A DNA stretch of 64,000 nt from Fructilactobacillus lindneri DSM 20690 = JCM 11027 (GTDB lineage: Bacteria > Bacillota > Bacilli > Lactobacillales > Lactobacillaceae), in NCBI RefSeq assembly GCF_002907375.1, contig NZ_MIYK01000001.1:124001-188000 (forward strand), given 5' to 3'. Shown piece by piece: positions 1 through 64,000 of this stretch (position 1 is the first letter of the stretch; every line of letters starts with the position of its first letter). The notes beneath the pieces are model-generated. The model did no database searches, was not told the origin of the DNA, and saw only the letters and a list, made by a program, of their open reading frames with translations. A program made the translations under genes and the position numbers.

Positions 1-1304
1 AAGTAAATGATGTTGGTAAATAATACTTCACCAGCTGATGTACTAGGTGAAACTGCAGCAGCTGTAGGATATAGACCATAAACAACCCAAGGCTGACGAC
101 CCAATTCTGTAATTAACCAACCACAAGAATTAATAATCCAAGGTCCGATAGTTGCAATGGAAAGTAAGAAAGTTAACCATTTTTGTTTCATAATCGTATC
201 TTTTTTCTTTCTTGAGAACCATAGTCCTAAGATTGCTAGTAATCCTAAGGCACCAGCCCCACCAGCCATAATTCTAAATGAATAGAAAAGTGTGTTGGTG
301 GCGACATAGTAGTTCATATGCTTTCCAAACTTCTTATCATATTTCTTGTGTAATTCTGCATTGACAGAATCCATTCCTTTAACACTACCAGATAGCTTGT
401 GATAACTAAGAATATCCAATAAATAAGGAATTTCAATCTTACCATAACCACGTTTGGTCTTGTTGTCTGAAATTTGAACAACTGTCCATGGTGCAGGACT
501 TTTTACGTTTTGATAAATACCTTCATCAGCTGCGAATTTCATTGGTTGATCATGTTGTAAATATACCATCTGTGAATCACCGGATAAGAAACTACCGCCA
601 CAACTCAATAATCCGATGATTAAACCGAGACGCATTGATTTTCGGAAAAATTCAGGTGATTTTTTCCGGAAAAGCATAATTGCTGAGAGTCCAGCGACAA
701 TGAAGGAACCAGTTACAAAAGCTCCAAAAATAACGTGGGGGAATTCGTACCAAAGTTGTTTATTAGCAACAATAGCACTAAAACTAGTCATAACGGCATG
801 ACCGGTTTTTTTATTGATAGCATAACCTACTGGATGCTGCATGAAACTATTAGCAGCCAAGATCCATAAGGCCGAAAGTACGGAACCAATGAAAACCAAC
901 CAAATCATTAAGGCGTGCCAAACTGGTTTCATTTTATCCCAGGTGAACATCCAGATTCCTAAGAAAGTTGATTCCAAGAAAAAGGCAAGTAGAGCTTCGA
1001 TTGCCAGCGGAGCACCAAAAATATCACCCATAAATCGAGAATAGTTAGACCAGTTCATTCCGAACTGAAATTCTTGAATTAATCCAGTTACAACACCGAC
1101 GGCAAAACTGAGTAAAAAGATTTTTCCCCAGAATTTAGTCATTGATTTGTAGATTTGTTTTTTTGTTATTACATAAGCGGTTTCCATAATGGCTACCATT
1201 AAACCCATCCCAATTGAAGTAGGAACAAAGAAAAAGTGGAAAATAGTAGTCATGGCAAACTGGAACCGCGCTAGTGATAACACACTAAGTCCTAAATTAA
1301 ACAT
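1..1304 (-). CDS. cydA: Cytochrome bd ubiquinol oxidase subunit I (3' end outside window)
   Basis: CydA is the haem-bearing subunit of the membrane quinol oxidase that reduces oxygen to water; it carries b558, b595 and d. About 434 codons are visible and the C-terminus lies beyond base 1. The N-terminus is typical of the family: LARFQFAMTTIFHFFFVP, with His23 matching the conserved haem-ligand His near residue 19 of the E. coli protein. Further on come ETAYVITKKQIYK, EFQFGMNWSNYSRFMGDIFG and LESTFLGIWMF. The His in FPHVIFGAFVTGS is a second likely haem ligand. The quinol-binding loop is short, as in Firmicutes. It starts 29 bases after ndh on the same strand, so the two probably share a transcript delivering electrons from NADH to oxygen. 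No frameshift is seen in the visible part. Confidence 0.95.
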   Translation of the reverse strand, partial: MFNLGLSVLSLARFQFAMTTIFHFFFVPTSIGMGLMVAIMETAYVITKKQIYKSMTKFWGKIFLLSFAVGVVTGLIQEFQFGMNWSNYSRFMGDIFGAPLAIEALLAFFLESTFLGIWMFTWDKMKPVWHALMIWLVFIGSVLSALWILAANSFMQHPVGYAINKKTGHAVMTSFSAIVANKQLWYEFPHVIFGAFVTGSFIVAGLSAIMLFRKKSPEFFRKSMRLGLIIGLLSCGGSFLSGDSQMVYLQHDQPMKFAADEGIYQNVKSPAPWTVVQISDNKTKRGYGKIEIPYLLDILSYHKLSGSVKGMDSVNAELHKKYDKKFGKHMNYYVATNTLFYSFRIMAGGAGALGLLAILGLWFSRKKKDTIMKQKWLTFLLSIATIGPWIINSCGWLITELGRQPWVVYGLYPTAAAVSPSTSAGEVLFTNIIY

Positions 1305-1333
1305 ATTATCATACTTCTTTCATTATAATATTA

Positions 1334-2509
1334 TTAACGTTGTAAGGCGGCTTTGAGACCAGAAAGTTCAAAAGCTGACCGTTTGAAAATCAAGTTTTTA
1401 ATTGTGGGAACAAGAATACCTGTTAGTTTGATAGGAAATCCTAGCAAATCATAAGCAATTCCAGTAGTAGGTCCTAATGAACAAACTGTTCCCAAACTTC
1501 TGTATGTGAATGGAACTGGCTTGCTATGGGTTAATTTAGCTTTTAGATTTGCAACGGCAATATTAGCTTCTTGAATTGCAATTTGTCCCGTTGGTGGGTA
1601 AAACCGGCCAGTTGATTGATCTTTAACAGCGGCTACATCACCAATAATGTACTCATTAGCGTTAGTAGGTGACGTCATGTCATCATTAACCGCAACTCGA
1701 TCACGATGTTCTGGATATCCAGATTTTTCAATAACATGACTACCGCTAACCCCAGCAGTCCAGAAAACTGTTCTAGCAGGAAGATTATGATTATTGTCGC
1801 CATAAATTACACCAGTATCAGAAACTGATTTAACGTTTTGTCCAAGAATAAACTTAACTCCATGTTTTTCTAAGTAACGTTGTGCATAGGCACGCTGTTT
1901 TTCATCAAACATTGACAACAAATTAGGACCAATACAAGTTAATTGGAAGTCTGCCTTATCAAATCCATATTTGCGAGCCCATTTAGGAATTTGATGGACT
2001 AACTCACCAAGTAATTCGGCACTAGTTAACCCCCCACCAACTACAACCATACTTAGGTAATCTTTATTACCTGTTTTTTGGTATGTTTCCAAGTGTTTGA
2101 CCACGGTTTCATAATCAGCAACAGCATTATCAATATTGCTGATTTGTAATGCATATTCATCTGCACCTGGTGTTCCAAAAGTTTCTGGTTCAAAGCCAAG
2201 GGCATTAAATAAATAGTCGTATTTCAGCTCTTGTTTACTATTTTTTAAAACTACTGAATTTTGATTACGATTAATAACTTCAACTTCGTCTTGAATAAAA
2301 TGAACTTTATTACTAGTTACATCAGCTATATCCATCATAATATTTTCTGGTGCAGTAGCACCCGCTGCCACAGTTTCTAGGGCAGTCGCATCATAATTAT
2401 ATGAATTTTTGTTAACTAAAGTAATATTTAAATCTAGTTTACTTTTAGCTAATTGTTTACATGCTCGAAGTCCAGCATAACCAGCTCCGAGAACAAGTAC
2501 ATCAGTCAT
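1334..2509 (-). CDS. ndh: Type II NADH dehydrogenase (NDH-2)
   Basis: Single-subunit, non-proton-pumping NADH:quinone oxidoreductase of the FAD/NAD(P) two-dinucleotide-fold family, peripheral to the membrane. The protein is about 391 aa. The FAD-binding GxGxxG motif is GAGYAG at residues 8-13. The NAD-binding motif is VVVGGGLTSAELLGEL around 155-170, and the second FAD contact is YIIGDVAAVKD near 278. I chose the second ATG (2509) because the GAGAGGAG ribosome site abuts the ATG at 2518 but sits nine bases before this one. It precedes cydA, which makes a short NADH-to-oxygen chain likely. Such chains in lactobacilli often need externally supplied haem and menaquinone; that is family knowledge, not visible here. 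Confidence 0.93.
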   Translation of the reverse strand: MTDVLVLGAGYAGLRACKQLAKSKLDLNITLVNKNSYNYDATALETVAAGATAPENIMMDIADVTSNKVHFIQDEVEVINRNQNSVVLKNSKQELKYDYLFNALGFEPETFGTPGADEYALQISNIDNAVADYETVVKHLETYQKTGNKDYLSMVVVGGGLTSAELLGELVHQIPKWARKYGFDKADFQLTCIGPNLLSMFDEKQRAYAQRYLEKHGVKFILGQNVKSVSDTGVIYGDNNHNLPARTVFWTAGVSGSHVIEKSGYPEHRDRVAVNDDMTSPTNANEYIIGDVAAVKDQSTGRFYPPTGQIAIQEANIAVANLKAKLTHSKPVPFTYRSLGTVCSLGPTTGIAYDLLGFPIKLTGILVPTIKNLIFKRSAFELSGLKAALQR

Positions 2510-2640
2510 AATTAACATCTCCTCTCACCACATGATATCATAAAGAACTTAATAATTTGTTAATCAAATTAAATATACCTTAATCACTTGGATATTCAAG
2601 TTATTTAGTTGATTAATTATAATAATTGCTTCCATTATAT

Positions 2641-2681
2641 AAAAAGAACTGTAATCTATTTTCCAGATTACAGTTCTTTTT
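2641..2681 (-). terminator. Rho-independent terminator of the S14 unit
   Basis: A perfect 17-bp stem (2641-2657 with 2665-2681) has a 7-base loop and runs of A and T on its two sides, so it can act on either strand. It follows the 35-aa ORF on the minus strand and isolates that unit from ndh. Confidence 0.85.
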
Positions 2682-2692
2682 ATATATTATGA

Positions 2693-2800
2693 TTATTTTT
2701 CATTTTTGGCCTTTTTGATAGTTCGTAACGCACGGCTCTTAGTACGCTTGTTTGGACTTTTTAGATTACGGTAAGCAGTTGCTAAATCTTCTTTTTTCAT
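2693..2800 (-). CDS. 35-aa basic small protein beside S14
   Basis: A short ORF begins MKKEDLATAYRNLKSPNKR and continues with a Lys/Arg-rich tail of 16 residues. Its ribosome site is strong (GGAAGGAG, 7 bases before ATG). It starts 23 bases after rpsN ends and is followed directly by a terminator, so it is very likely a real co-transcribed gene. It has no membrane segment and no cysteine. It resembles in size and charge the very small proteins that some annotations of lactic acid bacteria call putative metal homeostasis proteins, but I cannot confirm that and assign no function. Confidence 0.7.
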   Translation of the reverse strand: MKKEDLATAYRNLKSPNKRTKSRALRTIKKAKNEK

Positions 2801-2823
2801 ATTAGAACTCCTTCCAACTAAGA

Positions 2824-3009
2824 TTACCAGCTAGCTTTTTTCATGCCAGGAATTTGACCTTTATGCGCAAGCTGTCTTAAACAGATACGACAAAGATGAA
2901 ATTTTTGGTAGATAGCACGAGGGCGGCCGCAACGTTCGCAACGCGTATATTGTTGTGTCGTGAATTTAGCGGGGCGCTTGCTTTTTTCAATCATTGATTT
3001 TTTTGCCAT
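2824..3009 (-). CDS. rpsN: 30S ribosomal protein S14, zinc-binding type
   Basis: Small-subunit head protein of 61 aa. The zinc ribbon is intact (Cys24, Cys27, Cys40, Cys43 in CERCG and CRICL) and the C-terminus [11 protein letters not shown] is characteristic. The ribosome site GAAAGGAGGAG precedes ATG 3009. It is not in a ribosomal-protein operon; its only partner is the 35-aa ORF. The middle segment ([10 protein letters not shown]) departs from the form usual in spc-operon copies, so this could be a second, stand-alone S14. I see no Zur-type palindrome upstream. Confidence 0.93.
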
Positions 3010-3049
3010 AATCTCCTCCTTTCTAAATATTTAGTACCCACGGAAACCT

Positions 3050-3079
3050 AGTGTACTACTATTGGTCAATTAAAGTCAA
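3050..3079 (-). promoter_or_regulatory. Likely promoter of rpsN
   Basis: On the minus strand TTGACT (3079-3074) is followed after 18 bases by TACACT (3055-3050), about 40 bases before the start codon. Confidence 0.45.
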
Positions 3080-3255
3080 ACAATTGTGTTTGTGTTTCTT
3101 AATGTATTCATAATATATTTCATTTATATGACAATCGTGTTAAAAAAGGGTTGTTATCGCCAAATATTGGGGTTGTAATGATAATATAATCATCGTAAGT
3201 GTAAAAGTTAATATAAATTTTAATTATAAGATAACCCATAAAGGAGTTTTACTTA

Positions 3256-5088
3256 ATGAAAAACGAAAAATTACATTATAAAATGTATAAAGCTGGTAAA
3301 CAATGGATGTTTGCTGGGATTGCAACATTGATGGTTTCAGGAGGAGTATTATTAGCTTCTAACAGTGCTTCTGCAGACGCTACAACCAATGCAGCACCAA
3401 CTACTCAAACTGCACAAACAAATAATAATGTTACAAGTAATCAGGCTGACAAACTGTCAAATCAACAAACAGCTTCAAATACTAATGATGTTACTAATAA
3501 TCAAACTGCAAATAATAATCAAAACATAACTAATCAATTGAATAATGCAGCTGCAACAACCAATCAGGATCAAAGTACTACTCAGGCTGTTCAAAATACA
3601 GCTGACAATGCCGCTACTACCGATGATAATGTTGCAAAAGCTGCTGATAATACTCCCGCATCTAATCAAACACCTGACAATCAAGCAACTGATGTACAAA
3701 GTACACCAGCTCCACAAAATACAGTCGCAAATAATGTTGCAGATCAAGCAGCTCCTGCAGTAAATAATAATGCTAGACAGACTACTGAATCTAATGTTCA
3801 AGCAGCTTCTACTTCTGCAACCCAAAACCGACTTAGAACTGCTGCCACTAATTTAGCAGTAACTAATAATGATTCGGCTAATACTACACCTGCAGCAACA
3901 CCAACTCAAACTGCTACTCCACAAGCCACTCCTGCAGCTCCAGTAAATAAACAGGCAGCAGCTACCACCTCACAAGCAGTAACTACAGCTTCAAATACTA
4001 ATAATGCTAGTGCAATTATTAATACTGGTAAACAATATGTCGGAACTCCTTATGTTTGGGGTGGAACAACACCAGCTGGATTTGACTGTTCTGGATTTGT
4101 TCAATATGTTTTTGGTAAAAATGGAATTAACTTACCTCGTGTCGCTTCTGACCAATATGCAGCTGTTCAACATATATCTTCAGATGAAGCTCAGGCTGGA
4201 GATTTAGTATTCTTTAATGATGGTAGTATCTATCACGATGGAATTTATCTTGGAAATGGTTTAATGCTGGATGCTCAAAACCGAGGAGTAATTAATAATG
4301 ATTCATTGGGATACTTCCAAGGCCAAGTACTTTTTGGCCGGGTAAATGGAGTAGTTAATGCCACTGGTTCTACTAATAACAGTGTAGCTGTTAACAATAC
4401 AACTCCTGCTAATACTAATAATACTGGCAATGCAACTACGACACCAAGACAAAATGCAGTAGCTGCTAGTCAGCCAACCGCAACTGTAGATGATTCTAAT
4501 TATTTGGCACCATCGAATTATACTAAGTTGTTTAGTAAAAACTTTGCAGTGACTAACGATACTTCTATCGGCTACCAACCAGGCACACCAGAAACTAATC
4601 TAGATACTCAATTTAAAATTTCTCAGGACGGTAAAGATAATTCTGAGATTATTACCCCAATTAGTAATAACCAAAGCACAAATAATGATGATGTAAAGCA
4701 AAATTTGAATAGTCAAGTTAAGACTAATAATCAAAATAAAGCTAGCAATCAAACGAATACTCAAGTAGCTAATCAAAATCAATCAGCTACTAGTGCTTTA
4801 AACACTGATTCATCGAAATCAGCTAATGGCCAAAAAGATATTTCAAGTAGTAACTCTAACAGTAGCAATGCTGCTTCTGATGTTGCTGATGTAAATTCAG
4901 CAAAAACTGCTAAGACTGATAACCAAACTAATTCAGCCAGTCAGAATCATACTGGATCGAATAGTAAAGGTAATAATGTTTTACCACAAACTGGGGAACA
5001 AACTACTTTGCTTGCATCGATTTTAGGAGCAATTATTTTAGGACTAATGGCTCTTTTCGGTATCAAACGTCGAAATGCTAATAAATAA
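3256..5088 (+). CDS. Sortase-anchored NlpC/P60 peptidoglycan hydrolase
   Basis: Exported wall-anchored cysteine peptidase of 610 aa that should cut peptide bonds in the peptidoglycan stem. Domains in order: KxYKxGKxW-type signal peptide (KMYKAGKQW at 9-17, hydrophobic core 18-36, likely cleavage after Ala40); a long Asn/Gln/Thr/Ala-rich linker to about 250; NlpC/P60 domain about 252-365 with catalytic Cys278 (FDCSGF) and His327 (YHDGIYLGNG); a second Asn/Ser/Gln-rich linker; LPQTG at 576-580 with hydrophobic segment and Lys/Arg tail. The third catalytic position, usually His, Asn or Gln, appears to be Asp339 (MLDAQN). Most such enzymes carry the domain at the C-terminus; here it is central. 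An AAGGAG site lies 9 bases before ATG. Confidence 0.9.
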   Translation: MKNEKLHYKMYKAGKQWMFAGIATLMVSGGVLLASNSASADATTNAAPTTQTAQTNNNVTSNQADKLSNQQTASNTNDVTNNQTANNNQNITNQLNNAAATTNQDQSTTQAVQNTADNAATTDDNVAKAADNTPASNQTPDNQATDVQSTPAPQNTVANNVADQAAPAVNNNARQTTESNVQAASTSATQNRLRTAATNLAVTNNDSANTTPAATPTQTATPQATPAAPVNKQAAATTSQAVTTASNTNNASAIINTGKQYVGTPYVWGGTTPAGFDCSGFVQYVFGKNGINLPRVASDQYAAVQHISSDEAQAGDLVFFNDGSIYHDGIYLGNGLMLDAQNRGVINNDSLGYFQGQVLFGRVNGVVNATGSTNNSVAVNNTTPANTNNTGNATTTPRQNAVAASQPTATVDDSNYLAPSNYTKLFSKNFAVTNDTSIGYQPGTPETNLDTQFKISQDGKDNSEIITPISNNQSTNNDDVKQNLNSQVKTNNQNKASNQTNTQVANQNQSATSALNTDSSKSANGQKDISSSNSNSSNAASDVADVNSAKTAKTDNQTNSASQNHTGSNSKGNNVLPQTGEQTTLLASILGAIILGLMALFGIKRRNANK

Positions 5089-5100
5089 ATTAAACCAAAT

Positions 5101-5136
5101 AAAAACTTTCACGAATTTTAATTCGTGAAAGTTTTT
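5101..5136. terminator. Bidirectional terminator between convergent genes
   Basis: A 16-bp stem (5101-5116 with 5121-5136) with a TTTA loop and A/T flanks lies between the wall hydrolase and argF, which converge here. Confidence 0.85.
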
Positions 5137-5146
5137 TGTTATTTTT

Positions 5147-6190
5147 TTAGTGTTCAGTGTATAGGGTTAAATCACCAAGAGTAGCCGCCATGATTGCCAT
5201 AATAGAATGTTTTCGATTACCCGCCTCACTGAATTGTCGTCCGAATTTACTTTTAAATACCTCATCGGTAACTTCCATTTCTGGACTTTTTAAATTGTAT
5301 TTTTTGACTGCTTCTGCAGCAGTACTGATATTACCATCATGAAAAGCAGGGAGACAATGCATAAAAATTAATTGCTCATCAGGCGTCCCAGTTGCTTGCA
5401 TCATTTTCATATTAACCTGATAGGGTGACAATAACTTGATTCTTTCTTGCCAGTTAGTTTTTCCCATTGAAACCCAAACATCAGTGTAAATAATATTGCT
5501 ATTTTTCACACCGGTTTCAATATTAGAAGTGATGACCAATTGAGCTCCAGATTTTTTAGCAAAGTTAGCTGCTAGTTTTTGAATTTTTGAATCTGGTTGT
5601 AGTGAATTGGGAGCTACAATATGGACATTAACTCCTAACATTGAGCCAGTTACTAAAAGAGAGTTAGCCATGTTGTTACGTCCATCTCCTACAAAAGTTA
5701 AGGTTAGGCCCTTTAAATGACCAAAATTTTCTTTGATAGTCATAAAATCAGCAATCATTTGAGTAGGATGCCACTCGTTTGACAAACCATTCCAAACCGG
5801 GACTCCAGCATGTTCTGCCATGATTTCCATATTTTTTTGAGAAAATCCCCGATATTCAATTCCATCTGCAAGTTCTCCAAACACTCTGGCAGAGTCTGCA
5901 ACAGATTCTTTTTTACCAAACTGACTTGAAGTGGGATCAATGTATGCCGTATTAGCACCCAAATCATCTCCGCCAAGTTCAAAGGAAAGTCGGGTTCTTG
6001 TAGAAGTTTTTTGAAACAAAAGAATTAAATCCTTATCATGAAGATATTTAGTTACTTTACCAGTTTGTTGTTTTTCGGCTTTAAGCTTAATTGAAAAATC
6101 AATTAAAGCTTTAATTTGTGCTGGGGTAAAATCAGCTTCTTTTAAAAATGAACGTCCTTGCATGGATTTTAATTCTTTGAGTGTATTCAT
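5147..6190 (-). CDS. argF: Ornithine carbamoyltransferase
   Basis: Converts carbamoyl phosphate and ornithine to citrulline, or the reverse in the arginine deiminase pathway; cytosolic. It has 347 aa. Carbamoyl-phosphate site: STRTR (63-67) and HPTQ (141-144). Ornithine site: DVWVSMG (237-243). Catalytic HCLPAFH at 278-284; the AFH ending fits ornithine rather than putrescine carbamoyltransferases. No other arginine gene is nearby, so biosynthetic (argF) and catabolic (arcB) roles cannot be separated, and the symbol is provisional. It lies next to pyrD and pyrB, another user of carbamoyl phosphate. The start is supported by AAGGAA 7 bases upstream. The 192-base leader holds a CCAGCA-TTCG-TGTTGG hairpin and a weak ARG-box-like string at 6294-6308. 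Confidence 0.9.
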
Positions 6191-6382
6191 ATTAATTCCT
6201 TATAATTAAAATTTTTCTTGAATGATTACTTATGATATATAAAGAGTTCCAACACGAATGCTGGCTAAATTCTGATGGTGTGATTTCTAAAATATGAATT
6301 AAAACACATTTAATTTTATTAATTTCTGAATTCACTTAAACGGGAAATTTCATAATGTTTTTTTCAATAATGCAACGTCGTG

Positions 6383-7324
6383 TTAATTTTGGTACTCTTT
6401 TAATTTTCCGCGGAAATCAGAAAGTTGATGATAACCTTTTTCCTGCATGATATCTGTAAGTTCTTGTTTTAGTCTGGCAAAAATATGTGGTCCTTCTTGG
6501 GCAAGAGCAGTTCCAATTTCTACAATATCTGCGCCACATAAAATTAGCTCAAAAACATCTAATCCGGTTTTGACTCCACCAGTTCCAATAATCTTAATTT
6601 CCGGATTAAGACGTTGGCGAAATGCGCGAACATTAGCAAGTGCTACTGGTTTAACGTATGTTCCACCGATTCCCCCAAATCCTCCTTTAGGCCGAATCAC
6701 GACTGATTCAGTTTTAGCATCAACCACTAATCCATTTCCGACACTGTTAATGGTATTAATGTAAGTTAGGGGATACTTGTTTAAAATTTTAGCAACTGCA
6801 TCATATTGTTGAAGATCAAAATAAGGTGGAAGTTTAAGGCCTAATGGTTTTGTAAAAAATTCAAAAACGGCAGTTAAAGTTTCTTCGATTGCGGTTAAAT
6901 CGTAACCGACTTGAGGCTTTCCAATCACATTAGGACAAGAAAGATTTAACTCACATAAGCTAGTGAAACTGCTTTTTTGTACCTTTTTGAGTGCGGTTAA
7001 ATTATCTTCCCTAGAAGTCCCAGAAATTGATAAATCGATTGGTTTATTAATTTCATTTTTTTCAATGAAATTTAAATAATAGTCTAATCCTTGATTAGGT
7101 AGCCCCATAGAATTAATACTGCCAAATTTGGTATCTGCATAACGAGGAGTTGGATTTCCTTTGCGCGGTTTTAAAGTAGCACTTTTAGTGGTCACTCCAC
7201 CAGCTTCAGAATTTAAAATTTGATTCATTTCGGCAGCTGTTTCGTCAAAAACACCTGCAGCATTGATGAAAGGTGATTGAAAAACTTCGTTACCAATGTT
7301 TGCTGAAATTGAGATGTTAGTCAT
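6383..7324 (-). CDS. pyrD: Dihydroorotate dehydrogenase, class 1A (fumarate type)
   Basis: Oxidises dihydroorotate to orotate with FMN; class 1A enzymes are cytosolic and use fumarate as acceptor. The protein is 313 aa. It closely follows the lactococcal PyrDA pattern: FINAAGVFDET, GSINSMGLPN, ELNLSCPNVIGKPQ (active-site Cys), KLPPYFD, NSVGNGL, GFGGIGGTYVKP and IGTGGVKTGLDVFE. The start at 7324 is 8 bases after AAAGGAG; the longer frame to 7357 would begin inside the leader terminator. It has its own promoter and PyrR-type attenuator and is divergent from pyrB. Confidence 0.95.
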   Translation of the reverse strand: MTNISISANIGNEVFQSPFINAAGVFDETAAEMNQILNSEAGGVTTKSATLKPRKGNPTPRYADTKFGSINSMGLPNQGLDYYLNFIEKNEINKPIDLSISGTSREDNLTALKKVQKSSFTSLCELNLSCPNVIGKPQVGYDLTAIEETLTAVFEFFTKPLGLKLPPYFDLQQYDAVAKILNKYPLTYINTINSVGNGLVVDAKTESVVIRPKGGFGGIGGTYVKPVALANVRAFRQRLNPEIKIIGTGGVKTGLDVFELILCGADIVEIGTALAQEGPHIFARLKQELTDIMQEKGYHQLSDFRGKLKEYQN

Positions 7325-7345
7325 TGTAAAAACTCCTTTATATAC

Positions 7346-7458
7346 AAAAAGCCGCAATTAAGACCATGGTTTTCAGAGAAATACTAAGTAGTCAAAATTG
7401 CGGCAGTGGTATGTTTATATTAAGTGGTGATAAGATCTTTTGGCTTCTCTGAACCAAG
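7346..7458 (-). promoter_or_regulatory. PyrR-dependent attenuator in the pyrD leader
   Basis: Reading the minus strand, 7458-7437 forms a hairpin whose loop carries the PyrR-recognition core UUCAGAGAAG inside a UUGG/CCAA stem. Downstream is a terminator stem (7404-7396 with 7359-7351, GCCGCAATT/AATTGCGGC) followed by five T. The terminator loop contains TTTCTCTGAAAACC, which can pair with the PyrR hairpin as an antiterminator. With UMP bound, PyrR should hold the first hairpin and permit termination. Confidence 0.85.
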
Positions 7459-7476
7459 TTAAGATTAATTGTCATA

Positions 7477-7505
7477 ATATTACTGAATTCATCGTAGAAT
7501 GTCAA
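7477..7505 (-). promoter_or_regulatory. Promoter of pyrD
   Basis: TTGACA (7505-7500), a 17-base spacer and TAATAT (7482-7477) on the minus strand lie just upstream of the PyrR hairpin. The element is back to back with the pyrB promoter. Confidence 0.75.
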
Positions 7506-7519
7506 TAATATTATGTCTA

Positions 7520-7548
7520 TTGACATCTTTAATGAATTTGGATAGAGT
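7520..7548 (+). promoter_or_regulatory. Promoter of pyrB-pyrC
   Basis: TTGACA (7520-7525), a 17-base spacer and TAGAGT (7543-7548) precede the PyrR-type leader of pyrB. Its -35 box lies 15 bases from that of the divergent pyrD promoter. Confidence 0.75.
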
Positions 7549-7577
7549 AAGTAACAATAAATAAGGAATACTTTAAT

Positions 7578-7656
7578 TCGATTCAGAGAAATCGAGAAGT
7601 TAACTGGTAATGTTATTAAAACAGGCATACTACGTTAATTGTAGTATGTCTTTTAT
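7578..7656 (+). promoter_or_regulatory. PyrR-dependent attenuator in the pyrB leader
   Basis: A hairpin at 7578-7595 (TCGATT/AATCGA stem) presents CAGAGA in the loop, as in PyrR sites. A terminator follows: 7624-7633 pairs with 7641-7650, then TTTTATTT. The pyrB start is 46 bases beyond the T run. Confidence 0.8.
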
Positions 7657-7702
7657 TTATGCAGTTTTATTTACAATGGATGAAAACCTTGGGGGATATA
7701 AA

Positions 7703-8647
7703 ATGGCATTAATAACCAAACATGACCTAGTAACAGTGGCAAATCTGACCCAACAACAAGTATTACATAAAATCAAATTAGCGCAGTTATTTAGTGAAGG
7801 AAAAACTATTCGGCTTAATCGTCCGACTTATGCAATGAATCTTTTCTTTGAGAATAGTACTAGAACTCATACCAGTTTTGAAATGGCTGAAAGAAAGTTA
7901 GGGATACAAGTTTTACAATTTGATGCCGCTGCTAGTTCAGTGACAAAAGGTGAAACTTTAGCAGATACAGTAAAAACTATTCAAGCTATTGGAGTTGATT
8001 TTGCCGTTATCCGTCATTCTGATAATGAATATTATAAACAACTTTTACAAGCTAATTTAGATATTAGCATTGTTAATGCTGGTGACGGCAGTGGTCAGCA
8101 TCCATCTCAATCTTTGCTTGACATGATGACCATTTATCAAGAATTTGGGACATTTAAAGGATTAAATATTAGTATTATTGGCGATTTAAATCATTCTCGG
8201 GTTGCTAGATCTAATATGGAATTACTAACTAAGTTAGGTGCAAATGTTGCATTTTCCGGACCTGATCAATGGTATGATGATAAGTTTTCAGATTACGGAT
8301 CTCATTTAAGTGTTGACGAAGCAGCCAAAAATTCAGACGTTGTGATGTTGTTACGTGTCCAAAAAGAACGACTTGGAAAAGCAGCAGATGATTTTGATGC
8401 GACTACTTATCATCAACAGTATGGTTTAACTAAAGAACGTTATGACATGATGAAAGATAATGCCATTATTATGCATCCGGCTCCGGTTAATCGAGGAGTC
8501 GAAATTGATTCTGAATTAGTAGAAAGTGCTAAATCAAGAATTTTTAAACAAATGGAAAATGGGATGTACATGCGGATGGCTATTTTAACTGATATTTTAG
8601 TCAATAAGGGAATTGTTAGTCCAGCTGAAATTAAAGGAATTAATTAA
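7703..8647 (+). CDS. pyrB: Aspartate carbamoyltransferase catalytic chain
   Basis: First committed step of pyrimidine synthesis: carbamoyl phosphate plus aspartate gives carbamoyl aspartate. The protein is 314 aa, the usual length. The carbamoyl-phosphate loop is STRTHTSFE from residue 52. Other family features are [11 protein letters not shown], the LRVQKERL loop and the C-terminal [12 protein letters not shown] chose ATG 7703, 8 bases after GGGGGA, because the longer upstream frame reads through the attenuator. pyrC starts 2 bases after the stop codon. No regulatory chain (pyrI) is present, as expected in Firmicutes. Confidence 0.95.
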
Positions 8648-8649
8648 TC

Positions 8650-9923
8650 ATGAAAATTTTAATTAAAAATGCTCAAGTTTATCATGACGAACAATTACAG
8701 CAAGAAGATGTGCTGTTAGTTGATGGAATGATTAAAAAAATACAAAAAAAATTATATCTGAGTCTGCTGAAAAAGTAATTAATGCTGAAGGAAAGACAAT
8801 CCTTCCCGGTTTAGTAGACGTGCATGTTCATTTTCGTGACCCTGGACAAACTGCCAAGGAAACAGTTAAAACTGGAAGTGAAGCCTCTGCTCATGGAGGA
8901 TATACTACTGTTTGTGCTATGCCTAATGTAACTCCAGTCCCAAATACTCCTGATAAATTAAAAGAGATGGCTGCTTATAATGAAAAACAAGGTGTTATTA
9001 ATGTCGAACAATATTCCCCTGTAACGTATGATGAACGTGGGAATCATTTAGTTGATTTTGCTGCGATGAAACGTGCAGGAGCAGTTGCTTTTAGTAATGA
9101 TGGAATTGGAATCCAGACTGGTAAAACAATGTTTGATGCAATGGTTGAAATTGCCAAAACTGGATTGCCATTAGCAGCTCATGTTGAAGATCATGCATTA
9201 ATGAATGGCGGTGTGATGAATGAAGGAAGAGTTTCAGAAGCATTAGGTCTAAAAGGAGCTAATGAAGTGGCTGAAACAAGCCAGCTAGCACGTGATTTAG
9301 AATTAGCGAGGGTTACTCACGTGCATTATCATGTTTGTCATGTATCTAAATCCCGTAGTGTTGAACTGATTAGACGTGCGAAAGCTGATGGAGTCAATGT
9401 AACAGCCGAAGTTTCACCACATCATTTGTTACTGGATGATTCAATGATTAAAATGGATAATCCAATGTATAAGATGAATCCGCCGTTACGAAGTAAAGAG
9501 GATTGTGAAGCATTATTAACTGGGTTATTGGATGGAACAATTGATATGATAGCTACTGACCATGCCCCACATACCATAACTGATAAAGGCGATTCATTTG
9601 TTGATTCGGCATTTGGAATTACTGGAATCGAAACAGCATTTCCTTTGTTGTATACCAGTTTAGTTGAAACCAAAAAAGTTACGCTTCAACAATTATTAAA
9701 ATGGATGAGCAGGGCACCAGTTGAAAAATTTAATTTAACAAATGATAATGAGCTTAAAGTTGGTAACCTAGCTAATTTTGCTATTTGGGATTTGCAGCAT
9801 CAACATAAGATTATTACAACTGAAATGAAGTCGAAGGGACGTAATTCTCCTTTTATTGGAGAGCAAGTCAATGCCAATAATTTAGCCACTTTTTCAAATG
9901 GAAAACTTGTGTATCAAGCCTAA
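8650..9923 (+). pseudogene. pyrC: Dihydroorotase pyrC, interrupted by a frameshift at codon ~33
   Basis: Class I dihydroorotase, cyclising carbamoyl aspartate to dihydroorotate. Translation from ATG 8650 gives a normal N-terminus (MKILIKNAQVYHDEQL) and then stops after 42 codons. The rest of the enzyme is open one base back, in the -1 frame, from the A8 run at 8744-8751. One extra A would restore 424 aa, the normal family length. The downstream part keeps DVHVHFRDPGQ (metal HxH), TAEVSPHHLLLDD and ATDHAPHT. The stall point is an in-phase A_AAA_AAA, a potential -1 slippage site. A product from GTG 8820 would lack the N-terminal strand domain and has no clear ribosome site. Whether the gene is broken, slipping or mis-sequenced is open. 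Confidence 0.85.
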
Positions 9924-9925
9924 AT

Positions 9926-9960
9926 AAAATTCTGTCACGATTATTTGTGACAGAATTTTT
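9926..9960 (+). terminator. Terminator of pyrB-pyrC
   Basis: A 13-bp stem (9926-9938 with 9947-9959) with an 8-base loop is followed by a T run. Confidence 0.85.
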
Positions 9961-9979
9961 TATTTACAATTAGATGATT

Positions 9980-10008
9980 TTGACAATGGGTTAAAATTAA
10001 TTTAAGAT
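9980..10008 (+). promoter_or_regulatory. Promoter of the secreted nuclease gene
   Basis: TTGACA (9980-9985), a 17-base spacer and TAAGAT (10003-10008) lie 37 bases before the start codon. Confidence 0.6.
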
Positions 10009-10045
10009 ACAAAACAGATGTTCGTACTAATAGAAAGGATAAAAA

Positions 10046-10915
10046 ATGAAAATCTCGGTTAAATTAGGTATTATTACGCTGGCGAGTTCAGCACTGCTAA
10101 TTACTTCATTAAAAGCTGTTAAAGCTGATGACGCTCAAAATCCAGAACAGACGGCTACATATCAATCATTGCAAAAAAAGCAATATCAACCTGGTTCACA
10201 AGCTTATGATGTTTTAAATAAGGATAATCCAGAAACAATTCAAAAAATTAATTATGATACTAGTAAAATTAATTTTTCTAATCTTGATCATTTAAATCGA
10301 GCGAGAACGGCAACTGCTTATCTGACGAAAGACAATTTGGGTCATTCTGATGGTCGGGCGCCTCAGGTTTTCAAACCAACAGGATGGTATAATCAACCTA
10401 AAAAGGTAAATGGTAAAAAAGTCTTTCCGGTTAACCGCGGACATTTAATTGCATATTCATGTAGTTTTAACTTAAACAATGATGGACAACCAGATCCGGG
10501 TCAGAAAGGCTCGATTGATAATCCTAAAAATTTATTTACACAAACTGCTTTTTCAAATCAAAAAGTAATGACCATTAACGAACAAATGGTTAGAAATGCT
10601 TTGGAGAAAAATAAAAAAGTAATTTATCAAGTGACCCCTGTGTATGTGGGCGATGATTTGATGGCACAAGGTTTATGGGTTCAAGCTGCTAGTACTGATG
10701 GAAGTATGCATTTTGATCGTTACTTATATAATGTGCAGCCTGGATTAAACTTTGATTATGCTACTGGACGTTCAAATGTTGATCCAAGCACGCAAGTTCC
10801 GACGCCAATTAATTATGAAAACTACCATTCAAAAACTTACAAGAAATTTAATACTGGTTATCAATCTCATAAACATCACCGAGCTTTTCATATTAAAGGA
10901 CATTATCATCTTTAG
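10046..10915 (+). CDS. Secreted DNA/RNA non-specific endonuclease
   Basis: An exported beta-beta-alpha-metal nuclease of the NucA/EndA type, 289 aa, likely to degrade extracellular nucleic acid. The signal peptide spans about residues 1-27 with probable cleavage after KAVKA. The catalytic motif is NRGH at 130-133, with His133 as general base; the first residue is Asn where DRGH is the classical form. DNPKNLFTQTAFSNQ supplies the metal-binding Asn region. The last 15 residues are rich in His (HKHHRAFHIKGHYHL), which is unusual. It has its own promoter, with AAAGGA 8 bases before ATG. It precedes the hdc cluster, but hdcP has a separate promoter. Confidence 0.88.
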   Translation: MKISVKLGIITLASSALLITSLKAVKADDAQNPEQTATYQSLQKKQYQPGSQAYDVLNKDNPETIQKINYDTSKINFSNLDHLNRARTATAYLTKDNLGHSDGRAPQVFKPTGWYNQPKKVNGKKVFPVNRGHLIAYSCSFNLNNDGQPDPGQKGSIDNPKNLFTQTAFSNQKVMTINEQMVRNALEKNKKVIYQVTPVYVGDDLMAQGLWVQAASTDGSMHFDRYLYNVQPGLNFDYATGRSNVDPSTQVPTPINYENYHSKTYKKFNTGYQSHKHHRAFHIKGHYHL

Positions 10916-10942
10916 GATAAAATTTACTAACTATGGGTTTGA

Positions 10943-10971
10943 TTGCTAAACACCTTTGATGTCTTTATAAT
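10943..10971 (+). promoter_or_regulatory. Likely promoter of hdcP
   Basis: TTGCTA (10943-10948), a 17-base spacer and a perfect TATAAT (10966-10971) lie 26 bases before the start codon. Confidence 0.6.
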
Positions 10972-10997
10972 GAAGATATCACGAAAGAGGTGTGAGT

Positions 10998-12452
10998 TTG
11001 AATAATAAAAAAGATGAAAAAATTGGTACACTTGGGTTAACTGCTTTCGTACTTTCAGCGATGGTTGGTGGGGGTATTTATGATTTACCTCAAAATATGG
11101 CACTGCATGCGGGTTTGATTGCTCAAATAATTGCTTGGGTAATTTCCGGCTTAATTATTGGTTTAATTGTTAAATCATTTTTGATCTTGTCACAAGTAAG
11201 GCCGCAATATACGACGGGACTTTATCATTATGCACATGCGGGCTTTGGTAACTTTACTGCCTTTTTCGTTAGTTGGGGCTATTGGATTTGTCAGTCATTT
11301 GCAATTGCTGCTTATTCAGTATTGTTAATGTCGACTTTGAATGCCTTTTGGCCGGGAACTTTTTCCGGGGGAAATAATTGGGCAGCTGTAATTGGCGGAT
11401 CTTTAGTACTTTGGATTATGGCTTCTCTAATTGTAAAAGGGATTAGAACAACAAGTAATGTTGATATGCTCGGTACAGTTTGTATGCTGTTGATTGTTGC
11501 ATTTTTTATTATTGTAATGATTGTTGCGTTTAACTGGCAGACGTTTATTACCAATCCAATGGCGGCTAAAAGTTTACCCCAAGTTGATGATAAAGCATTA
11601 GGAAGTCTTTTTTCTCAAGTTAAAGGCGCCATGTTAACTACTCTTTGGGTCTTTTCGGGAGTAGAAAGTGCAGTTGTCCTTTCAGGAAATGCAAAAAGTC
11701 AAAAAGATGTGCGTCATGCCACCAGAGATGGTTTTTTAATTTGTTTGGTGCTGTATGCTTTAGTCTCAATTCTACCATTAGGATTAAAAAGTTATGGACA
11801 GCTGGCTAATTTATCTAGTCCGTCAACTGCTGGCTTAATGCAATATGTAATGGGACCCGTTGGACGGCTGATTATTACCTTTGGAGTAATTGTTGCAGTT
11901 TTAGCCAGTTGGTTAAGTTGGATTTTGGTATTGTCAGAAATGCCACGAGCTGCAGCAGAAGATGGAACTTTTCCAAAATTTTTCAATAAGATGGGTAAGC
12001 ATAATGTTCCAGTTGCTTCATTATTGATGACAGTATTGGTAATTCAAATCATTATCTTCTTTACTCATTTTGCTGGAAGAGCTTTTAATACGACACTGAC
12101 AATTGTCGCTACCATGACTGTTCCTCCGTATCTAATTTCAATGTTATTTTTAGCTAAAATTAGTGCAAAAAAAGAAACCTTTAATCCAGCAGGAAATGTA
12201 GTATCTACTTCGCGCACGGGTGCTTTTATTACATCCATCTTAGCAATTGTTGGAACCTTGTTTATGGGGTACACAGCAGGTATTAAATATTTAACGATTG
12301 CTTTTGTGATTTATGCAATTGGAATTCCACTGTTTATTTATGCTAGAAAACAATATGCTCCTACAAAACCGGTTTTCGGTAAATTTGAGAGAGTTTTTGC
12401 TATTATGATTGTTTTAATTGCTGTGATGGGATTATTCATTATATTTAAATAA
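10998..12452 (+). CDS. hdcP: Histidine/histamine antiporter
   Basis: An APC-superfamily membrane exchanger of 484 aa with about 12-13 hydrophobic segments. It starts NNKKDEKIGTLGLTAFVLSA, followed by the family glycine motif VGGGIYDLPQNMA. The sequence would also fit arginine/ornithine antiporters; the immediate hdcA-hdcB neighbours make histidine import coupled to histamine export much more likely. Together with decarboxylation this yields proton motive force. The TTG at 10998 sits 7 bases after GAGG, while the GTG at 10992 is only 1 base away, so I chose TTG. A terminator separates it from hdcA. Confidence 0.85.
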   Translation: MNNKKDEKIGTLGLTAFVLSAMVGGGIYDLPQNMALHAGLIAQIIAWVISGLIIGLIVKSFLILSQVRPQYTTGLYHYAHAGFGNFTAFFVSWGYWICQSFAIAAYSVLLMSTLNAFWPGTFSGGNNWAAVIGGSLVLWIMASLIVKGIRTTSNVDMLGTVCMLLIVAFFIIVMIVAFNWQTFITNPMAAKSLPQVDDKALGSLFSQVKGAMLTTLWVFSGVESAVVLSGNAKSQKDVRHATRDGFLICLVLYALVSILPLGLKSYGQLANLSSPSTAGLMQYVMGPVGRLIITFGVIVAVLASWLSWILVLSEMPRAAAEDGTFPKFFNKMGKHNVPVASLLMTVLVIQIIIFFTHFAGRAFNTTLTIVATMTVPPYLISMLFLAKISAKKETFNPAGNVVSTSRTGAFITSILAIVGTLFMGYTAGIKYLTIAFVIYAIGIPLFIYARKQYAPTKPVFGKFERVFAIMIVLIAVMGLFIIFK

Positions 12453-12459
12453 AATTAGG

Positions 12460-12498
12460 AAAACTGTTATTGCTGATTAACCCAGCTAACAGTTTTTA
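12460..12498 (+). terminator. Terminator between hdcP and hdcA
   Basis: AAAACTGTTA (12460-12469) pairs with TAACAGTTTT (12487-12496) and a T run follows. It suggests hdcP and hdcA-hdcB are separate transcripts with some read-through. Confidence 0.7.
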
Positions 12499-12617
12499 TT
12501 TTGTAAAATAATTAAATAATTGCACAAAAGTCAAGATGTGAAATGTGTAACAATCTTTTGCTTGTGCTACCATTAAACTGTAATTAATAATCTTAAGAAT
12601 GATTAGGGGAAATTTTG

Positions 12618-13553
12618 ATGGCAAAAATTGATGAAATTTTAAATCAAGAAGGAATTGACCGAATTGCAATCAGTCCTTATAAGCAGTATTCACGTGGTTA
12701 TATGGAACCAGGAAATTTAGGTACTGGTTATGTAACTGGATTAAAAGTTGATGCTGGTACAAGAGTTAAAACTGATGATGAAGTGTTAGACGGCATTGTT
12801 TCATACGATCGTGCTGAATGTAAAAATGCCTATATGGGTCAGATTAATATGACAACTGCTTCAAGTTTTACAGGAGTTCAAGGGCATATTTTAGGCTACG
12901 ATTTATTAAGAAACCCAGCAGTTGATAATGCAAAGCCATTATTTGAAGAAGATCAATGGGATGGTTCTAAATTACCCATTTATGATGGGAAACCACTTCA
13001 AGATACGTTAGTTGAATATTTTGGTACTTCAGACAATCGGCGTCATTATCCAGCACCAGGTAGTTTTATTGTTTGTGCAAATAAGGGGGTTACTTCGTAT
13101 CGTCCTAAAGAAGATCGTCCGTTAAGAACTGGGGAGAGTTATGGGGTGTGGTCGGCCATTGCCATTTCAATTGCTAAAGATCCAGTTCATAATTCATCAA
13201 TGTTTATTGAAGATGCTGGGACTTGGAATACTCCAAATGAAGATGACTTAAATGAATTTTTAGATCGACGACGCAGAGCCATTGCTTTATCAATCGCACA
13301 ATGTGGTCAGGATGCTAATACTTCATTTGCTAGTTCCTGGATTGGATTTGCACATGTAATGATGAAACCCGGAGAAATTGGGAATGCTATCACAGTTGGA
13401 CCTTACTTTTCGATTCCAGTTGATGCTGTTCCCGGCGGATCGATTTTAACACCAGATGTAGATATGAACATCATGGAGCAATTAACGTTGCCAAAATGGC
13501 TTGAAAAAATGAAGTATCAATCGATTGTTAAAGATCAACATATTGAATATTGA
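12618..13553 (+). CDS. hdcA: Histidine decarboxylase, pyruvoyl-dependent proenzyme
   Basis: Decarboxylates histidine to histamine without pyridoxal phosphate. The 311-aa proenzyme cleaves itself between Ser82 and Ser83 (Met counted as 1; TTASSFTG) to make beta and alpha chains, and Ser83 becomes the pyruvoyl group. Long stretches match the Lactobacillus 30a enzyme as I know it: DRIAISPYKQ, RGYMEPGN, GIVSYDRAE, HYPAPGSFIVCANKGVT, YGVWSAIAIS. Glu198 (FIEDAG) corresponds to the catalytic proton donor Glu197. ATG 12618 follows AGGGGA by 7 bases; a TTG codon immediately precedes it in frame. hdcB follows after 17 bases. Confidence 0.97.
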   Translation: MAKIDEILNQEGIDRIAISPYKQYSRGYMEPGNLGTGYVTGLKVDAGTRVKTDDEVLDGIVSYDRAECKNAYMGQINMTTASSFTGVQGHILGYDLLRNPAVDNAKPLFEEDQWDGSKLPIYDGKPLQDTLVEYFGTSDNRRHYPAPGSFIVCANKGVTSYRPKEDRPLRTGESYGVWSAIAISIAKDPVHNSSMFIEDAGTWNTPNEDDLNEFLDRRRRAIALSIAQCGQDANTSFASSWIGFAHVMMKPGEIGNAITVGPYFSIPVDAVPGGSILTPDVDMNIMEQLTLPKWLEKMKYQSIVKDQHIEY

Positions 13554-13570
13554 TTAATAAGGTTAAAATA

Positions 13571-14071
13571 ATGAATGTAAAAATAGCAGTACTTGAAAAT
13601 CAAATAAATGCTGATTTTTATCAAACTTTACAACTAAATTATGGAATGCGAAAAATAAATTCGCTGCTATTAGGGAAAATTAAACAAAAAGAAGTTGTAT
13701 TATTAGCTACGAAAAACTTATTGATTTTAGCACAAAAAGATAATACCAAAACTTTTCCGTTGAATCAGGTAAGAAAATTAACCTTTATTAAAGGAACTCC
13801 CAATGGAGAAATTCAATTTAAATTTGGAAATCACGTGTATAAGGTTAATCAGATTAGAATAGGAAGAGTATTTGATTTTGTTCAAACGCTAAAACCAACG
13901 CTACCTTTAGAAGCAAATTATACTAATACAAATCGCGGTGAAAATAATTATTTGAGCAACCCAGATCATGCAGTAGAAATTGATAGATTACGTACAGCAT
14001 TGCAAAATGGAAAAATTAGTCGTTACGAATATGATGATTTTAATGGATCAATTTCAAAAGCTGGAAAGTGA
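13571..14071 (+). CDS. hdcB: HdcB, histidine decarboxylase maturation protein
   Basis: A 166-aa soluble protein that follows hdcA in all hdc clusters I know, needed there for conversion of the HdcA proenzyme to the active form. No enzyme motif stands out. The N-terminal two thirds is basic and strand-rich, and the C-terminal segment (RLRTALQNGKISRYEYDDF) resembles a short helical SHOCT-like tail. ATG 13571 lies 8 bases after AAGG. The hisRS-like histidyl-tRNA synthetase gene that ends many lactobacillar hdc clusters is missing here. Confidence 0.85.
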   Translation: MNVKIAVLENQINADFYQTLQLNYGMRKINSLLLGKIKQKEVVLLATKNLLILAQKDNTKTFPLNQVRKLTFIKGTPNGEIQFKFGNHVYKVNQIRIGRVFDFVQTLKPTLPLEANYTNTNRGENNYLSNPDHAVEIDRLRTALQNGKISRYEYDDFNGSISKAGK

Positions 14072-14207
14072 ATAAGGTGTTTAAAAAATATTTTTTGCTT
14101 TTTTATTTTTGGTTTTAATGACTTTTCCATTGGCTATGTATGTTTTTTATATGTTTGGTGTCACTGGCCGTTAACATAGTCATTGTAAATTAATAATTAA
14201 TCAGTTA

Positions 14208-14247
14208 TTATCCCATTAACTATTAGAAAGTTAATGGGGTGATTTTT
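14208..14247 (+). terminator. Hairpin with T run that also masks the next ribosome site
   Basis: A 13-bp stem (14208-14220 with 14230-14242, two G-U pairs) with a 9-base loop is followed by TTTTT and then directly by the GTG start of the acetyltransferase. It would end the hdc transcript. If formed in mRNA it would also bury GGGGTGA, the acetyltransferase ribosome site. Confidence 0.6.
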
Positions 14248-14796
14248 GTGTTTTTACCGTTGAAAATTGATAATGAGATTACGCTTAAGCTACCAGATTC
14301 ATATCAAGATGCAAACGATTTATATCAATTAATTCAGCAATCAGTTACTAGCTTAGGTAAGTGGTTACCATGGGTTTATTTAACAGTTACAGTTAATGAT
14401 GAATTAAGATTTTTAAATCAATCTATGGATGAATATTATCAGGGAAAATCGTTATCAGCTGTGATTATCTATCAGGGAAAAAGTGCTGGGATGATTAGTT
14501 TTAATCGATTTGATACTAAGCAAAAGATTGGTGAAATTGGTTATTGGCTTGGCAATCAATTTATTGGAAAAGGAATTATGCATCGGTCTGTTTTAGGAAT
14601 GTGTAAATTTGGTTTTACAGAATTAGCTTTAGATAAAATTATTATTGATGCTGCTGTGGATAATTTTCCCAGTAACCAAGTGGCTCATACATGTGGATTT
14701 AAGTTAGCACAGATAAAAGAAAATTCCATTAAATTAACTGATGGATGGCATGATGCAAATCAATGGGTGCTATCAAAGGATGAATTTAAACTGTAA
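14248..14796 (+). CDS. GNAT-family N-acetyltransferase (RimL/RimJ-like)
   Basis: A 182-aa GCN5-related acetyltransferase. The acetyl-CoA-binding motif A region reads IGEIGYWLGNQFIGKGIM (about residues 90-107), and NFPSNQVAHTCGFK is the usual C-terminal element. The layout resembles ribosomal-protein-serine acetyltransferases, which acetylate N-terminal amines of ribosomal proteins, but the substrate cannot be read from sequence. GTG 14248 is preferred over GTG 14239 because the latter lies inside the ribosome site GGGGTGAT (14236-14243). Confidence 0.8.
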   Translation: MFLPLKIDNEITLKLPDSYQDANDLYQLIQQSVTSLGKWLPWVYLTVTVNDELRFLNQSMDEYYQGKSLSAVIIYQGKSAGMISFNRFDTKQKIGEIGYWLGNQFIGKGIMHRSVLGMCKFGFTELALDKIIIDAAVDNFPSNQVAHTCGFKLAQIKENSIKLTDGWHDANQWVLSKDEFKL

Positions 14797-14883
14797 AATT
14801 GTTGTATGCAGTATGGTAATCGAATGATAAAGTTCATTAATAGTAAATTGAATAATCTGGAAAAATCAATCGAAACTAATCAA

Positions 14884-14922
14884 AAAAAGAGTTATGCTTT
14901 TGTTAAAGTAATAACTCTTTTT
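14884..14922 (+). terminator. Terminator after the acetyltransferase
   Basis: AAAAAGAGTTAT (14884-14895) pairs with ATAACTCTTTTT (14911-14922). It also separates the next gene, whose start is 14 bases on. Confidence 0.8.
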
Positions 14923-14935
14923 AATTGGAGAATAG

Positions 14936-15883
14936 ATGATGAAAAAAATTAAACAGCCATTATACGACTATGTGGTCTTAGATATTGAAACTACTGGATT
15001 AAAAAAAGAACGAGATGAAATTATTCAGGTATCAGCTGTTAAATTTAAACAGGATCAGGAATTAGACTATTTGGATACTTTAATCAAACCAGTTCATAAA
15101 CAAATTAGTCCGTTTATTGAAAATTTAACTGGAATTTCAAATTCAGATGTAGATAATGCACCCGAAATTACAGAAATAATTCCTAAATTAAATGATTTTA
15201 TTGGCGATCAACCTCTTATTGGGCATAATGTGATGTTTGATTTATCCTTTTTAAAATATAATGGATTGAATCTTCCTAAACTTGAATTTGTTGATACCCT
15301 TGATATTGCTCAAGCTGCTCAGAATCAATTAAAATTACCAAATACAAAATTAGAAACTTTAAAAAATTATTTTGGGATTGATAATCGTTCTCATAATTCT
15401 TTGAATGATGTTAAAACTACTGCAGTTGTCTATCAAAAACTCCGTGATGCTGGTTATTTGCAAAAGCCATCACGACCAAAATTCAGGCAATGGAAATCAA
15501 AAGATTATTTTTATGATCAATTTGATAACTCATTGAGTAAAAATGAGATTAATAAAAAACGAGCATTATTTGGCAATCAATTGATTGATAAATTAGTAGT
15601 ACCTGAAAACAAATCCAAATTAAAAGATCAAATATTTGTTTTTACAGGTGATTTGAAGCAACTTCCTAGAGAGCAAGCTCAAAAAATTGTAGAAGGGGAA
15701 GGAGGAATTATTAAAAAATCAGTGGTTTTAAAGACTGATTATGTGGTAGTGGGAATTGAAAATCCGGCCGTTGTAGTTGATGGTAAATCTACCAAACAAC
15801 GCCGTGCAGAAGAGTTAAATGCAACAAAGGGCAAAAATATCCAAATTATCACTGAAGAACAATTTATGAATATGATTCAATAA
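14936..15883 (+). CDS. DEDDh 3'-5' exonuclease with C-terminal BRCT domain
   Basis: A 315-aa two-domain protein. Residues about 10-175 form a DnaQ-like exonuclease with all DEDDh residues: Asp16 and Glu18 (VLDIETTGL), Asp102 (GHNVMFDLSFL), His153 and Asp158 (SHNSLNDVKTT). Residues about 230-313 form a BRCT module, with FVFTGDL at its start, like the one in NAD-dependent DNA ligase. This architecture is known in Firmicutes as DNA polymerase III epsilon-like proteins, probably acting in DNA repair or end processing. GGAG precedes two adjacent ATGs (14936 and 14939); either may be used. Confidence 0.87.
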   Translation: MMKKIKQPLYDYVVLDIETTGLKKERDEIIQVSAVKFKQDQELDYLDTLIKPVHKQISPFIENLTGISNSDVDNAPEITEIIPKLNDFIGDQPLIGHNVMFDLSFLKYNGLNLPKLEFVDTLDIAQAAQNQLKLPNTKLETLKNYFGIDNRSHNSLNDVKTTAVVYQKLRDAGYLQKPSRPKFRQWKSKDYFYDQFDNSLSKNEINKKRALFGNQLIDKLVVPENKSKLKDQIFVFTGDLKQLPREQAQKIVEGEGGIIKKSVVLKTDYVVVGIENPAVVVDGKSTKQRRAEELNATKGKNIQIITEEQFMNMIQ

Positions 15884-15921
15884 AAAGCATTCTGAAAAGT
15901 AACTATTTTCAGGATGCTTTT
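15883..15921 (+). terminator. Terminator after the exonuclease gene
   Basis: A 16-bp stem (15883-15898 with 15906-15921, one G-U pair) begins within the stop codon region; its distal arm ends in TTTT. Confidence 0.8.
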
Positions 15922-16012
15922 CCAATTATTATTTGTTTTGAACCGATTACTATAAAAAAGATTGTTTTACAAACTTTATTTGCTAGGATTTAGTTATAAG
16001 GAGGTAAAAATA

Positions 16013-16453
16013 ATGAAAATATACTTCAATATTAAAGACTCATTTATTGATCCATTTGTAACGATTAATGCGAAGGAAAAAACGAAATCATTGGAAGAAC
16101 TAGCCGTTGATATTGAAAGAATAACCAAACAAAAATTAATTTATGGCTATGTGGACAATCAAAAATTTGCAATACCACTTCAAGAAATAATTAGATTTTA
16201 TACATATCAAAATATCGTTTATTGTAAAACGGATAGACAAAATTATCGAATTAAACAACGTATTTATCAACTAAATAATTTATTGTCAGCAAAAGAATTT
16301 GTGCAGATTTCTAGTTCAGAAGTAGTTAATTTAGATTATGTAAAACAGTTTTCGTTAAGCAAACTTGGTTCATATGAAGTGAGACTAAAAAACAATGAAA
16401 TTTTATTTGCATCTAGGAGATTTGTACAAAAAATAAAAAGGGAGCTGATTTAA
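16013..16453 (+). CDS. LytTR-family DNA-binding regulator
   Basis: A 146-aa protein whose C-terminal half is a LytTR domain. It has I-R-FYTYQNIVYCKTD near residue 62, then YQLNNLLSAKEFVQISSSEVVNLDYV and GSYEVRLKNNEILFASRRFV. There is no receiver domain, so it is not a classical response regulator. It is followed after one base by a DUF3021 membrane protein; this two-gene unit is known in Firmicutes, where the membrane partner is thought to restrain the regulator. ATG 16013 follows AAGGAGG by 8 bases. Confidence 0.85.
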   Translation: MKIYFNIKDSFIDPFVTINAKEKTKSLEELAVDIERITKQKLIYGYVDNQKFAIPLQEIIRFYTYQNIVYCKTDRQNYRIKQRIYQLNNLLSAKEFVQISSSEVVNLDYVKQFSLSKLGSYEVRLKNNEILFASRRFVQKIKRELI

Positions 16454-16454
16454 A

Positions 16455-16907
16455 ATGGGAATCTTTAAAAGAATTTTATGTGGAGCTGGATTTGGAACTT
16501 TTTTTGGTTTTTGGAATGCAGTTTTCTTTTCTTGGATTTATCATTCCACTGAATTCATACCATCCACTCCAATTTTTATGCAACATTTTACTTCAAATTT
16601 AACTGCAACGATTGTGTCGGGATTATTATGGATGATAATTGGAATGGTGTTTTCTTTTTCAGGATTAATTTTTAGAAAAGATAATTGGAGTATCACTAAG
16701 AAAACGATTGTTCATTTTTGTGTGACTTATACCTTATTTTTACCATTAGCTGTTTTGTGTGGGTGGTTTAAAATTGGTTTTTGGAATTTAATTCTATTTA
16801 CCATGATTTTTATTATCATTTATATTTTTATTTGGATTAGTTCAATGATAGAAGCGCGACAAAACGTACTATTGGTTAATCAGAAATTAAAAAGAAGAAA
16901 TCAATAA
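16455..16907 (+). CDS. DUF3021 family membrane protein
   Basis: A 150-aa integral membrane protein with four hydrophobic segments (about 10-30, 50-75, 85-103, 108-128) and a basic C-terminus. The size and its place directly after a LytTR regulator are typical of DUF3021 proteins. It is probably the membrane partner that modulates the upstream regulator; the signal is unknown. GGGAG lies 9 bases before ATG, within the end of the regulator gene, so the two are translationally linked. Confidence 0.75.
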   Translation: MGIFKRILCGAGFGTFFGFWNAVFFSWIYHSTEFIPSTPIFMQHFTSNLTATIVSGLLWMIIGMVFSFSGLIFRKDNWSITKKTIVHFCVTYTLFLPLAVLCGWFKIGFWNLILFTMIFIIIYIFIWISSMIEARQNVLLVNQKLKRRNQ

Positions 16908-16911
16908 TTAA

Positions 16912-16942
16912 AAAAAGCTTCTCATAAAATGAGAGGCTTTTT
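16912..16942. terminator. Bidirectional terminator
   Basis: A 14-bp stem (16912-16925 with 16929-16942) with a 3-base loop separates DUF3021 from the convergent dehydrogenase pseudogene. Confidence 0.85.
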
Positions 16943-16950
16943 CCCTAAAT

Positions 16951-17832
16951 TTATTTCAAAAAGTCAGCTTTTTTAAAATCAGGATTAGGATAAGTGTAAA
17001 ATCCTTTGCCTGATTCAACACCAATCTCACCATTATCAATCATCTTTTTAAGCAGTTCAGCTGCTTTTTGTGAAGTTGGATCATTAGACATTTTGTTAAT
17101 TTCATAAACAGTTCGCAAACCAATCATATCAATAAATCCAAAAGGACCCATTGGTGAGCCAGTTGCAATCATCCAAGTTTTATCAATTGTTTTTGGATCT
17201 GAAATTCCCTTAACCCAAAGTTGAATTCCAACTGTTACGAAGGGAACTAGCAGTGAATTTAAAATATAACCTGGCTGTTCCTTATTAACAAGCAATGGAA
17301 CCATCCCAATTTCTCTAGAATACTTTTCAAACATCTTAGGAAGATCTTTATCAGTTTTACTTTGTGACATGATTTCAGCCGTATTGTTTTTCCAAATTTC
17401 ATTAGCGAAATGATAGGCTAAAAATTTATCGGGACGACCTGTGTAGTCAGCAAATTGTGAAGGTAAAAGTGTTGATGTATTGGTAGCAACAATAGTTTTT
17501 GGATCTGCTAATTTAGCAAATTTTTCATAAAAGTCTTTTTTAGTTTCAATATTTTCTGGAAGAGCTTCAATTACTAAATCAGCACCTTTTAGTGCTTGGG
17601 CTAAATCAGTAGTATAAGTGAGATGTTTTTGTGCATCGTTTAACTGTTAGTCAGTTGCTTTAAGATCATCTTTAACGGCTTGTGCCCACCGACCAACTCG
17701 TTCTTTAGCACGATTTAATGAACCATCATTTCGACCCCAAATGGTCACATTTTTACCATGAAAAGCTGACATATAAGCAATTTGTGATCCAAGTGTTCCT
17801 CCACCAACTACTGTAACATTATTAAATTCCAT
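16951..17832 (-). pseudogene. 3-hydroxyacyl-CoA dehydrogenase family gene with internal stop
   Basis: The frame from ATG 17832 encodes an NAD-binding dehydrogenase N-terminus (VTVVGGGTLGSQIAYMSAF). It is cut by one in-frame TAA at 17647-17649, after 61 codons (KDDLKATD then stop, then QLNDAQKHL). Without that stop the protein would be 293 aa, the normal length. The later part keeps VIEALPENIETKKDFY, TNTSTLLPSQFADYTGR and the C-terminal domain with GPFGFIDMIGLRTVYEI. Substrate in lactobacilli is uncertain (3-hydroxyacyl-CoA or a sugar acid). An intact ribosome site (AAAGGAG) remains. The lesion is a substitution, unlike the A/T-run losses elsewhere in the window. Confidence 0.85.
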
Positions 17833-18011
17833 TTTAATAATCTCCTTTGTTATTATCTTTTAATTAAACGAGATAAGTATAACACCATTAAATTTTGTCA
17901 CATATTAAATGAACTTATTGATTTTAGAAGGTTTTTAACTGAGAATAATTTATCTTTATGAATAAAAGTATATAATTAAATTGTAATCAATAATTAGTGG
18001 AGGAGTTTAAA

Positions 18012-18317
18012 ATGCTTGAAATACTTGACTTATTAGAAACACTGGTTGTAATTAATATTGTTATGTGGATTGTTACTGCAGCTTTATGGCTAATTGATAA
18101 ACTGATGAAAAGGAAAATTTATAAAAATGCTTGGGCCGACTGTGGTCAAATCATTTGTTTCATTGATACAGTTGTTTTGATTTTCAGCTTTATCTTATTT
18201 GGATGCTTAGCCTTATTAGGAATCTATATGCCAAAAGAATTGATATTTATGTTGTTCATGCCGGTATTAATTGCTGCATTTATTGGCGGAGTAATTTGGA
18301 AATTTTTGAATAAATAA
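18012..18317 (+). CDS. Small membrane protein of unknown function
   Basis: A 101-aa protein with three predicted membrane segments (about 9-30, 47-70, 76-97) joined by a basic cytoplasmic loop (DKLMKRKIYKNAW). I do not recognise the family. ATG 18012 lies 6 bases after GGAGGAG; the in-frame GTG at 17997 falls within that site and is rejected. It stands alone between the pseudogene and the tRNA pair. Confidence 0.65.
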   Translation: MLEILDLLETLVVINIVMWIVTAALWLIDKLMKRKIYKNAWADCGQIICFIDTVVLIFSFILFGCLALLGIYMPKELIFMLFMPVLIAAFIGGVIWKFLNK

Positions 18318-18344
18318 AAAACGACCATAATAGGTCGTTTTTTA
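18316..18344. terminator. Bidirectional terminator
   Basis: AAAAAACGACC (18316-18326) pairs with GGTCGTTTTTT from 18333. It serves the small membrane protein on the plus strand and tRNA-Glu on the minus strand. Confidence 0.85.
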
Positions 18345-18394
18345 TTTATAATTAATTTTAAACATATTCTTATAAGTTAGATGATTTCTATTAA

Positions 18395-18468
18395 TTACCC
18401 GTACGAGACTCGAACTCGTAACTCCGCCTTGAGAGGGCGACGTCTTAAACCAATTTGACCAACGGGCA
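18395..18468 (-). tRNA. tRNA-Glu (anticodon CUC)
   Basis: A full cloverleaf of 74 nt on the minus strand. The acceptor TGCCCGT pairs with ACGGGTA, the D arm is GTC/GAC, and the anticodon stem TCGCC/GGCGG bears loop CTCTCAA (anticodon CTC). The T arm is ACGAG-TTCGAGT-CTCGT. The body closely resembles the usual Firmicute tRNA-Glu (CCCGTTGGTCAA, GCC-GGC stem), but the wobble base is C instead of T, so it should read only GAG. CCA is not encoded. Confidence 0.88.
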
Positions 18469-18485
18469 ATAATCCAATATGTTAT

Positions 18486-18514
18486 ATTTTACCGACTTCT
18501 AGATTTACTGTCAA
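18486..18514 (-). promoter_or_regulatory. Promoter of tRNA-Glu
   Basis: TTGACA (18514-18509), 17 bases, TAAAAT (18491-18486) on the minus strand, 18 bases before the tRNA. Confidence 0.8.
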
Positions 18515-18528
18515 CCAAAAATTAATAA

Positions 18529-18557
18529 TTGACAAATATAAATCTACATTGTAAGAT
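18529..18557 (+). promoter_or_regulatory. Promoter of tRNA-Gln
   Basis: TTGACA (18529-18534), 17 bases, TAAGAT (18552-18557), 16 bases before the tRNA. It faces away from the tRNA-Glu promoter. Confidence 0.75.
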
Positions 18558-18572
18558 ATTTATTGTAATTAT

Positions 18573-18645
18573 TGAGTATTAGCCAAACTGGTAAGGCAGT
18601 GGACTCTGAATCCATAATGTACTGGTTCGAATCCAGTATACTCAA
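18573..18645 (+). tRNA. tRNA-Gln (anticodon CUG)
   Basis: A 73-nt cloverleaf. The acceptor TGAGTAT pairs perfectly with ATACTCA, the D arm is GCC/GGC, and the anticodon stem GTGGA/TCCAT bears loop CTCTGAA (anticodon CTG). The T arm is ACTGG-TTCGAAT-CCAGT. U1-A72 and the AGCCAA D-arm start fit tRNA-Gln. It should read only CAG. CCA is not encoded. Confidence 0.88.
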
Positions 18646-18677
18646 TTGTAGTAATTTTATTAATCTCAATAAAAATC

Positions 18678-18705
18678 AAAAGTCCATTATAATGGGCTTT
18701 TTTTG
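18678..18705 (+). terminator. Terminator of tRNA-Gln
   Basis: AAAAGTCCATT pairs with AATGGGCTTTT (one G-U pair) around 18678-18701, followed by T residues. Confidence 0.75.
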
Positions 18706-18759
18706 TTGGGTTATTATCATAAAAACGCTTATAATTATCATATGATAGGAGTGATGATA

Positions 18760-19764
18760 ATGACCTTTGAGAATACTAAGGCAATAATTGAAAGAATGAT
18801 TAGAGAAACAACCATTCCCGGTGCTTCATTTTCATTTATTACGGGAGTTAACGTTGAAGATCATGTAGAAGGGTATAGAAGTTTAAAACCACAACAAGAA
18901 TACTTGTATCCTAATCAACTATATGACGTAGCATCAATGACAAAGGTCATGGGGACTCTTCCTGTGATAATGCAATTATTAAATCAGGGCAAGATAGGTA
19001 TTGATGACCCAGTTACTAAATACCTTCCTGAGTGGAAACATCCAAAAATAACAATCAGACATCTACTTACTCATACTTCTGACATTGATGGATATATTCC
19101 TAATCGTGATGAATTAAACATGAATCAGTTGCGAAGTGCTTTATTAGGTTTAGATGTCGGAGATGAATACGGTAAAAAAATGAAGTATCAAGATGTAAAT
19201 TATATTTTTTTAGGCTGGATTGCGGGGGTAGTGACAGGTCTTCCTATTCAACCATTAATTAATCAAATGGTACTCCAACCACTAGGGATGATTGATTCAA
19301 CTTTTCATCCAGATGCTAGACGAACTGTCCCAACTACATATGATGAAACAACAGGGATGAATCGAGTTGGTAAAGTTCATGATCCTAAAGCCCAGGTTCT
19401 CGGATCTGATTGTGGATCAGCTGGATTATTCAGCTCTTTACGCGACATGGACCATTTTGCTCAGTGGATGTTACAACTGACACCACCGGGTAAAGTATAT
19501 TCAAATGATATGTTTGATGCGATGTATGTTGATCAAACGCCAATGCAGGATGGTAGTCGTTCGTTTGGTTGGAGACTTGATGAATATGAAGGACATCCTT
19601 ATATTTGGCAAAGTGGTTATACTGGTGTTGTCATGATAATTGTGCGGCAAAAGCGCAGTGCTTTTGTGTTTTTATCAAATCGAGTTCATCCTGATGTGAA
19701 TGAGCATTTTATGGAAGAACGCAATGAAATGATGAATACTTATTTAAAAGAATTATTTGAATAA
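18760..19764 (+). CDS. Beta-lactamase class C family serine hydrolase
   Basis: A 334-aa protein of the serine beta-lactamase/D-Ala-D-Ala carboxypeptidase superfamily (esterase EstB-like). The nucleophile motif SMTK is at 59-62, followed by RHLLTHTSDIDGY. The second motif, usually YxN, is YQD at 143-145, and the third, usually HxG or KTG, appears as QSG in WQSGYTG. No signal peptide or membrane segment is seen, so it is probably cytosolic; substrate unknown. ATG 18760 lies 8 bases after AGGAG; upstream in-frame ATG codons are too close to or beyond that site. It is a single-gene unit between terminators. Confidence 0.82.
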   Translation: MTFENTKAIIERMIRETTIPGASFSFITGVNVEDHVEGYRSLKPQQEYLYPNQLYDVASMTKVMGTLPVIMQLLNQGKIGIDDPVTKYLPEWKHPKITIRHLLTHTSDIDGYIPNRDELNMNQLRSALLGLDVGDEYGKKMKYQDVNYIFLGWIAGVVTGLPIQPLINQMVLQPLGMIDSTFHPDARRTVPTTYDETTGMNRVGKVHDPKAQVLGSDCGSAGLFSSLRDMDHFAQWMLQLTPPGKVYSNDMFDAMYVDQTPMQDGSRSFGWRLDEYEGHPYIWQSGYTGVVMIIVRQKRSAFVFLSNRVHPDVNEHFMEERNEMMNTYLKELFE

Positions 19765-19797
19765 AAAAATGATGCCGTATTGGCATCATTTTTTTAA
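19763..19797. terminator. Bidirectional terminator
   Basis: AAAAAAATGATGCC (19763-19776) pairs with GGCATCATTTTTTT from 19782. It lies between the serine hydrolase and the convergent gatD. Confidence 0.85.
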
Positions 19798-20498
19798 TAT
19801 TCATAAGTTTTAACTTTTTCTTTCATTTTAGAAAAATCAGTTTCAGGATATTTAGTTTCTAATGCTTTAAACATCATATGTTTAGCGAGATTTCCATTTC
19901 TGGCCATGATTGGTCCATGAAAGTAGGTTCCAATGGTATTTTTATGCACAGCACCTTCAGTACCGTCCTCACCATTATTTCCATAGCCTTTTAATACTTT
20001 TCCCAGGGGATGCTCATCTTTACCCAAAAATGTAATTCCCTGATGATTTTCAAAGCCATGATATTTTTGCCCCGTTACTTCGTTTTGAATTAAAACATTG
20101 CCAATAAAACGATGGTTATCCTGTTGTTCAGTATAATGATCCATTGCATGAATTCCAGGAAGTTTTTGACCCGCAGCGTCTACATAGTACTTACCAAGCA
20201 TTTGATAACCACCACACACTGCTACTAAGGGTTTTCCTGCTTCAATAAATTTAATTAGTTCATCTTTTTTATTTTGCAAATCCTTGGCAACTACTGATTG
20301 TTCATAGTCTTGCCCACCGCCAAACACAGCAAAATCATAGTCATCGGCATTAAAGTCTTGTTCCAGACTAACAATGTCAGAAGTTACTTCAACTCCAATT
20401 TGTTTTGCATAATATTGCAAGGCAAGAATATTACCAATATCACCATAAGTATTCATTAAATCACCATAAAGGTGAGCAACTCTAATTGTCATTGTCAT
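19794..20498 (-). CDS. gatD: Lipid II isoglutaminyl synthase, glutaminase subunit
   Basis: Class I glutamine amidotransferase (CobB/CobQ-like) of 234 aa that supplies ammonia to MurT for amidating the alpha-carboxyl of D-Glu in lipid II. The nucleophile is Cys95 in AVCGGYQMLG and the catalytic His is His194 in GTYFHGP. The start overlaps the murT stop (TAATG), with AGGAGGAG 7 bases upstream inside murT, so the two subunits are translationally coupled. Amidation allows efficient cross-linking. Confidence 0.92.
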   Translation of the reverse strand: MTMTIRVAHLYGDLMNTYGDIGNILALQYYAKQIGVEVTSDIVSLEQDFNADDYDFAVFGGGQDYEQSVVAKDLQNKKDELIKFIEAGKPLVAVCGGYQMLGKYYVDAAGQKLPGIHAMDHYTEQQDNHRFIGNVLIQNEVTGQKYHGFENHQGITFLGKDEHPLGKVLKGYGNNGEDGTEGAVHKNTIGTYFHGPIMARNGNLAKHMMFKALETKYPETDFSKMKEKVKTYEY

Positions 20499-21850
20499 TA
20501 GTTTACTCCTCCTTTGATGTAGCCTTTTTTAGTTAAAATGGATCTAACTTGCATCATTGCAGTATACGTTGCTAAAATATAAACTTTTTTAGTTGGTAGA
20601 TTAGGAATGTCGGCAACTACCTTTTCGAGGTCGGACTGAATTTGATGTTTATCAGCTGGGACGCCAGCAACTTTTAGTCTAAAAGTAATGTCTTTATAGC
20701 GTTGACCACCGGTTTCAAATTGTTTGATATTCATATGTGGTAGACGTTCAAATTCACCATCCCAAATCCAACTAGTATCAATTCCATCAGCGTAATTAGC
20801 GTTTAATAAAGCTACAAAAGAAAAAGGTTCTTTTTCAGTTGATAATAAATCAATAACTTGATTAGTACCTACGGGATTTTTAACTAAAATAATAGTTACA
20901 TCTTTATCGCCAACTTTAATTTCTTCTTGGCGACCGAAAATACGTTTGTTGGATTCAAAAGCATGTTTAATTTTTTCGGCTGAAATTCCAAGCTCACGTC
21001 CTACCGAGTAGGCGGCTAAAGCATTATAGATATTATAAGTCCCGCCAATTCCAATTTCGTAAGCTTGATTATCAATTGAAAATTTTGATGATATAGGTGT
21101 TCGTTCGGCTACTTCAGTAACTTTAAACGCTAAATTAGGACGATGATAACCACAATTTGGACAGAAATAGTCACCTAGGTTGGCATAAATAATGTAGTGA
21201 TAATGCAAAATATGCTGACAGATTGGACATAGAACTCCGTCTGTATTTGGATCTGCTTTGATATTTTGGTCAGCAGGCTGGTCCGCAAAACCATAAAAGA
21301 CTTGGGGATTAGGCAATTCTTTAGAATTGAAAATTGGTTCGTCGCCATTAGAAAGAACTAAAGCATCTGGAGCTAATTTAATTCCATCAAGAATTTTTTG
21401 ATAAGTAGTATATATTTCACCGTAACGATCTAATTGATCACGAAAAATGTTAGTTAAAACAAACATTTTAGGCTTGATTTGTTCAACGATTGGTTTTACA
21501 TTCGCCTCATCAACTTCTAAGACCGCAATTCCTTTTTCACCTTTTTTAGGATTTTTAGCCTCTAAAAAGGTTGAGACAATTCCTTGAATCATATTTGATC
21601 CAGACTTATTGGTTAAAACCTCAGAATATTTTTCTTTTAGTACCTGGACAATTAAGGCAGTGGTCAAAGTTTTACCGTTTGTTCCACTTACGATAATCAC
21701 GTCATAGTTTTCCCCAAGGTCTTTTAAAACATTAGGATCAATTTTGGTGGTTATTTTTCCTGGTAAAGAGCTTCCGCCACCCATAAAAGTATGCAGGAAC
21801 CAATATGAAGATTTACCTGCTAATGTTGCGATACTGCTTTGTAATGTCAT
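20498..21850 (-). CDS. murT: Lipid II isoglutaminyl synthase, Mur ligase subunit
   Basis: A 450-aa Mur-ligase-like ATPase that, with GatD, converts the second stem residue of lipid II to D-isoglutamine. ATP site: SGTNGKTLTT (55-64). A four-cysteine zinc ribbon typical of MurT is inserted in the central domain (Cys208, Cys211, Cys230, Cys233). The C-terminal MurT domain contains NANYADGIDTSWIWDGEFE. The neighbour order murT-gatD is conserved in Firmicutes. Expression is divergent from tdk over a 189-base gap. Confidence 0.93.
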   Translation of the reverse strand: MTLQSSIATLAGKSSYWFLHTFMGGGSSLPGKITTKIDPNVLKDLGENYDVIIVSGTNGKTLTTALIVQVLKEKYSEVLTNKSGSNMIQGIVSTFLEAKNPKKGEKGIAVLEVDEANVKPIVEQIKPKMFVLTNIFRDQLDRYGEIYTTYQKILDGIKLAPDALVLSNGDEPIFNSKELPNPQVFYGFADQPADQNIKADPNTDGVLCPICQHILHYHYIIYANLGDYFCPNCGYHRPNLAFKVTEVAERTPISSKFSIDNQAYEIGIGGTYNIYNALAAYSVGRELGISAEKIKHAFESNKRIFGRQEEIKVGDKDVTIILVKNPVGTNQVIDLLSTEKEPFSFVALLNANYADGIDTSWIWDGEFERLPHMNIKQFETGGQRYKDITFRLKVAGVPADKHQIQSDLEKVVADIPNLPTKKVYILATYTAMMQVRSILTKKGYIKGGVN

Positions 21851-22039
21851 AGGAATTCACATCCTTTATTTATTTGCTGATAAAAATACATCGTACTCTA
21901 AATTTTAGCATAAAAACAACAGATAAACCGAATTATAACGTTGATTAATATTATTTTAAAAAATTAAAATAACAATGCAGCATGTTATCAAATTAGATAT
22001 AATGAATTTAAGTGGAATTTTATAGGAAAAGGTGATACT

Positions 22040-22630
22040 TTGGCACAACTCTTTTTTCGGTATGGTGCAATGAATAGTGGAAAATCATTTGAAATTATTA
22101 AAGTTGCTCATAACTATGAAGAACAAGGAAAACGCGTGATTTTGATGACTAGTGCTCTTGATACTAGAGAAAAGGAAGGCACGATTGCATCTCGGATTGG
22201 ACTAGAACGTGATGCAATGCCCATCAAATCAGAATCCAATGTAACAACAATGATTGAAGAACAGTTAAGTAAGCTTGATAAGTCGGTTAGTTGTATTTTG
22301 GTCGATGAAGCTCAATTTTTAGAAAAACATCATATTAAAGAATTGGCTACAATTGTTGATAAATTTAATATTCCAGTTATGGCATTTGGATTAAAAAATG
22401 ATTTTCAAAATCATCTGTTTGAAGGATCAAAATACTTATTGTTATATGCTGACAAATTAGAAGAAATGAAAACAATCTGTTGGTTTTGTGAAAAAAAAGC
22501 AACGATGAACTTACGAATCCATGATGGCAAACCAGTATATGAAGGAGAGCAAGTTGTGATGGGTGGTAATGAAGCTTATTATCCAGTTTGCCGCAAACAC
22601 TACTATCATCCGCCACTGAACTTAAAATAG
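22040..22630 (+). CDS. tdk: Thymidine kinase
   Basis: Phosphorylates thymidine to dTMP in nucleoside salvage; type II enzyme of 196 aa. The P-loop GAMNSGKS is at 9-16 and the catalytic base is Glu90 in VDEAQFL. The zinc site has Cys147, Cys150 and Cys184, with His187 in the usual fourth position. It starts with TTG 22040, close after GGTGAT; no ATG fits. It heads the run to upp, with only 15 bases before prfA. Confidence 0.93.
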
Positions 22631-22645
22631 AAATGAGGAACGAAT

Positions 22646-23749
22646 ATGGCTGATAATAAGATGGACCAGATTTTTGATAAATTACAATCTGTATCTGATC
22701 GTTATGATGAATTAAATGAATTAATTAGTGATCCAGAAGTGATTGCTGATACTAATCGTTTTATGAAACTTTCAAAAGAAGAAGGAAGTTTACGCGAAAC
22801 GGTGGATGCCTACAATAAATATAAAGCCGTAACCGAAACATTAGATGAAGACCAAATTATGTTAAAAGATAAGCTTGATGATGATATGACAGAAATGGTC
22901 AAAGATGAAATTTCGACTTTAGAACCACAAAAGGCTGCACTTGAAGATCAACTTAAAATATTGTTAATTCCTAAAGATCCAAATGATGAAAAAAATATTA
23001 TCATGGAAATTCATGGTGCGGCTGGAGGCGATGAGGCTAGTCTTTTTGCTGCTGATTTATACAATATGTACGTTAAGTACGCAGAGACACAAGGTTGGAA
23101 AGTTCAGATAATTGATGAAGCTGACACTGAGGTCGGTGGTTTTAAAGAAATTGTTTTAATGATTACTGGTGATAAGGTTTATTCAAAATTAAAATATGAA
23201 AATGGAGCTCATCGAGTTCAGCGAGTTCCAGAAACTGAATCGGCTGGCCGGGTTCATACTTCAACTGCAACAGTTGGTGTGATGCCTGAAGAGGAAGACG
23301 TTGATATTAAAATTGATCCGGCTGATATTAGAACTGATGTTTACCGATCTTCCGGAGCTGGGGGTCAGCACATTAACAAGACCTCATCAGCGGTTCGGAT
23401 GACTCATTTACCCACTGGGATTGTAGTTGCTATGCAAGACGAACGTTCACAACAGCAAAACCGTGTCAAAGCTATGAATGTTTTAAAAGCACGTGTCTAT
23501 GAGTATTATAAAGAAAAAGAAGAGAATCAATATAATGCTGAAAGAAAATCTGCTGTTGGAACTGGTGATCGTTCTGAGCGAATTAGAACTTATAACTATC
23601 CTCAAAATCGGGTAACTGATCATCGAATCGGATTAACTTTAAACAAGCTGGACAAAATCATGGATGGTGATTTGGATGAAATTATTGATGCATTGATTGT
23701 TTCTGATCAAGCAGATAAGTTGGAACACTTAAATGATGACCAAGCTTAA
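22646..23749 (+). CDS. prfA: Peptide chain release factor 1
   Basis: Recognises UAA and UAG and triggers peptide release on the ribosome. The protein is 367 aa. The hydrolysis motif GGQ is at 239-241 in [14 protein letters not shown]. The stop-codon-reading PxT element is PET in [10 protein letters not shown]. The GGQ glutamine is methylated by PrmC, whose gene overlaps this one by 17 bases. Confidence 0.95.
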
Positions 23750-24599
23750 ATCGAATGCAACAGTTTTCGAAGCCCTTAATTGGGCCTCTTTGTGTTTGCA
23801 AAAAAATAATTTGGAAGCTAATGGTGCTCGTTATTTGATGCTTGATCAGATGAATTGGGATGAAACTAATTTGTTATTACATTATCGTCAGCATTTATCG
23901 GAGAGCGAGCAAAAAACATTTGAAACTCATGTGCATCGATTGTTACTTGGAGAACCTGCCCAGTATATTACTGGAAATGCCTATTTTTATGGATTTCCAT
24001 TTTATGTAAATCAAAATGTTTTAATCCCGCGTCCAGAAACTGAAGAACTTGTAGAGTGGATTTTACGTGATCATTTGGAACCACAATTAAAAGTTTTAGA
24101 CATTGGTACTGGAAGCGGTGCGATTGCAATTACTTTAAAAAAGCACCGTCCCAACTGGAAAATTACGGCGTCTGATATTTCTTCTTCAGCTTTGCAAGTT
24201 GCCAAACAAAATGCTGAATTAAACGGAGTTTCAATTAACTTTCAGGCCAGCGATTTGTTTAAACAAATAAAATCTCAAAATTTTGATGTAATTGTCTCCA
24301 ATCCACCATATATTTCCACCGATGAAGTTAAATATATGGATCAAAGCGTGATTCAATATGAACCGCAACAGGCTTTATTTGCCCAACATGAGGGACTTTT
24401 ATTGTATGAGAGGCTGGCTGATAGTGCAAAAAGTTATTTAGTTAATAATGGTGATTTGTATTTAGAAATTGGATTTCAACAGGGGAAAGCAGTCAAATCG
24501 TTACTTGAAAGAAGTAATTCTTTTGCAAAAATTGAATTACAAAAAGATTTAGCTGAACATGATCGGATGATAAAGATGACCTTAAAAGGAGATAATTAA
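23733..24599 (+). CDS. prmC: Release factor glutamine methyltransferase
   Basis: SAM-dependent N5-methyltransferase of 288 aa that modifies the GGQ glutamine of release factors. The SAM site is [14 protein letters not shown] and the substrate motif is NPPY at 190-193 (VSNPPYIS). [10 protein letters not shown] is a further hallmark. Its start lies within prfA, so translation is probably coupled; two adjacent ATGs (23733, 23736) are possible. Confidence 0.94.
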
Positions 24600-24603
24600 C
24601 TAA

Positions 24604-25617
24604 ATGGAAACTAAAATATTTAAGCCTGACCAAATTGACCAGGCTGCTGCTGAAATAAAAAAAGGAAATTTAGTTTCATTTCCTACTGAGACAGTTTACG
24701 GATTAGGTGCAGATGCCACAAATGTTCAGGCAGTTGAAAAAGTATATCAGGCAAAAGGGCGTCCCAGTGACAATCCATTAATTGTTCATGTGGCGGATAT
24801 ATCAACTGTTGAAAAATACGCACAACCCTTAAATGAAAAAACTAAACAACTAATTAAACAGTTTTGGCCTGGTCCTTTGACGATTATTTTGAAACTAAAA
24901 CCACATGTATTATCTTCAAAAGTTACTGGAGGACTTAAAACTGCTGCTTTTAGAAACCCTGATAAGGAAGCAACGTTGAATTTAATCCGTAAAGCAGGAG
25001 TCCCATTAGTTGGTCCATCTGCAAATACTTCTGGAAAACCAAGTCCCACATTGGCAAAACATGTTTATCATGATTTAAATGGTAAAATTGCCGGTATTTT
25101 GGATGCAGGGGCAACAGATTTTGGAGTTGAATCTACAGTACTTGATTTATCAACCAATCATCCTACAATTTTGCGACCTGGGGCAGTTACAAGCCAAGCA
25201 ATTGAAAAAGTAATTGGTCCAGTTGTTGATGAACAAAAGCATGTTGGTAAAACCGAAGTTCCTAAGGCTCCTGGTATGAAATATACTCATTATTCTCCGA
25301 CTGCATCTGTTCAAATTGTTGATAATGAAAATCAATGGAAAAGTGTAACTGAATGGGCTGCCAATCAATCAGGAAAAGTGGGAATTTTAGCAACTGATGC
25401 TATCCTTAACGACTATAACTGGCCCCAAAATGTTGAAACTTATAGTTTAGGAAATGACGTAAAATCTGCTAGTCATGCTTTATTTGCTGGATTGCGTAAC
25501 TTTGATTTGCATTCTGATATTACTGATATTTTGGTAGAGGGTTTCACTACAGAAGGAATTGGGGAAGCCTATATGAACCGTCTTAATAAATCCGCTGGAC
25601 AAAAGCATTTCGAGTAG
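24604..25617 (+). CDS. L-threonylcarbamoyladenylate synthase (Sua5 type)
   Basis: Makes threonylcarbamoyl-AMP from threonine, bicarbonate and ATP, the first step of t6A37 formation in ANN-reading tRNAs. The protein is 337 aa: an N-terminal YrdC/TsaC domain (FPTETVYGLGADA, KGRPSDNPLIVH, GPSANTSGKPSPT), then the Sua5-specific C-terminal domain after a KAPGMKYTHYSP linker. It is the longer Sua5 form (ywlC in B. subtilis). It starts 4 bases after prmC. Confidence 0.92.
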   Translation: METKIFKPDQIDQAAAEIKKGNLVSFPTETVYGLGADATNVQAVEKVYQAKGRPSDNPLIVHVADISTVEKYAQPLNEKTKQLIKQFWPGPLTIILKLKPHVLSSKVTGGLKTAAFRNPDKEATLNLIRKAGVPLVGPSANTSGKPSPTLAKHVYHDLNGKIAGILDAGATDFGVESTVLDLSTNHPTILRPGAVTSQAIEKVIGPVVDEQKHVGKTEVPKAPGMKYTHYSPTASVQIVDNENQWKSVTEWAANQSGKVGILATDAILNDYNWPQNVETYSLGNDVKSASHALFAGLRNFDLHSDITDILVEGFTTEGIGEAYMNRLNKSAGQKHFE

Positions 25618-25656
25618 TTATAATCGCTGAAAATAAAAAAGACGGAGGTACGGTAT

Positions 25657-26898
25657 ATGAGTTATGATTATCAAACAGATGATCCATCACTTTGGGATGC
25701 AATAAAAAACGAGAGTAAGCGTCAGGAAAATACAATTGAATTAATCGCATCAGAAAATATTGTTTCAAATGCAGTTCGGGCTGCTCAAGGATCCGTTTTA
25801 ACTAATAAGTATGCCGAAGGGTATCCATCTCATCGTTATTATGGTGGTTGTGAATATGTTGATGTGGTGGAAAACTTAGCAATTAATCGTGCTAAAGAAT
25901 TATTTGGCGCAGAATACGTTAATGTACAACCTCATTCTGGTTCACAAGCTAATGAAGCTGCTTATTCAGCATTTTTGAATCCTGGTGATGTAATCTTGGG
26001 AATGGATTTAAATGCTGGTGGGCATTTAACGCATGGTGCCAAAGTGAGTTTTTCGGGACAAATATACCAATCATATTCATATGGTCTAAATCCAGAAACA
26101 GAACGATTGGACTATGAAGCTATTAGAAAAATTGCTAAAAAAGTGCATCCGAAAATGATTGTGGCTGGGGCTTCTGCATATAGTCGAATTATTGACTGGA
26201 ATAAATTTAGAAAGATTGCTGACGAAGTTGGTGCCTACTTAATGGTAGATATGGCTCATATTGCTGGTTTAGTTGCAACCGGATTACACCCCAGTCCAGT
26301 TGGAATCGCTGATGTGATAACTACAACTACTCATAAAACCTTGCGTGGACCTCGCGGTGGGATGATTTTGTCGCAAGAAAAATATGGAAGACAACTTAAT
26401 TCTGCTGTTTTTCCAAGAACTCAAGGTGGTCCTTTAGAACATGTAATTGCTGGGAAAGCAGCTTCCTTATATGAAGCATTACAACCTGAATTCAAAAAAT
26501 ATTCACAACAAGTTTTACAAAATGCGACAGCAATGGCAAAAACATTTGAAGCATCAGATTCAATTCGGGTTGTTTCTGGTGGCACTGATAATCACTTGTT
26601 GACAATTGATTTAACTGGTACGGATTTGAATGGCAAAGAAGCCCAGAATTTGTTGGATAGCGCCCATATTACTACCAATAAAGAAGCACTTCCTAACGAA
26701 AAACGGAGTCCATTTATAACTAGTGGGGTTCGAATTGGAACACCAGCAATTACTTCACGTGGTTTTGATGAAAAAGATGCTCAAAAAGTTGCAGAATTAA
26801 TTATTAAAGTAGTAGAAAATAGTGAAGATCAAGTTATTTTAAATGAAGTTAAAGCAGAGGTGTCAGCATTATGCGTTACACATCCAATTACCAGATAG
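25657..26898 (+). CDS. glyA: Serine hydroxymethyltransferase
   Basis: Pyridoxal-phosphate enzyme of 413 aa that interconverts serine and glycine and makes 5,10-methylene-tetrahydrofolate for thymidylate and purine synthesis. The cofactor lysine is Lys227 in [13 protein letters not shown]. Other signatures are [24 protein letters not shown] and [12 protein letters not shown]. The start follows ACGGAGGTA by 7 bases. It lies between the tRNA-modification gene and upp, the usual lactobacillar order. Confidence 0.95.
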
Positions 26899-26951
26899 AA
26901 TTTAAATCAATGTGGTACAATAGATTTAAATAGTAAAAGGGAGCGTTTGAA

Positions 26952-27578
26952 ATGGGCAAATTTCATGTTATGAATCATCCATTGATTCAGCACAAATTAA
27001 GTATCATTAGAGATAAGAACACTGGAACTAACGAATTTCGTGAAGTTGTAAACGAAATTGCTAATTTAATGGCTTTTGAAGTTACTAGAGATATGCCATT
27101 AAAGGATGTTAAGGTTGAGACCCCAATGGGAATTGCTAATGTACAAAAATTAGCTGGTAAAAAAGTCGCGGTTGTTCCAATTTTACGGGCAGGTATTGGA
27201 ATGGTAGATGGCATTTTGAGCTTAATTCCAAGTGCTCGAGTTGGACATATTGGGATGTATCGGGACGAAAAAACCTTTGAACCACATGAATATTTTGTTA
27301 AATTACCATCCGATATTGAAGATCGGGAAGTATTAGTAGTTGATCCGATGCTTGCAACCGGTGGTTCTGCTATTATGGCAATTGATGCTTTAAAGAAGCG
27401 TGGGGCTAAAAATATCAAATTCGTGTGTTTAGTAGCTGCTCCTGAAGGTGTTAAAGCTTTGGAAAAAGCACATCCAGATATCGATATCTACGCTGCTGCC
27501 TTGGATGAAAAATTAGACGATGGTTATATTGTTCCCGGACTTGGTGATGCTGGAGATCGTTTATTTGGAACTAAATAA
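26952..27578 (+). CDS. upp: Uracil phosphoribosyltransferase
   Basis: Salvages uracil to UMP using PRPP; 208 aa. The PRPP-binding loop is [12 protein letters not shown], and the uracil-binding C-terminal segment has [24 protein letters not shown] lies 8 bases before ATG. A terminator follows. UMP formed here is also the signal for PyrR at the pyr attenuators around 7.5 kb. Confidence 0.95.
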
Positions 27579-27588
27579 TAAATTGTTA

Positions 27589-27618
27589 AGTAGAAATTTA
27601 AATATTTCTACTTTTTTA
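27589..27618 (+). terminator. Terminator after upp
   Basis: AGTAGAAAT (27589-27597) pairs with ATTTCTACT (27604-27612), followed by six T. It separates upp from the ATP synthase operon. Confidence 0.85.
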
Positions 27619-27665
27619 ATATCAAATATTTAATTAAACGTGTTAAATTTGTTAAGCATTTAGTT

Positions 27666-27694
27666 TTGTATTTTGCTTTATTTGGTGGTATCAT
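27666..27694 (+). promoter_or_regulatory. Possible promoter of the atp operon
   Basis: TTGTAT (27666-27671), 17 bases and TATCAT (27689-27694) preceded by TGG, an extended -10 form. The -35 match is weak. Confidence 0.4.
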
Positions 27695-27797
27695 TCACAA
27701 TGAATTTTAGATTATATTTTTTGAAATTTTAATCAAAAATTTAGTAGTATTAAATTTTTACTGCTTGGAAAATGATGGGTAAAAGAGGTGATGATTA

Positions 27798-28508
27798 GTG
27801 GATCCAACTCGTACTTTTCAATTTTTAGGGCTGACTTTTAATGTTGGAAATATGATTTCTGGTGTTATCGTAGCCGCAATTGTTTTTGTGTTTGTATTTG
27901 TTTGTTCTAGACATTTGCAAATTAAGCCGAAAGGTAAACAAAATCTATTGGAGTACATGATTGACTTTACAAATGGAATTGTAAAGTCAACAATGCCAAG
28001 TGGTTCAACTAGGGATTACGGTTTATGGGTCTTTACATTGTTTTATTTTATTCTAGTTTCCAACTTGTTAGGTTTATTCCTGCATATTGAAGTAGGTGGA
28101 ATTGTTTATGTAAAGAGTCCAACTGCTGATCCGGTGGTTGCGATGACTTTTGCGCTTATGTCGCTATTGATTGCACAATATTCTAGTGTTATGAAACTAG
28201 GATACAAAGGTCATTTTGAGACATATATGCAACCAATTTCTTTCTTGTTACCTGTTAACTTGATGGAAGAATTGACTAACTTTTTAACGTTAGGTATTCG
28301 TGTTTACGGTAATATCTTTGCTGGTGAACTATTGGCTGGATTAATTGCCAAGTTGGCATTTTCTAACGGAATTGTCACACTTGCCGTTTCTGCTCCACTT
28401 GAACTGTTATGGCAAGGATTCTCAGTATTTATTGGGTGTATACAAGCCTATGTATTTGTAACTTTATCGTGTGTATACGTTTCTCAAAAATTGTCAATTG
28501 AGGAATAA
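27798..28508 (+). CDS. atpB: ATP synthase Fo subunit a
   Basis: Membrane stator subunit of 236 aa forming the proton half-channels against the c-ring. The essential arginine is Arg168 in LGIRVYGNIFAGE. Five or six hydrophobic helices are visible. The start is GTG 27798 after GAGGTGATGA. It opens the operon; no atpI precedes it. Confidence 0.93.
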   Translation: MDPTRTFQFLGLTFNVGNMISGVIVAAIVFVFVFVCSRHLQIKPKGKQNLLEYMIDFTNGIVKSTMPSGSTRDYGLWVFTLFYFILVSNLLGLFLHIEVGGIVYVKSPTADPVVAMTFALMSLLIAQYSSVMKLGYKGHFETYMQPISFLLPVNLMEELTNFLTLGIRVYGNIFAGELLAGLIAKLAFSNGIVTLAVSAPLELLWQGFSVFIGCIQAYVFVTLSCVYVSQKLSIEE

Positions 28509-28515
28509 AAAATAG

Positions 28516-28740
<225 letters not shown>

Positions 28741-28782
28741 GAATAACATTTTCTTAATTAAAGAAAAAGGAGGTGTCGATAG

Positions 28783-29301
28783 ATGTTTACACATTTAATT
28801 GTTGGAGCTGCTGGGTTTAACATCGGTGATGCACTTTTCTATGCAATTTTATTCATTATTTTAATGTGGGTTGTTAAGATTTTTGCATGGAAACCTGTTA
28901 CTAAAATGATGCAGAACCGTGCTGATAAAATCGCCAAAGATATTGATACAGCTGAAAAATCTCGAAATGAGGCAGTTGAATTAGCTAAAAAACGCGAGGA
29001 AGCTTTAGTTCATTCTCAAGAAGAAGCTAATGAAATTATCAATAAAGCACAACAAACTGGTGATAAACGGCGTGAATCAATCATTTCGGAAGCACAAGCC
29101 GATGTTAAAAACATTAAAGAAAATGCAGAGAAAGATATTGAACAACAAAAAAGAGATGCACTTGCTAGTATTAAAAATGATGTAGCTGATTTATCTATTG
29201 AGATTGCTTCCAAAATCATTAAGAAGAACTTAGATGCCAATAATCAAAAAGCACTAATCGATTCTTATATTGAAGGGTTGGGTAATAATGAGTCTAAGTA
29301 A
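28783..29301 (+). CDS. atpF: ATP synthase Fo subunit b
   Basis: Peripheral stalk subunit of 172 aa. One N-terminal membrane helix (about 15-34, ending WVVKIFAWKPV) is followed by a long charged coiled coil that links Fo to the delta subunit. AAAGGAGGTG precedes ATG. Its last 14 bases overlap atpH. Confidence 0.93.
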   Translation: MFTHLIVGAAGFNIGDALFYAILFIILMWVVKIFAWKPVTKMMQNRADKIAKDIDTAEKSRNEAVELAKKREEALVHSQEEANEIINKAQQTGDKRRESIISEAQADVKNIKENAEKDIEQQKRDALASIKNDVADLSIEIASKIIKKNLDANNQKALIDSYIEGLGNNESK

Positions 29302-29833
29302 ACTTGATGTTGCCAAAAACTATTCAAAGGCATTATACGAAGCACTTGAAAATGAAAATTCAATAGATAAGGGTAAAGCTGATTTGGATGCAATTAAGAT
29401 TGTATTTGATAATGATCCTGAATTAGCAGCTGCGCTAAACGGAGTTTCCTTAGATACTCAGCAAAAAGAAACTTTATTGAATCCTTTAATTGATGGTGCA
29501 ACTTCTGAATATGTTCGAAATTTAATCAACATGTTGTTTGATTATGGAAGAATTAGTGATTTAGTTGCAGTGATTGATGAATTTGATAAATTATACAATC
29601 AGAAAAATGGAATTGTAAAAGCTGAAGCAGTTACGGCAGTTCCGTTAGATGAAGATGAAAAAAGTAAGTTAGCTCAATCATTAGGAAAAAGAATTAATGC
29701 TAAAAAGGTTGAGTTATCTACTAAAATCAATCCAGATATCATTGGTGGCGTTATTTTAAAGTCATCAGACGTGGTTTACGATGGAAGTATACGTACTAAA
29801 ATCGAACAAGTTAAACGTTTATTGTTGAAATAG
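29288..29833 (+). CDS. atpH: ATP synthase F1 subunit delta
   Basis: Connects the b stalk to the top of F1; 181 aa. It begins MSLSKLDVAKNYSKALYEAL, the normal family start. The C-terminal strand region has INPDIIGGVILKSSDVVYDGSI. I chose ATG 29288, within the end of atpF and 8 bases or so after GGGTTGGG; the TTG at 29270 would add an atypical leader. Confidence 0.93.
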   Translation: MSLSKLDVAKNYSKALYEALENENSIDKGKADLDAIKIVFDNDPELAAALNGVSLDTQQKETLLNPLIDGATSEYVRNLINMLFDYGRISDLVAVIDEFDKLYNQKNGIVKAEAVTAVPLDEDEKSKLAQSLGKRINAKKVELSTKINPDIIGGVILKSSDVVYDGSIRTKIEQVKRLLLK

Positions 29834-29849
29834 TGATATCTATAATTAA

Positions 29850-31391
<1,542 letters not shown>

Positions 31392-31412
31392 CTTGAAGGA
31401 GGTTAATAACTA

Positions 31413-32330
31413 ATGGCTGGAATGAACGAAGTTAAGCATCGAATTGCATCAACCAAAAGTACGCGTCAGATTACTGAAGCGATGGAAATGGTTCAAACTG
31501 TTAAGCTTAATCAAATCCAGGGTCAAACAGAAACGTATAATACTTATGTTTCTAAGATTAAATCGGTTGTAATGCATCTTGCTCAGTCTCATATGTTAGA
31601 CAACCATAAACCTTCAAGAAATAAAGCTGATAATTCAAAAGGTAAAACAGCTTATTTAGTAATTACATCAGATCGTGGCATGGTTGGTAGTTATAATAGT
31701 AGTGTACTTCGTGGAACTAATCGTTTCATTGAACAACACACTCCCAACCAAGATGATTATGTCATTATGGCAGTTGGCGGTACTGGTGCTGATTTTTATA
31801 AGAAAAATGGTGCCAATATTGCTTATGAATATCGTGGTGTTTCAGATATTCCAACATTTAATGAAGTTAAGGGAATTGTTAAAGCAGTTTCTCAAATGTA
31901 TAATGATGGTGTTTTCACTGAATTATATGTTTGTTATAACCATTTTGTTAACCGAGTTAAATCTGATTATAGAGCTGAAAAGCTGTTACCAATGGATCGC
32001 GAGTCAATCGAGCAAAGCATGAATGGTGCTGAAGGTGCTGGTTCAGATGTAAAAACCAAAGTACTTTCTGCTGAATATGAAGTTGAACCTTCAGAAGAAG
32101 AAGTTTTAAATGCAATTTTGCCACAATATGCTGAAAGTTTAGTGTATGGAGCAATTTTGGATGCTAAAACTGCTGAACATTCTTCAAGCTCGATGGCGAT
32201 GAAGGCTGCAACAGACAATGCGGATGATTTAATTTCAAGCTTAGAATTAAAATATAATAGAGCGAGACAAGCTGCTATTACTACTGAAATCACTGAAATT
32301 ACTGGTGGTCAGGAAGCATTGAATCACTAA
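31413..32330 (+). CDS. atpG: ATP synthase F1 subunit gamma
   Basis: Central rotor shaft, 305 aa. The N-terminal helix (KHRIASTKSTRQITEAMEMV) and C-terminal helix (KYNRARQAAITTEITEI) form the coiled coil inside the alpha-beta ring. A GAAGGAGG site lies 11 bases before ATG. Confidence 0.95.
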   Translation: MAGMNEVKHRIASTKSTRQITEAMEMVQTVKLNQIQGQTETYNTYVSKIKSVVMHLAQSHMLDNHKPSRNKADNSKGKTAYLVITSDRGMVGSYNSSVLRGTNRFIEQHTPNQDDYVIMAVGGTGADFYKKNGANIAYEYRGVSDIPTFNEVKGIVKAVSQMYNDGVFTELYVCYNHFVNRVKSDYRAEKLLPMDRESIEQSMNGAEGAGSDVKTKVLSAEYEVEPSEEEVLNAILPQYAESLVYGAILDAKTAEHSSSSMAMKAATDNADDLISSLELKYNRARQAAITTEITEITGGQEALNH

Positions 32331-32346
32331 TGATAGGAGGAATTAA

Positions 32347-33765
<1,419 letters not shown>

Positions 33766-33777
33766 GGAGGGATCTAA

Positions 33778-34203
33778 TTGGCTGATAACAAATCAGTGTT
33801 AACTGTTAGTATCGTTACTCCTGATGGCGAAGAATATACTAATGATAAATGTTCTATGGCTGTCATTCAGACTGGATCCGGTGATATTGGTATCATGGCA
33901 AATCATATTCCTATAATTGCTGCTTTGAAAATTGGGCCAGCTCAATTTAATTACGGCAATGATGAATCTGATGTGCTAGCGGTTAATGGAGGATTTGTTG
34001 AATTCTCCAATAACGAGTTAACTATTGTTGCAGATAGTGCGGAACTTAAAAGCGAAATCGATATTGATAGAGCTACTAGTGCTAAAGAACGTGCTCAACA
34101 AAAGATTAAAACTGCTAGTGAAGCAAATGATACTGATACTATGAATCGTGCTGAAGTAGCTTTGCAAAGAGCCGTTAACCGAATCAATGTTGCAAAACGT
34201 TAA
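33778..34203 (+). CDS. atpC: ATP synthase F1 subunit epsilon
   Basis: Small rotor subunit of 141 aa: an N-terminal beta sandwich (MADNKSVLTVSIVTPDGEEY, GDIGIMANHIPI) and a C-terminal helical pair that can inhibit ATP hydrolysis. The start is TTG 33778, 7 bases after GGAGGG. It closes the operon. The following 182 bases hold an ATTAGAT/ATCTAAT hairpin (about 34233-34253) without a strong T run, and no gene I can support. Confidence 0.93.
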   Translation: MADNKSVLTVSIVTPDGEEYTNDKCSMAVIQTGSGDIGIMANHIPIIAALKIGPAQFNYGNDESDVLAVNGGFVEFSNNELTIVADSAELKSEIDIDRATSAKERAQQKIKTASEANDTDTMNRAEVALQRAVNRINVAKR

Positions 34204-34385
34204 TAAAAATCATTTTAAAGTACTCAATAATCATTAGATGAATTTATCTAATAATTAAGGAGTGCCTTTTTGTTTGTAAATAATTAATTAAATACTTTTT
34301 GATAGTGGTTAAAACATTGCTATCAAAGACAGTTACATGATTTTATGATATTATTAAAGGTAGCAATAAATTGGAGGAGAATATT

Positions 34386-34613
34386 ATGAACGTATTTGGA
34401 ATTCAAGCTTTAATGGGAATTATTTGTCAATTATTTTTCATAATTTTATCATTTTGGGCAATTCAAGGAATACATTTTGAACGATTTTTACCGATTCAGG
34501 AAAAACAAGGTAAAGTTTTAATTGTTCTATTATCAATTGCGATTGGTTTTCTCTGTAGTTCATTTTTCCTTTCATTTATTGATAATATAAAAAATTTAAC
34601 ATTATTATTTTAA
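34386..34613 (+). CDS. DUF1146 family membrane protein (YwzB-like)
   Basis: A 75-aa membrane protein with two hydrophobic segments (about 8-28 and 43-62). Its position between the atp operon and murA and its size fit the DUF1146/YwzB family, whose function is unknown. ATG 34386 follows GGAGGAG by 6 bases; the in-frame TTG at 34371 overlaps that site. murA starts 18 bases after its stop codon. Confidence 0.75.
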   Translation: MNVFGIQALMGIICQLFFIILSFWAIQGIHFERFLPIQEKQGKVLIVLLSIAIGFLCSSFFLSFIDNIKNLTLLF

Positions 34614-34631
34614 AATTTAGGAGTTTTATAA

Positions 34632-35903
34632 ATGGATAAAATTGTTGTGCATGGTGGTAACAAATTGACAGGGAATGTCCATATTGAAGGTGCCAAAAAT
34701 GCTGTTTTACCAATTTTAGCAGCTACAATATTAGCTAGTTCAGGCAAGTCACAGCTAACTAATGCACCAATTCTTTCAGATGTTCATATTATGAATGAGG
34801 TTTTGCGCAGTTTAGATTTAGAAGTTAAATTTGATGAAAATCAAAATAAAATTACGGTTGATGCTACTGGCAGTTTATCTTCTGAAGCACCGTTTGAATA
34901 TGTTTCAAAAATGAGGGCCTCAATTGTGGTGTTAGGTCCTTTATTGGCACGATTAGGACACGCACGGGTTGCTCTTCCAGGCGGATGTGCGATTGGTTCA
35001 CGTCCAATTGATATTCATTTACGTGGTTTTGAAGCCATGGGTGCTAAAATTGAGCAACACGAAGGTTATGTAGAAGCAAGTGCTCCAAATGGTCTAAAAG
35101 GTGCTGAAATTTATTTTGATTTTCCAAGTGTTGGAGCAACTCAAAATATTATGATGGCTGCTACGCTAGCTCATGGTAAAACTGTGATTAAGAATGTTGC
35201 GAGAGAAGCTGAAATTGTTGATTTAGCTGATATGTTAAATGATATGGGAGCAAAGATTTCTGGAGCTGGAACGGATACAGTTACGGTTGAGGGAGTTCAA
35301 AGTCTTCACGGGGTTTCTCATAGAGTTGTTCAAGATCGGATTGAAGCAGGTACCTTTATGGCAGCTGCTGCAATTACCGCGGGAAATGTTTTAATTGAAG
35401 ATGGGGTTGCTGATCATAATCTGCCATTTATTTCAAAGCTTCGTGAAATGGGTGTAAAAGTTGAACAGGAGAAAAATGGAATTCGAGTTATTGGGCCTGA
35501 TGAGTTAAAGCCAGTTGATGTTGAAACTGCACCCTATCCTGGTTTTCCAACTGATATGCAATCTCAAATGACAGTTTTACAATTAGCTGCTAATGGTGTT
35601 AGCACTTTAACAGAAAATGTTTTTGAAAATCGATTTATGCATTTAGATGAATTAAGACGAATGAATGCTAAGTATGAAATTAAAGGTAATAGCGTTATTA
35701 TGTACGGTCCAACTGATTTTGAGGGTGCTGAGGTTGCGGCAACTGATTTAAGGGCTGCAGCAGCATTGATTTTAGCAGGATTAATTGCAAAAGGTGAAAC
35801 TATCATTACAAATTTACAATATTTAGATCGTGGTTATTATGAAATTGAGAAAAAACTACGTAATTTAGGTGCTGATATTGAACGTGTTTCTACTGGTGCA
35901 TAA
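34632..35903 (+). CDS. murA: UDP-N-acetylglucosamine 1-carboxyvinyltransferase
   Basis: First committed step of peptidoglycan synthesis: transfers enolpyruvate from PEP to UDP-GlcNAc. The protein is 423 aa. The catalytic loop is [12 protein letters not shown] with Cys119, so it should be fosfomycin-sensitive. [12 protein letters not shown] is the N-terminal signature. Firmicutes often have two MurA paralogues; this one, next to atp and mbl, is the copy conserved at this locus. Confidence 0.95.
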
Positions 35904-35923
35904 ATAAATTTAGACAAGTATTA

Positions 35924-35932
35924 TGATATAAT
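35924..35932 (+). promoter_or_regulatory. Extended -10 promoter before mbl
   Basis: TGATATAAT has a perfect -10 box (35927-35932) with a TGn extension. No convincing -35 box is present. It lies 36 bases before the start codon. Confidence 0.5.
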
Positions 35933-35967
35933 CTACTTATCGTAATAATAACGAAGGGAAGAATAAC

Positions 35968-36990
35968 ATGGCTCAAGATATTGGAATTGATTTAGGAACG
36001 GCCAACGTTCTTGTTTCTGTAACCGGACAGGGAGTAGTCCTTAACGAACCGTCAGTGGTAGCAGTTGATACCAAGACAAATAAAGTTTTGGCTGTTGGAA
36101 AAGAAGCGTATGAAATGGTAGGAAGAACTCCTGGAAACATTAAGGCAATTCGTCCGCTTAAAGATGGAGTTATTTCTGACTTTGATGTTACTGAATCAAT
36201 GTTAACCTACTTTATTAATAAATTAAGTGTTAAAGGCTTAGTTTCGAAACCAAAAGTTATGATTTGTGCACCAACTAATATTACCAATATTGAAAGAAAA
36301 GCAATTATTGAAGCTGCACAAAAAGCGGTTGGTGGTGAAGTTTTTCTTGAAGAAGAACCAAAAGTGGCTGCGGTTGGTGCTGGAATGGATATTTTTGAAC
36401 CCAAGGGCAGTATGGTAATTGATATTGGTGGCGGAACATCTGATATTGCGGTAGTTTCTTTAGGTGATGTAGTTGCTAGTAAATCGTTAAAAGTAGCTGG
36501 TGATGTTATGAATCAAAACATTATTGATTTCATGAAACGTAATCATAACATTGTGATTGGTGAGCACACTGCAGAAAAAATCAAAAAAACGATTGGTACC
36601 GCAGATATGAATAGTGATGATGTTAAAGAAATGCAAGTACGTGGACGTGATGCCGTTTCAGGAATGCCCATTTCAGTTACCATTAATAGTAATGAAATTG
36701 CTGAATCATTGCATGGTACGATTGAAACAATTATTAGTGGTGCTAAAAGTGTCCTTGAAACTGTTCCACCAGAACTTGCTGCTGATATTATTGATCGAGG
36801 TGTCATGTTAACTGGTGGTGGATCTATGTTAGCTGATATTGACTCTGTTATTTCAGATGCTTTGACGGTTCCGGTTCTTATTTCAGATGATCCGTTAGAA
36901 AATGTAGCCAAAGGTGCTGGTGCTTTATTAGATCATATGAGCGAAAATAAACCAAAGAAAAAAGGATTTAGTTTATTTGGGAAAAATTAA
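35968..36990 (+). CDS. mbl: MreB-family actin homologue (Mbl)
   Basis: Cytoskeletal ATPase of 340 aa that organises cell elongation along the lateral wall. Actin-fold motifs: IGIDLGTANV (phosphate 1), MVIDIGGGTSDIAVVS (phosphate 2) and GVMLTGGGSMLADI (adenosine). It differs from the classical MreB encoded at 53.9 kb in lacking the FGLGTKN start and in its Lys-rich C-terminus (KPKKKGFSLFGKN). The place after murA matches mbl of relatives. yidD starts 12 bases after it. Confidence 0.9.
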   Translation: MAQDIGIDLGTANVLVSVTGQGVVLNEPSVVAVDTKTNKVLAVGKEAYEMVGRTPGNIKAIRPLKDGVISDFDVTESMLTYFINKLSVKGLVSKPKVMICAPTNITNIERKAIIEAAQKAVGGEVFLEEEPKVAAVGAGMDIFEPKGSMVIDIGGGTSDIAVVSLGDVVASKSLKVAGDVMNQNIIDFMKRNHNIVIGEHTAEKIKKTIGTADMNSDDVKEMQVRGRDAVSGMPISVTINSNEIAESLHGTIETIISGAKSVLETVPPELAADIIDRGVMLTGGGSMLADIDSVISDALTVPVLISDDPLENVAKGAGALLDHMSENKPKKKGFSLFGKN

Positions 36991-37002
36991 TTAGGTGAAA
37001 TT

Positions 37003-37251
37003 TTGAAACAAATTTTAATTTCGTTGATTGAATTTTATCAAAAAAATATTTCAGCTTATACAACTGCAAAATGTAGATATCAACCTACCTGTTCTAACTA
37101 TATGTTAATAGCAATTCAACGATTTGGAACAATTAAGGGAATAATGATGGGTTGTGCTCGGATATTAAGGTGCAATCCATTCGTTAAGGGTGGTTATGAT
37201 CCAGTCCCAACTCATTTTAAGCTGAGTAAAAATAATAGTACCAAAAATTAG
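37003..37251 (+). CDS. yidD: Membrane protein insertion efficiency factor YidD
   Basis: A small (82 aa) membrane-associated protein that helps YidC insert membrane proteins. The conserved core is intact: [41 protein letters not shown]. It starts with TTG 37003 after TTAGGTGAAA. Confidence 0.9.
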
Positions 37252-37272
37252 TTTTATTATTAGGGAGTTATG

Positions 37273-37488
37273 ATGGCACGGAGAAAAAAAGAGATAGAAA
37301 TTACTGTAATTGATAATCCAGAAGATAGTAATGTACGTTTAGTGCAAATTAATGGTCATACAATTGGAACAATTACTCAGTCAGATAATCGATTTGACTG
37401 CGTTGTTGGTGACAGTATTTTTCATGAAAAATCAGAAGAAGAAGCACTTCACCAAGTTGTAAGAGAGTATAATTTGCATCAAAGATAA
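37273..37488 (+). CDS. DUF2969 family protein
   Basis: A 71-aa soluble protein beginning MARRKKEIEITVIDNPED, with later QINGHTIGTI and a C-terminal helix (EEEALHQVVREYN). It matches the size and sequence style of the lactobacillar DUF2969 family, whose function is unknown. ATG 37273 is 5 bases after AGGGAG, better than the ATG at 37270. It sits between yidD and rodA. Confidence 0.75.
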   Translation: MARRKKEIEITVIDNPEDSNVRLVQINGHTIGTITQSDNRFDCVVGDSIFHEKSEEEALHQVVREYNLHQR

Positions 37489-37524
37489 ACGTTTAACTTA
37501 AATTGATGTTAAGGAGAGTTTATC

Positions 37525-38721
37525 GTGTTTCGAAAAGAACAAGTAAAAGATGAAAATCGAATTGATTGGGGAATAATTTTTTGTGTGTTGATGTTAGCCT
37601 TAGTCGGATTAGCATCAATCTTTGTTGCTGCTGCTCATGACACTGGGTCTACTTCTGTAGTTAAAGCAGTTGTTTCTCAATTAATTTGGTATGCAATTGG
37701 GGCTGTTGCAATTGTTGTAATAATGCAATTTGATTCAGAACAACTATGGAAAATCGCTCCGTATGCATATGGGGTTGGAATTTTTCTATTATTTGCAGTT
37801 TTGTTTCTTTATAGTAGATCATATTTTGTACAAACTGGTGCTAAAAGTTGGTTTGCAATTGGTCCTTTGACCTTTCAACCGTCTGAAATAATGAAACCGG
37901 CTTATATTTTAATGGAAGCAAAAGTAATTGCTGCACATAATAATCGCTATCCAGTTCATACAGTTAAAAGCGATTGGAAATTAATTGGTGTTATGTTTTT
38001 ATGGACACTACCTGTAATTATTTTGTTGAAATTACAAAACGATTTTGGAACTACGATTGTCTTTATTGCAATTTTAGGTGGCTTGCTAATTGTTTCTGGA
38101 ATTACTTGGAAGATATTAGGTCCAGGTTTGTTAATTTTCCTTGTTATCAGTATAACGTCTGTTTCATTAGTTGTTACTAAATGGGGACGATCTATTTTAA
38201 GTCACTTAGGTTTTCAATCTTATCAATTTGCTAGAATTGATAGTTGGTTGCATCCAGCATCAGATTCCAGTAATCAAGGGTTTCAATTGTGGCAAAGTAT
38301 GAAGGCGATTGGATCTGGTGGTGTAAGTGGTACAGGATTTAATGTTTCAAAAGTTTATGTTCCAGTTCGTGAATCTGATATGATTTTTTCCGTAGTTGGT
38401 GAAAATTTTGGGTTTATTGGTGGAGTTTTACTGATTTTACTATACTTTTTATTGATTTATGAAATGATTAAAGTTACTTTTCAAACTAAAAATGTTTTTT
38501 ATGCTTATATTTCAACCGGAGTAATTATGATGATTTTATTCCATGTTGTTGAAAATATTGGAATGAGCATTGATTTAATTCCTATGACAGGAATTCCATT
38601 ACCATTTATTAGTCAAGGTGGTTCTGCCTTAATTGGTAACATGATAGGGATTGGGTTAATAATGTCGATGCAATACCATAATAAAAGTTCGATGTTTAGC
38701 ACAGAAAAACAATTTTCATAA
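37525..38721 (+). CDS. rodA: SEDS-family peptidoglycan glycosyltransferase RodA
   Basis: A 398-aa polytopic membrane protein (about ten segments) that polymerises lipid II during elongation, working with a class B PBP and the MreB/Mbl system. Family motifs: GAKSWFAIGPLTFQPSEIMK, KLQNDFGTTIVF, PVRESDMIFSVVGENFGFIG and the C-terminal PLPFISQGGSAL. The mbl neighbourhood supports RodA over FtsW. It starts with GTG 37525, 8 bases after AAGGAGAG. Confidence 0.9.
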   Translation: MFRKEQVKDENRIDWGIIFCVLMLALVGLASIFVAAAHDTGSTSVVKAVVSQLIWYAIGAVAIVVIMQFDSEQLWKIAPYAYGVGIFLLFAVLFLYSRSYFVQTGAKSWFAIGPLTFQPSEIMKPAYILMEAKVIAAHNNRYPVHTVKSDWKLIGVMFLWTLPVIILLKLQNDFGTTIVFIAILGGLLIVSGITWKILGPGLLIFLVISITSVSLVVTKWGRSILSHLGFQSYQFARIDSWLHPASDSSNQGFQLWQSMKAIGSGGVSGTGFNVSKVYVPVRESDMIFSVVGENFGFIGGVLLILLYFLLIYEMIKVTFQTKNVFYAYISTGVIMMILFHVVENIGMSIDLIPMTGIPLPFISQGGSALIGNMIGIGLIMSMQYHNKSSMFSTEKQFS

Positions 38722-38748
38722 AAAGCATGCTAAGCATGTTTTTTTTGT
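38721..38748 (+). terminator. Terminator after rodA
   Basis: AAAAGCATGC (38721-38730) pairs with GCATGTTTTT (38734-38743), one G-U pair, followed by T residues. Confidence 0.75.
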
Positions 38749-38812
38749 TACTTGAAATTATAATTAGTGATATACTTAAGTTTCCAAACAATACGAATGG
38801 GAGTATATTTAA

Positions 38813-39952
38813 ATGACAGATAAGAAAACACACGTAGCATTATTATTTGGCGGGGACTCTTCTGAGCATGATGTTTCAAAACGTTCCGCTCACAATATTT
38901 ATGACGCCATGGACAAAGATAAATATGACGTTAGTTTATTTTTGGTTTCTAAAAATGGGATTATTTTAGATGATGCATCATCTCATCGTGTATTTGATGG
39001 TGAGGATGAAGCTGCGGTTTTACAAGATGTAACGGCAAAGTTAGATATGAATAATCCACTCGCTCCAATTATTAATTTAGATAGTACACATAACATTGAT
39101 GTATTTTTCCCAATTATTCATGGTAATTTAGGAGAAGATGGAACTATCCAGGGATTATTACGATTACTACATAAGCCATATGTGGGTAGTGGAATTATGG
39201 CTTCATCTATGGCATATGATAAAGATATTACAAAAAAAATGCTTGATATTGCTGGAGTTAGAAATACTAAATATGTTTTGGTTACACCAGCAAATGCTAA
39301 AAACTGGAATTACGATAAACTTAGCAAAAAACTTAATTCTTCAATTATTTTTATTAAACCAGCTAAGCAAGGCTCTTCAATTGGAATTCATCAAATTGAA
39401 AACCAAACAGAATATGAGCAGGGAATTAGAGATGCTTTTCAGTATGATGATAAAATATTAGTGGAAGAAGCAATTGAAGGACCAGAAGAAGTTGAAATTT
39501 CAATTTTAGGAAATGAAAAACCTAAAGCTTCTAAACTTGGTGCGATTAAGGTACCTGAAAATGATGAATTTTATACGTATGAAAATAAATTTGTTGACGC
39601 TAGTGAGGTTAAATTTACAATTCCAGTAAAATTACCAAATGGAGTAAGTGAAGAAATCACAGAAATGGCGTTAAAAGCCTTTACTGCTTTGGAATTAAAA
39701 GGAATGGCTAGAATTGATTTCTTAGTTTCAAAAGATTTTAAACCTTATTTGGGTGAAATTAATACATTGCCTGGTTTTACTAATATCTCCTTATATCCAC
39801 AGTTATGGGAAGCATCTGGAATTAGTTATACTGAACTAATCGATCAACTAATTGAACTTGCTTTTGAAGAATTCAAAAAACAAGAAAAAGTTTTACATGA
39901 TTTCAAACCTTTGAATCAAAATGATCAAGAAAAAGTTTATAAAGCAAAATAA
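38813..39952 (+). CDS. ddl: D-alanine-D-alanine ligase family, Phe-type (D-Ala-D-Lac specificity likely)
   Basis: ATP-grasp ligase of 379 aa that joins the last two residues of the peptidoglycan stem. Motifs: LLFGGDSSEHDVSKRSA, FPIIHGNLGEDGTIQG, KPAKQGSSIGI and LGEINTLPGFT. In the omega loop the sequence is YENKF: Phe260 takes the place of the Tyr (Tyr216 of E. coli DdlB) found in D-Ala-D-Ala enzymes. Phe here is known from Leuconostoc and vancomycin-resistant lactobacilli, whose ligases make D-Ala-D-lactate. It is a single-gene unit closed by a strong terminator. Confidence 0.93.
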   Translation: MTDKKTHVALLFGGDSSEHDVSKRSAHNIYDAMDKDKYDVSLFLVSKNGIILDDASSHRVFDGEDEAAVLQDVTAKLDMNNPLAPIINLDSTHNIDVFFPIIHGNLGEDGTIQGLLRLLHKPYVGSGIMASSMAYDKDITKKMLDIAGVRNTKYVLVTPANAKNWNYDKLSKKLNSSIIFIKPAKQGSSIGIHQIENQTEYEQGIRDAFQYDDKILVEEAIEGPEEVEISILGNEKPKASKLGAIKVPENDEFYTYENKFVDASEVKFTIPVKLPNGVSEEITEMALKAFTALELKGMARIDFLVSKDFKPYLGEINTLPGFTNISLYPQLWEASGISYTELIDQLIELAFEEFKKQEKVLHDFKPLNQNDQEKVYKAK

Positions 39953-39954
39953 AT

Positions 39955-39999
39955 AAAAAGGGTTCAAACTAGATATTTATCTAGTTTGAACCCTTTTTT
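39955..39999 (+). terminator. Strong terminator after ddl
   Basis: A perfect 20-bp stem (39955-39974 with 39979-39998) with a 4-base loop and a T-rich end. Confidence 0.9.
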
Positions 40000-40070
40000 A
40001 TTTAATGAGTAAAAATTATATATGAAATTATAATAATAACTCTTATAAATTACGTATTTATTAATAGTTA

Positions 40071-40135
40071 TGATAATGGTATTATCACTATTTTGTCATA
40101 AAGTTATTGACATTATGGGAATAATATTTCATAAT
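40071..40135 (+). promoter_or_regulatory. Promoter and upstream palindrome of the XRE/TPR regulator
   Basis: TTGACA (40107-40112), 17 bases and CATAAT (40130-40135) form a good promoter. TGATAATGGTATTATCA (40071-40087), a 7-bp inverted repeat around GGT, lies 20 bases before the -35 box and could be an operator. The 5' untranslated region is about 65 bases. Confidence 0.6.
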
Positions 40136-40207
40136 TTTAAGCTGTGCTGTTTAAGATATTGATAATTAATAGCACGACTATTTAAATAAGTAGGAGAGAT
40201 TGAATAC

Positions 40208-41101
40208 ATGGTGATATTTCCATCATCGGCAATGCTAAAGAAGATTGGATTACTTGTCAAAGAACGTCGGCAAGATTTGCATATGTCACAAGTTGAATTA
40301 GCAAAAGGAATTTGTACACAAACTACGATTAGTACTTTGGAAAATAATGGTTGTTTTAGCAAATGGGAATTGATTCCAGAGATTATTAAACGTCTTGATA
40401 TTGATGTTAAAGAGATCGAAAATAAATCTTTATATCGATATGGAGAAAGAAATTTAAGACAAGTTGAGTTATGTCTTTTAACGCATAAATTTTCTAAAGC
40501 ATTAAAACTACTCTCTAAAATTAAAAAGGAAAATTTAGATTCAAAAGATTTATTAGCTCGATTTTATTGTGATTTAGGTTTTTCACAGTTATTTATGGAT
40601 GGATCATTGGACGATGTTACAACTAGTTTTACTACGGCAATATATAAACATACATCTAAAAATAATCAAATGGTAATTAGTTGGAGTTTCTTGGGAATGG
40701 CGATTGCTTATCAAAGGCTCAGATTACAAAAACGTTCTTTAGAATATTTCAAATTAGCAATCAGTAAATTAAACATTTCTTTACGAAATATTCATAAAAA
40801 AGAAGATTTATGGGTAAATACTCAGTTAGCTTTAGCAGTAGTAGTTTTTGGGTTTGAAATTTCTGAACATCAGTTAGTTCAAAAAGAATGTGACTTAGTT
40901 ATGAATATTTTACGATGCAACTATTCATATTATTGTTTAAAAGATTTTTATTATGTCAAAGGGATTAGTTTGAAGGCAGAGAATAAGGAAGAAGCTGCTG
41001 AAAAGTTATTTATGCAATCAAATGGATTATGTTGTTTAAGAAGTAGTAATAATGTTCAAAAATTATTAAAAATTAATCAATATGATGTTGTAAAACAATA
41101 G
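40208..41101 (+). CDS. XRE-family regulator with TPR-like C-terminus (Rgg/PlcR architecture)
   Basis: A 297-aa protein: helix-turn-helix domain at about 12-65 (GLLVKERRQDLHMSQVELAK, TTISTLENNG), then a helical repeat domain of about 220 residues with TPR-like spacing. This architecture is that of peptide-sensing regulators (Rgg, PlcR, NprR) and related solitary regulators. No short hydrophobic-peptide gene is visible on either side, and a terminator follows at once. Target and ligand are unknown. AGGAGAG lies about 11 bases before ATG 40208; GTG 40211 is an alternative. Confidence 0.8.
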   Translation: MVIFPSSAMLKKIGLLVKERRQDLHMSQVELAKGICTQTTISTLENNGCFSKWELIPEIIKRLDIDVKEIENKSLYRYGERNLRQVELCLLTHKFSKALKLLSKIKKENLDSKDLLARFYCDLGFSQLFMDGSLDDVTTSFTTAIYKHTSKNNQMVISWSFLGMAIAYQRLRLQKRSLEYFKLAISKLNISLRNIHKKEDLWVNTQLALAVVVFGFEISEHQLVQKECDLVMNILRCNYSYYCLKDFYYVKGISLKAENKEEAAEKLFMQSNGLCCLRSSNNVQKLLKINQYDVVKQ

Positions 41102-41144
41102 AGAAAAAGGATAATCTTGATTGGTCAAGATTATCCTTTTTCTC
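41101..41144. terminator. Bidirectional terminator
   Basis: A perfect 20-bp stem (41101-41120 with 41125-41144) with TTGG loop lies between the regulator and the convergent uspA-type gene. Confidence 0.9.
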
Positions 41145-41155
41145 TATTATATTTA

Positions 41156-41647
41156 TTAATGATTTTTATTTTTAATTTTTTTAGAATCAATTAGTTGGTT
41201 CTTTAGATTAGTACGAACAACTAAAACATCACATGTAGCGTTTCGAGTTACATATTCGGTTACAGAACCAATTAAAAGTCTTTCTACAGCATTTAAGCCA
41301 GTGGCACCAATCATAATTAAATCAATGTTTAATTCCTTGGTAAGATCCTTTGCAATGATTGTTTTAGGAGAACCATATTCGATGGAATAATCAACATTTT
41401 TAACTCCAGCATCTTTAGCTTCTTGTGTATATTTATCTAAGTTGCTTTTAGCTTTGTCAGAAATATCAGTGACGATTGAAGTATCAAAACTGGATATTTC
41501 TTGAAAAGCCCTAGTGTCAATTACATGTACAATGTGAAGATGAGCATCATTTCGCTTCGCAACAGCCACAGATTTTTGGAATGCAAGCTCAGCACCATAT
41601 GAGCCATCAACTGGAACTAAAATATTATTATATTCTTGAATCATCAT
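41156..41647 (-). CDS. Universal stress protein (UspA family, ATP-binding type)
   Basis: A 163-aa cytosolic protein of the Usp fold. It begins with NNILVPVDGSYGAELAF and ends with the ATP-binding signature GATGLNAVERLLIGSVTEYV (G-x2-G-x9-G-S/T). It is probably a stress or starvation protein; the exact role is unknown. GAGGTGG lies 5 bases before ATG 41647 and 8 before ATG 41644; the GTG at 41653 overlaps that site. Confidence 0.87.
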   Translation of the reverse strand: MMIQEYNNILVPVDGSYGAELAFQKSVAVAKRNDAHLHIVHVIDTRAFQEISSFDTSIVTDISDKAKSNLDKYTQEAKDAGVKNVDYSIEYGSPKTIIAKDLTKELNIDLIMIGATGLNAVERLLIGSVTEYVTRNATCDVLVVRTNLKNQLIDSKKIKNKNH

Positions 41648-41708
41648 AACCACCTCATTACTTTTATTAGTTTAAGTATAATCCATTTCCAAAATATTAC
41701 CACTGATA

Positions 41709-41993
41709 TTACTTGTTTATAAATTGACTCAATAATAATTCTGGAACTACACAGCCAACACATCCAGCTATTAAAACAACTACAATCATAATTGTTGAAT
41801 TCAAAAGAACCGCTAAGATGCCTAATAGTGCAATTACAATTAAAGCAATGCCGCTAAATAAGAGAATTTTTTGCAAAGCTAAGTTTGATTCTGGTTTAAA
41901 TAACATAAAATTTTTATGCACATGTGTTAAAAAGAAACATCCATTTAGTAGTAATAATAATGAAAATAAAATAGCAAGAATGTTAATTGCCAA
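41709..41993 (-). CDS. Small membrane protein of unknown function
   Basis: A 94-aa protein with three hydrophobic segments (about 2-22, 41-62, 65-84) separated by HVHKNFMLFKPESNLALQK. I do not recognise the family. TTG 41993 is 6 bases after AAGGAGTG, while GTG 42002 is inside that site. It follows rarA closely on the same strand and may be co-transcribed with it. Confidence 0.6.
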   Translation of the reverse strand: MAINILAILFSLLLLLNGCFFLTHVHKNFMLFKPESNLALQKILLFSGIALIVIALLGILAVLLNSTIMIVVVLIAGCVGCVVPELLLSQFINK

Positions 41994-41998
41994 TGAAA

Positions 41999-43278
41999 TC
42001 ACTCCTTAGATTTTGGTGAACTAGCTTGATTTAAGCGTTTGTATTGTTCTCCTAATGCTTTTTCAAATTTGCCATTTTCTTTAGGATGATAATACTTAGC
42101 ATTTTTAATTTTATTTGGTAAATATTGTTGTGAAACCCAATCATTAGGGTAGTCATGTGGAAATTTATAACCAACATGCCCTAATTCTTTGGCACCTTTA
42201 TAATGAGCATCTCGTAGATACTTTGGAATTACACCATAATTTCCAGTTTGTACATCTTTAAGAGCTTCATCAATAGCTGTAATTCCAGAATTTGATTTCG
42301 GAGATAAACAAAGTTCAATGATTGCATCCGACAACGGGATTCGTGCTTCAGGGAATCCCAATTTATTAGCAGCTTCAACAGCTGTCACGGTCCTAGCAGC
42401 TGCTGAAGGATTCGCTAAACCAATGTCTTCGTATGCAATTACCATGAGGCGACGCGTAAGTGAATTTAAATCACCAGACTCAATTAAACGAGCAGCATAA
42501 TGTAAGGCAGCGTTCACATCAGATCCGCGAATTGATTTTTGAAATGCAGATAGAACGTTATAGTGACCATCACCATTTTTGTCTTGTGTCAGTGCTTTTT
42601 TTGTAAGCATGCTTCTATGTCGCTTAAGGTAACATTAATAATCCCATCAACAGTCTTAGTTGATTTAACAGCTAATTCTAAAGCATTCAGAGCACTTCTT
42701 AAATCACCATTGGTATTATGAGTTAAAAAGTTTAAAGCATTATCATCAATATTAACTTTGTAGTTTCCTAAACCATTTTCTGAATCATTTAAAGACCGAT
42801 CAATGGCAGTTTTAATATTTTGACTTGAGAGGGGATGGACTTGAAAAATTTGAGTTCTGGATCGAATTGCAGGACTGATATTAATGTATGGATTCTCAGT
42901 TGTTGCTCCAATTAAAATGATTTGACCACTTTCAAGCAACGGTAATAAAAAATCTTGTTTAGTTTTATCTAAACGATGAATTTCATCGAGTAATAATACC
43001 ACTGTACCACTCATTTTGGACTCATTTGCAACAATTTGTAAATCCTTTTTAGTATCAGTTGCAGCATTAAGAATGCGAAAAGCATATTTTGATGATCCAG
43101 CAATTGCACTTGCAATACTTGTTTTACCAGTTCCAGGAGGTCCATATAAAATCATAGAAGATAACATTTTAGCTTGGACCATGCGCTGAATAATTTTACC
43201 ATTACCAACTAAATCTTCTTGTCCGACAATTTCTTCTATTTTCTGAGGTCGCATTCGATATGCTAAAGGTTTTTGCAT
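41999..43278 (-). pseudogene. rarA: rarA (mgsA) replication-associated ATPase split by a frameshift
   Basis: An AAA+ protein related to clamp-loader subunits that acts at stalled forks. The first part (from ATG 43278, 229 aa) has the P-loop GPPGTGKT (46-53), Walker B LLLDEIHR and SRTQIFQVHPL, and ends LQKKH-stop. The second part continues in the -1 frame with KKALTQDKNGDG, AFQKSIRGSDVNAALHY and RLMVIAYEDIGLANP. The break is at A7 of the minus strand (42602-42596). One more A would give 426 aa, the normal length. In phase the site reads A_AAA_AAG, the heptamer used for -1 frameshifting in E. coli dnaX, so an expressed full protein is possible. Otherwise the gene is broken or the base was missed. 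Confidence 0.85.
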
Positions 43279-43293
43279 ATTATTCCTTCTTTA

Positions 43294-43755
43294 TTAATGA
43301 AATAAACGTTTCCAAAAAGATTCTTTTTTATTAGAAGTTGATTTATCCGATGATGATTGCTGATTTTCGGTAGGATGATAATCAATATTATCGACATGAA
43401 TAGCTTCCGGAGCGGCAATTATAATTCCATAATCTTCTGGTTTTGTTTCATAGATTTTATCAGTCTTCAGCGTAAATTTTACATTGTTAGCTGTAGCTGC
43501 TTTTAAATATGGACTTTGTTTTTCCGTTGGAAGATTGCCATTAATGATTATTGTATAGTTGGGATGTTCTTGAATAATTTTTTCTACTTGAGTGAGAGCT
43601 TCCTTATTACTAACTTGTGAAACTGTAATTGCAAATGCTACTCTTTCTCTAAAGGTACCTAAATATTTTCTTTGTTCATCTGGATTAATTTTAGGCGTTC
43701 CACCATTGATGGCTTGATCAAGTCGATTTTGTACATTTCCGTTATCGGATGACAT
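43294..43755 (-). CDS. YueI family protein (DUF1694)
   Basis: A 153-aa soluble protein with the family pattern NRLDQAINGGTPKINPDEQR, YLGTFRERVAFAITVSQ and TLKTDKIYETKPEDYGIIIA. The last 30 residues are polar and end in WKRLFH. Function is unknown. It lies just upstream of rarA on the minus strand, 15 bases apart. Confidence 0.85.
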   Translation of the reverse strand: MSSDNGNVQNRLDQAINGGTPKINPDEQRKYLGTFRERVAFAITVSQVSNKEALTQVEKIIQEHPNYTIIINGNLPTEKQSPYLKAATANNVKFTLKTDKIYETKPEDYGIIIAAPEAIHVDNIDYHPTENQQSSSDKSTSNKKESFWKRLFH

Positions 43756-43813
43756 AAATTAGCTCCTTTAATAATTGATGATTTTATTGTAACATTTATA
43801 AAAAAATGTATAC

Positions 43814-43845
43814 AAAAAGCGGTCTCACATGAGATCCGCTTTTTT
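43814..43845 (-). terminator. Terminator after rpsD
   Basis: AAAAAGCGGTCTC (43814-43826) pairs with GAGATCCGCTTTTT (43831-43844), one bulged base, with A/T flanks on both sides. It separates rpsD from yueI. Confidence 0.8.
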
Positions 43846-43856
43846 GATACCAAATT

Positions 43857-44462
43857 TTAACGGTTGTAGTATTCAACGATTAATGAAGTATCAATATTTG
43901 CATTTAATTCATCTGGTTGTGGAAGTCTAGTTAATGAACCTTCAAGCTTATCAGCATCAAATGATACATAAGCAGGGCGACTAACAACATCTTTAACGGC
44001 TTCTTGAATGATAGCCATGTCTTTAGACTTTTGACGAACTCCGATAACTTGACCAGGTTTTACTTCGTATGATGGAATATCAACACGTTTACCATCAACA
44101 GTAATGTGACCATGGTTAACTAATTGTCTTGATTGACGACGAGTGGTTGCCAATCCTAAACGATAAACAACATTATCTAAACGTTGTTCAAGTAAAATTT
44201 CAAAGTTATCACCATGTTTACCTTCACGAATTTTACCAGCTTTTAAGAAAAGTGAGTAAAACTGACGTTCAGTTAAACCATACATGTAACGCATTTTTTG
44301 CTTTTCACGTAATTGAACACCGTATTCTGATAATTTTTGACGACGACCTTGGCCGTGAACACCTGGAGCATATGGACGACGTTGTAATTCTTTACCAGTA
44401 CCTGATAAAGAAATTCCAAGACGACGAGAAATTCTCCAACTTGGGCCTGTATATCTTGACAT
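43857..44462 (-). CDS. rpsD: 30S ribosomal protein S4
   Basis: Primary 16S rRNA-binding assembly protein of 201 aa. Motifs: [30 protein letters not shown], the S4 RNA-binding domain ([33 protein letters not shown]) and C-terminal IVEYYNR. ATG 44462 follows GGAGGAAT by 5 bases; the longer frame to 44510 would read the leader. It has the long structured leader expected for S4 autoregulation. Confidence 0.96.
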
Positions 44463-44630
44463 AAATAATTCCTCCAATAAAATTTTTGGAGTAAAATAAT
44501 AGATGTACACTTAGTATTCGTGCATATCTCTCAGAACTTTCACCTCAGCAGCCGGTGGGTTACTAATTAAACTATTAGATAGCAAAGATATGTTGACGAG
44601 CTTACCATGTACCGCTGCATTATTTTACAC
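44463..44630 (-). ncRNA. rpsD leader, probable S4-binding autoregulatory structure
   Basis: A leader of about 168 nt lies between the predicted start of transcription and the S4 ribosome site. Its first bases (GTAAAATAAT, minus strand, about 44628-44619) are complementary to ATTATTTTAC just before the ribosome site (about 44499-44490), giving a long-range closing stem. Inside are GCAGCGGTACATGG and CCACCGGCTGCTGAGGTG segments that can form further hairpins. Firmicute rpsD mRNAs carry S4-binding leaders, so repression by excess S4 is the likely role. Confidence 0.6.
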
Positions 44631-44637
44631 GATTCCT

Positions 44638-44666
44638 ATTCTATTTGTATTAGGAGAAAAAGTCAA
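44638..44666 (-). promoter_or_regulatory. Promoter of rpsD
   Basis: TTGACT (44666-44661), 17 bases and TAGAAT (44643-44638) on the minus strand. Confidence 0.75.
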
Positions 44667-44726
44667 TAAAATATATATATTTAAAGCTTATTTCGTAATC
44701 TTTCAAAGTCAGAAGAATGATGTTTA

Positions 44727-44735
44727 TGGTATAAT
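44727..44735 (+). promoter_or_regulatory. Extended -10 promoter of ezrA
   Basis: TGGTATAAT contains a perfect -10 box (44730-44735) with TGn extension; no clear -35. It lies 60 bases before the start codon. Confidence 0.5.
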
Positions 44736-44795
44736 TTGTTGAATAAGCAACGCTATTTTAAAATAAACTAAAAAATTAAAGGTCGGATAAATAAA

Positions 44796-46508
44796 ATGCT
44801 CAATGTCATTATAGGTATCTTAGTAATAATAATTATTATTTATATTTCTGTTGTCTTTTATCAAAAGTATCTTCTAAAACAAATTGTTGCGATGGAAAAG
44901 CAAAGTAATAGAATGAAAAACCTTAAACTAGAAGAGAGTTTTAAAAAAATTAGTGAAATTGGATTAACTGGAACTTCTTTAAAAAATGTGGATGATGCTT
45001 ATAAAGAGTTTCAGACAATTACTCAAAATGAATTTCCTAAGGTTAATCGAGCACTGGCCAATGCACGTAAAAATTCAAAAGGGATTAATTTTTTAAAAAC
45101 ACGTGATGAATGTGATCAAGCAGGTTATCTTCTTGAAAAATCAGCAAAGAAAATTGACAGTATTCAGGCAATCCTTGAACATGTTGAAAAATTGAATAAA
45201 GAACATAAGCAGGCTGTGGCTGATTTAGAGACAAGTTATAAACAGTTAAGGAAAATATTGTTGACCAATAATGCTGAATTTGGACCTGCAATTGATGCAC
45301 TTGAGGAACAACTTTCTTCCATAGAAGGAACTTTCAATGATTTTTCTGATTTAACTCAAAAAGGTGACCATGAAAATGCTGAAAAATTATTGCTTGATTT
45401 GAGACAAGCAACTAATAAGCTCGAAAATATAATCAAGGTTATTCCTAAATTATTTAAGTTAAATAACGTTAAGTATAAAAATCAAATTGCTGAGATTGAA
45501 TCAGCTTATTCTAAAATGAAAGCAGAAGGATTTTGTTTTGTAGATGATGATTTTGATATTTCCCTTAAAGAACTTAAAGAGACTATAACAGATAATATTG
45601 AAAATATTAAACATTTGGATATTGAATTTGTAAAAGACCAAGATCAAGAAGTTGAAAGTCGAATTAATGGTCTCTATGATAAAATGGAAAAAGAAATGAA
45701 AGCGCGGGTAAAAGTTGAAAAGCAAATTAATGTTATTACAAAATTTATTCAGCACGCTAAACAACAAAATGTTACTTTAACTAACGAGTTAGAACGTTTA
45801 AGCCATAATTATTCTTTAGAGCATGGTGAGATTGAAAGTGCTAAAGATTTAGGACAAAGGATTGATTCGATTGCCCAACAACACCAACAGGATATGGATA
45901 AAATTAAAAATCGTACGGCAGTTTATTCGTATGTTCTAGATAATATAGTAAAGTTCAAAGCTGAATTAACTAAGATAGAAAAACAGCAAATCAAATTAAA
46001 TGACTCTATTGCGGATTTTAGTGCTGAAGAAAAAGAAGCTCATCAAATTTTAGCTGATTTAACGTCTGAATTACATGCAATTCAACGGAGAATTGAAAAT
46101 TTGAATTTGCCTGGAATCGCTGATGATTATGTGGACTATTTTGGAATTGTATCTGATGAGGTTAATCATTTAAATTCTACGATGAATAAAGTTAAAATTA
46201 GTATGGATGATGTTAATAAACAACTAATTCAAATAAAAAAAGATCGGGATTCACTTCAGGAAAAAACTGATGATTTAATTGATCAGTCAGTTTTAGCCGA
46301 ACAAGTTATGCAGTATGCTAATCGATATGTAAATAGTAATCCTGAGATTAGACCTGCTATGAAAAAGGCTAAGTATTTATTCGATAAAGACTTTCATTAT
46401 GATGAGAGTTTGGCTACAATTGCTAATGCAGTTGATAAGGTTGAGCCCGGTGCATATAGACGAATCGAAGACAATTATTACAATACTAAAGCTAAGAAAA
46501 ACAAATAA
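44796..46508 (+). CDS. ezrA: Septation ring formation regulator EzrA
   Basis: A 570-aa membrane-anchored protein with one N-terminal segment (about 3-20) and the remainder almost entirely heptad-rich coiled coil made of spectrin-like repeats. It binds FtsZ, limits extra Z-rings and recruits wall enzymes to midcell. The C-terminal KAKYLFDKDFHYDESLATIA motif is conserved in the family. It stands upstream of iscS-thiI, a known Firmicute order, but a terminator lies between. Confidence 0.92.
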   Translation: MLNVIIGILVIIIIIYISVVFYQKYLLKQIVAMEKQSNRMKNLKLEESFKKISEIGLTGTSLKNVDDAYKEFQTITQNEFPKVNRALANARKNSKGINFLKTRDECDQAGYLLEKSAKKIDSIQAILEHVEKLNKEHKQAVADLETSYKQLRKILLTNNAEFGPAIDALEEQLSSIEGTFNDFSDLTQKGDHENAEKLLLDLRQATNKLENIIKVIPKLFKLNNVKYKNQIAEIESAYSKMKAEGFCFVDDDFDISLKELKETITDNIENIKHLDIEFVKDQDQEVESRINGLYDKMEKEMKARVKVEKQINVITKFIQHAKQQNVTLTNELERLSHNYSLEHGEIESAKDLGQRIDSIAQQHQQDMDKIKNRTAVYSYVLDNIVKFKAELTKIEKQQIKLNDSIADFSAEEKEAHQILADLTSELHAIQRRIENLNLPGIADDYVDYFGIVSDEVNHLNSTMNKVKISMDDVNKQLIQIKKDRDSLQEKTDDLIDQSVLAEQVMQYANRYVNSNPEIRPAMKKAKYLFDKDFHYDESLATIANAVDKVEPGAYRRIEDNYYNTKAKKNK

Positions 46509-46513
46509 TGCTA

Positions 46514-46547
46514 GATACCAGGTCTTGTTGACCTGGTATCGTTTTTT
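46514..46547 (+). terminator. Terminator after ezrA
   Basis: GATACCAGGTC (46514-46524) pairs with GACCTGGTATC (46530-46540), followed by GTTTTTT. Confidence 0.88.
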
Positions 46548-46565
46548 GAAGAAGGAAGGTTCAAA

Positions 46566-47711
46566 ATGATTTATTTTGATAATAGTGCTACTACCAAAGT
46601 TGATGATGATGTTTTAAAAACTTACAATCAAGTTAGTGAAAATTTTTGGGGAAATCCATCGAGTCTGCATAACTTTGGGGAAAAGGCTAATGGGTTGTTA
46701 CAACAGTCTAGAAAACAAATTGCTGATTTGCTTGGTGTTTCTCCGACTGAAATTTATTTTACTAGCGGTGGAACTGAAGGAGATAACTGGGTCATCAAAG
46801 GTACAGCAATTCAAAAAAAAGAATTTGGCAAACATATTATAACCACCAAAATTGAGCATGCTGCTGTAAAAAATTCAATGAAAATGTTAGAAAAATTAGG
46901 TTTTGAAATCACATATCTTCCAGTTGATGCTGAAGGAAGAGTATCTGCTCGTGATTTGTCTAATGCAATTCGTTCCGACACTATTTTAGTTTCTATTATG
47001 GCAGTTAATAACGAAGTAGGAACAATCGAACCATTAGATGAAATTGCAGAAGTACTAAAAAAATATCCTAAAATTCATTTTCACGTTGATGCGGTTCAAG
47101 GAATGGCAAAAGGAATTCATGATTTAATTTTTAATGATCGAGTTGATTTTATTACTTTTTCAGGGCATAAGTTTCATGCTCCACGCGGAATTGGATTTAT
47201 TTATGGTAGAAATGGTCGCAGAATTGATCCATTAATGGATGGTGGGGGCCAAGAACGTGGACAAAGAAGTGGAACTGAAAATTTACCTGCTATTGCTGGA
47301 ATGGCAAAGGCAATTCGTATCATTAAAGAACATGAAAATCAAAGTATTAATGAAGAACAGGCTATTCGAAAACGAATTTATGATCATATTAGTAATTATG
47401 AAAAAGTTGATGTATTTTCAGATTTAAATAATCATTTTGCTCCTCATGTTTTGTGTTTTGCCATTGAGGGAGTAAAAGGTGAGACTATTGTGCATGCATT
47501 TGAACAGGAAGGAATCTACATTTCAACTACCAGTGCTTGTTCTTCTAAAAAAGATGAGACCTCTGGAACACTCGCAGCCATGGGAATCCCAAATGAAATT
47601 TCCAAGAGTGCTGTAAGAGTATCATTGGGAGACCATAATCAACTTTTTGAAGCTGATGAATTTAACCAAGTGTTTGATAAACTTTATGATAAGTTTAAAC
47701 ATTTAAGTTAA
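46566..47711 (+). CDS. Cysteine desulfurase (IscS-like, ThiI partner)
   Basis: Pyridoxal-phosphate enzyme of 381 aa that removes sulfur from cysteine and passes it as persulfide. The cofactor lysine is Lys202 ([14 protein letters not shown]) and the persulfide cysteine is Cys325 in [14 protein letters not shown]. It is a group I (NifS/IscS-like) enzyme. The next gene is thiI, so the sulfur acceptor is most likely ThiI for 4-thiouridine in tRNA, as with NifZ/ThiI in Bacillus. GAAGGAAGG precedes ATG. Confidence 0.92.
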
Positions 47712-47739
47712 ATTAAAAAATGTGAAAGGATGTGACAGA

Positions 47740-48963
47740 ATGAAATATAATGAGATTATGGTTAGATATGGTGAATTATCAACTAAAGGGAAAAATAGAA
47801 GAGATTTTATTCGTCAATTAGGTAAAAATATTCGTAATGTTTTAGTTGGTTTTGATGGCATTGAGGTAAAAGCGCAAAGAGATCGATTACATGTTATTTT
47901 AAACGGACAAGATGCTCAACCAATTTTAGATGCCTTAAGTAAAGTTTTTGGAATTGAAACGTTTTCTCCTGTTGTCAAATTATCTAAGGATGCATCATTA
48001 AAAGAAATCCAAGAGGCAGCTTTGCAAATGATTTCTGAACAATATCAATCAGGAAATACATTTAAAATATCTACTAATCGTCAGAATAAGAACTATCCAC
48101 TTAATACTTATGGTATTGATGATGGAGTAGGTAGTTATATTTTGGATAAAATTGATGGAATTGATGTTGAAATGAAACGTCCAGATATCAATTTGCGAAT
48201 TGATGTTAGATTGACTGGAATTTATTTATCAAGCAAAACAATTTCTGGTTCGCTTGGACTTCCAGTTGGTACTGGAGGACGAGCTACTATGATGTTGTCG
48301 GGTGGAATTGATTCTCCAGTGGCGGCTTATATGGCGATGAAACGTGGCGTGAAAATAGATATGATTCATTTTTACAGTCCACCTTATACTAGTGAACAAG
48401 CATTGGCAAAGGCTAAAGATTTGACGGCAAAATTAACTGCTTTTAGTGGGACATTGGATTTTATTCAAGTTCCATTCACTAAAATTCAGGAAGAAATCAA
48501 AGAAAAGGTCCCAGAAGGGTATTTAATGACAATCCAACGTAGAATGATGTTGCGATTGGCAGTTGCAATTACGATTGAAAGACATTGTAACGGTGTTTTT
48601 ACAGGTGAATCTTTAGGACAAGTTGCCTCACAAACTTTGGAAAGCATGCGTGCAATTAACGATGTAACTACTATGCCAGTTTTACGGCCGTTGTTATCAT
48701 TAGATAAAACGGAGATTATTAAAATTGCCAGAGATATTGATACTTATGATTTATCAATAATGCCATTTGAAGATTGTTGTACGATTTTTACACCACCATC
48801 TCCCAAAACTAAACCTGATTTAGAAAAAACACGTAAATACGAGAAAAATATTGACATTGAAGGGTTAATGCAGGAAGCTTTAGACGGAATCAAGATTTCT
48901 AAAATCAATGTCGATGATAATTATTTGAATTCTCAAGAAGATGTGTTTGCGGAATTACTTTAA
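47740..48963 (+). CDS. thiI: tRNA 4-thiouridine synthase ThiI
   Basis: Transfers sulfur to U8 of tRNA; 407 aa. Domains: N-terminal ferredoxin-like and THUMP region (about 1-165), then a PP-loop adenylation domain with SGGIDSP at 187-193. [14 protein letters not shown] is near the end. There is no C-terminal rhodanese domain, the normal short form in Firmicutes; sulfur must come straight from the upstream desulfurase. I chose ATG 47740 ([20 protein letters not shown]) over GTG 47722, which would overlap the ribosome site. Confidence 0.94.
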
Positions 48964-48981
48964 TAAAGGAGTTAATTAATC

Positions 48982-49479
48982 ATGGAAGTTAAAATGTTTT
49001 TTAAAAAAGTTAAATTATTTGGTAATCCACCCCAAGTTGGTGAAACATTACCTGAATTTACGGTAGAAAATGCTGCTGGTGACAAAATAAATACTAAAGA
49101 TTTATTGGGAAAACCAATGGTCTTATGTTCGGTTCCTAATTTAGATAGTGAAGTTTGCAGTCTTGAAACTAAAAAGTTTAATAAAAAGGCTGATGAATTT
49201 ACTAATGTAAGATTTGTAACGATTTCAAATAATGATTTGGAAGTCCAAAAGAATTGGTGTGCAGCTAAGGGAGTGGATAATCTTGAAGTTATGTCTGATT
49301 TTGATGGATCATTTGGGGAAGCAATGAAACTTTATATCCCAGAAATTAAACATTTAGCACGTGCTGTGTTTTTAATTAATGCTGATGGGAAAATAGTTTA
49401 TGAACAAATCGTTCCACAAGTTGCTAGACAGCCAAAATATAAAGAAGTTATTGAAAAAATAAAAGAACTATTTGAATAG
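48982..49479 (+). CDS. tpx: Thiol peroxidase
   Basis: An atypical two-cysteine peroxiredoxin of 165 aa that reduces peroxides with thioredoxin. The peroxidatic cysteine is Cys59 in PNLDSEVC (Ser replaces the usual Thr of PxxxTxxC) and the resolving cysteine is Cys93 in NWCAAKG; Cys49 is extra. NWCAAKGVDNLEVMSDF and LARAVFLINADGKI fit the family. It follows thiI by 18 bases, with AAAGGAG upstream. It may protect against peroxide formed by the NDH-2/bd oxidase chain. Confidence 0.92.
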   Translation: MEVKMFFKKVKLFGNPPQVGETLPEFTVENAAGDKINTKDLLGKPMVLCSVPNLDSEVCSLETKKFNKKADEFTNVRFVTISNNDLEVQKNWCAAKGVDNLEVMSDFDGSFGEAMKLYIPEIKHLARAVFLINADGKIVYEQIVPQVARQPKYKEVIEKIKELFE

Positions 49480-49522
49480 TTGACTAATAGAATAAAATTA
49501 AGTATTATTGGATTAAATTAAA

Positions 49523-49745
49523 TGCTTTGAGCAAGAGGTTTTATAAATTAACTTTTAAGCGAGAGAATGTTGGTGGGAATTTCTTAAGTTGTTTTTAAAA
49601 TGTAACTTGTTAGCAGTCATAATGAATTTAGTAGTTATGAACGGTTCAAACCGTTATTTGTTTTAAGTTGGGATTATTTTAATAATCCAATTTAGGTGGT
49701 ACCGCGAGCATTCGTCCTATTAATTAGGATGGATGCTTTTTGTTT
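49523..49745 (+). promoter_or_regulatory. T-box riboswitch for valyl-tRNA synthetase
   Basis: A stem I region (about 49523-49615) contains GAGAGAATGTTGGTGG, the standard AG-bulge/distal-loop pattern. The T-box sequence AGGTGGTACCGCG is at 49694-49706. A terminator follows: 49707-49719 pairs with 49725-49737, then T5. A candidate specifier codon is GTA (Val) at 49602-49604, followed by A. Uncharged tRNA-Val should bind the T-box bases and favour read-through into valS. Confidence 0.9.
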
Positions 49746-49768
49746 AAATAAAAATAGAGGTGAATCTG

Positions 49769-52441
49769 ATGAAAGAAAAGATTGAAATGTCAACAAAATT
49801 CAATCCTCAAGAAGTTGAAAAAGGGATGTATCAGAAATGGTTAAATGAAGGAGTTTTCAAACCTAGTGGTAATCAAAAAGCAAAGCCATATTCGATTGTA
49901 TTGCCTCCTCCAAACGTAACTGGTAAATTACATCTTGGTCATGCTTGGAATACTACCTTGCAAGACATGTTGATTAGACAAAAAAGAATGGAAGGCTATG
50001 ATACTTTATGGCTTCCTGGTATGGATCATGCTGGAATTGCAACTCAAGCAAAAGTTGAAGCAATGTTGCGTGAAAAAGGAATTTCCCGCTATGATTTAGG
50101 ACGAGAAAAGTTTATTCAACAAGTTTGGGAATGGAAAGACAAATTCGCTGATACTATTCATGATCAATGGGCTAAATTAGGTTTGTCATTAGATTATGAT
50201 CGTGAAACATTCACTTTAGACGATAATGTTTCTAAGGCAGTTCGAAAAGTTTTCGTTGATCTTTATAATCAAGGCTTAATTTATCGAGCAAAATATATTA
50301 TTAACTGGGATCCACAAGCAAGAACCGCACTTTCTGATATTGAGGTTGAGCATAAGGATGATAAAGGTGCTTTTTATCATGTTAAATATAAATTTGCTGA
50401 TGACACGAAATTTAATGGTAAAAACTACATTGAGATCGCTACTACTAGACCAGAAACAATGTTTGGCGATACTGCAGTAGCAGTTAATCCAAGCGATGAA
50501 AGATATAAGGAATTAGTAGGAAAAGAAATAATTGTACCGTTAGTTAACCGAAAAATCCCAATCATTGCAGATCATTATGTTGATCAACAATTTGGAACTG
50601 GGATGGTTAAAATCACTCCAGCACATGATCCTAATGATTTTAAAGTTGGTAAGCGACATGATTTAGCTGAAATCAATACTATGAACGAAGATGCATCAAT
50701 GAATGAAAATGCTGGTAAATATGAAGGTATGGATCGATTTGATGCACGAAAAGCAATGGTTGAAGACTTAAAACAAGCAGATGATATCATCAAAATTGAT
50801 CCAATTGTTCACGCAGTTGGTCATTCCGAACGGACTGGAGTTCAGGTCGAAGCTCGTCTTTCAACTCAATGGTTCGTAAAAATGAAACCATTAGCTAAAA
50901 AAGCAATGGAAAATCAAAAAACTGATGATGCTGTTAACTTTGTTCCAGAACGGTTTGAACATACTTTTAATCAATGGATGGAAGATGTTCATGACTGGGT
51001 TATTTCACGACAATTATGGTGGGGACATCGTATTCCAGCTTGGTATAACAAAAAGACTGGTAAAATTTATGTTGGTGAAACTGATCCTAAAGATTCCGAA
51101 AATTGGGAACAAGATCCAGATGTATTAGATACTTGGTTTTCATCAGGATTATGGCCATTTACTACTATGGGATGGCCAGATACTGATTCTGAAGACTTTA
51201 AGCGTTACTTTCCAACTTCAACCATGGTAACCGGATATGATTTGGTCTTTTTTTGGATTTCTCGTATGATTTTCCAAAGTTTGCATTTTACTGGTCGTCG
51301 CCCATTTAAGAATGTTTTATTACATGGTCTGATTCGTGATGAACAAGGACGCAAAATGAGTAAGTCGCTTGGAAACGGAATTGATCCGATGGATGTGATT
51401 GAAAAATATGGTGCCGATGCATTACGTTGGTCACTTTCTACGGGTACTACGCCTGGGCAAGACGAACGTTTTAGCTATGACAAAATGGACTCTTCGTGGA
51501 AGTTTGTAAATAAAATTTGGAATGCTAGCCGATATGTAATTATGAACTTGGGTAATATGAAGGAGCCTCAATTACCTAATGCAAAAGATTGGAATTTAGC
51601 TGATAAATGGATTCTAGCTAAACTGAATAAGACAATTGCAAATGTTAAAGATAATTATGATAAGTTCAACTTTGGTGAAGCTAATCGTAACCTTTATGAT
51701 TTCATTTGGAATGACTTTTGTGATTGGTATATTGAAATGAGTAAAGAAACATTAACCGGTGATGATGAGCAGGCTAAACAAAATACAAGAAATGTTTTGG
51801 CATATGTTCTTGATCAAGTATTACGACTTTTACATCCAGTAATGCCATTTGTAACTGAAAAAATCTGGTTATCAATGCCACATGTAGGTGAATCATTAGT
51901 AGTGGCTAAGTACCCAGAAACACATGATGATTTTATTAATGAACAAGCTGAGTCGGATATGGGGCACTTGATTGAAACCATCAAAGCTGTTCGTAATATT
52001 CGAGCTGAGGCTAATGCACCATTAGGTAGTCCAGTTGACATTTTGGTTAAAACTAATGATCTTGATTTAAAGAATGTATTGGAAAATAATCGAGAATATA
52101 TTGATCGATTTGGGCATCCTAATAAACTAGAAATTGGTGCCGACCTTGATTTTCCTAATTTGGCAATGACTTCAGTGATTACTGATGCAGAAATCAGTAT
52201 TCCGTTAGCAGAATTAATTGACTTGCACGATGAAGTTAAACGACTTGAAAAAGAAGTTAAAAAATTTGAGTCCGAAGTAGAACGTGCTGAGCATAAACTA
52301 GCTAATAAAAAGTTTGTAGATAATGCACCTGAAGCAGTTGTACAAGAACAAAAAGAAAAACAGATTGATAATAAGAATAAGTTAGCTGCCTCTAAAAAGC
52401 GTTTAGCTGATGTTCAAGCTGCTTTAAATGAAAAAAATTAG
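49769..52441 (+). CDS. valS: Valyl-tRNA synthetase
   Basis: Class I synthetase of 890 aa that charges tRNA-Val. HIGH motif: HLGH at 55-58 ([14 protein letters not shown]). KMSKS is at 529-533. The CP1 editing domain includes [18 protein letters not shown]. The C-terminal 65 residues form the tRNA-binding coiled coil ([20 protein letters not shown]). ATG 49769 is 5 bases after GAGGTGA; TTG 49760 is inside that site. Controlled by the T-box just upstream. Confidence 0.96.
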
Positions 52442-52447
52442 TAATTA

Positions 52448-52481
52448 AAACAAGCCTAGCAGAAATGCTAGGCTTGTTTTA
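52448..52481 (+). terminator. Terminator after valS
   Basis: AAACAAGCCTAGCA (52448-52461) pairs with TGCTAGGCTTGTTT (52466-52479), loop GAAA, then T. Confidence 0.88.
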
Positions 52482-52494
52482 GAAAGGAACTATT

Positions 52495-53808
52495 TTGATT
52501 GAAACCTATGAATCTGCTCTTGCCTATATTCATTCTCGTCCGCGAATTAAAAAAGAAGCAACTCAAAAAAGAATTAATCAATTATTAAAACTACTTGGGA
52601 ATCCACAAAAAGATTTAAAGGTAATTCATATCGTCGGAACTAATGGAAAAGGATCAGTAGTAGCTTATCTTAATGAACTATTTCAAGGAATTGATTTTCA
52701 AGTGGGTGAATTTACTTCACCATTTATGATTAACTTTAATGAAAGAATTAGGATTAATGGCAATTCGATTAGTAATGAAGATTTAGTAAAATTAATCCAA
52801 AAGATTAAACCGTTAGTAGATAAAATTGATAAAGAAAAACCAGAAATGGGACCTTCTGAGTTTGAGTTGATTACTGCCATGATGTATCTTTATTTTGCTA
52901 GTAAAAATGTTGATATTGCTTTGGTTGAAGCAGGAATTGGTGGTCAAAGTGACTCTACAAACGTAAATGACAATGCTGTAATGACTATTATTACTACTAT
53001 CGGCATGGATCATATGAAAATCCTTGGAAATAACATTAAATTAATTGCAAATGATAAAGTTGGTATGATGCGGAGCAAAATTCCAACAATCGTAGGAGCT
53101 ATTCCAGATGAAGTTAAATCAATCATCTATCAACGAGGGGTAGTAGTTAACAGTCCAATTTATAAAATTAATGATAATTTTTATTTTAAGCAACTTGATA
53201 AAAATAAATTTAATTTTAGAAATGATAGTTTAGTGATTTCTAAAATCGAAACATCTATGTTGGGAAACTTTGAAATGGAAGATGCTGCTGTTGCAATTGA
53301 AGCCTTTTGGGTGTTTGTTGAACAACATTTAACTTTTAAGAAACAAGACGTTATACGCAACATTAAAAGCAGAATTAAGCTGACAAATTGGATTGGCAGA
53401 ATGGAATTAATTAGCAATTCACCAGTAACTATCATTGATGGAGCCCACAACGTTCCTGCAATAACACAACTTTTGAATTCACTAATGCAATTAAATTACG
53501 ATACTATTTATTTAGTAATGGCAATTTTTGCTGACAAACAATATGATAAAATGGTTGAAATTGTACAAAAAACATCTAATGTTAAATTAACCTTAACTCG
53601 GTTTAATCAAAATGGAACTCGTTTAAGTGCTGATTTTAGCGATAATAATCAATATCGAGCTGATTTTATAAAAGATTGGAAACAAGCAATTATTGCGAAC
53701 CAAATCGAATCATCATCCAAAAAACATAGTGTATTAGTAATTACGGGATCACTATTATTCATTTCAGAAGTCCGTAACTTTTTGTTAAAACAAAATTTAA
53801 ATAAATAA
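52495..53808 (+). CDS. folC: Folylpolyglutamate synthase
   Basis: Adds glutamates to reduced folates (and possibly dihydropteroate) using ATP; 437 aa. The P-loop is GTNGKGS at 48-54, with family motifs GEFTSPFMINFNERIRING, LVEAGIGGQSDSTN and TIIDGAHNVPAI. It starts with TTG 52495, 6 bases after AAAGGAAC. The position after valS is the standard Firmicute order. Confidence 0.93.
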   Translation: MIETYESALAYIHSRPRIKKEATQKRINQLLKLLGNPQKDLKVIHIVGTNGKGSVVAYLNELFQGIDFQVGEFTSPFMINFNERIRINGNSISNEDLVKLIQKIKPLVDKIDKEKPEMGPSEFELITAMMYLYFASKNVDIALVEAGIGGQSDSTNVNDNAVMTIITTIGMDHMKILGNNIKLIANDKVGMMRSKIPTIVGAIPDEVKSIIYQRGVVVNSPIYKINDNFYFKQLDKNKFNFRNDSLVISKIETSMLGNFEMEDAAVAIEAFWVFVEQHLTFKKQDVIRNIKSRIKLTNWIGRMELISNSPVTIIDGAHNVPAITQLLNSLMQLNYDTIYLVMAIFADKQYDKMVEIVQKTSNVKLTLTRFNQNGTRLSADFSDNNQYRADFIKDWKQAIIANQIESSSKKHSVLVITGSLLFISEVRNFLLKQNLNK

Positions 53809-53861
53809 CTAATTATTAAAATATTCAGAAGAGTAATCTTGGTTTTAAACTTCATTCATTA

Positions 53862-53870
53862 TGGTATACT
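53862..53870 (+). promoter_or_regulatory. Extended -10 promoter before mreB
   Basis: TGGTATACT has a -10 box TATACT (53865-53870) with TGn extension, about 54 bases before the start codon. The -35 region is poor. Confidence 0.4.
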
Positions 53871-53923
53871 TAGTGTATTAAATTGAAATTAATTAAAATA
53901 AATATTGATAAGGGATGAACATT

Positions 53924-54928
53924 TTGTTTGGATTAGGAACTAAAAATATTGGAGTAGATTTAGGAACTGCCAACACGTTAGTTTATGTTGACGGTAAAGG
54001 AATTGTACTCCGCGAGCCTTCTGTTGTTGCTAAAAATACTAAATCTGGTGATATCGTAGCAGTTGGTAATGAAGCTGAAGCGATGATTGGAAGAGCACCA
54101 GCAAGTATTGATGTTATTCGCCCTATGCAAGATGGCGTAATTGCTGATTATGATACTACTGTTGCAATGTTAAAATACTATATTGAAAAATCACTTGGAA
54201 ATCATGGGGCAAAACCATATGTAATGGTTTGTGTTCCAAGTGGAATTACTACTGTTGAAAAAAGAGCGGTAATTGATGCTACTAGAGTAGCTGGTGCACG
54301 TGATGCATATGTGATTGAAGAACCATTTGCAGCTGCAATTGGTGCAGGACTTCCTGTTATGGATCCTACTGGTAGTATGGTAGTTGATATTGGTGGTGGA
54401 ACTACTGATGTAGCCACCATTTCCCTAGGGGGCATTGTTTCCTCCCGTTCAGTTAGAATGGCCGGCGACAAATTAAATGATGCAATTGTGTCTTATATTC
54501 GCAAAAATTATAATTTACTGATTGGAACTCCAACTGCAGAAGATATTAAAATGAAGCTTGGATCAGCTTCGATTGAAAAGTCTAAAGAAATGGGTAGTGA
54601 AACGGTTAGGGGACGTGATTTATTAACCGGTCTTCCAAAATCTATTGAAGTTACAGCTGAAGATATTGCAATTGCTATTCATGAAGATTTAATGGAAATC
54701 ATTACAGCAATTAAAGAAACTTTAGAAGCTACTTCTCCAGAAATATCTGCCGATGTTGTTGATCATGGGATTGTTTTGACCGGTGGTGGAGCATTGATAA
54801 AGAATTTATCTGATGTCATTGCTGATGAAACCAAGGTTCCTGTTTCAGTTGCGCAAGATCCATTAGATTGTGTTGCAAAAGGAACTGGTGAATCACTTAA
54901 AAGTATCGAAGTAATGAAGAAAAAATAA
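53924..54928 (+). CDS. mreB: Rod-shape-determining actin homologue MreB
   Basis: Membrane-associated actin-like ATPase of 334 aa that guides lateral wall synthesis. Motifs: [39 protein letters not shown] and [14 protein letters not shown] chose TTG 53924 because it gives the normal FGLGTKN start and lies about 10 bases after AAGGG; the ATG at 53915 touches that site. It heads mreBCD, with a hairpin after it. The cell has two homologues here, this and mbl. Confidence 0.93.
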
Positions 54929-54934
54929 ATTTTT

Positions 54935-54961
54935 ATAAGCGGGCATACCCGCTTATTTGTT
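54935..54961 (+). terminator. Hairpin/terminator between mreB and mreC
   Basis: ATAAGCGGG (54935-54943) pairs with CCCGCTTAT (54948-54956) and a short T-rich tail follows. It may lower mreC expression relative to mreB. Confidence 0.65.
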
Positions 54962-54985
54962 TTAAATACTTATTGGGGGATTTTT

Positions 54986-55831
54986 ATGCACAAGATCTTT
55001 TCTAGCCGAAACTTAGTAATATTAGTTATTTGTTTGGTTTTAAGTATCGGTTTAATTGGTGGAACTGCGGCTATTCGTGATAAGAAAGGAACACCAACAT
55101 TTATTCAAATGATTGGGAATGATGTGGCAGGTTTGGGTCAACGAATTGTTAGTGTCCCTGCTAATGGTGTCGAAAAAATATTTGGTTCAACAAAAGATTT
55201 AATTAATACTTATCATGAAAATAATTATTTAAAGTCAAAAGTACAAAAAGTTCAAGCAACCGATGTTCGTAATCATGCTTTAAATAAAGAAAATCAACAA
55301 CTCAAACAACAATTAGATTTGAATAAAACATTAACTGGATATACAAAAGTAAATGCTGCTGTAATGTCTAGAACCCCATCCAATTGGCAACAACAATTAA
55401 TTATTAACAAAGGATCAATGGCTGGCATTAAAAAAAATATGTCTGTAATTGTTAATAAGGGATTAGTAGGTCGGATTAGTGAGGTTAATAAAACTAACAG
55501 TAAAGTAGAACTTATTACTGATAGTGGAGACTCGGCTAGTAGTTTTGCTGTCCAAGTTGATGATAAGAAGACACCAGTTAGTGGATTAATTTCTGGTTAT
55601 AATAATGCGAAAAATGAATTGGAAATGGGAAGTTTGACTTCTAAAGGTAAAATAAAACGTGGATCTAAAGTTATGACAAGTGGACTAGGTGGAGTGACAC
55701 CTCAGGGGCTATTTGTTGGTACGGTTACTGGAGTTTCTGGTACTGCCAATGGGATTTCGGAACAAATTAATATTAAGCCAGCTGCTGACACTAGAAACAT
55801 TGATGTCGTTACTGTAGTCGGTAAGGATTAG
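54986..55831 (+). CDS. mreC: Rod-shape-determining protein MreC
   Basis: A 281-aa bitopic protein. A membrane segment (about 9-28) is followed by a coiled coil (about 70-108, ALNKENQQLKQQLDLNKTL) and the extracellular double beta-barrel (NWQQQLIINKGSMAGIKKNM, SGLGGVTPQGLFVGTV). It forms the elongasome scaffold with MreD and activates the RodA-PBP pair. The sequence contains an intact A8 run (ATTAAAAAAAAT near 55431), a useful contrast to pyrC. Confidence 0.92.
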   Translation: MHKIFSSRNLVILVICLVLSIGLIGGTAAIRDKKGTPTFIQMIGNDVAGLGQRIVSVPANGVEKIFGSTKDLINTYHENNYLKSKVQKVQATDVRNHALNKENQQLKQQLDLNKTLTGYTKVNAAVMSRTPSNWQQQLIINKGSMAGIKKNMSVIVNKGLVGRISEVNKTNSKVELITDSGDSASSFAVQVDDKKTPVSGLISGYNNAKNELEMGSLTSKGKIKRGSKVMTSGLGGVTPQGLFVGTVTGVSGTANGISEQINIKPAADTRNIDVVTVVGKD

Positions 55832-55844
55832 TAGGTGCTTTATT

Positions 55845-56369
55845 ATGTTTAAAAAATCAAAATATCAATTATTGTTCCCAATTGGTTTATTACTTTCTTT
55901 TATCCTTGAGGGATCAATTATGCATATTTTCTCTTACCAGCTAGCAGGAAAATTTCCAATGGTTCCTTACCTAGTAGTTCTATGGCTTGTTTATACGGTT
56001 TTATTTACACATCAAGATGACAATCTTCATATATATTGGTGGTCGTTTGGAATTGGTGCTTTATATGATTCTTATTATATTGGAGTCATTGGTATTTTTA
56101 TGTTTATCTTTCCTCTAGTGGTTTATATCACAAGATTGATTCTTAAATATGTTGATGAAAACATTGTTAGTTCAACTATGATTTATCTAATTGATATAAT
56201 TATTGTGTTAGTATTAGGGTATGCAGGCGGCAGAATGGGACATCTTGTATATTTTTCTGGGATACATTTTATGGCATTTGCATTTGGTCCGACATTATTA
56301 CTGAATTTAATTATCTTTTTGGTACTTTATTATCCAGTTAATTTATTGTTTGATCATTATAGACAATAG
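55845..56369 (+). CDS. mreD: Rod-shape-determining protein MreD
   Basis: A 174-aa integral membrane protein with five or so segments and the family-typical acidic DSYYIGVIGIFMFIFP region. It partners MreC in the elongation complex. The gene starts 13 bases after mreC, with TAGGTG upstream of ATG. Confidence 0.88.
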   Translation: MFKKSKYQLLFPIGLLLSFILEGSIMHIFSYQLAGKFPMVPYLVVLWLVYTVLFTHQDDNLHIYWWSFGIGALYDSYYIGVIGIFMFIFPLVVYITRLILKYVDENIVSSTMIYLIDIIIVLVLGYAGGRMGHLVYFSGIHFMAFAFGPTLLLNLIIFLVLYYPVNLLFDHYRQ

Positions 56370-56383
56370 GAGCTGAATGAAAT

Positions 56384-57061
56384 ATGAAAAGTGTTGTATT
56401 AAAGGGAACTCAAAACGGTTTTCAGATTATTTTGGATGATTCTGGCAGTTTTGAGGATATAGAAAATGAATTTGAAGGTCTTTTAAACCATTTAATAAAC
56501 GGTAAAGATTATGATGAAAAAAAAAGGATGTCTTTTGATATTCTGACTGGAAACCGAGCATTATCCGTAACTCAAAAACAAGTATTACGTGAGATTGTAA
56601 AAAAATACCATAATTTAACCATTAATGGATTCAGTGCAGATGTAATGTCTAATGATGAGGCTTATCATCTTAGAGATGAAAATCGTGTAACAATTGTTGA
56701 TCAAATTATTCGTAATGGACAGGATTTACGCGTCAAAGGTGATGTTTTATTTTTAGGAAAAATCCACGAAGGTGGTAAACTAGTTACAAATGGAAATCTG
56801 TTTTGTATGGGTGATGTTGAAGGAATTATTCAAGTTGGCTTTCCAGTAGACGAAAGTAAATTGGCAATTGGTAATTTTCATAATGCTCAACAAGTTAGAA
56901 TTGGCGAACAAATTGAAATTATTGCAGACAAACATGATGAAATTGCTGACGATGTAAGAACAGTTCTTTATGTGAATGATTTACATAGTATTACTTATAG
57001 TAATTTGGATAATATAAAAGAAATTAGTCCAAAATTCTTTAGTAGAATTGGGGGAATGTAA
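56384..57061 (+). CDS. minC: Septum site-determining protein MinC
   Basis: A 225-aa FtsZ antagonist. The N-terminal domain (about 1-105) is the FtsZ-inhibiting part, and the C-terminal beta-helix (about 115-200) has RNGQDLRVKGDVLFLGKIHE and GNLFCMGDVEGIIQVG. It is followed at 2 bases by minD. An A9 run at 56517-56525 is read in frame. There is no minE; Firmicutes usually use DivIVA instead. Confidence 0.9.
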   Translation: MKSVVLKGTQNGFQIILDDSGSFEDIENEFEGLLNHLINGKDYDEKKRMSFDILTGNRALSVTQKQVLREIVKKYHNLTINGFSADVMSNDEAYHLRDENRVTIVDQIIRNGQDLRVKGDVLFLGKIHEGGKLVTNGNLFCMGDVEGIIQVGFPVDESKLAIGNFHNAQQVRIGEQIEIIADKHDEIADDVRTVLYVNDLHSITYSNLDNIKEISPKFFSRIGGM

Positions 57062-57063
57062 TA

Positions 57064-57861
57064 ATGGGTGAAGCAATCGTAATTACTTCTGGTAAAGGTG
57101 GAGTAGGTAAAACAACCACTTCAGCAAATATTGGGACTGCATTGGCTTTGATGGGTAAAAAAGTTTGCCTAATGGATTTAGATATCGGACTTAGAAACCT
57201 TGATGTTGTTCTAGGACTAGATAATCGGATTATGTACGATATTGTAGATGTTGCTAAAGGGAAAGTTCCATTAGTTAAAGCCTTGGTAAAAGATAAAAGA
57301 TTTGATGATAATTTCTATTTGTTACCAGCAGCCCAAAATACTGATAAAACTGCTTTGACTGAAGAACAAGTTAAAAAAATTGTTGATGAATTAAAACCAA
57401 AATTTGATTTTGTTTTAATTGATTGTCCTGCAGGGATTGAACAAGGATTCCTTAATGCAGTCGTTGGTGCTGATAGTGCTATTATCGTTACTACTCCAGA
57501 AATTTCTGCGGTTAGAGATGCTGATCGAGTAGTAGGATTATTGGAAAAGCATCCTATGAAAGAAGCGCCTCGATTAGTGATTAATCGAATTCGTCCTAAC
57601 ATGATGGATAATGGGGATGTAATGGATGTTGATGAAATCACTCACCATTTAGGAATCAAATTACTTGGAATTGTAATCGATGATGATAAAGTTATTTCAA
57701 CTTCTAATCATGGCGAACCAATTGTTTTAGATCCTGATAATCCAGCCTCTGAAGGATACCGAAATATTGCACGTCGGTTACTAGGAGAAACGGTTCCATT
57801 AATGTTAATAAAACCGAAAAAAGAAGGATTCTGGACAAAACTTAAACAAATATTTAAGTAA
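57064..57861 (+). CDS. minD: Septum site-determining ATPase MinD
   Basis: A ParA/MinD-type deviant-Walker ATPase of 265 aa. P-loop SGKGGVGKTT (9-18), with Lys11 as the signature lysine; LMDLDIGLRNLDVVLGL and DCPAGIEQGF follow. The C-terminal amphipathic membrane-targeting helix EGFWTKLKQIFK is intact. It recruits MinC to the membrane to block polar division. Confidence 0.95.
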   Translation: MGEAIVITSGKGGVGKTTTSANIGTALALMGKKVCLMDLDIGLRNLDVVLGLDNRIMYDIVDVAKGKVPLVKALVKDKRFDDNFYLLPAAQNTDKTALTEEQVKKIVDELKPKFDFVLIDCPAGIEQGFLNAVVGADSAIIVTTPEISAVRDADRVVGLLEKHPMKEAPRLVINRIRPNMMDNGDVMDVDEITHHLGIKLLGIVIDDDKVISTSNHGEPIVLDPDNPASEGYRNIARRLLGETVPLMLIKPKKEGFWTKLKQIFK

Positions 57862-57872
57862 ATAAATATTAG

Positions 57873-57905
57873 TTCCTTAGAATTAAATCTAAGGAATTTT
57901 TTTAT
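57873..57905 (+). terminator. Terminator after minD
   Basis: TTCCTTAGA (57873-57881) pairs with TCTAAGGAA (57888-57896), followed by T7. Confidence 0.85.
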
Positions 57906-57924
57906 TTTGGGGGGTTTATGAAGT

Positions 57925-59187
57925 ATGGAAGTGAAATCAAAAGATGGGGTTCATTTTAACTACAAAAAAAGCGAAAAATTTAAAAGTATTGTAATTACAA
58001 TTGATTTTGTAGAACCACTTAGTGATAATAACTTAGAGAAACGAACCATGGTTGCAGAAATGATTGAAAATTATAGTAATAAATATAATTCAAAATTAAA
58101 AGTTGCTCAAAAATTAGCAAAAATGTATGGGGCACAATTTGGAACAAATGTTTTTAAAATTGGAGAAATGGCTGTTTTGCGAATATTAATTAGCTTCGTA
58201 AATGATGAGTATTTGCCAAACAATGCTGATTTGATTCAACAAATCACTGAATTTTTGCATGAAATGATTTTTAATCCATATTTTGAAACCAATCAATATC
58301 CGAAACAAATATTTAAACTACACCAACAAAATTTAATTAATTACCTACAGAATTTAGATGATAATAAAAAGTACTATGCCGCTAAGGAATTAAGCAAATT
58401 GTATTTTGCAGATAAGCCACAAAATTCTAATTCAATTTTTGGAGATGTACATAAGCTTAAAGAAATTAACAGTAAGGAGACTGCTGATTATTATCGTTGG
58501 ATGTTGGATCATGACGAAATTTTTGTATCTGTTTTAGGAGATGTATCTAGTTCACAACTTAAAAAAATTCAACAACAACTTGATTTTAAACCTCGAAAAA
58601 CAGTGAAAAATTTAGTCGTTAATCTGCAAAGTAGTTCTAAAGTAAGAGAGAGAACAGAAGTTGTACAACAACAGCAATCAATTTTAAATTTAGCCTATGA
58701 AATACCGGTATCAATAAAAAGTCATGATTATTATGCTGCTTTAATTATGAATGCGATTTTAGGTGGTTCGCCATTATCACTAATGTTCACTAATATTCGA
58801 GAAAAACAAAGTCTTGCATATTACATTAATAGTAGTTATAAATCTACGCTAGGTTATTTAACGATTCAGAGTGGGATTGATGGAGAAAACTATCTTCTGG
58901 TAAGAAAGATGATTGCTAAACAAATAGAATTAATTATTCAAATGAAATATTCTGATGACCTACTAGAAAATGTTAAATTGTTAATGATATCTGATTATTT
59001 AACTAAATTTGATAGTGATCGACAAATTTTAAACAATATTTTTATTGAATCAATTTTACATCAATCAATTAATAAAGGTGACTGGATTGATAATATTAAG
59101 AAGGTTAGCAAAAAAGATATTGCAAAAGTAGCAAAATTGTTAAAATTGAAAGCAGTTTTTTTCTTAAAAGGTGAAAATAATGCATAA
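57925..59187 (+). CDS. M16-family protein, inactive-type partner (YfmF-like)
   Basis: A 420-aa protein with the M16 peptidase fold (SPLSLMFTNIREKQSLAYYI is the C-lobe hallmark). It lacks the HxxEH zinc motif, so it is presumably the non-catalytic half of a heterodimer. In Bacillus the homologues YfmF and YfmH are linked to EF-P modification and sit side by side. Its stop overlaps the next gene by 8 bases. GGGGGG lies 10 bases before ATG 57925. Confidence 0.85.
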   Translation: MEVKSKDGVHFNYKKSEKFKSIVITIDFVEPLSDNNLEKRTMVAEMIENYSNKYNSKLKVAQKLAKMYGAQFGTNVFKIGEMAVLRILISFVNDEYLPNNADLIQQITEFLHEMIFNPYFETNQYPKQIFKLHQQNLINYLQNLDDNKKYYAAKELSKLYFADKPQNSNSIFGDVHKLKEINSKETADYYRWMLDHDEIFVSVLGDVSSSQLKKIQQQLDFKPRKTVKNLVVNLQSSSKVRERTEVVQQQQSILNLAYEIPVSIKSHDYYAALIMNAILGGSPLSLMFTNIREKQSLAYYINSSYKSTLGYLTIQSGIDGENYLLVRKMIAKQIELIIQMKYSDDLLENVKLLMISDYLTKFDSDRQILNNIFIESILHQSINKGDWIDNIKKVSKKDIAKVAKLLKLKAVFFLKGENNA

Positions 59188-60475
59188 AAATTTTTATTCG
59201 AGAGTTAATGAAACAGTATATGATGAAGTTCTTGATAACGGAATGAAAGTTATTATTAATCCTAAACCTTCCTTTAATTCAGCTTATGGGATTTTAACAG
59301 TTGATTTTGGTTCAATTAATAATTTAATTAGACATAATGATAAAGATATTCAAGTACCTGCTGGAATTGCACATTTTTTAGAACACAAGATGTTTGACAA
59401 AAAGAATTATGACATTAGTAATATTTTTGCAAAATATGGTTCTGAAAATAATGCTTTTACAAGTTTTAATCAAACTAGCTATTTATTTTCAGCAACTGAT
59501 AAAATTCAAGAAAATATTGATGTTTTATTCGATTTGGTTCAAAAACCATATTTTGATGCTAAAAAAATTGCTAAAGAACAAGGAATTATTGATCAAGAAA
59601 TTTTGATGTATCAAGATGAACCAAGTTCACGACTTTATTTTGATACAATTGCTAATTTATATCCGGAATCGCCCTTAAGTAATGACATAGCTGGTAGTGT
59701 GGATTCTATTGCAAAAATTAGCGAAGCAGATTTGTATAATACATATTATCAATATTATCTAGCTGCTAATCTTAATTTTGTGTTGGTAGGGAATATTGAC
59801 GTTAAACAGGTAATAAATTCTATTTCTCAAAAGGAAAAAGAACTTAATTTAACAAATAAAGGTAATATGGAAGTTGTTAACCAACTAAAAAGTGAAGTTA
59901 ATCAACAAATTGAAGCTTCAAAACCAATTTCATTTAATAAGACATCAATGCAATTAGAAACGCCTAAAGTTGCATTGGGAATTCGTGGCCCTTATAATCA
60001 AATTTCAGGAAAACAGTTTGCTAGAAACGAATTGGCAATGGGAATCTTTTTAGAAATGATTTTTTCGGAGGATTCAGATATTTATCAACGACTTTATAGT
60101 GATCAGGTGATTAACGAATCATTTGGTTATGATTTCGATATGGAAGCTGGATATCAGTTTATCATTTTTGCTTCTGATACAAATGAACCAGAAAAATTTT
60201 ATCAACAAATCATGATAGAAATCAAACGTGTTTTAAATAATCCTGAGTTAATTTTTAATCAATTTGAATTGATTAAAAATGAAGAAATTGGTGAACATAT
60301 TTCCATGATGAATTCAGTTTCTGCAACAGCTAATCAAATGGGAGATAAATTAAATGGCTATACTAACTTATTTGATGAAGTAGATATGATTAGTGAAATG
60401 AATTTTACAGAAGTGATTGATTTTGCTCAAAAATTTTTCGCTGGTAGTAGTAAAACAATTAATATCATTGAATAG
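59180..60475 (+). CDS. M16-family zinc peptidase (YfmH-like)
   Basis: A 431-aa pitrilysin-type peptidase. The inverted zinc motif HFLEH is at 65-69 (AGIAHFLEHKMFD), with the downstream glutamate region GIIDQEILMYQDEPSSRLYF. It is the catalytic partner of the preceding gene. The role is uncertain: EF-P 5-aminopentanol modification in Bacillus, peptide processing in others. I chose ATG 59180, 7 bases after AAAGGTG; GTG 59171 is part of that site. Confidence 0.87.
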   Translation: MHKNFYSRVNETVYDEVLDNGMKVIINPKPSFNSAYGILTVDFGSINNLIRHNDKDIQVPAGIAHFLEHKMFDKKNYDISNIFAKYGSENNAFTSFNQTSYLFSATDKIQENIDVLFDLVQKPYFDAKKIAKEQGIIDQEILMYQDEPSSRLYFDTIANLYPESPLSNDIAGSVDSIAKISEADLYNTYYQYYLAANLNFVLVGNIDVKQVINSISQKEKELNLTNKGNMEVVNQLKSEVNQQIEASKPISFNKTSMQLETPKVALGIRGPYNQISGKQFARNELAMGIFLEMIFSEDSDIYQRLYSDQVINESFGYDFDMEAGYQFIIFASDTNEPEKFYQQIMIEIKRVLNNPELIFNQFELIKNEEIGEHISMMNSVSATANQMGDKLNGYTNLFDEVDMISEMNFTEVIDFAQKFFAGSSKTINIIE

Positions 60476-60542
60476 GGCTGGATTTCGTAACATGAATTCT
60501 TGTGATATACTGACATTAAATAAATAAAACGGAGTTGTAATA

Positions 60543-61442
60543 ATGACTGATGAGAATAAAGATCAAAAATTAAGCATTGGCAGTGAATTAAAAGCTGCTC
60601 GTATCAAAGCGGGTTTATCAATTGACGGGTTACAAAAAAAGACCAAAATTCAAAAGAAATATTTAGTTGATATTGAAAACAATGATTTTGACTCGTTACC
60701 AGGTAAATTTTATGTTCGCGCATTTGTCCGTCAATTTGCTAATGCAGTTGGTTTAAATGGGGAACAATTAATAGATAGTTATAATTTAACTAAGTCTAAA
60801 CCGGCTGAAGTAAAGAAAAACATGGAACCAGTTAAAAATGAAAGAAGTACAAGCCAATCGACTCCACGACCATCGCGAGTAGTTACTCCTTCAGTTAAAG
60901 ATCGTGAAAAAAATTTGAACAAACGAAAATACTTGCCATTATTAGGTCTTTTAGTAATTTTAATAGTTGTAGTAGCTGTTGTTTGGATATCAATTAGTAA
61001 AACGCAAAAGGATAGTAGCAGTTCTGCTCCTACAAATTCAAAGGTTACAGTTTCGAATGATGATACTAAGAAAAAATCTAATGATAATAAGTCCAAAAAA
61101 GATTCTAAGAGCAATGATAAAACTGAAATAACTCCAGTTAAAGGAAGTACATCCGATTTTACAGTTAAAACTGGTAAAACTACTTCAAAACTTGATTTAG
61201 GTGCGTCACAAAAAGCTAATACAATAGTTAAAATAAATGGTAATCAAGTTTGGCAGGGAGATTTAGATGTTAATGCCGGACATACAGTAGATATTCCTGC
61301 TAATACTACAGATGTTAATATTCATATGACAAATGCTCCAGTTTCAAGTGTTAAATTGAATGATAAACAAATTACTTTGCCTGCCCAAGCACAAGGACAA
61401 GATGCACAACAAAGAGATATGAATCTTAAATTTACTAAATAA
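60543..61442 (+). CDS. RodZ-like cell-shape protein
   Basis: A 299-aa bitopic protein. N-terminal helix-turn-helix (about 12-75: IGSELKAARIKAGLSIDGLQ, DFDSLPGKFYVRAFVRQFA) binds MreB. A basic linker, one membrane segment (about 132-152), a Ser/Asn/Lys-rich spacer and a C-terminal DUF4115 beta domain follow. The position between the M16 pair and pgsA is typical of RodZ in Firmicutes. Confidence 0.88.
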   Translation: MTDENKDQKLSIGSELKAARIKAGLSIDGLQKKTKIQKKYLVDIENNDFDSLPGKFYVRAFVRQFANAVGLNGEQLIDSYNLTKSKPAEVKKNMEPVKNERSTSQSTPRPSRVVTPSVKDREKNLNKRKYLPLLGLLVILIVVVAVVWISISKTQKDSSSSAPTNSKVTVSNDDTKKKSNDNKSKKDSKSNDKTEITPVKGSTSDFTVKTGKTTSKLDLGASQKANTIVKINGNQVWQGDLDVNAGHTVDIPANTTDVNIHMTNAPVSSVKLNDKQITLPAQAQGQDAQQRDMNLKFTK

Positions 61443-61446
61443 AAAT

Positions 61447-61485
61447 GTAACGATCTGTTTACTTTAATGACAGGTCGTTATTTGG
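61447..61485 (+). terminator. Hairpin between rodZ and pgsA
   Basis: TAACGATCTGT pairs with ACAGGTCGTTA (one G-U) around 61447-61480, but the trailing T run is short, so termination may be partial. Confidence 0.5.
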
Positions 61486-61506
61486 TTATGTATTGGAGGA
61501 AAACAA

Positions 61507-62094
61507 ATGAATTTACCAAATAAATTAACAATGTTTAGAATTATTTTAATACCAGTTTTCTTACTTTTATTAGCAGTTCCTTGGGAAATGGGAAATGTGA
61601 TGGTGTTAGGAACTATGATTCCAGTTGCCCAAATATTAGCGGCAATTGTTTTTATTATTGCTGCATTAACTGATTTTTTGGATGGACAAATTGCACGAAA
61701 ACAACATTTAGTAACAAACTTTGGTAAATTTGCAGATCCTTTAGCAGATAAAATGATTGTTATGACAGCATTTATTATGTTAGTAGGGATTGGCTCTAAT
61801 AATGTTGCAGCTTGGATTGCAGCTATTATTGTTTGTCGAGAATTAGCAGTGACAGGTTTAAGATTGATTATTGTTCAAAATGATGGTGAAGTGGTTGCAG
61901 CTGCTTGGTCTGGTAAAATCAAAACATTTTTTGAAATGATTTCAATTATTATTTTATTATTAAACAACGTATTTTTTGCTAATTTTGATATTCCAGTTGG
62001 ACAGATTTGTTTGTATATTGCATTAATTGCAGCGGTTTATTCAGGAATCGAATATTTTGTGAAAAATAGAAAGGTTTTTGCTGATTCATTTTAA
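61507..62094 (+). CDS. pgsA: CDP-diacylglycerol-glycerol-3-phosphate 3-phosphatidyltransferase
   Basis: Makes phosphatidylglycerophosphate, the first step to phosphatidylglycerol and cardiolipin. It has 195 aa and about five membrane segments. The CDP-alcohol motif DGx2ARx8Gx3Dx3D is complete: Asp59, Gly60, Ala63, Arg64, Gly73, Asp77, Asp81. GGAGG lies 7 bases before ATG. cinA follows after 26 bases. Confidence 0.94.
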   Translation: MNLPNKLTMFRIILIPVFLLLLAVPWEMGNVMVLGTMIPVAQILAAIVFIIAALTDFLDGQIARKQHLVTNFGKFADPLADKMIVMTAFIMLVGIGSNNVAAWIAAIIVCRELAVTGLRLIIVQNDGEVVAAAWSGKIKTFFEMISIIILLLNNVFFANFDIPVGQICLYIALIAAVYSGIEYFVKNRKVFADSF

Positions 62095-62120
62095 TTAATA
62101 ATGTAATGGGAGGAAACTAT

Positions 62121-63359
62121 ATGAATGCTGAAATTATAACTGTAGGAACTGAAATTTTATTGGGTGAAATTGTCGATACTAGTGCACCCTTTGTCGCGCG
62201 TAATCTTGCTAATCTAGGAGTGGATGTGTACTTTCAAGATACTGTTGGTGATAATTATGAACGGCTTGAAGAAACAATTTCATTAGCAGAAGGAAGAAGT
62301 AGTTTAGTTGTTTTAACTGGTGGTTTAGGTCCAACTGAGGATGATATTACTAAGCTTGTTTTGGCAAAACATCTTGGATTGAATCTTACAACTGATGAAA
62401 AAGCACTGACAAAAATCAACCAATTTTACCAATCTTATGAATTAGGTAAACCGGCAAATGCTGATATTATGGCTAAATATATTGAAGGATCGACTGTGCT
62501 TCCGAATGAAAAAGGATTTGCTGTGGGGATGTTTTTAAAAACTCCTAATTGTGATTACTTGGTACTCCCAGGACCTCCTGTAGAAATGCAATTTATGTTT
62601 AATAAATACGCACTTCCAATTCTTGCTAAACTTACTCATGGAAATGCAGTAATTGATTCTAAAGTAATGCGATTTTTTGGAATTGGTGAAACAGAATTAG
62701 AAAAAGATTTAAAACCATTAATTGACAAGCAAACTAATCCTACCCTTGCAACTTATGCTAAACGAAATGAAGTTACTTTGAGAATTACTGGGAGTGAAAA
62801 GACAGAACAGGATGTTAATTCTTTAATTGATGAGATGGTAAAAAAAGTCATGGAAATCGTGGGACAATATTTCTATGGCTGGGGTGACGATAATTCACTT
62901 GCAAAAGTTGTTGTAAATTTACTGAAAGAGAAGCATTTATCCATTACTGCGGCAGAATCACTTACTAGTGGGATGTTTCAAAGTCGAATTGGTAATATTT
63001 CAGGTGCTTCTGAAGTATTTCCTGGCGGATTTGTAACTTATTCAGCAACGGCTAAAGAGCAAATGTTAGAAATTCCGACTGAAATTGTTAACAAGTATGG
63101 AGTAGTTTCTAAAGAGACTGCAACTTATATGTCTCAAAATGCTCAAAGCAAAATGAAAACTGATATTGCAGTATCGTTTACTGGAGTAGCTGGACCTGAT
63201 GAATTAGAAGGCCATCCTGCTGGTTTCTTTTGGATTGGGTTATCCTTGCCAGATGGAGAAGTTTTGACTAAAAGCGTTAACTTTGCCAAAGCCCGGAATG
63301 AAGTTCGTGACTACGCTACCAAAACTGGTTTTAAAATGATTTATGATAATTTTAAATAG
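62121..63359 (+). CDS. cinA: CinA family protein
   Basis: A 412-aa two-domain protein. The N-terminal MoaB/MogA-like domain (about 1-170) has ITVGTEILLGEIVDTSAPFV and TGGLGPTEDDITK. The C-terminal nicotinamide-nucleotide amidase domain (about 255-410) has AESLTSGMFQSRIGNISGAS and FTGVAGPDELEGHPAG. It may salvage NMN formed by DNA ligase and is linked to competence in some species. ATG 62121 follows GGGAGG by 7 bases; ATG 62106 lies before that site. The gene often next in relatives, recA, is not here. Confidence 0.9.
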   Translation: MNAEIITVGTEILLGEIVDTSAPFVARNLANLGVDVYFQDTVGDNYERLEETISLAEGRSSLVVLTGGLGPTEDDITKLVLAKHLGLNLTTDEKALTKINQFYQSYELGKPANADIMAKYIEGSTVLPNEKGFAVGMFLKTPNCDYLVLPGPPVEMQFMFNKYALPILAKLTHGNAVIDSKVMRFFGIGETELEKDLKPLIDKQTNPTLATYAKRNEVTLRITGSEKTEQDVNSLIDEMVKKVMEIVGQYFYGWGDDNSLAKVVVNLLKEKHLSITAAESLTSGMFQSRIGNISGASEVFPGGFVTYSATAKEQMLEIPTEIVNKYGVVSKETATYMSQNAQSKMKTDIAVSFTGVAGPDELEGHPAGFFWIGLSLPDGEVLTKSVNFAKARNEVRDYATKTGFKMIYDNFK

Positions 63360-63365
63360 TTTTTG

Positions 63366-63394
63366 AAAGAAATAACTTTTGTTATTTCTTTTTT
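63366..63394 (+). terminator. Terminator after cinA
   Basis: AAAGAAATAAC pairs with GTTATTTCTTT around 63367-63390, followed by T. Confidence 0.8.
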
Positions 63395-63406
63395 AGTTAT
63401 AGTTGG

Positions 63407-63435
63407 TTGACACCCTATTTTTTTAACATTAAACT
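63407..63435 (+). promoter_or_regulatory. Promoter of rny
   Basis: TTGACA (63407-63412), 17 bases and TAAACT (63430-63435), 65 bases before the start codon. Confidence 0.6.
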
Positions 63436-63500
63436 TAATAAGTAGTTTTCTTTTAATGTTAAATTATTAGGAAACCGTGATTAAGTGATACGGAGGAAAA

Positions 63501-64000
63501 ATGATGCTTTTGGCTATTATTGGATGCGCCGCTATCGCTATAATTGTTGGATTTTTACTTGGTCAATATACTCATAAACGAACGGTTGAAAAGAAATTAG
63601 ATGCCGCTCATAAGAATGCTAATGACATTCTTGCTGATGCGAAGAAGCAAGCACAAAGCGAATTTAAAGCTAGTACTTTAAAAGCAAAGGAAAAAGGTAA
63701 TGCATACCGTTCCAAAGTTGAAAAAGGGTTAAAAAAGCGTCGTGCTGACATTCAACGTCAAGAAGATTATTTATTAAAGCGTGAGGAAGCATTAGATCGT
63801 AAAGATCGTTCTTTTGAAAAGCGTGATAATAATTTAAATCAACAAGAAGAAAAGCTTAGTAATGAGAAAAAAGGGCTAATTAAAAAGCAGCAAGATGCAG
63901 ATGCACTTATCGCAAAACGGCAAGAAGAAGTCACTAGAGTTGCTTCACTAACTCAAGAAGAAGCTCGTGACTTAGTAATTGATGAAACGAAAAAATCATT
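63501..64000 (+). CDS. rny: Ribonuclease Y, N-terminal third (runs off the window)
   Basis: Membrane-bound endoribonuclease that starts mRNA decay. The 166 visible codons give an N-terminal membrane segment (about 3-22, AIIGCAAIAIIVGFLLGQY) and a long charged coiled coil, ending SLTQEEARDLVIDE, which is the family pattern. The KH and HD catalytic domains lie beyond base 64000. GGAGG is 5 bases before ATG 63501 and 8 before ATG 63504. Confidence 0.92.
   Translation, partial: MMLLAIIGCAAIAIIVGFLLGQYTHKRTVEKKLDAAHKNANDILADAKKQAQSEFKASTLKAKEKGNAYRSKVEKGLKKRRADIQRQEDYLLKREEALDRKDRSFEKRDNNLNQQEEKLSNEKKGLIKKQQDADALIAKRQEEVTRVASLTQEEARDLVIDETKKS

Follow-up and report, generated by a model that had tools for sequence, protein, structure and literature searches.

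A frame break at a run of eight A in pyrC of a Fructilactobacillus genome, probably a recent inactivation of dihydroorotase

The pyrC gene analysed here is broken in frame at a run of eight A, and the question is what the break means for the synthesis of dihydroorotase. The initial annotation of the window (the whole stretch of 64,000 nt) had offered three competing readings: recent loss of the gene, production of full-length protein by slippage on the run, and an error of the assembly. We found real loss to be the best supported of the three. Slippage, which in that annotation would make PyrC a fixed fraction of PyrB, gained no positive support of weight, and an assembly error remains the main rival.

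On the + strand of the window, pyrC starts at ATG 8650, and after 42 codons a stop codon at 8776-8778 closes the frame (5' part, 8650..8778, zero frame). The A8 run, which is the site of the frame change, occupies positions 8744-8751. The zero-frame codons across it are CAA AAA AAA TTA, so that the heptamer A_AAA_AAA (8745-8751) lies in phase, as had been annotated. The remainder of the gene is open in the -1 frame from approximately 8736 to 9923 (8736..9923). The two parts align one after the other with the dihydroorotase profile NF006837, the 42-aa stub weakly with positions 1-35 (E 7e-5) and the sequence beginning at GTG 8820 with positions 59-423 (E 4e-157). Against TIGR00857 the gene scored 392 bits (cut-off 279), the match beginning only at profile position 20; it adjoins pyrB and is the sole copy over the cut-off in the genome. 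These open reading frames and profile matches bear out the description of a frame closed after 42 codons, with the rest of the gene in the -1 frame from the run onwards. The view that the rest of pyrC is undamaged also held, since no further stop was found in the downstream part. On its sequence, pyrC is a frameshift pseudogene in the sense that its frame is interrupted relative to intact orthologues. An internal restart was considered as a rescue and set aside. The first ATG, GTG or TTG of the -1 frame is GTG 8820, at the metal-binding HVH motif, and a product starting there would lack the N-terminal part, which makes an active enzyme unlikely.

No other broken gene was found in the pyrimidine pathway. 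Directly 5' of pyrC, pyrB is open as an ORF (7703..8647, + strand), and the divergent pyrD, assigned by profile and ORF, is open at 6383..7324 (- strand). Open in this genome are also carA (366 codons), carB (1058 codons), pyrE (210 codons) and pyrF (243 codons), as well as two salvage genes, upp (uracil phosphoribosyltransferase) and an NCS2 permease. PyrR scored over its cut-off in all ten Fructilactobacillus genomes compared (this one and nine congeners), and pyrR is open here. In the F. fructivorans genome (G004) the large carbamoyl-phosphate synthase had no match over the family cut-off although pyrB, pyrC, pyrE and pyrF were present, so that a congener may also lack part of the pathway. 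In another congener, G008, the match to this synthase contains one TAG.

The pyrB leader (7575..7660, + strand; motif and fold) carries a TTCAGAGAA motif at 7583 and a terminator-like hairpin at 7623-7651. A second terminator-like hairpin was read directly from the sequence 3' of pyrC, at about 9930-9960. We take TTCAGAGAA to be PyrR-loop-like. The motif occurs at 7583 (+) for pyrB and at 7452 (-) for pyrD, and was also found 5' of pyrB in seven of the nine congeners; a third copy lies at 7373 (+). The terminator-like hairpins thus agree with the initial annotation, which had seen an intact PyrR attenuator and terminator around the genes. The attenuator itself is better called putative: the motif, the hairpin and the presence of PyrR point to it, but an Rfam search did not report a PyrR element here.

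We compared pyrC with its orthologues in the nine congeners. The gene scored over the TIGR00857 cut-off in 10/10 genomes, and in 9/9 congeners it is uninterrupted, with 423-438 codons and no stop. In the nine congeners, A runs within the 180 nt 5' of the HVH motif reach a maximum length of 4 to 6, and at the place matching the pyrC break neither an A run of at least 7 nor a frame change was found in any of them. Among the genomes examined, this lineage is therefore the only one to have the A tract and the frame change. The open pyrC of G008 contains an A8 run at another place, so run length alone is no bar to an intact gene. Of the alignment columns without variation among the nine congeners, 2 of 162 are changed in PyrC of this genome and 1 of 158 in its PyrB; the terminal branches leading to this genome measure 0.15 (PyrC) and 0.13 (PyrB). 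Since PyrC shows no excess of substitutions, the break is either recent or not real. The substitution pattern indicates that normal constraint on PyrC either persists or ended only very recently.

We asked how common such A runs are in genes. The count of heptamers and runs covered a sample of 304 kb of this genome (G+C content 33.1%), with 278 open frames and 88,113 codons, and expectations were obtained by shuffling synonymous codons within genes. In-phase A_AAA_AAA was observed 87 times against 130 +/- 10 expected; two of the 87 sit in fragments (rarA and an integrase-like gene). The heptamer at pyrC is thus commonplace, although below expectation in the sample, and the slippery site is not special. 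Runs of A8 or longer numbered 42 (87 +/- 5.9 expected), and runs of A9 or longer numbered only 4 (28 +/- 3.3 expected). The shiftier A_AAA_AAG was not depleted (44 observed vs. 33 +/- 5 expected), from which it appears that the depletion tracks run length. The scarcity of A9+ tracts in genes suggests that such tracts carry a cost, and the rarity of A8+ and A9+ runs marks long A runs as weak points, which favours loss. In the samples from two congeners, A9+ and A8+ runs were observed 0 and 18 times in G004 (21.5 and 74.5 expected) and 2 and 29 times in G008 (12.3 and 49.4 expected).

Other broken genes were found in the same genome. The gene for the AAA ATPase RarA (41999..43278, - strand; congeners and profile) is broken just as pyrC is, and continues in the -1 frame after an A7 run at 42596-42602 that forms an in-phase A_AAA_AAG. 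It is open in 9/9 congeners (428-439 codons); the site could be read in seven of them, and two (G008 and G009) have A8 there. A 3-hydroxyacyl-CoA dehydrogenase gene (16951-17832, - strand; profile) has an in-frame TAA at 17647-17649 after 61 codons. On another contig (L021 1109-2358, G000:C10), an amidohydrolase gene is 31 nt shorter than its relative in G004 and is out of frame. A further gene, which we presume to be integrase-like, has a stop and a frame change. Breaks of several kinds (a 31-nt loss, an in-frame stop, slips in A runs) indicate gene loss by several routes, not through homopolymers alone. A rarA paralogue in G004 (L047, about 11229-12555; G004:C9:251229-252555, minus strand) is split in two frames and is open in G008. 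Two genes that we take by resemblance to be mutS-like (870 codons) and mutL-like (641 codons) are open, so no repair defect was found behind the two A-run deletions within the 64-kb window.

The survey of breaks covered 304 kb of the 1,441-kb genome plus, for the scan by orthologues, 17 kb of chosen loci. That scan gave 7 candidate rows from 168 queries, among them two for pyrC, one for the amidohydrolase and two ordinary leader or neighbour matches. The amidohydrolase locus had been fetched before the scan and is thus not an independent find, and rarA was missed because its orthologues lie outside the reference stretches. The reversed scan returned 3 rows from 189 queries in G004 and 3 from 179 in G008, of which at least one was a real split (the G004 rarA paralogue). 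A scan by codons, which skipped pairs where the second part has its own start and ribosome site, yielded 18 pairs. Three are the real breaks in the window (pyrC, rarA and the dehydrogenase). Six others were inspected and comprised four ordinary gene pairs and two pairs in one integrase-like gene. Among the remaining 9 pairs the second part begins with ATG in 5, and one is the mutS-like gene. No homopolymer break outside the window was confirmed by these scans of the 304-kb sample, whose sensitivity is limited.

We concluded that a recent inactivation of pyrC by the loss of a single A in a long A tract is the probable explanation. In this lineage, replication slippage would have dropped one A from a pyrC tract of unusual length. 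Translation would now give a 42-aa peptide, with full-length dihydroorotase scarce or absent, and the strain would therefore probably be a pyrimidine auxotroph living on uracil salvage. The remainder of the pathway would still be open because the loss of pyrC is recent. Any small amount of full-length PyrC arising from slippage by RNA polymerase or the ribosome would be a by-product and not a device; such non-programmed leak-through at the A8 run is likely in general terms and plausible by analogy with published cases. We infer the direction of the mutation (one A lost), the auxotrophy and the leak. Loss is supported by the nine open congeners and their short A runs, the open pathway, the low substitution in PyrC, the rarA break, the other decay in the genome and the precedent of a lone dihydroorotase frameshift in the genus. 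A complete pathway and a conserved PyrC would also fit continued production of the protein or a miscalled A run.

The main rival is an assembly or sequencing error in which the A run was under-called and pyrC is intact. Everything else in pyrC is intact, as such an error would leave it, and the breaks in pyrC and rarA both look one A short of a run of 8 or 9. Two such cases among the 42 genic A8+ runs (some 44 long runs) would mean roughly one error per 20 runs, a frequency that a homopolymer-prone chemistry can give. Errors at A8 are rare in accurate short reads, and the assembly (1.44 Mb in 22 contigs, one of 527 kb) fits reads of that kind. Against an error also stand the lack of another confirmed homopolymer break outside the window in the limited-sensitivity scans, and the dehydrogenase stop and the 31-nt loss in the amidohydrolase gene, neither of which is a homopolymer slip. 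We therefore regard an assembly error as a serious but minority possibility.

A second rival holds that slippage on the A run, through an A added by the polymerase or a -1 ribosomal shift, makes enough PyrC for the pathway. Transcriptional slippage sites have a run of about 9 or more A or T, with variants of run length in the mRNA, and the pyrC run is 8 in the DNA. In programmed -1 sites the heptamer is followed, at a distance of some 5-9 nt, by a stimulatory stem or pseudoknot. At pyrC a branched stem is predicted by folding at 8762..8819 (+ strand), with its closing helix starting 10 nt 3' of the A run. When the 90 nt downstream of other runs were folded, without correction for base composition, equal or stronger folds followed 2 of the 42 A8+ runs, 4 of the 87 in-phase A_AAA_AAA and 12 of the 211 A7+ runs, which makes the stem a marginal point in favour. 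It is only moderately stable, with z-scores of -0.5, -1.5 and -2.1 for three downstream stretches, and inspection by eye did not show it in folds of the corresponding region of the nine congeners. No Shine-Dalgarno-like stimulator was seen 5' of the pyrC run; one is present at 10 of the 211 A7+ runs. The in-phase X_XXY_YYZ heptamer expected of a programmed -1 site is present, but it is conserved in none of the nine congeners (0/9). Programmed frameshifting at pyrC thus appears unsupported, and the sequence offers no good sign of it.

Slippage of a less specialized kind would agree with the absence of excess substitutions in PyrC, and the undepleted A_AAA_AAG suggests no clear selection against shifty heptamers in themselves. 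In-phase A_AAA_AAA at 87 places argues the other way, since strong shifting at this heptamer would be costly genome-wide. The direction needed at pyrC is the one favoured by A runs: insertions predominate in transcripts of A/T runs and become more frequent as the run lengthens (PMC5574713). In M.HaeIII, deletion of one A from an 8A repeat could be bypassed in E. coli at basal expression (PMC3812077), and read-through of two indel pseudogenes in Lactococcus cremoris was estimated at 18% and 6% (PMC10986495). On the other side, an E. coli reporter carrying the atpB oligoA run kept only about 5% of its activity after single or double A deletions, insertions being corrected better (PMC8254509), and E. 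coli shifts less readily at A_AAA_AAA than at A_AAA_AAG (PMC5009743). The published evidence thus points both ways, and we consider sufficient PyrC by slippage unlikely. The fuller proposal, in which slippage on A8 still gives PyrC enough for UMP, the dose is set by the slippage rate and rarA with its A_AAA_AAG is a second case, we consider quite unlikely. Phase variation, in which pyrC would be turned on and off reversibly as the run gains or loses A's, would fit a run that is long for this genome and a break that is a single-base length change, but the mutS- and mutL-like genes are open and we know of no reason for switching a biosynthetic gene, which leaves it very improbable.

The break in pyrC can be set beside several known systems. 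The frameshift stimulators of E. coli dnaX include an upstream Shine-Dalgarno sequence. Like dnaX, where programmed -1 frameshifting takes place at A_AAA_AAG (PMC5009743), pyrC has an A-run heptamer in phase, followed by a predicted stem; unlike dnaX, it shows no upstream Shine-Dalgarno stimulator, its site is not conserved, the heptamer ends in AAA instead of AAG, and the zero-frame product is a 42-aa stub. The 8A indels of M.HaeIII (PMC3812077) and the L. cremoris pseudogenes (PMC10986495) share with pyrC a single-base indel in a homopolymer-rich run that slippage could cross. The product or the read-through was measured there, whereas pyrC is known from its sequence alone. If slippage does rescue pyrC, pseudogenes annotated at A runs in lactobacilli will need to be re-read.

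Our literature search found no report on pyrC of this strain, which is a weak negative. The closest case is F. sanfranciscensis TMW 1.1304, sequenced by Sanger/454, with a published chromosome of 34.7% G+C (PMC3231932). In that genome report, dihydroorotase seems to be inactive by a frameshift, is given as the only pyrimidine pseudogene, and the strain is presumably auxotrophic (PMC3231932). The two strains share the gene, the genus and a lone frameshift in the pyrimidine pathway; TMW 1.1304 probably belongs to another species, and the comparison is by gene and not by the position of the frameshift. A 2.8-kb piece of its plasmid pLS1 had no match in the present genome and two short matches in G008, and 58 kb of pLS1 and pLS2 had none in the sequence samples. 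Chromosomal stretches compared with plasmids matched, among the matches listed, only conserved genes and tRNA clusters of other genera. Together with the G+C contents (33.1% and 34.7%), these results point weakly to two different species. If the break described here is a plain loss, it would illustrate the decay of long A tracts in a small AT-rich genome. It would also be the second case in the genus of a broken dihydroorotase gene with the other pyrimidine genes open, and F. sanfranciscensis TMW 1.1304 is perhaps a parallel case.
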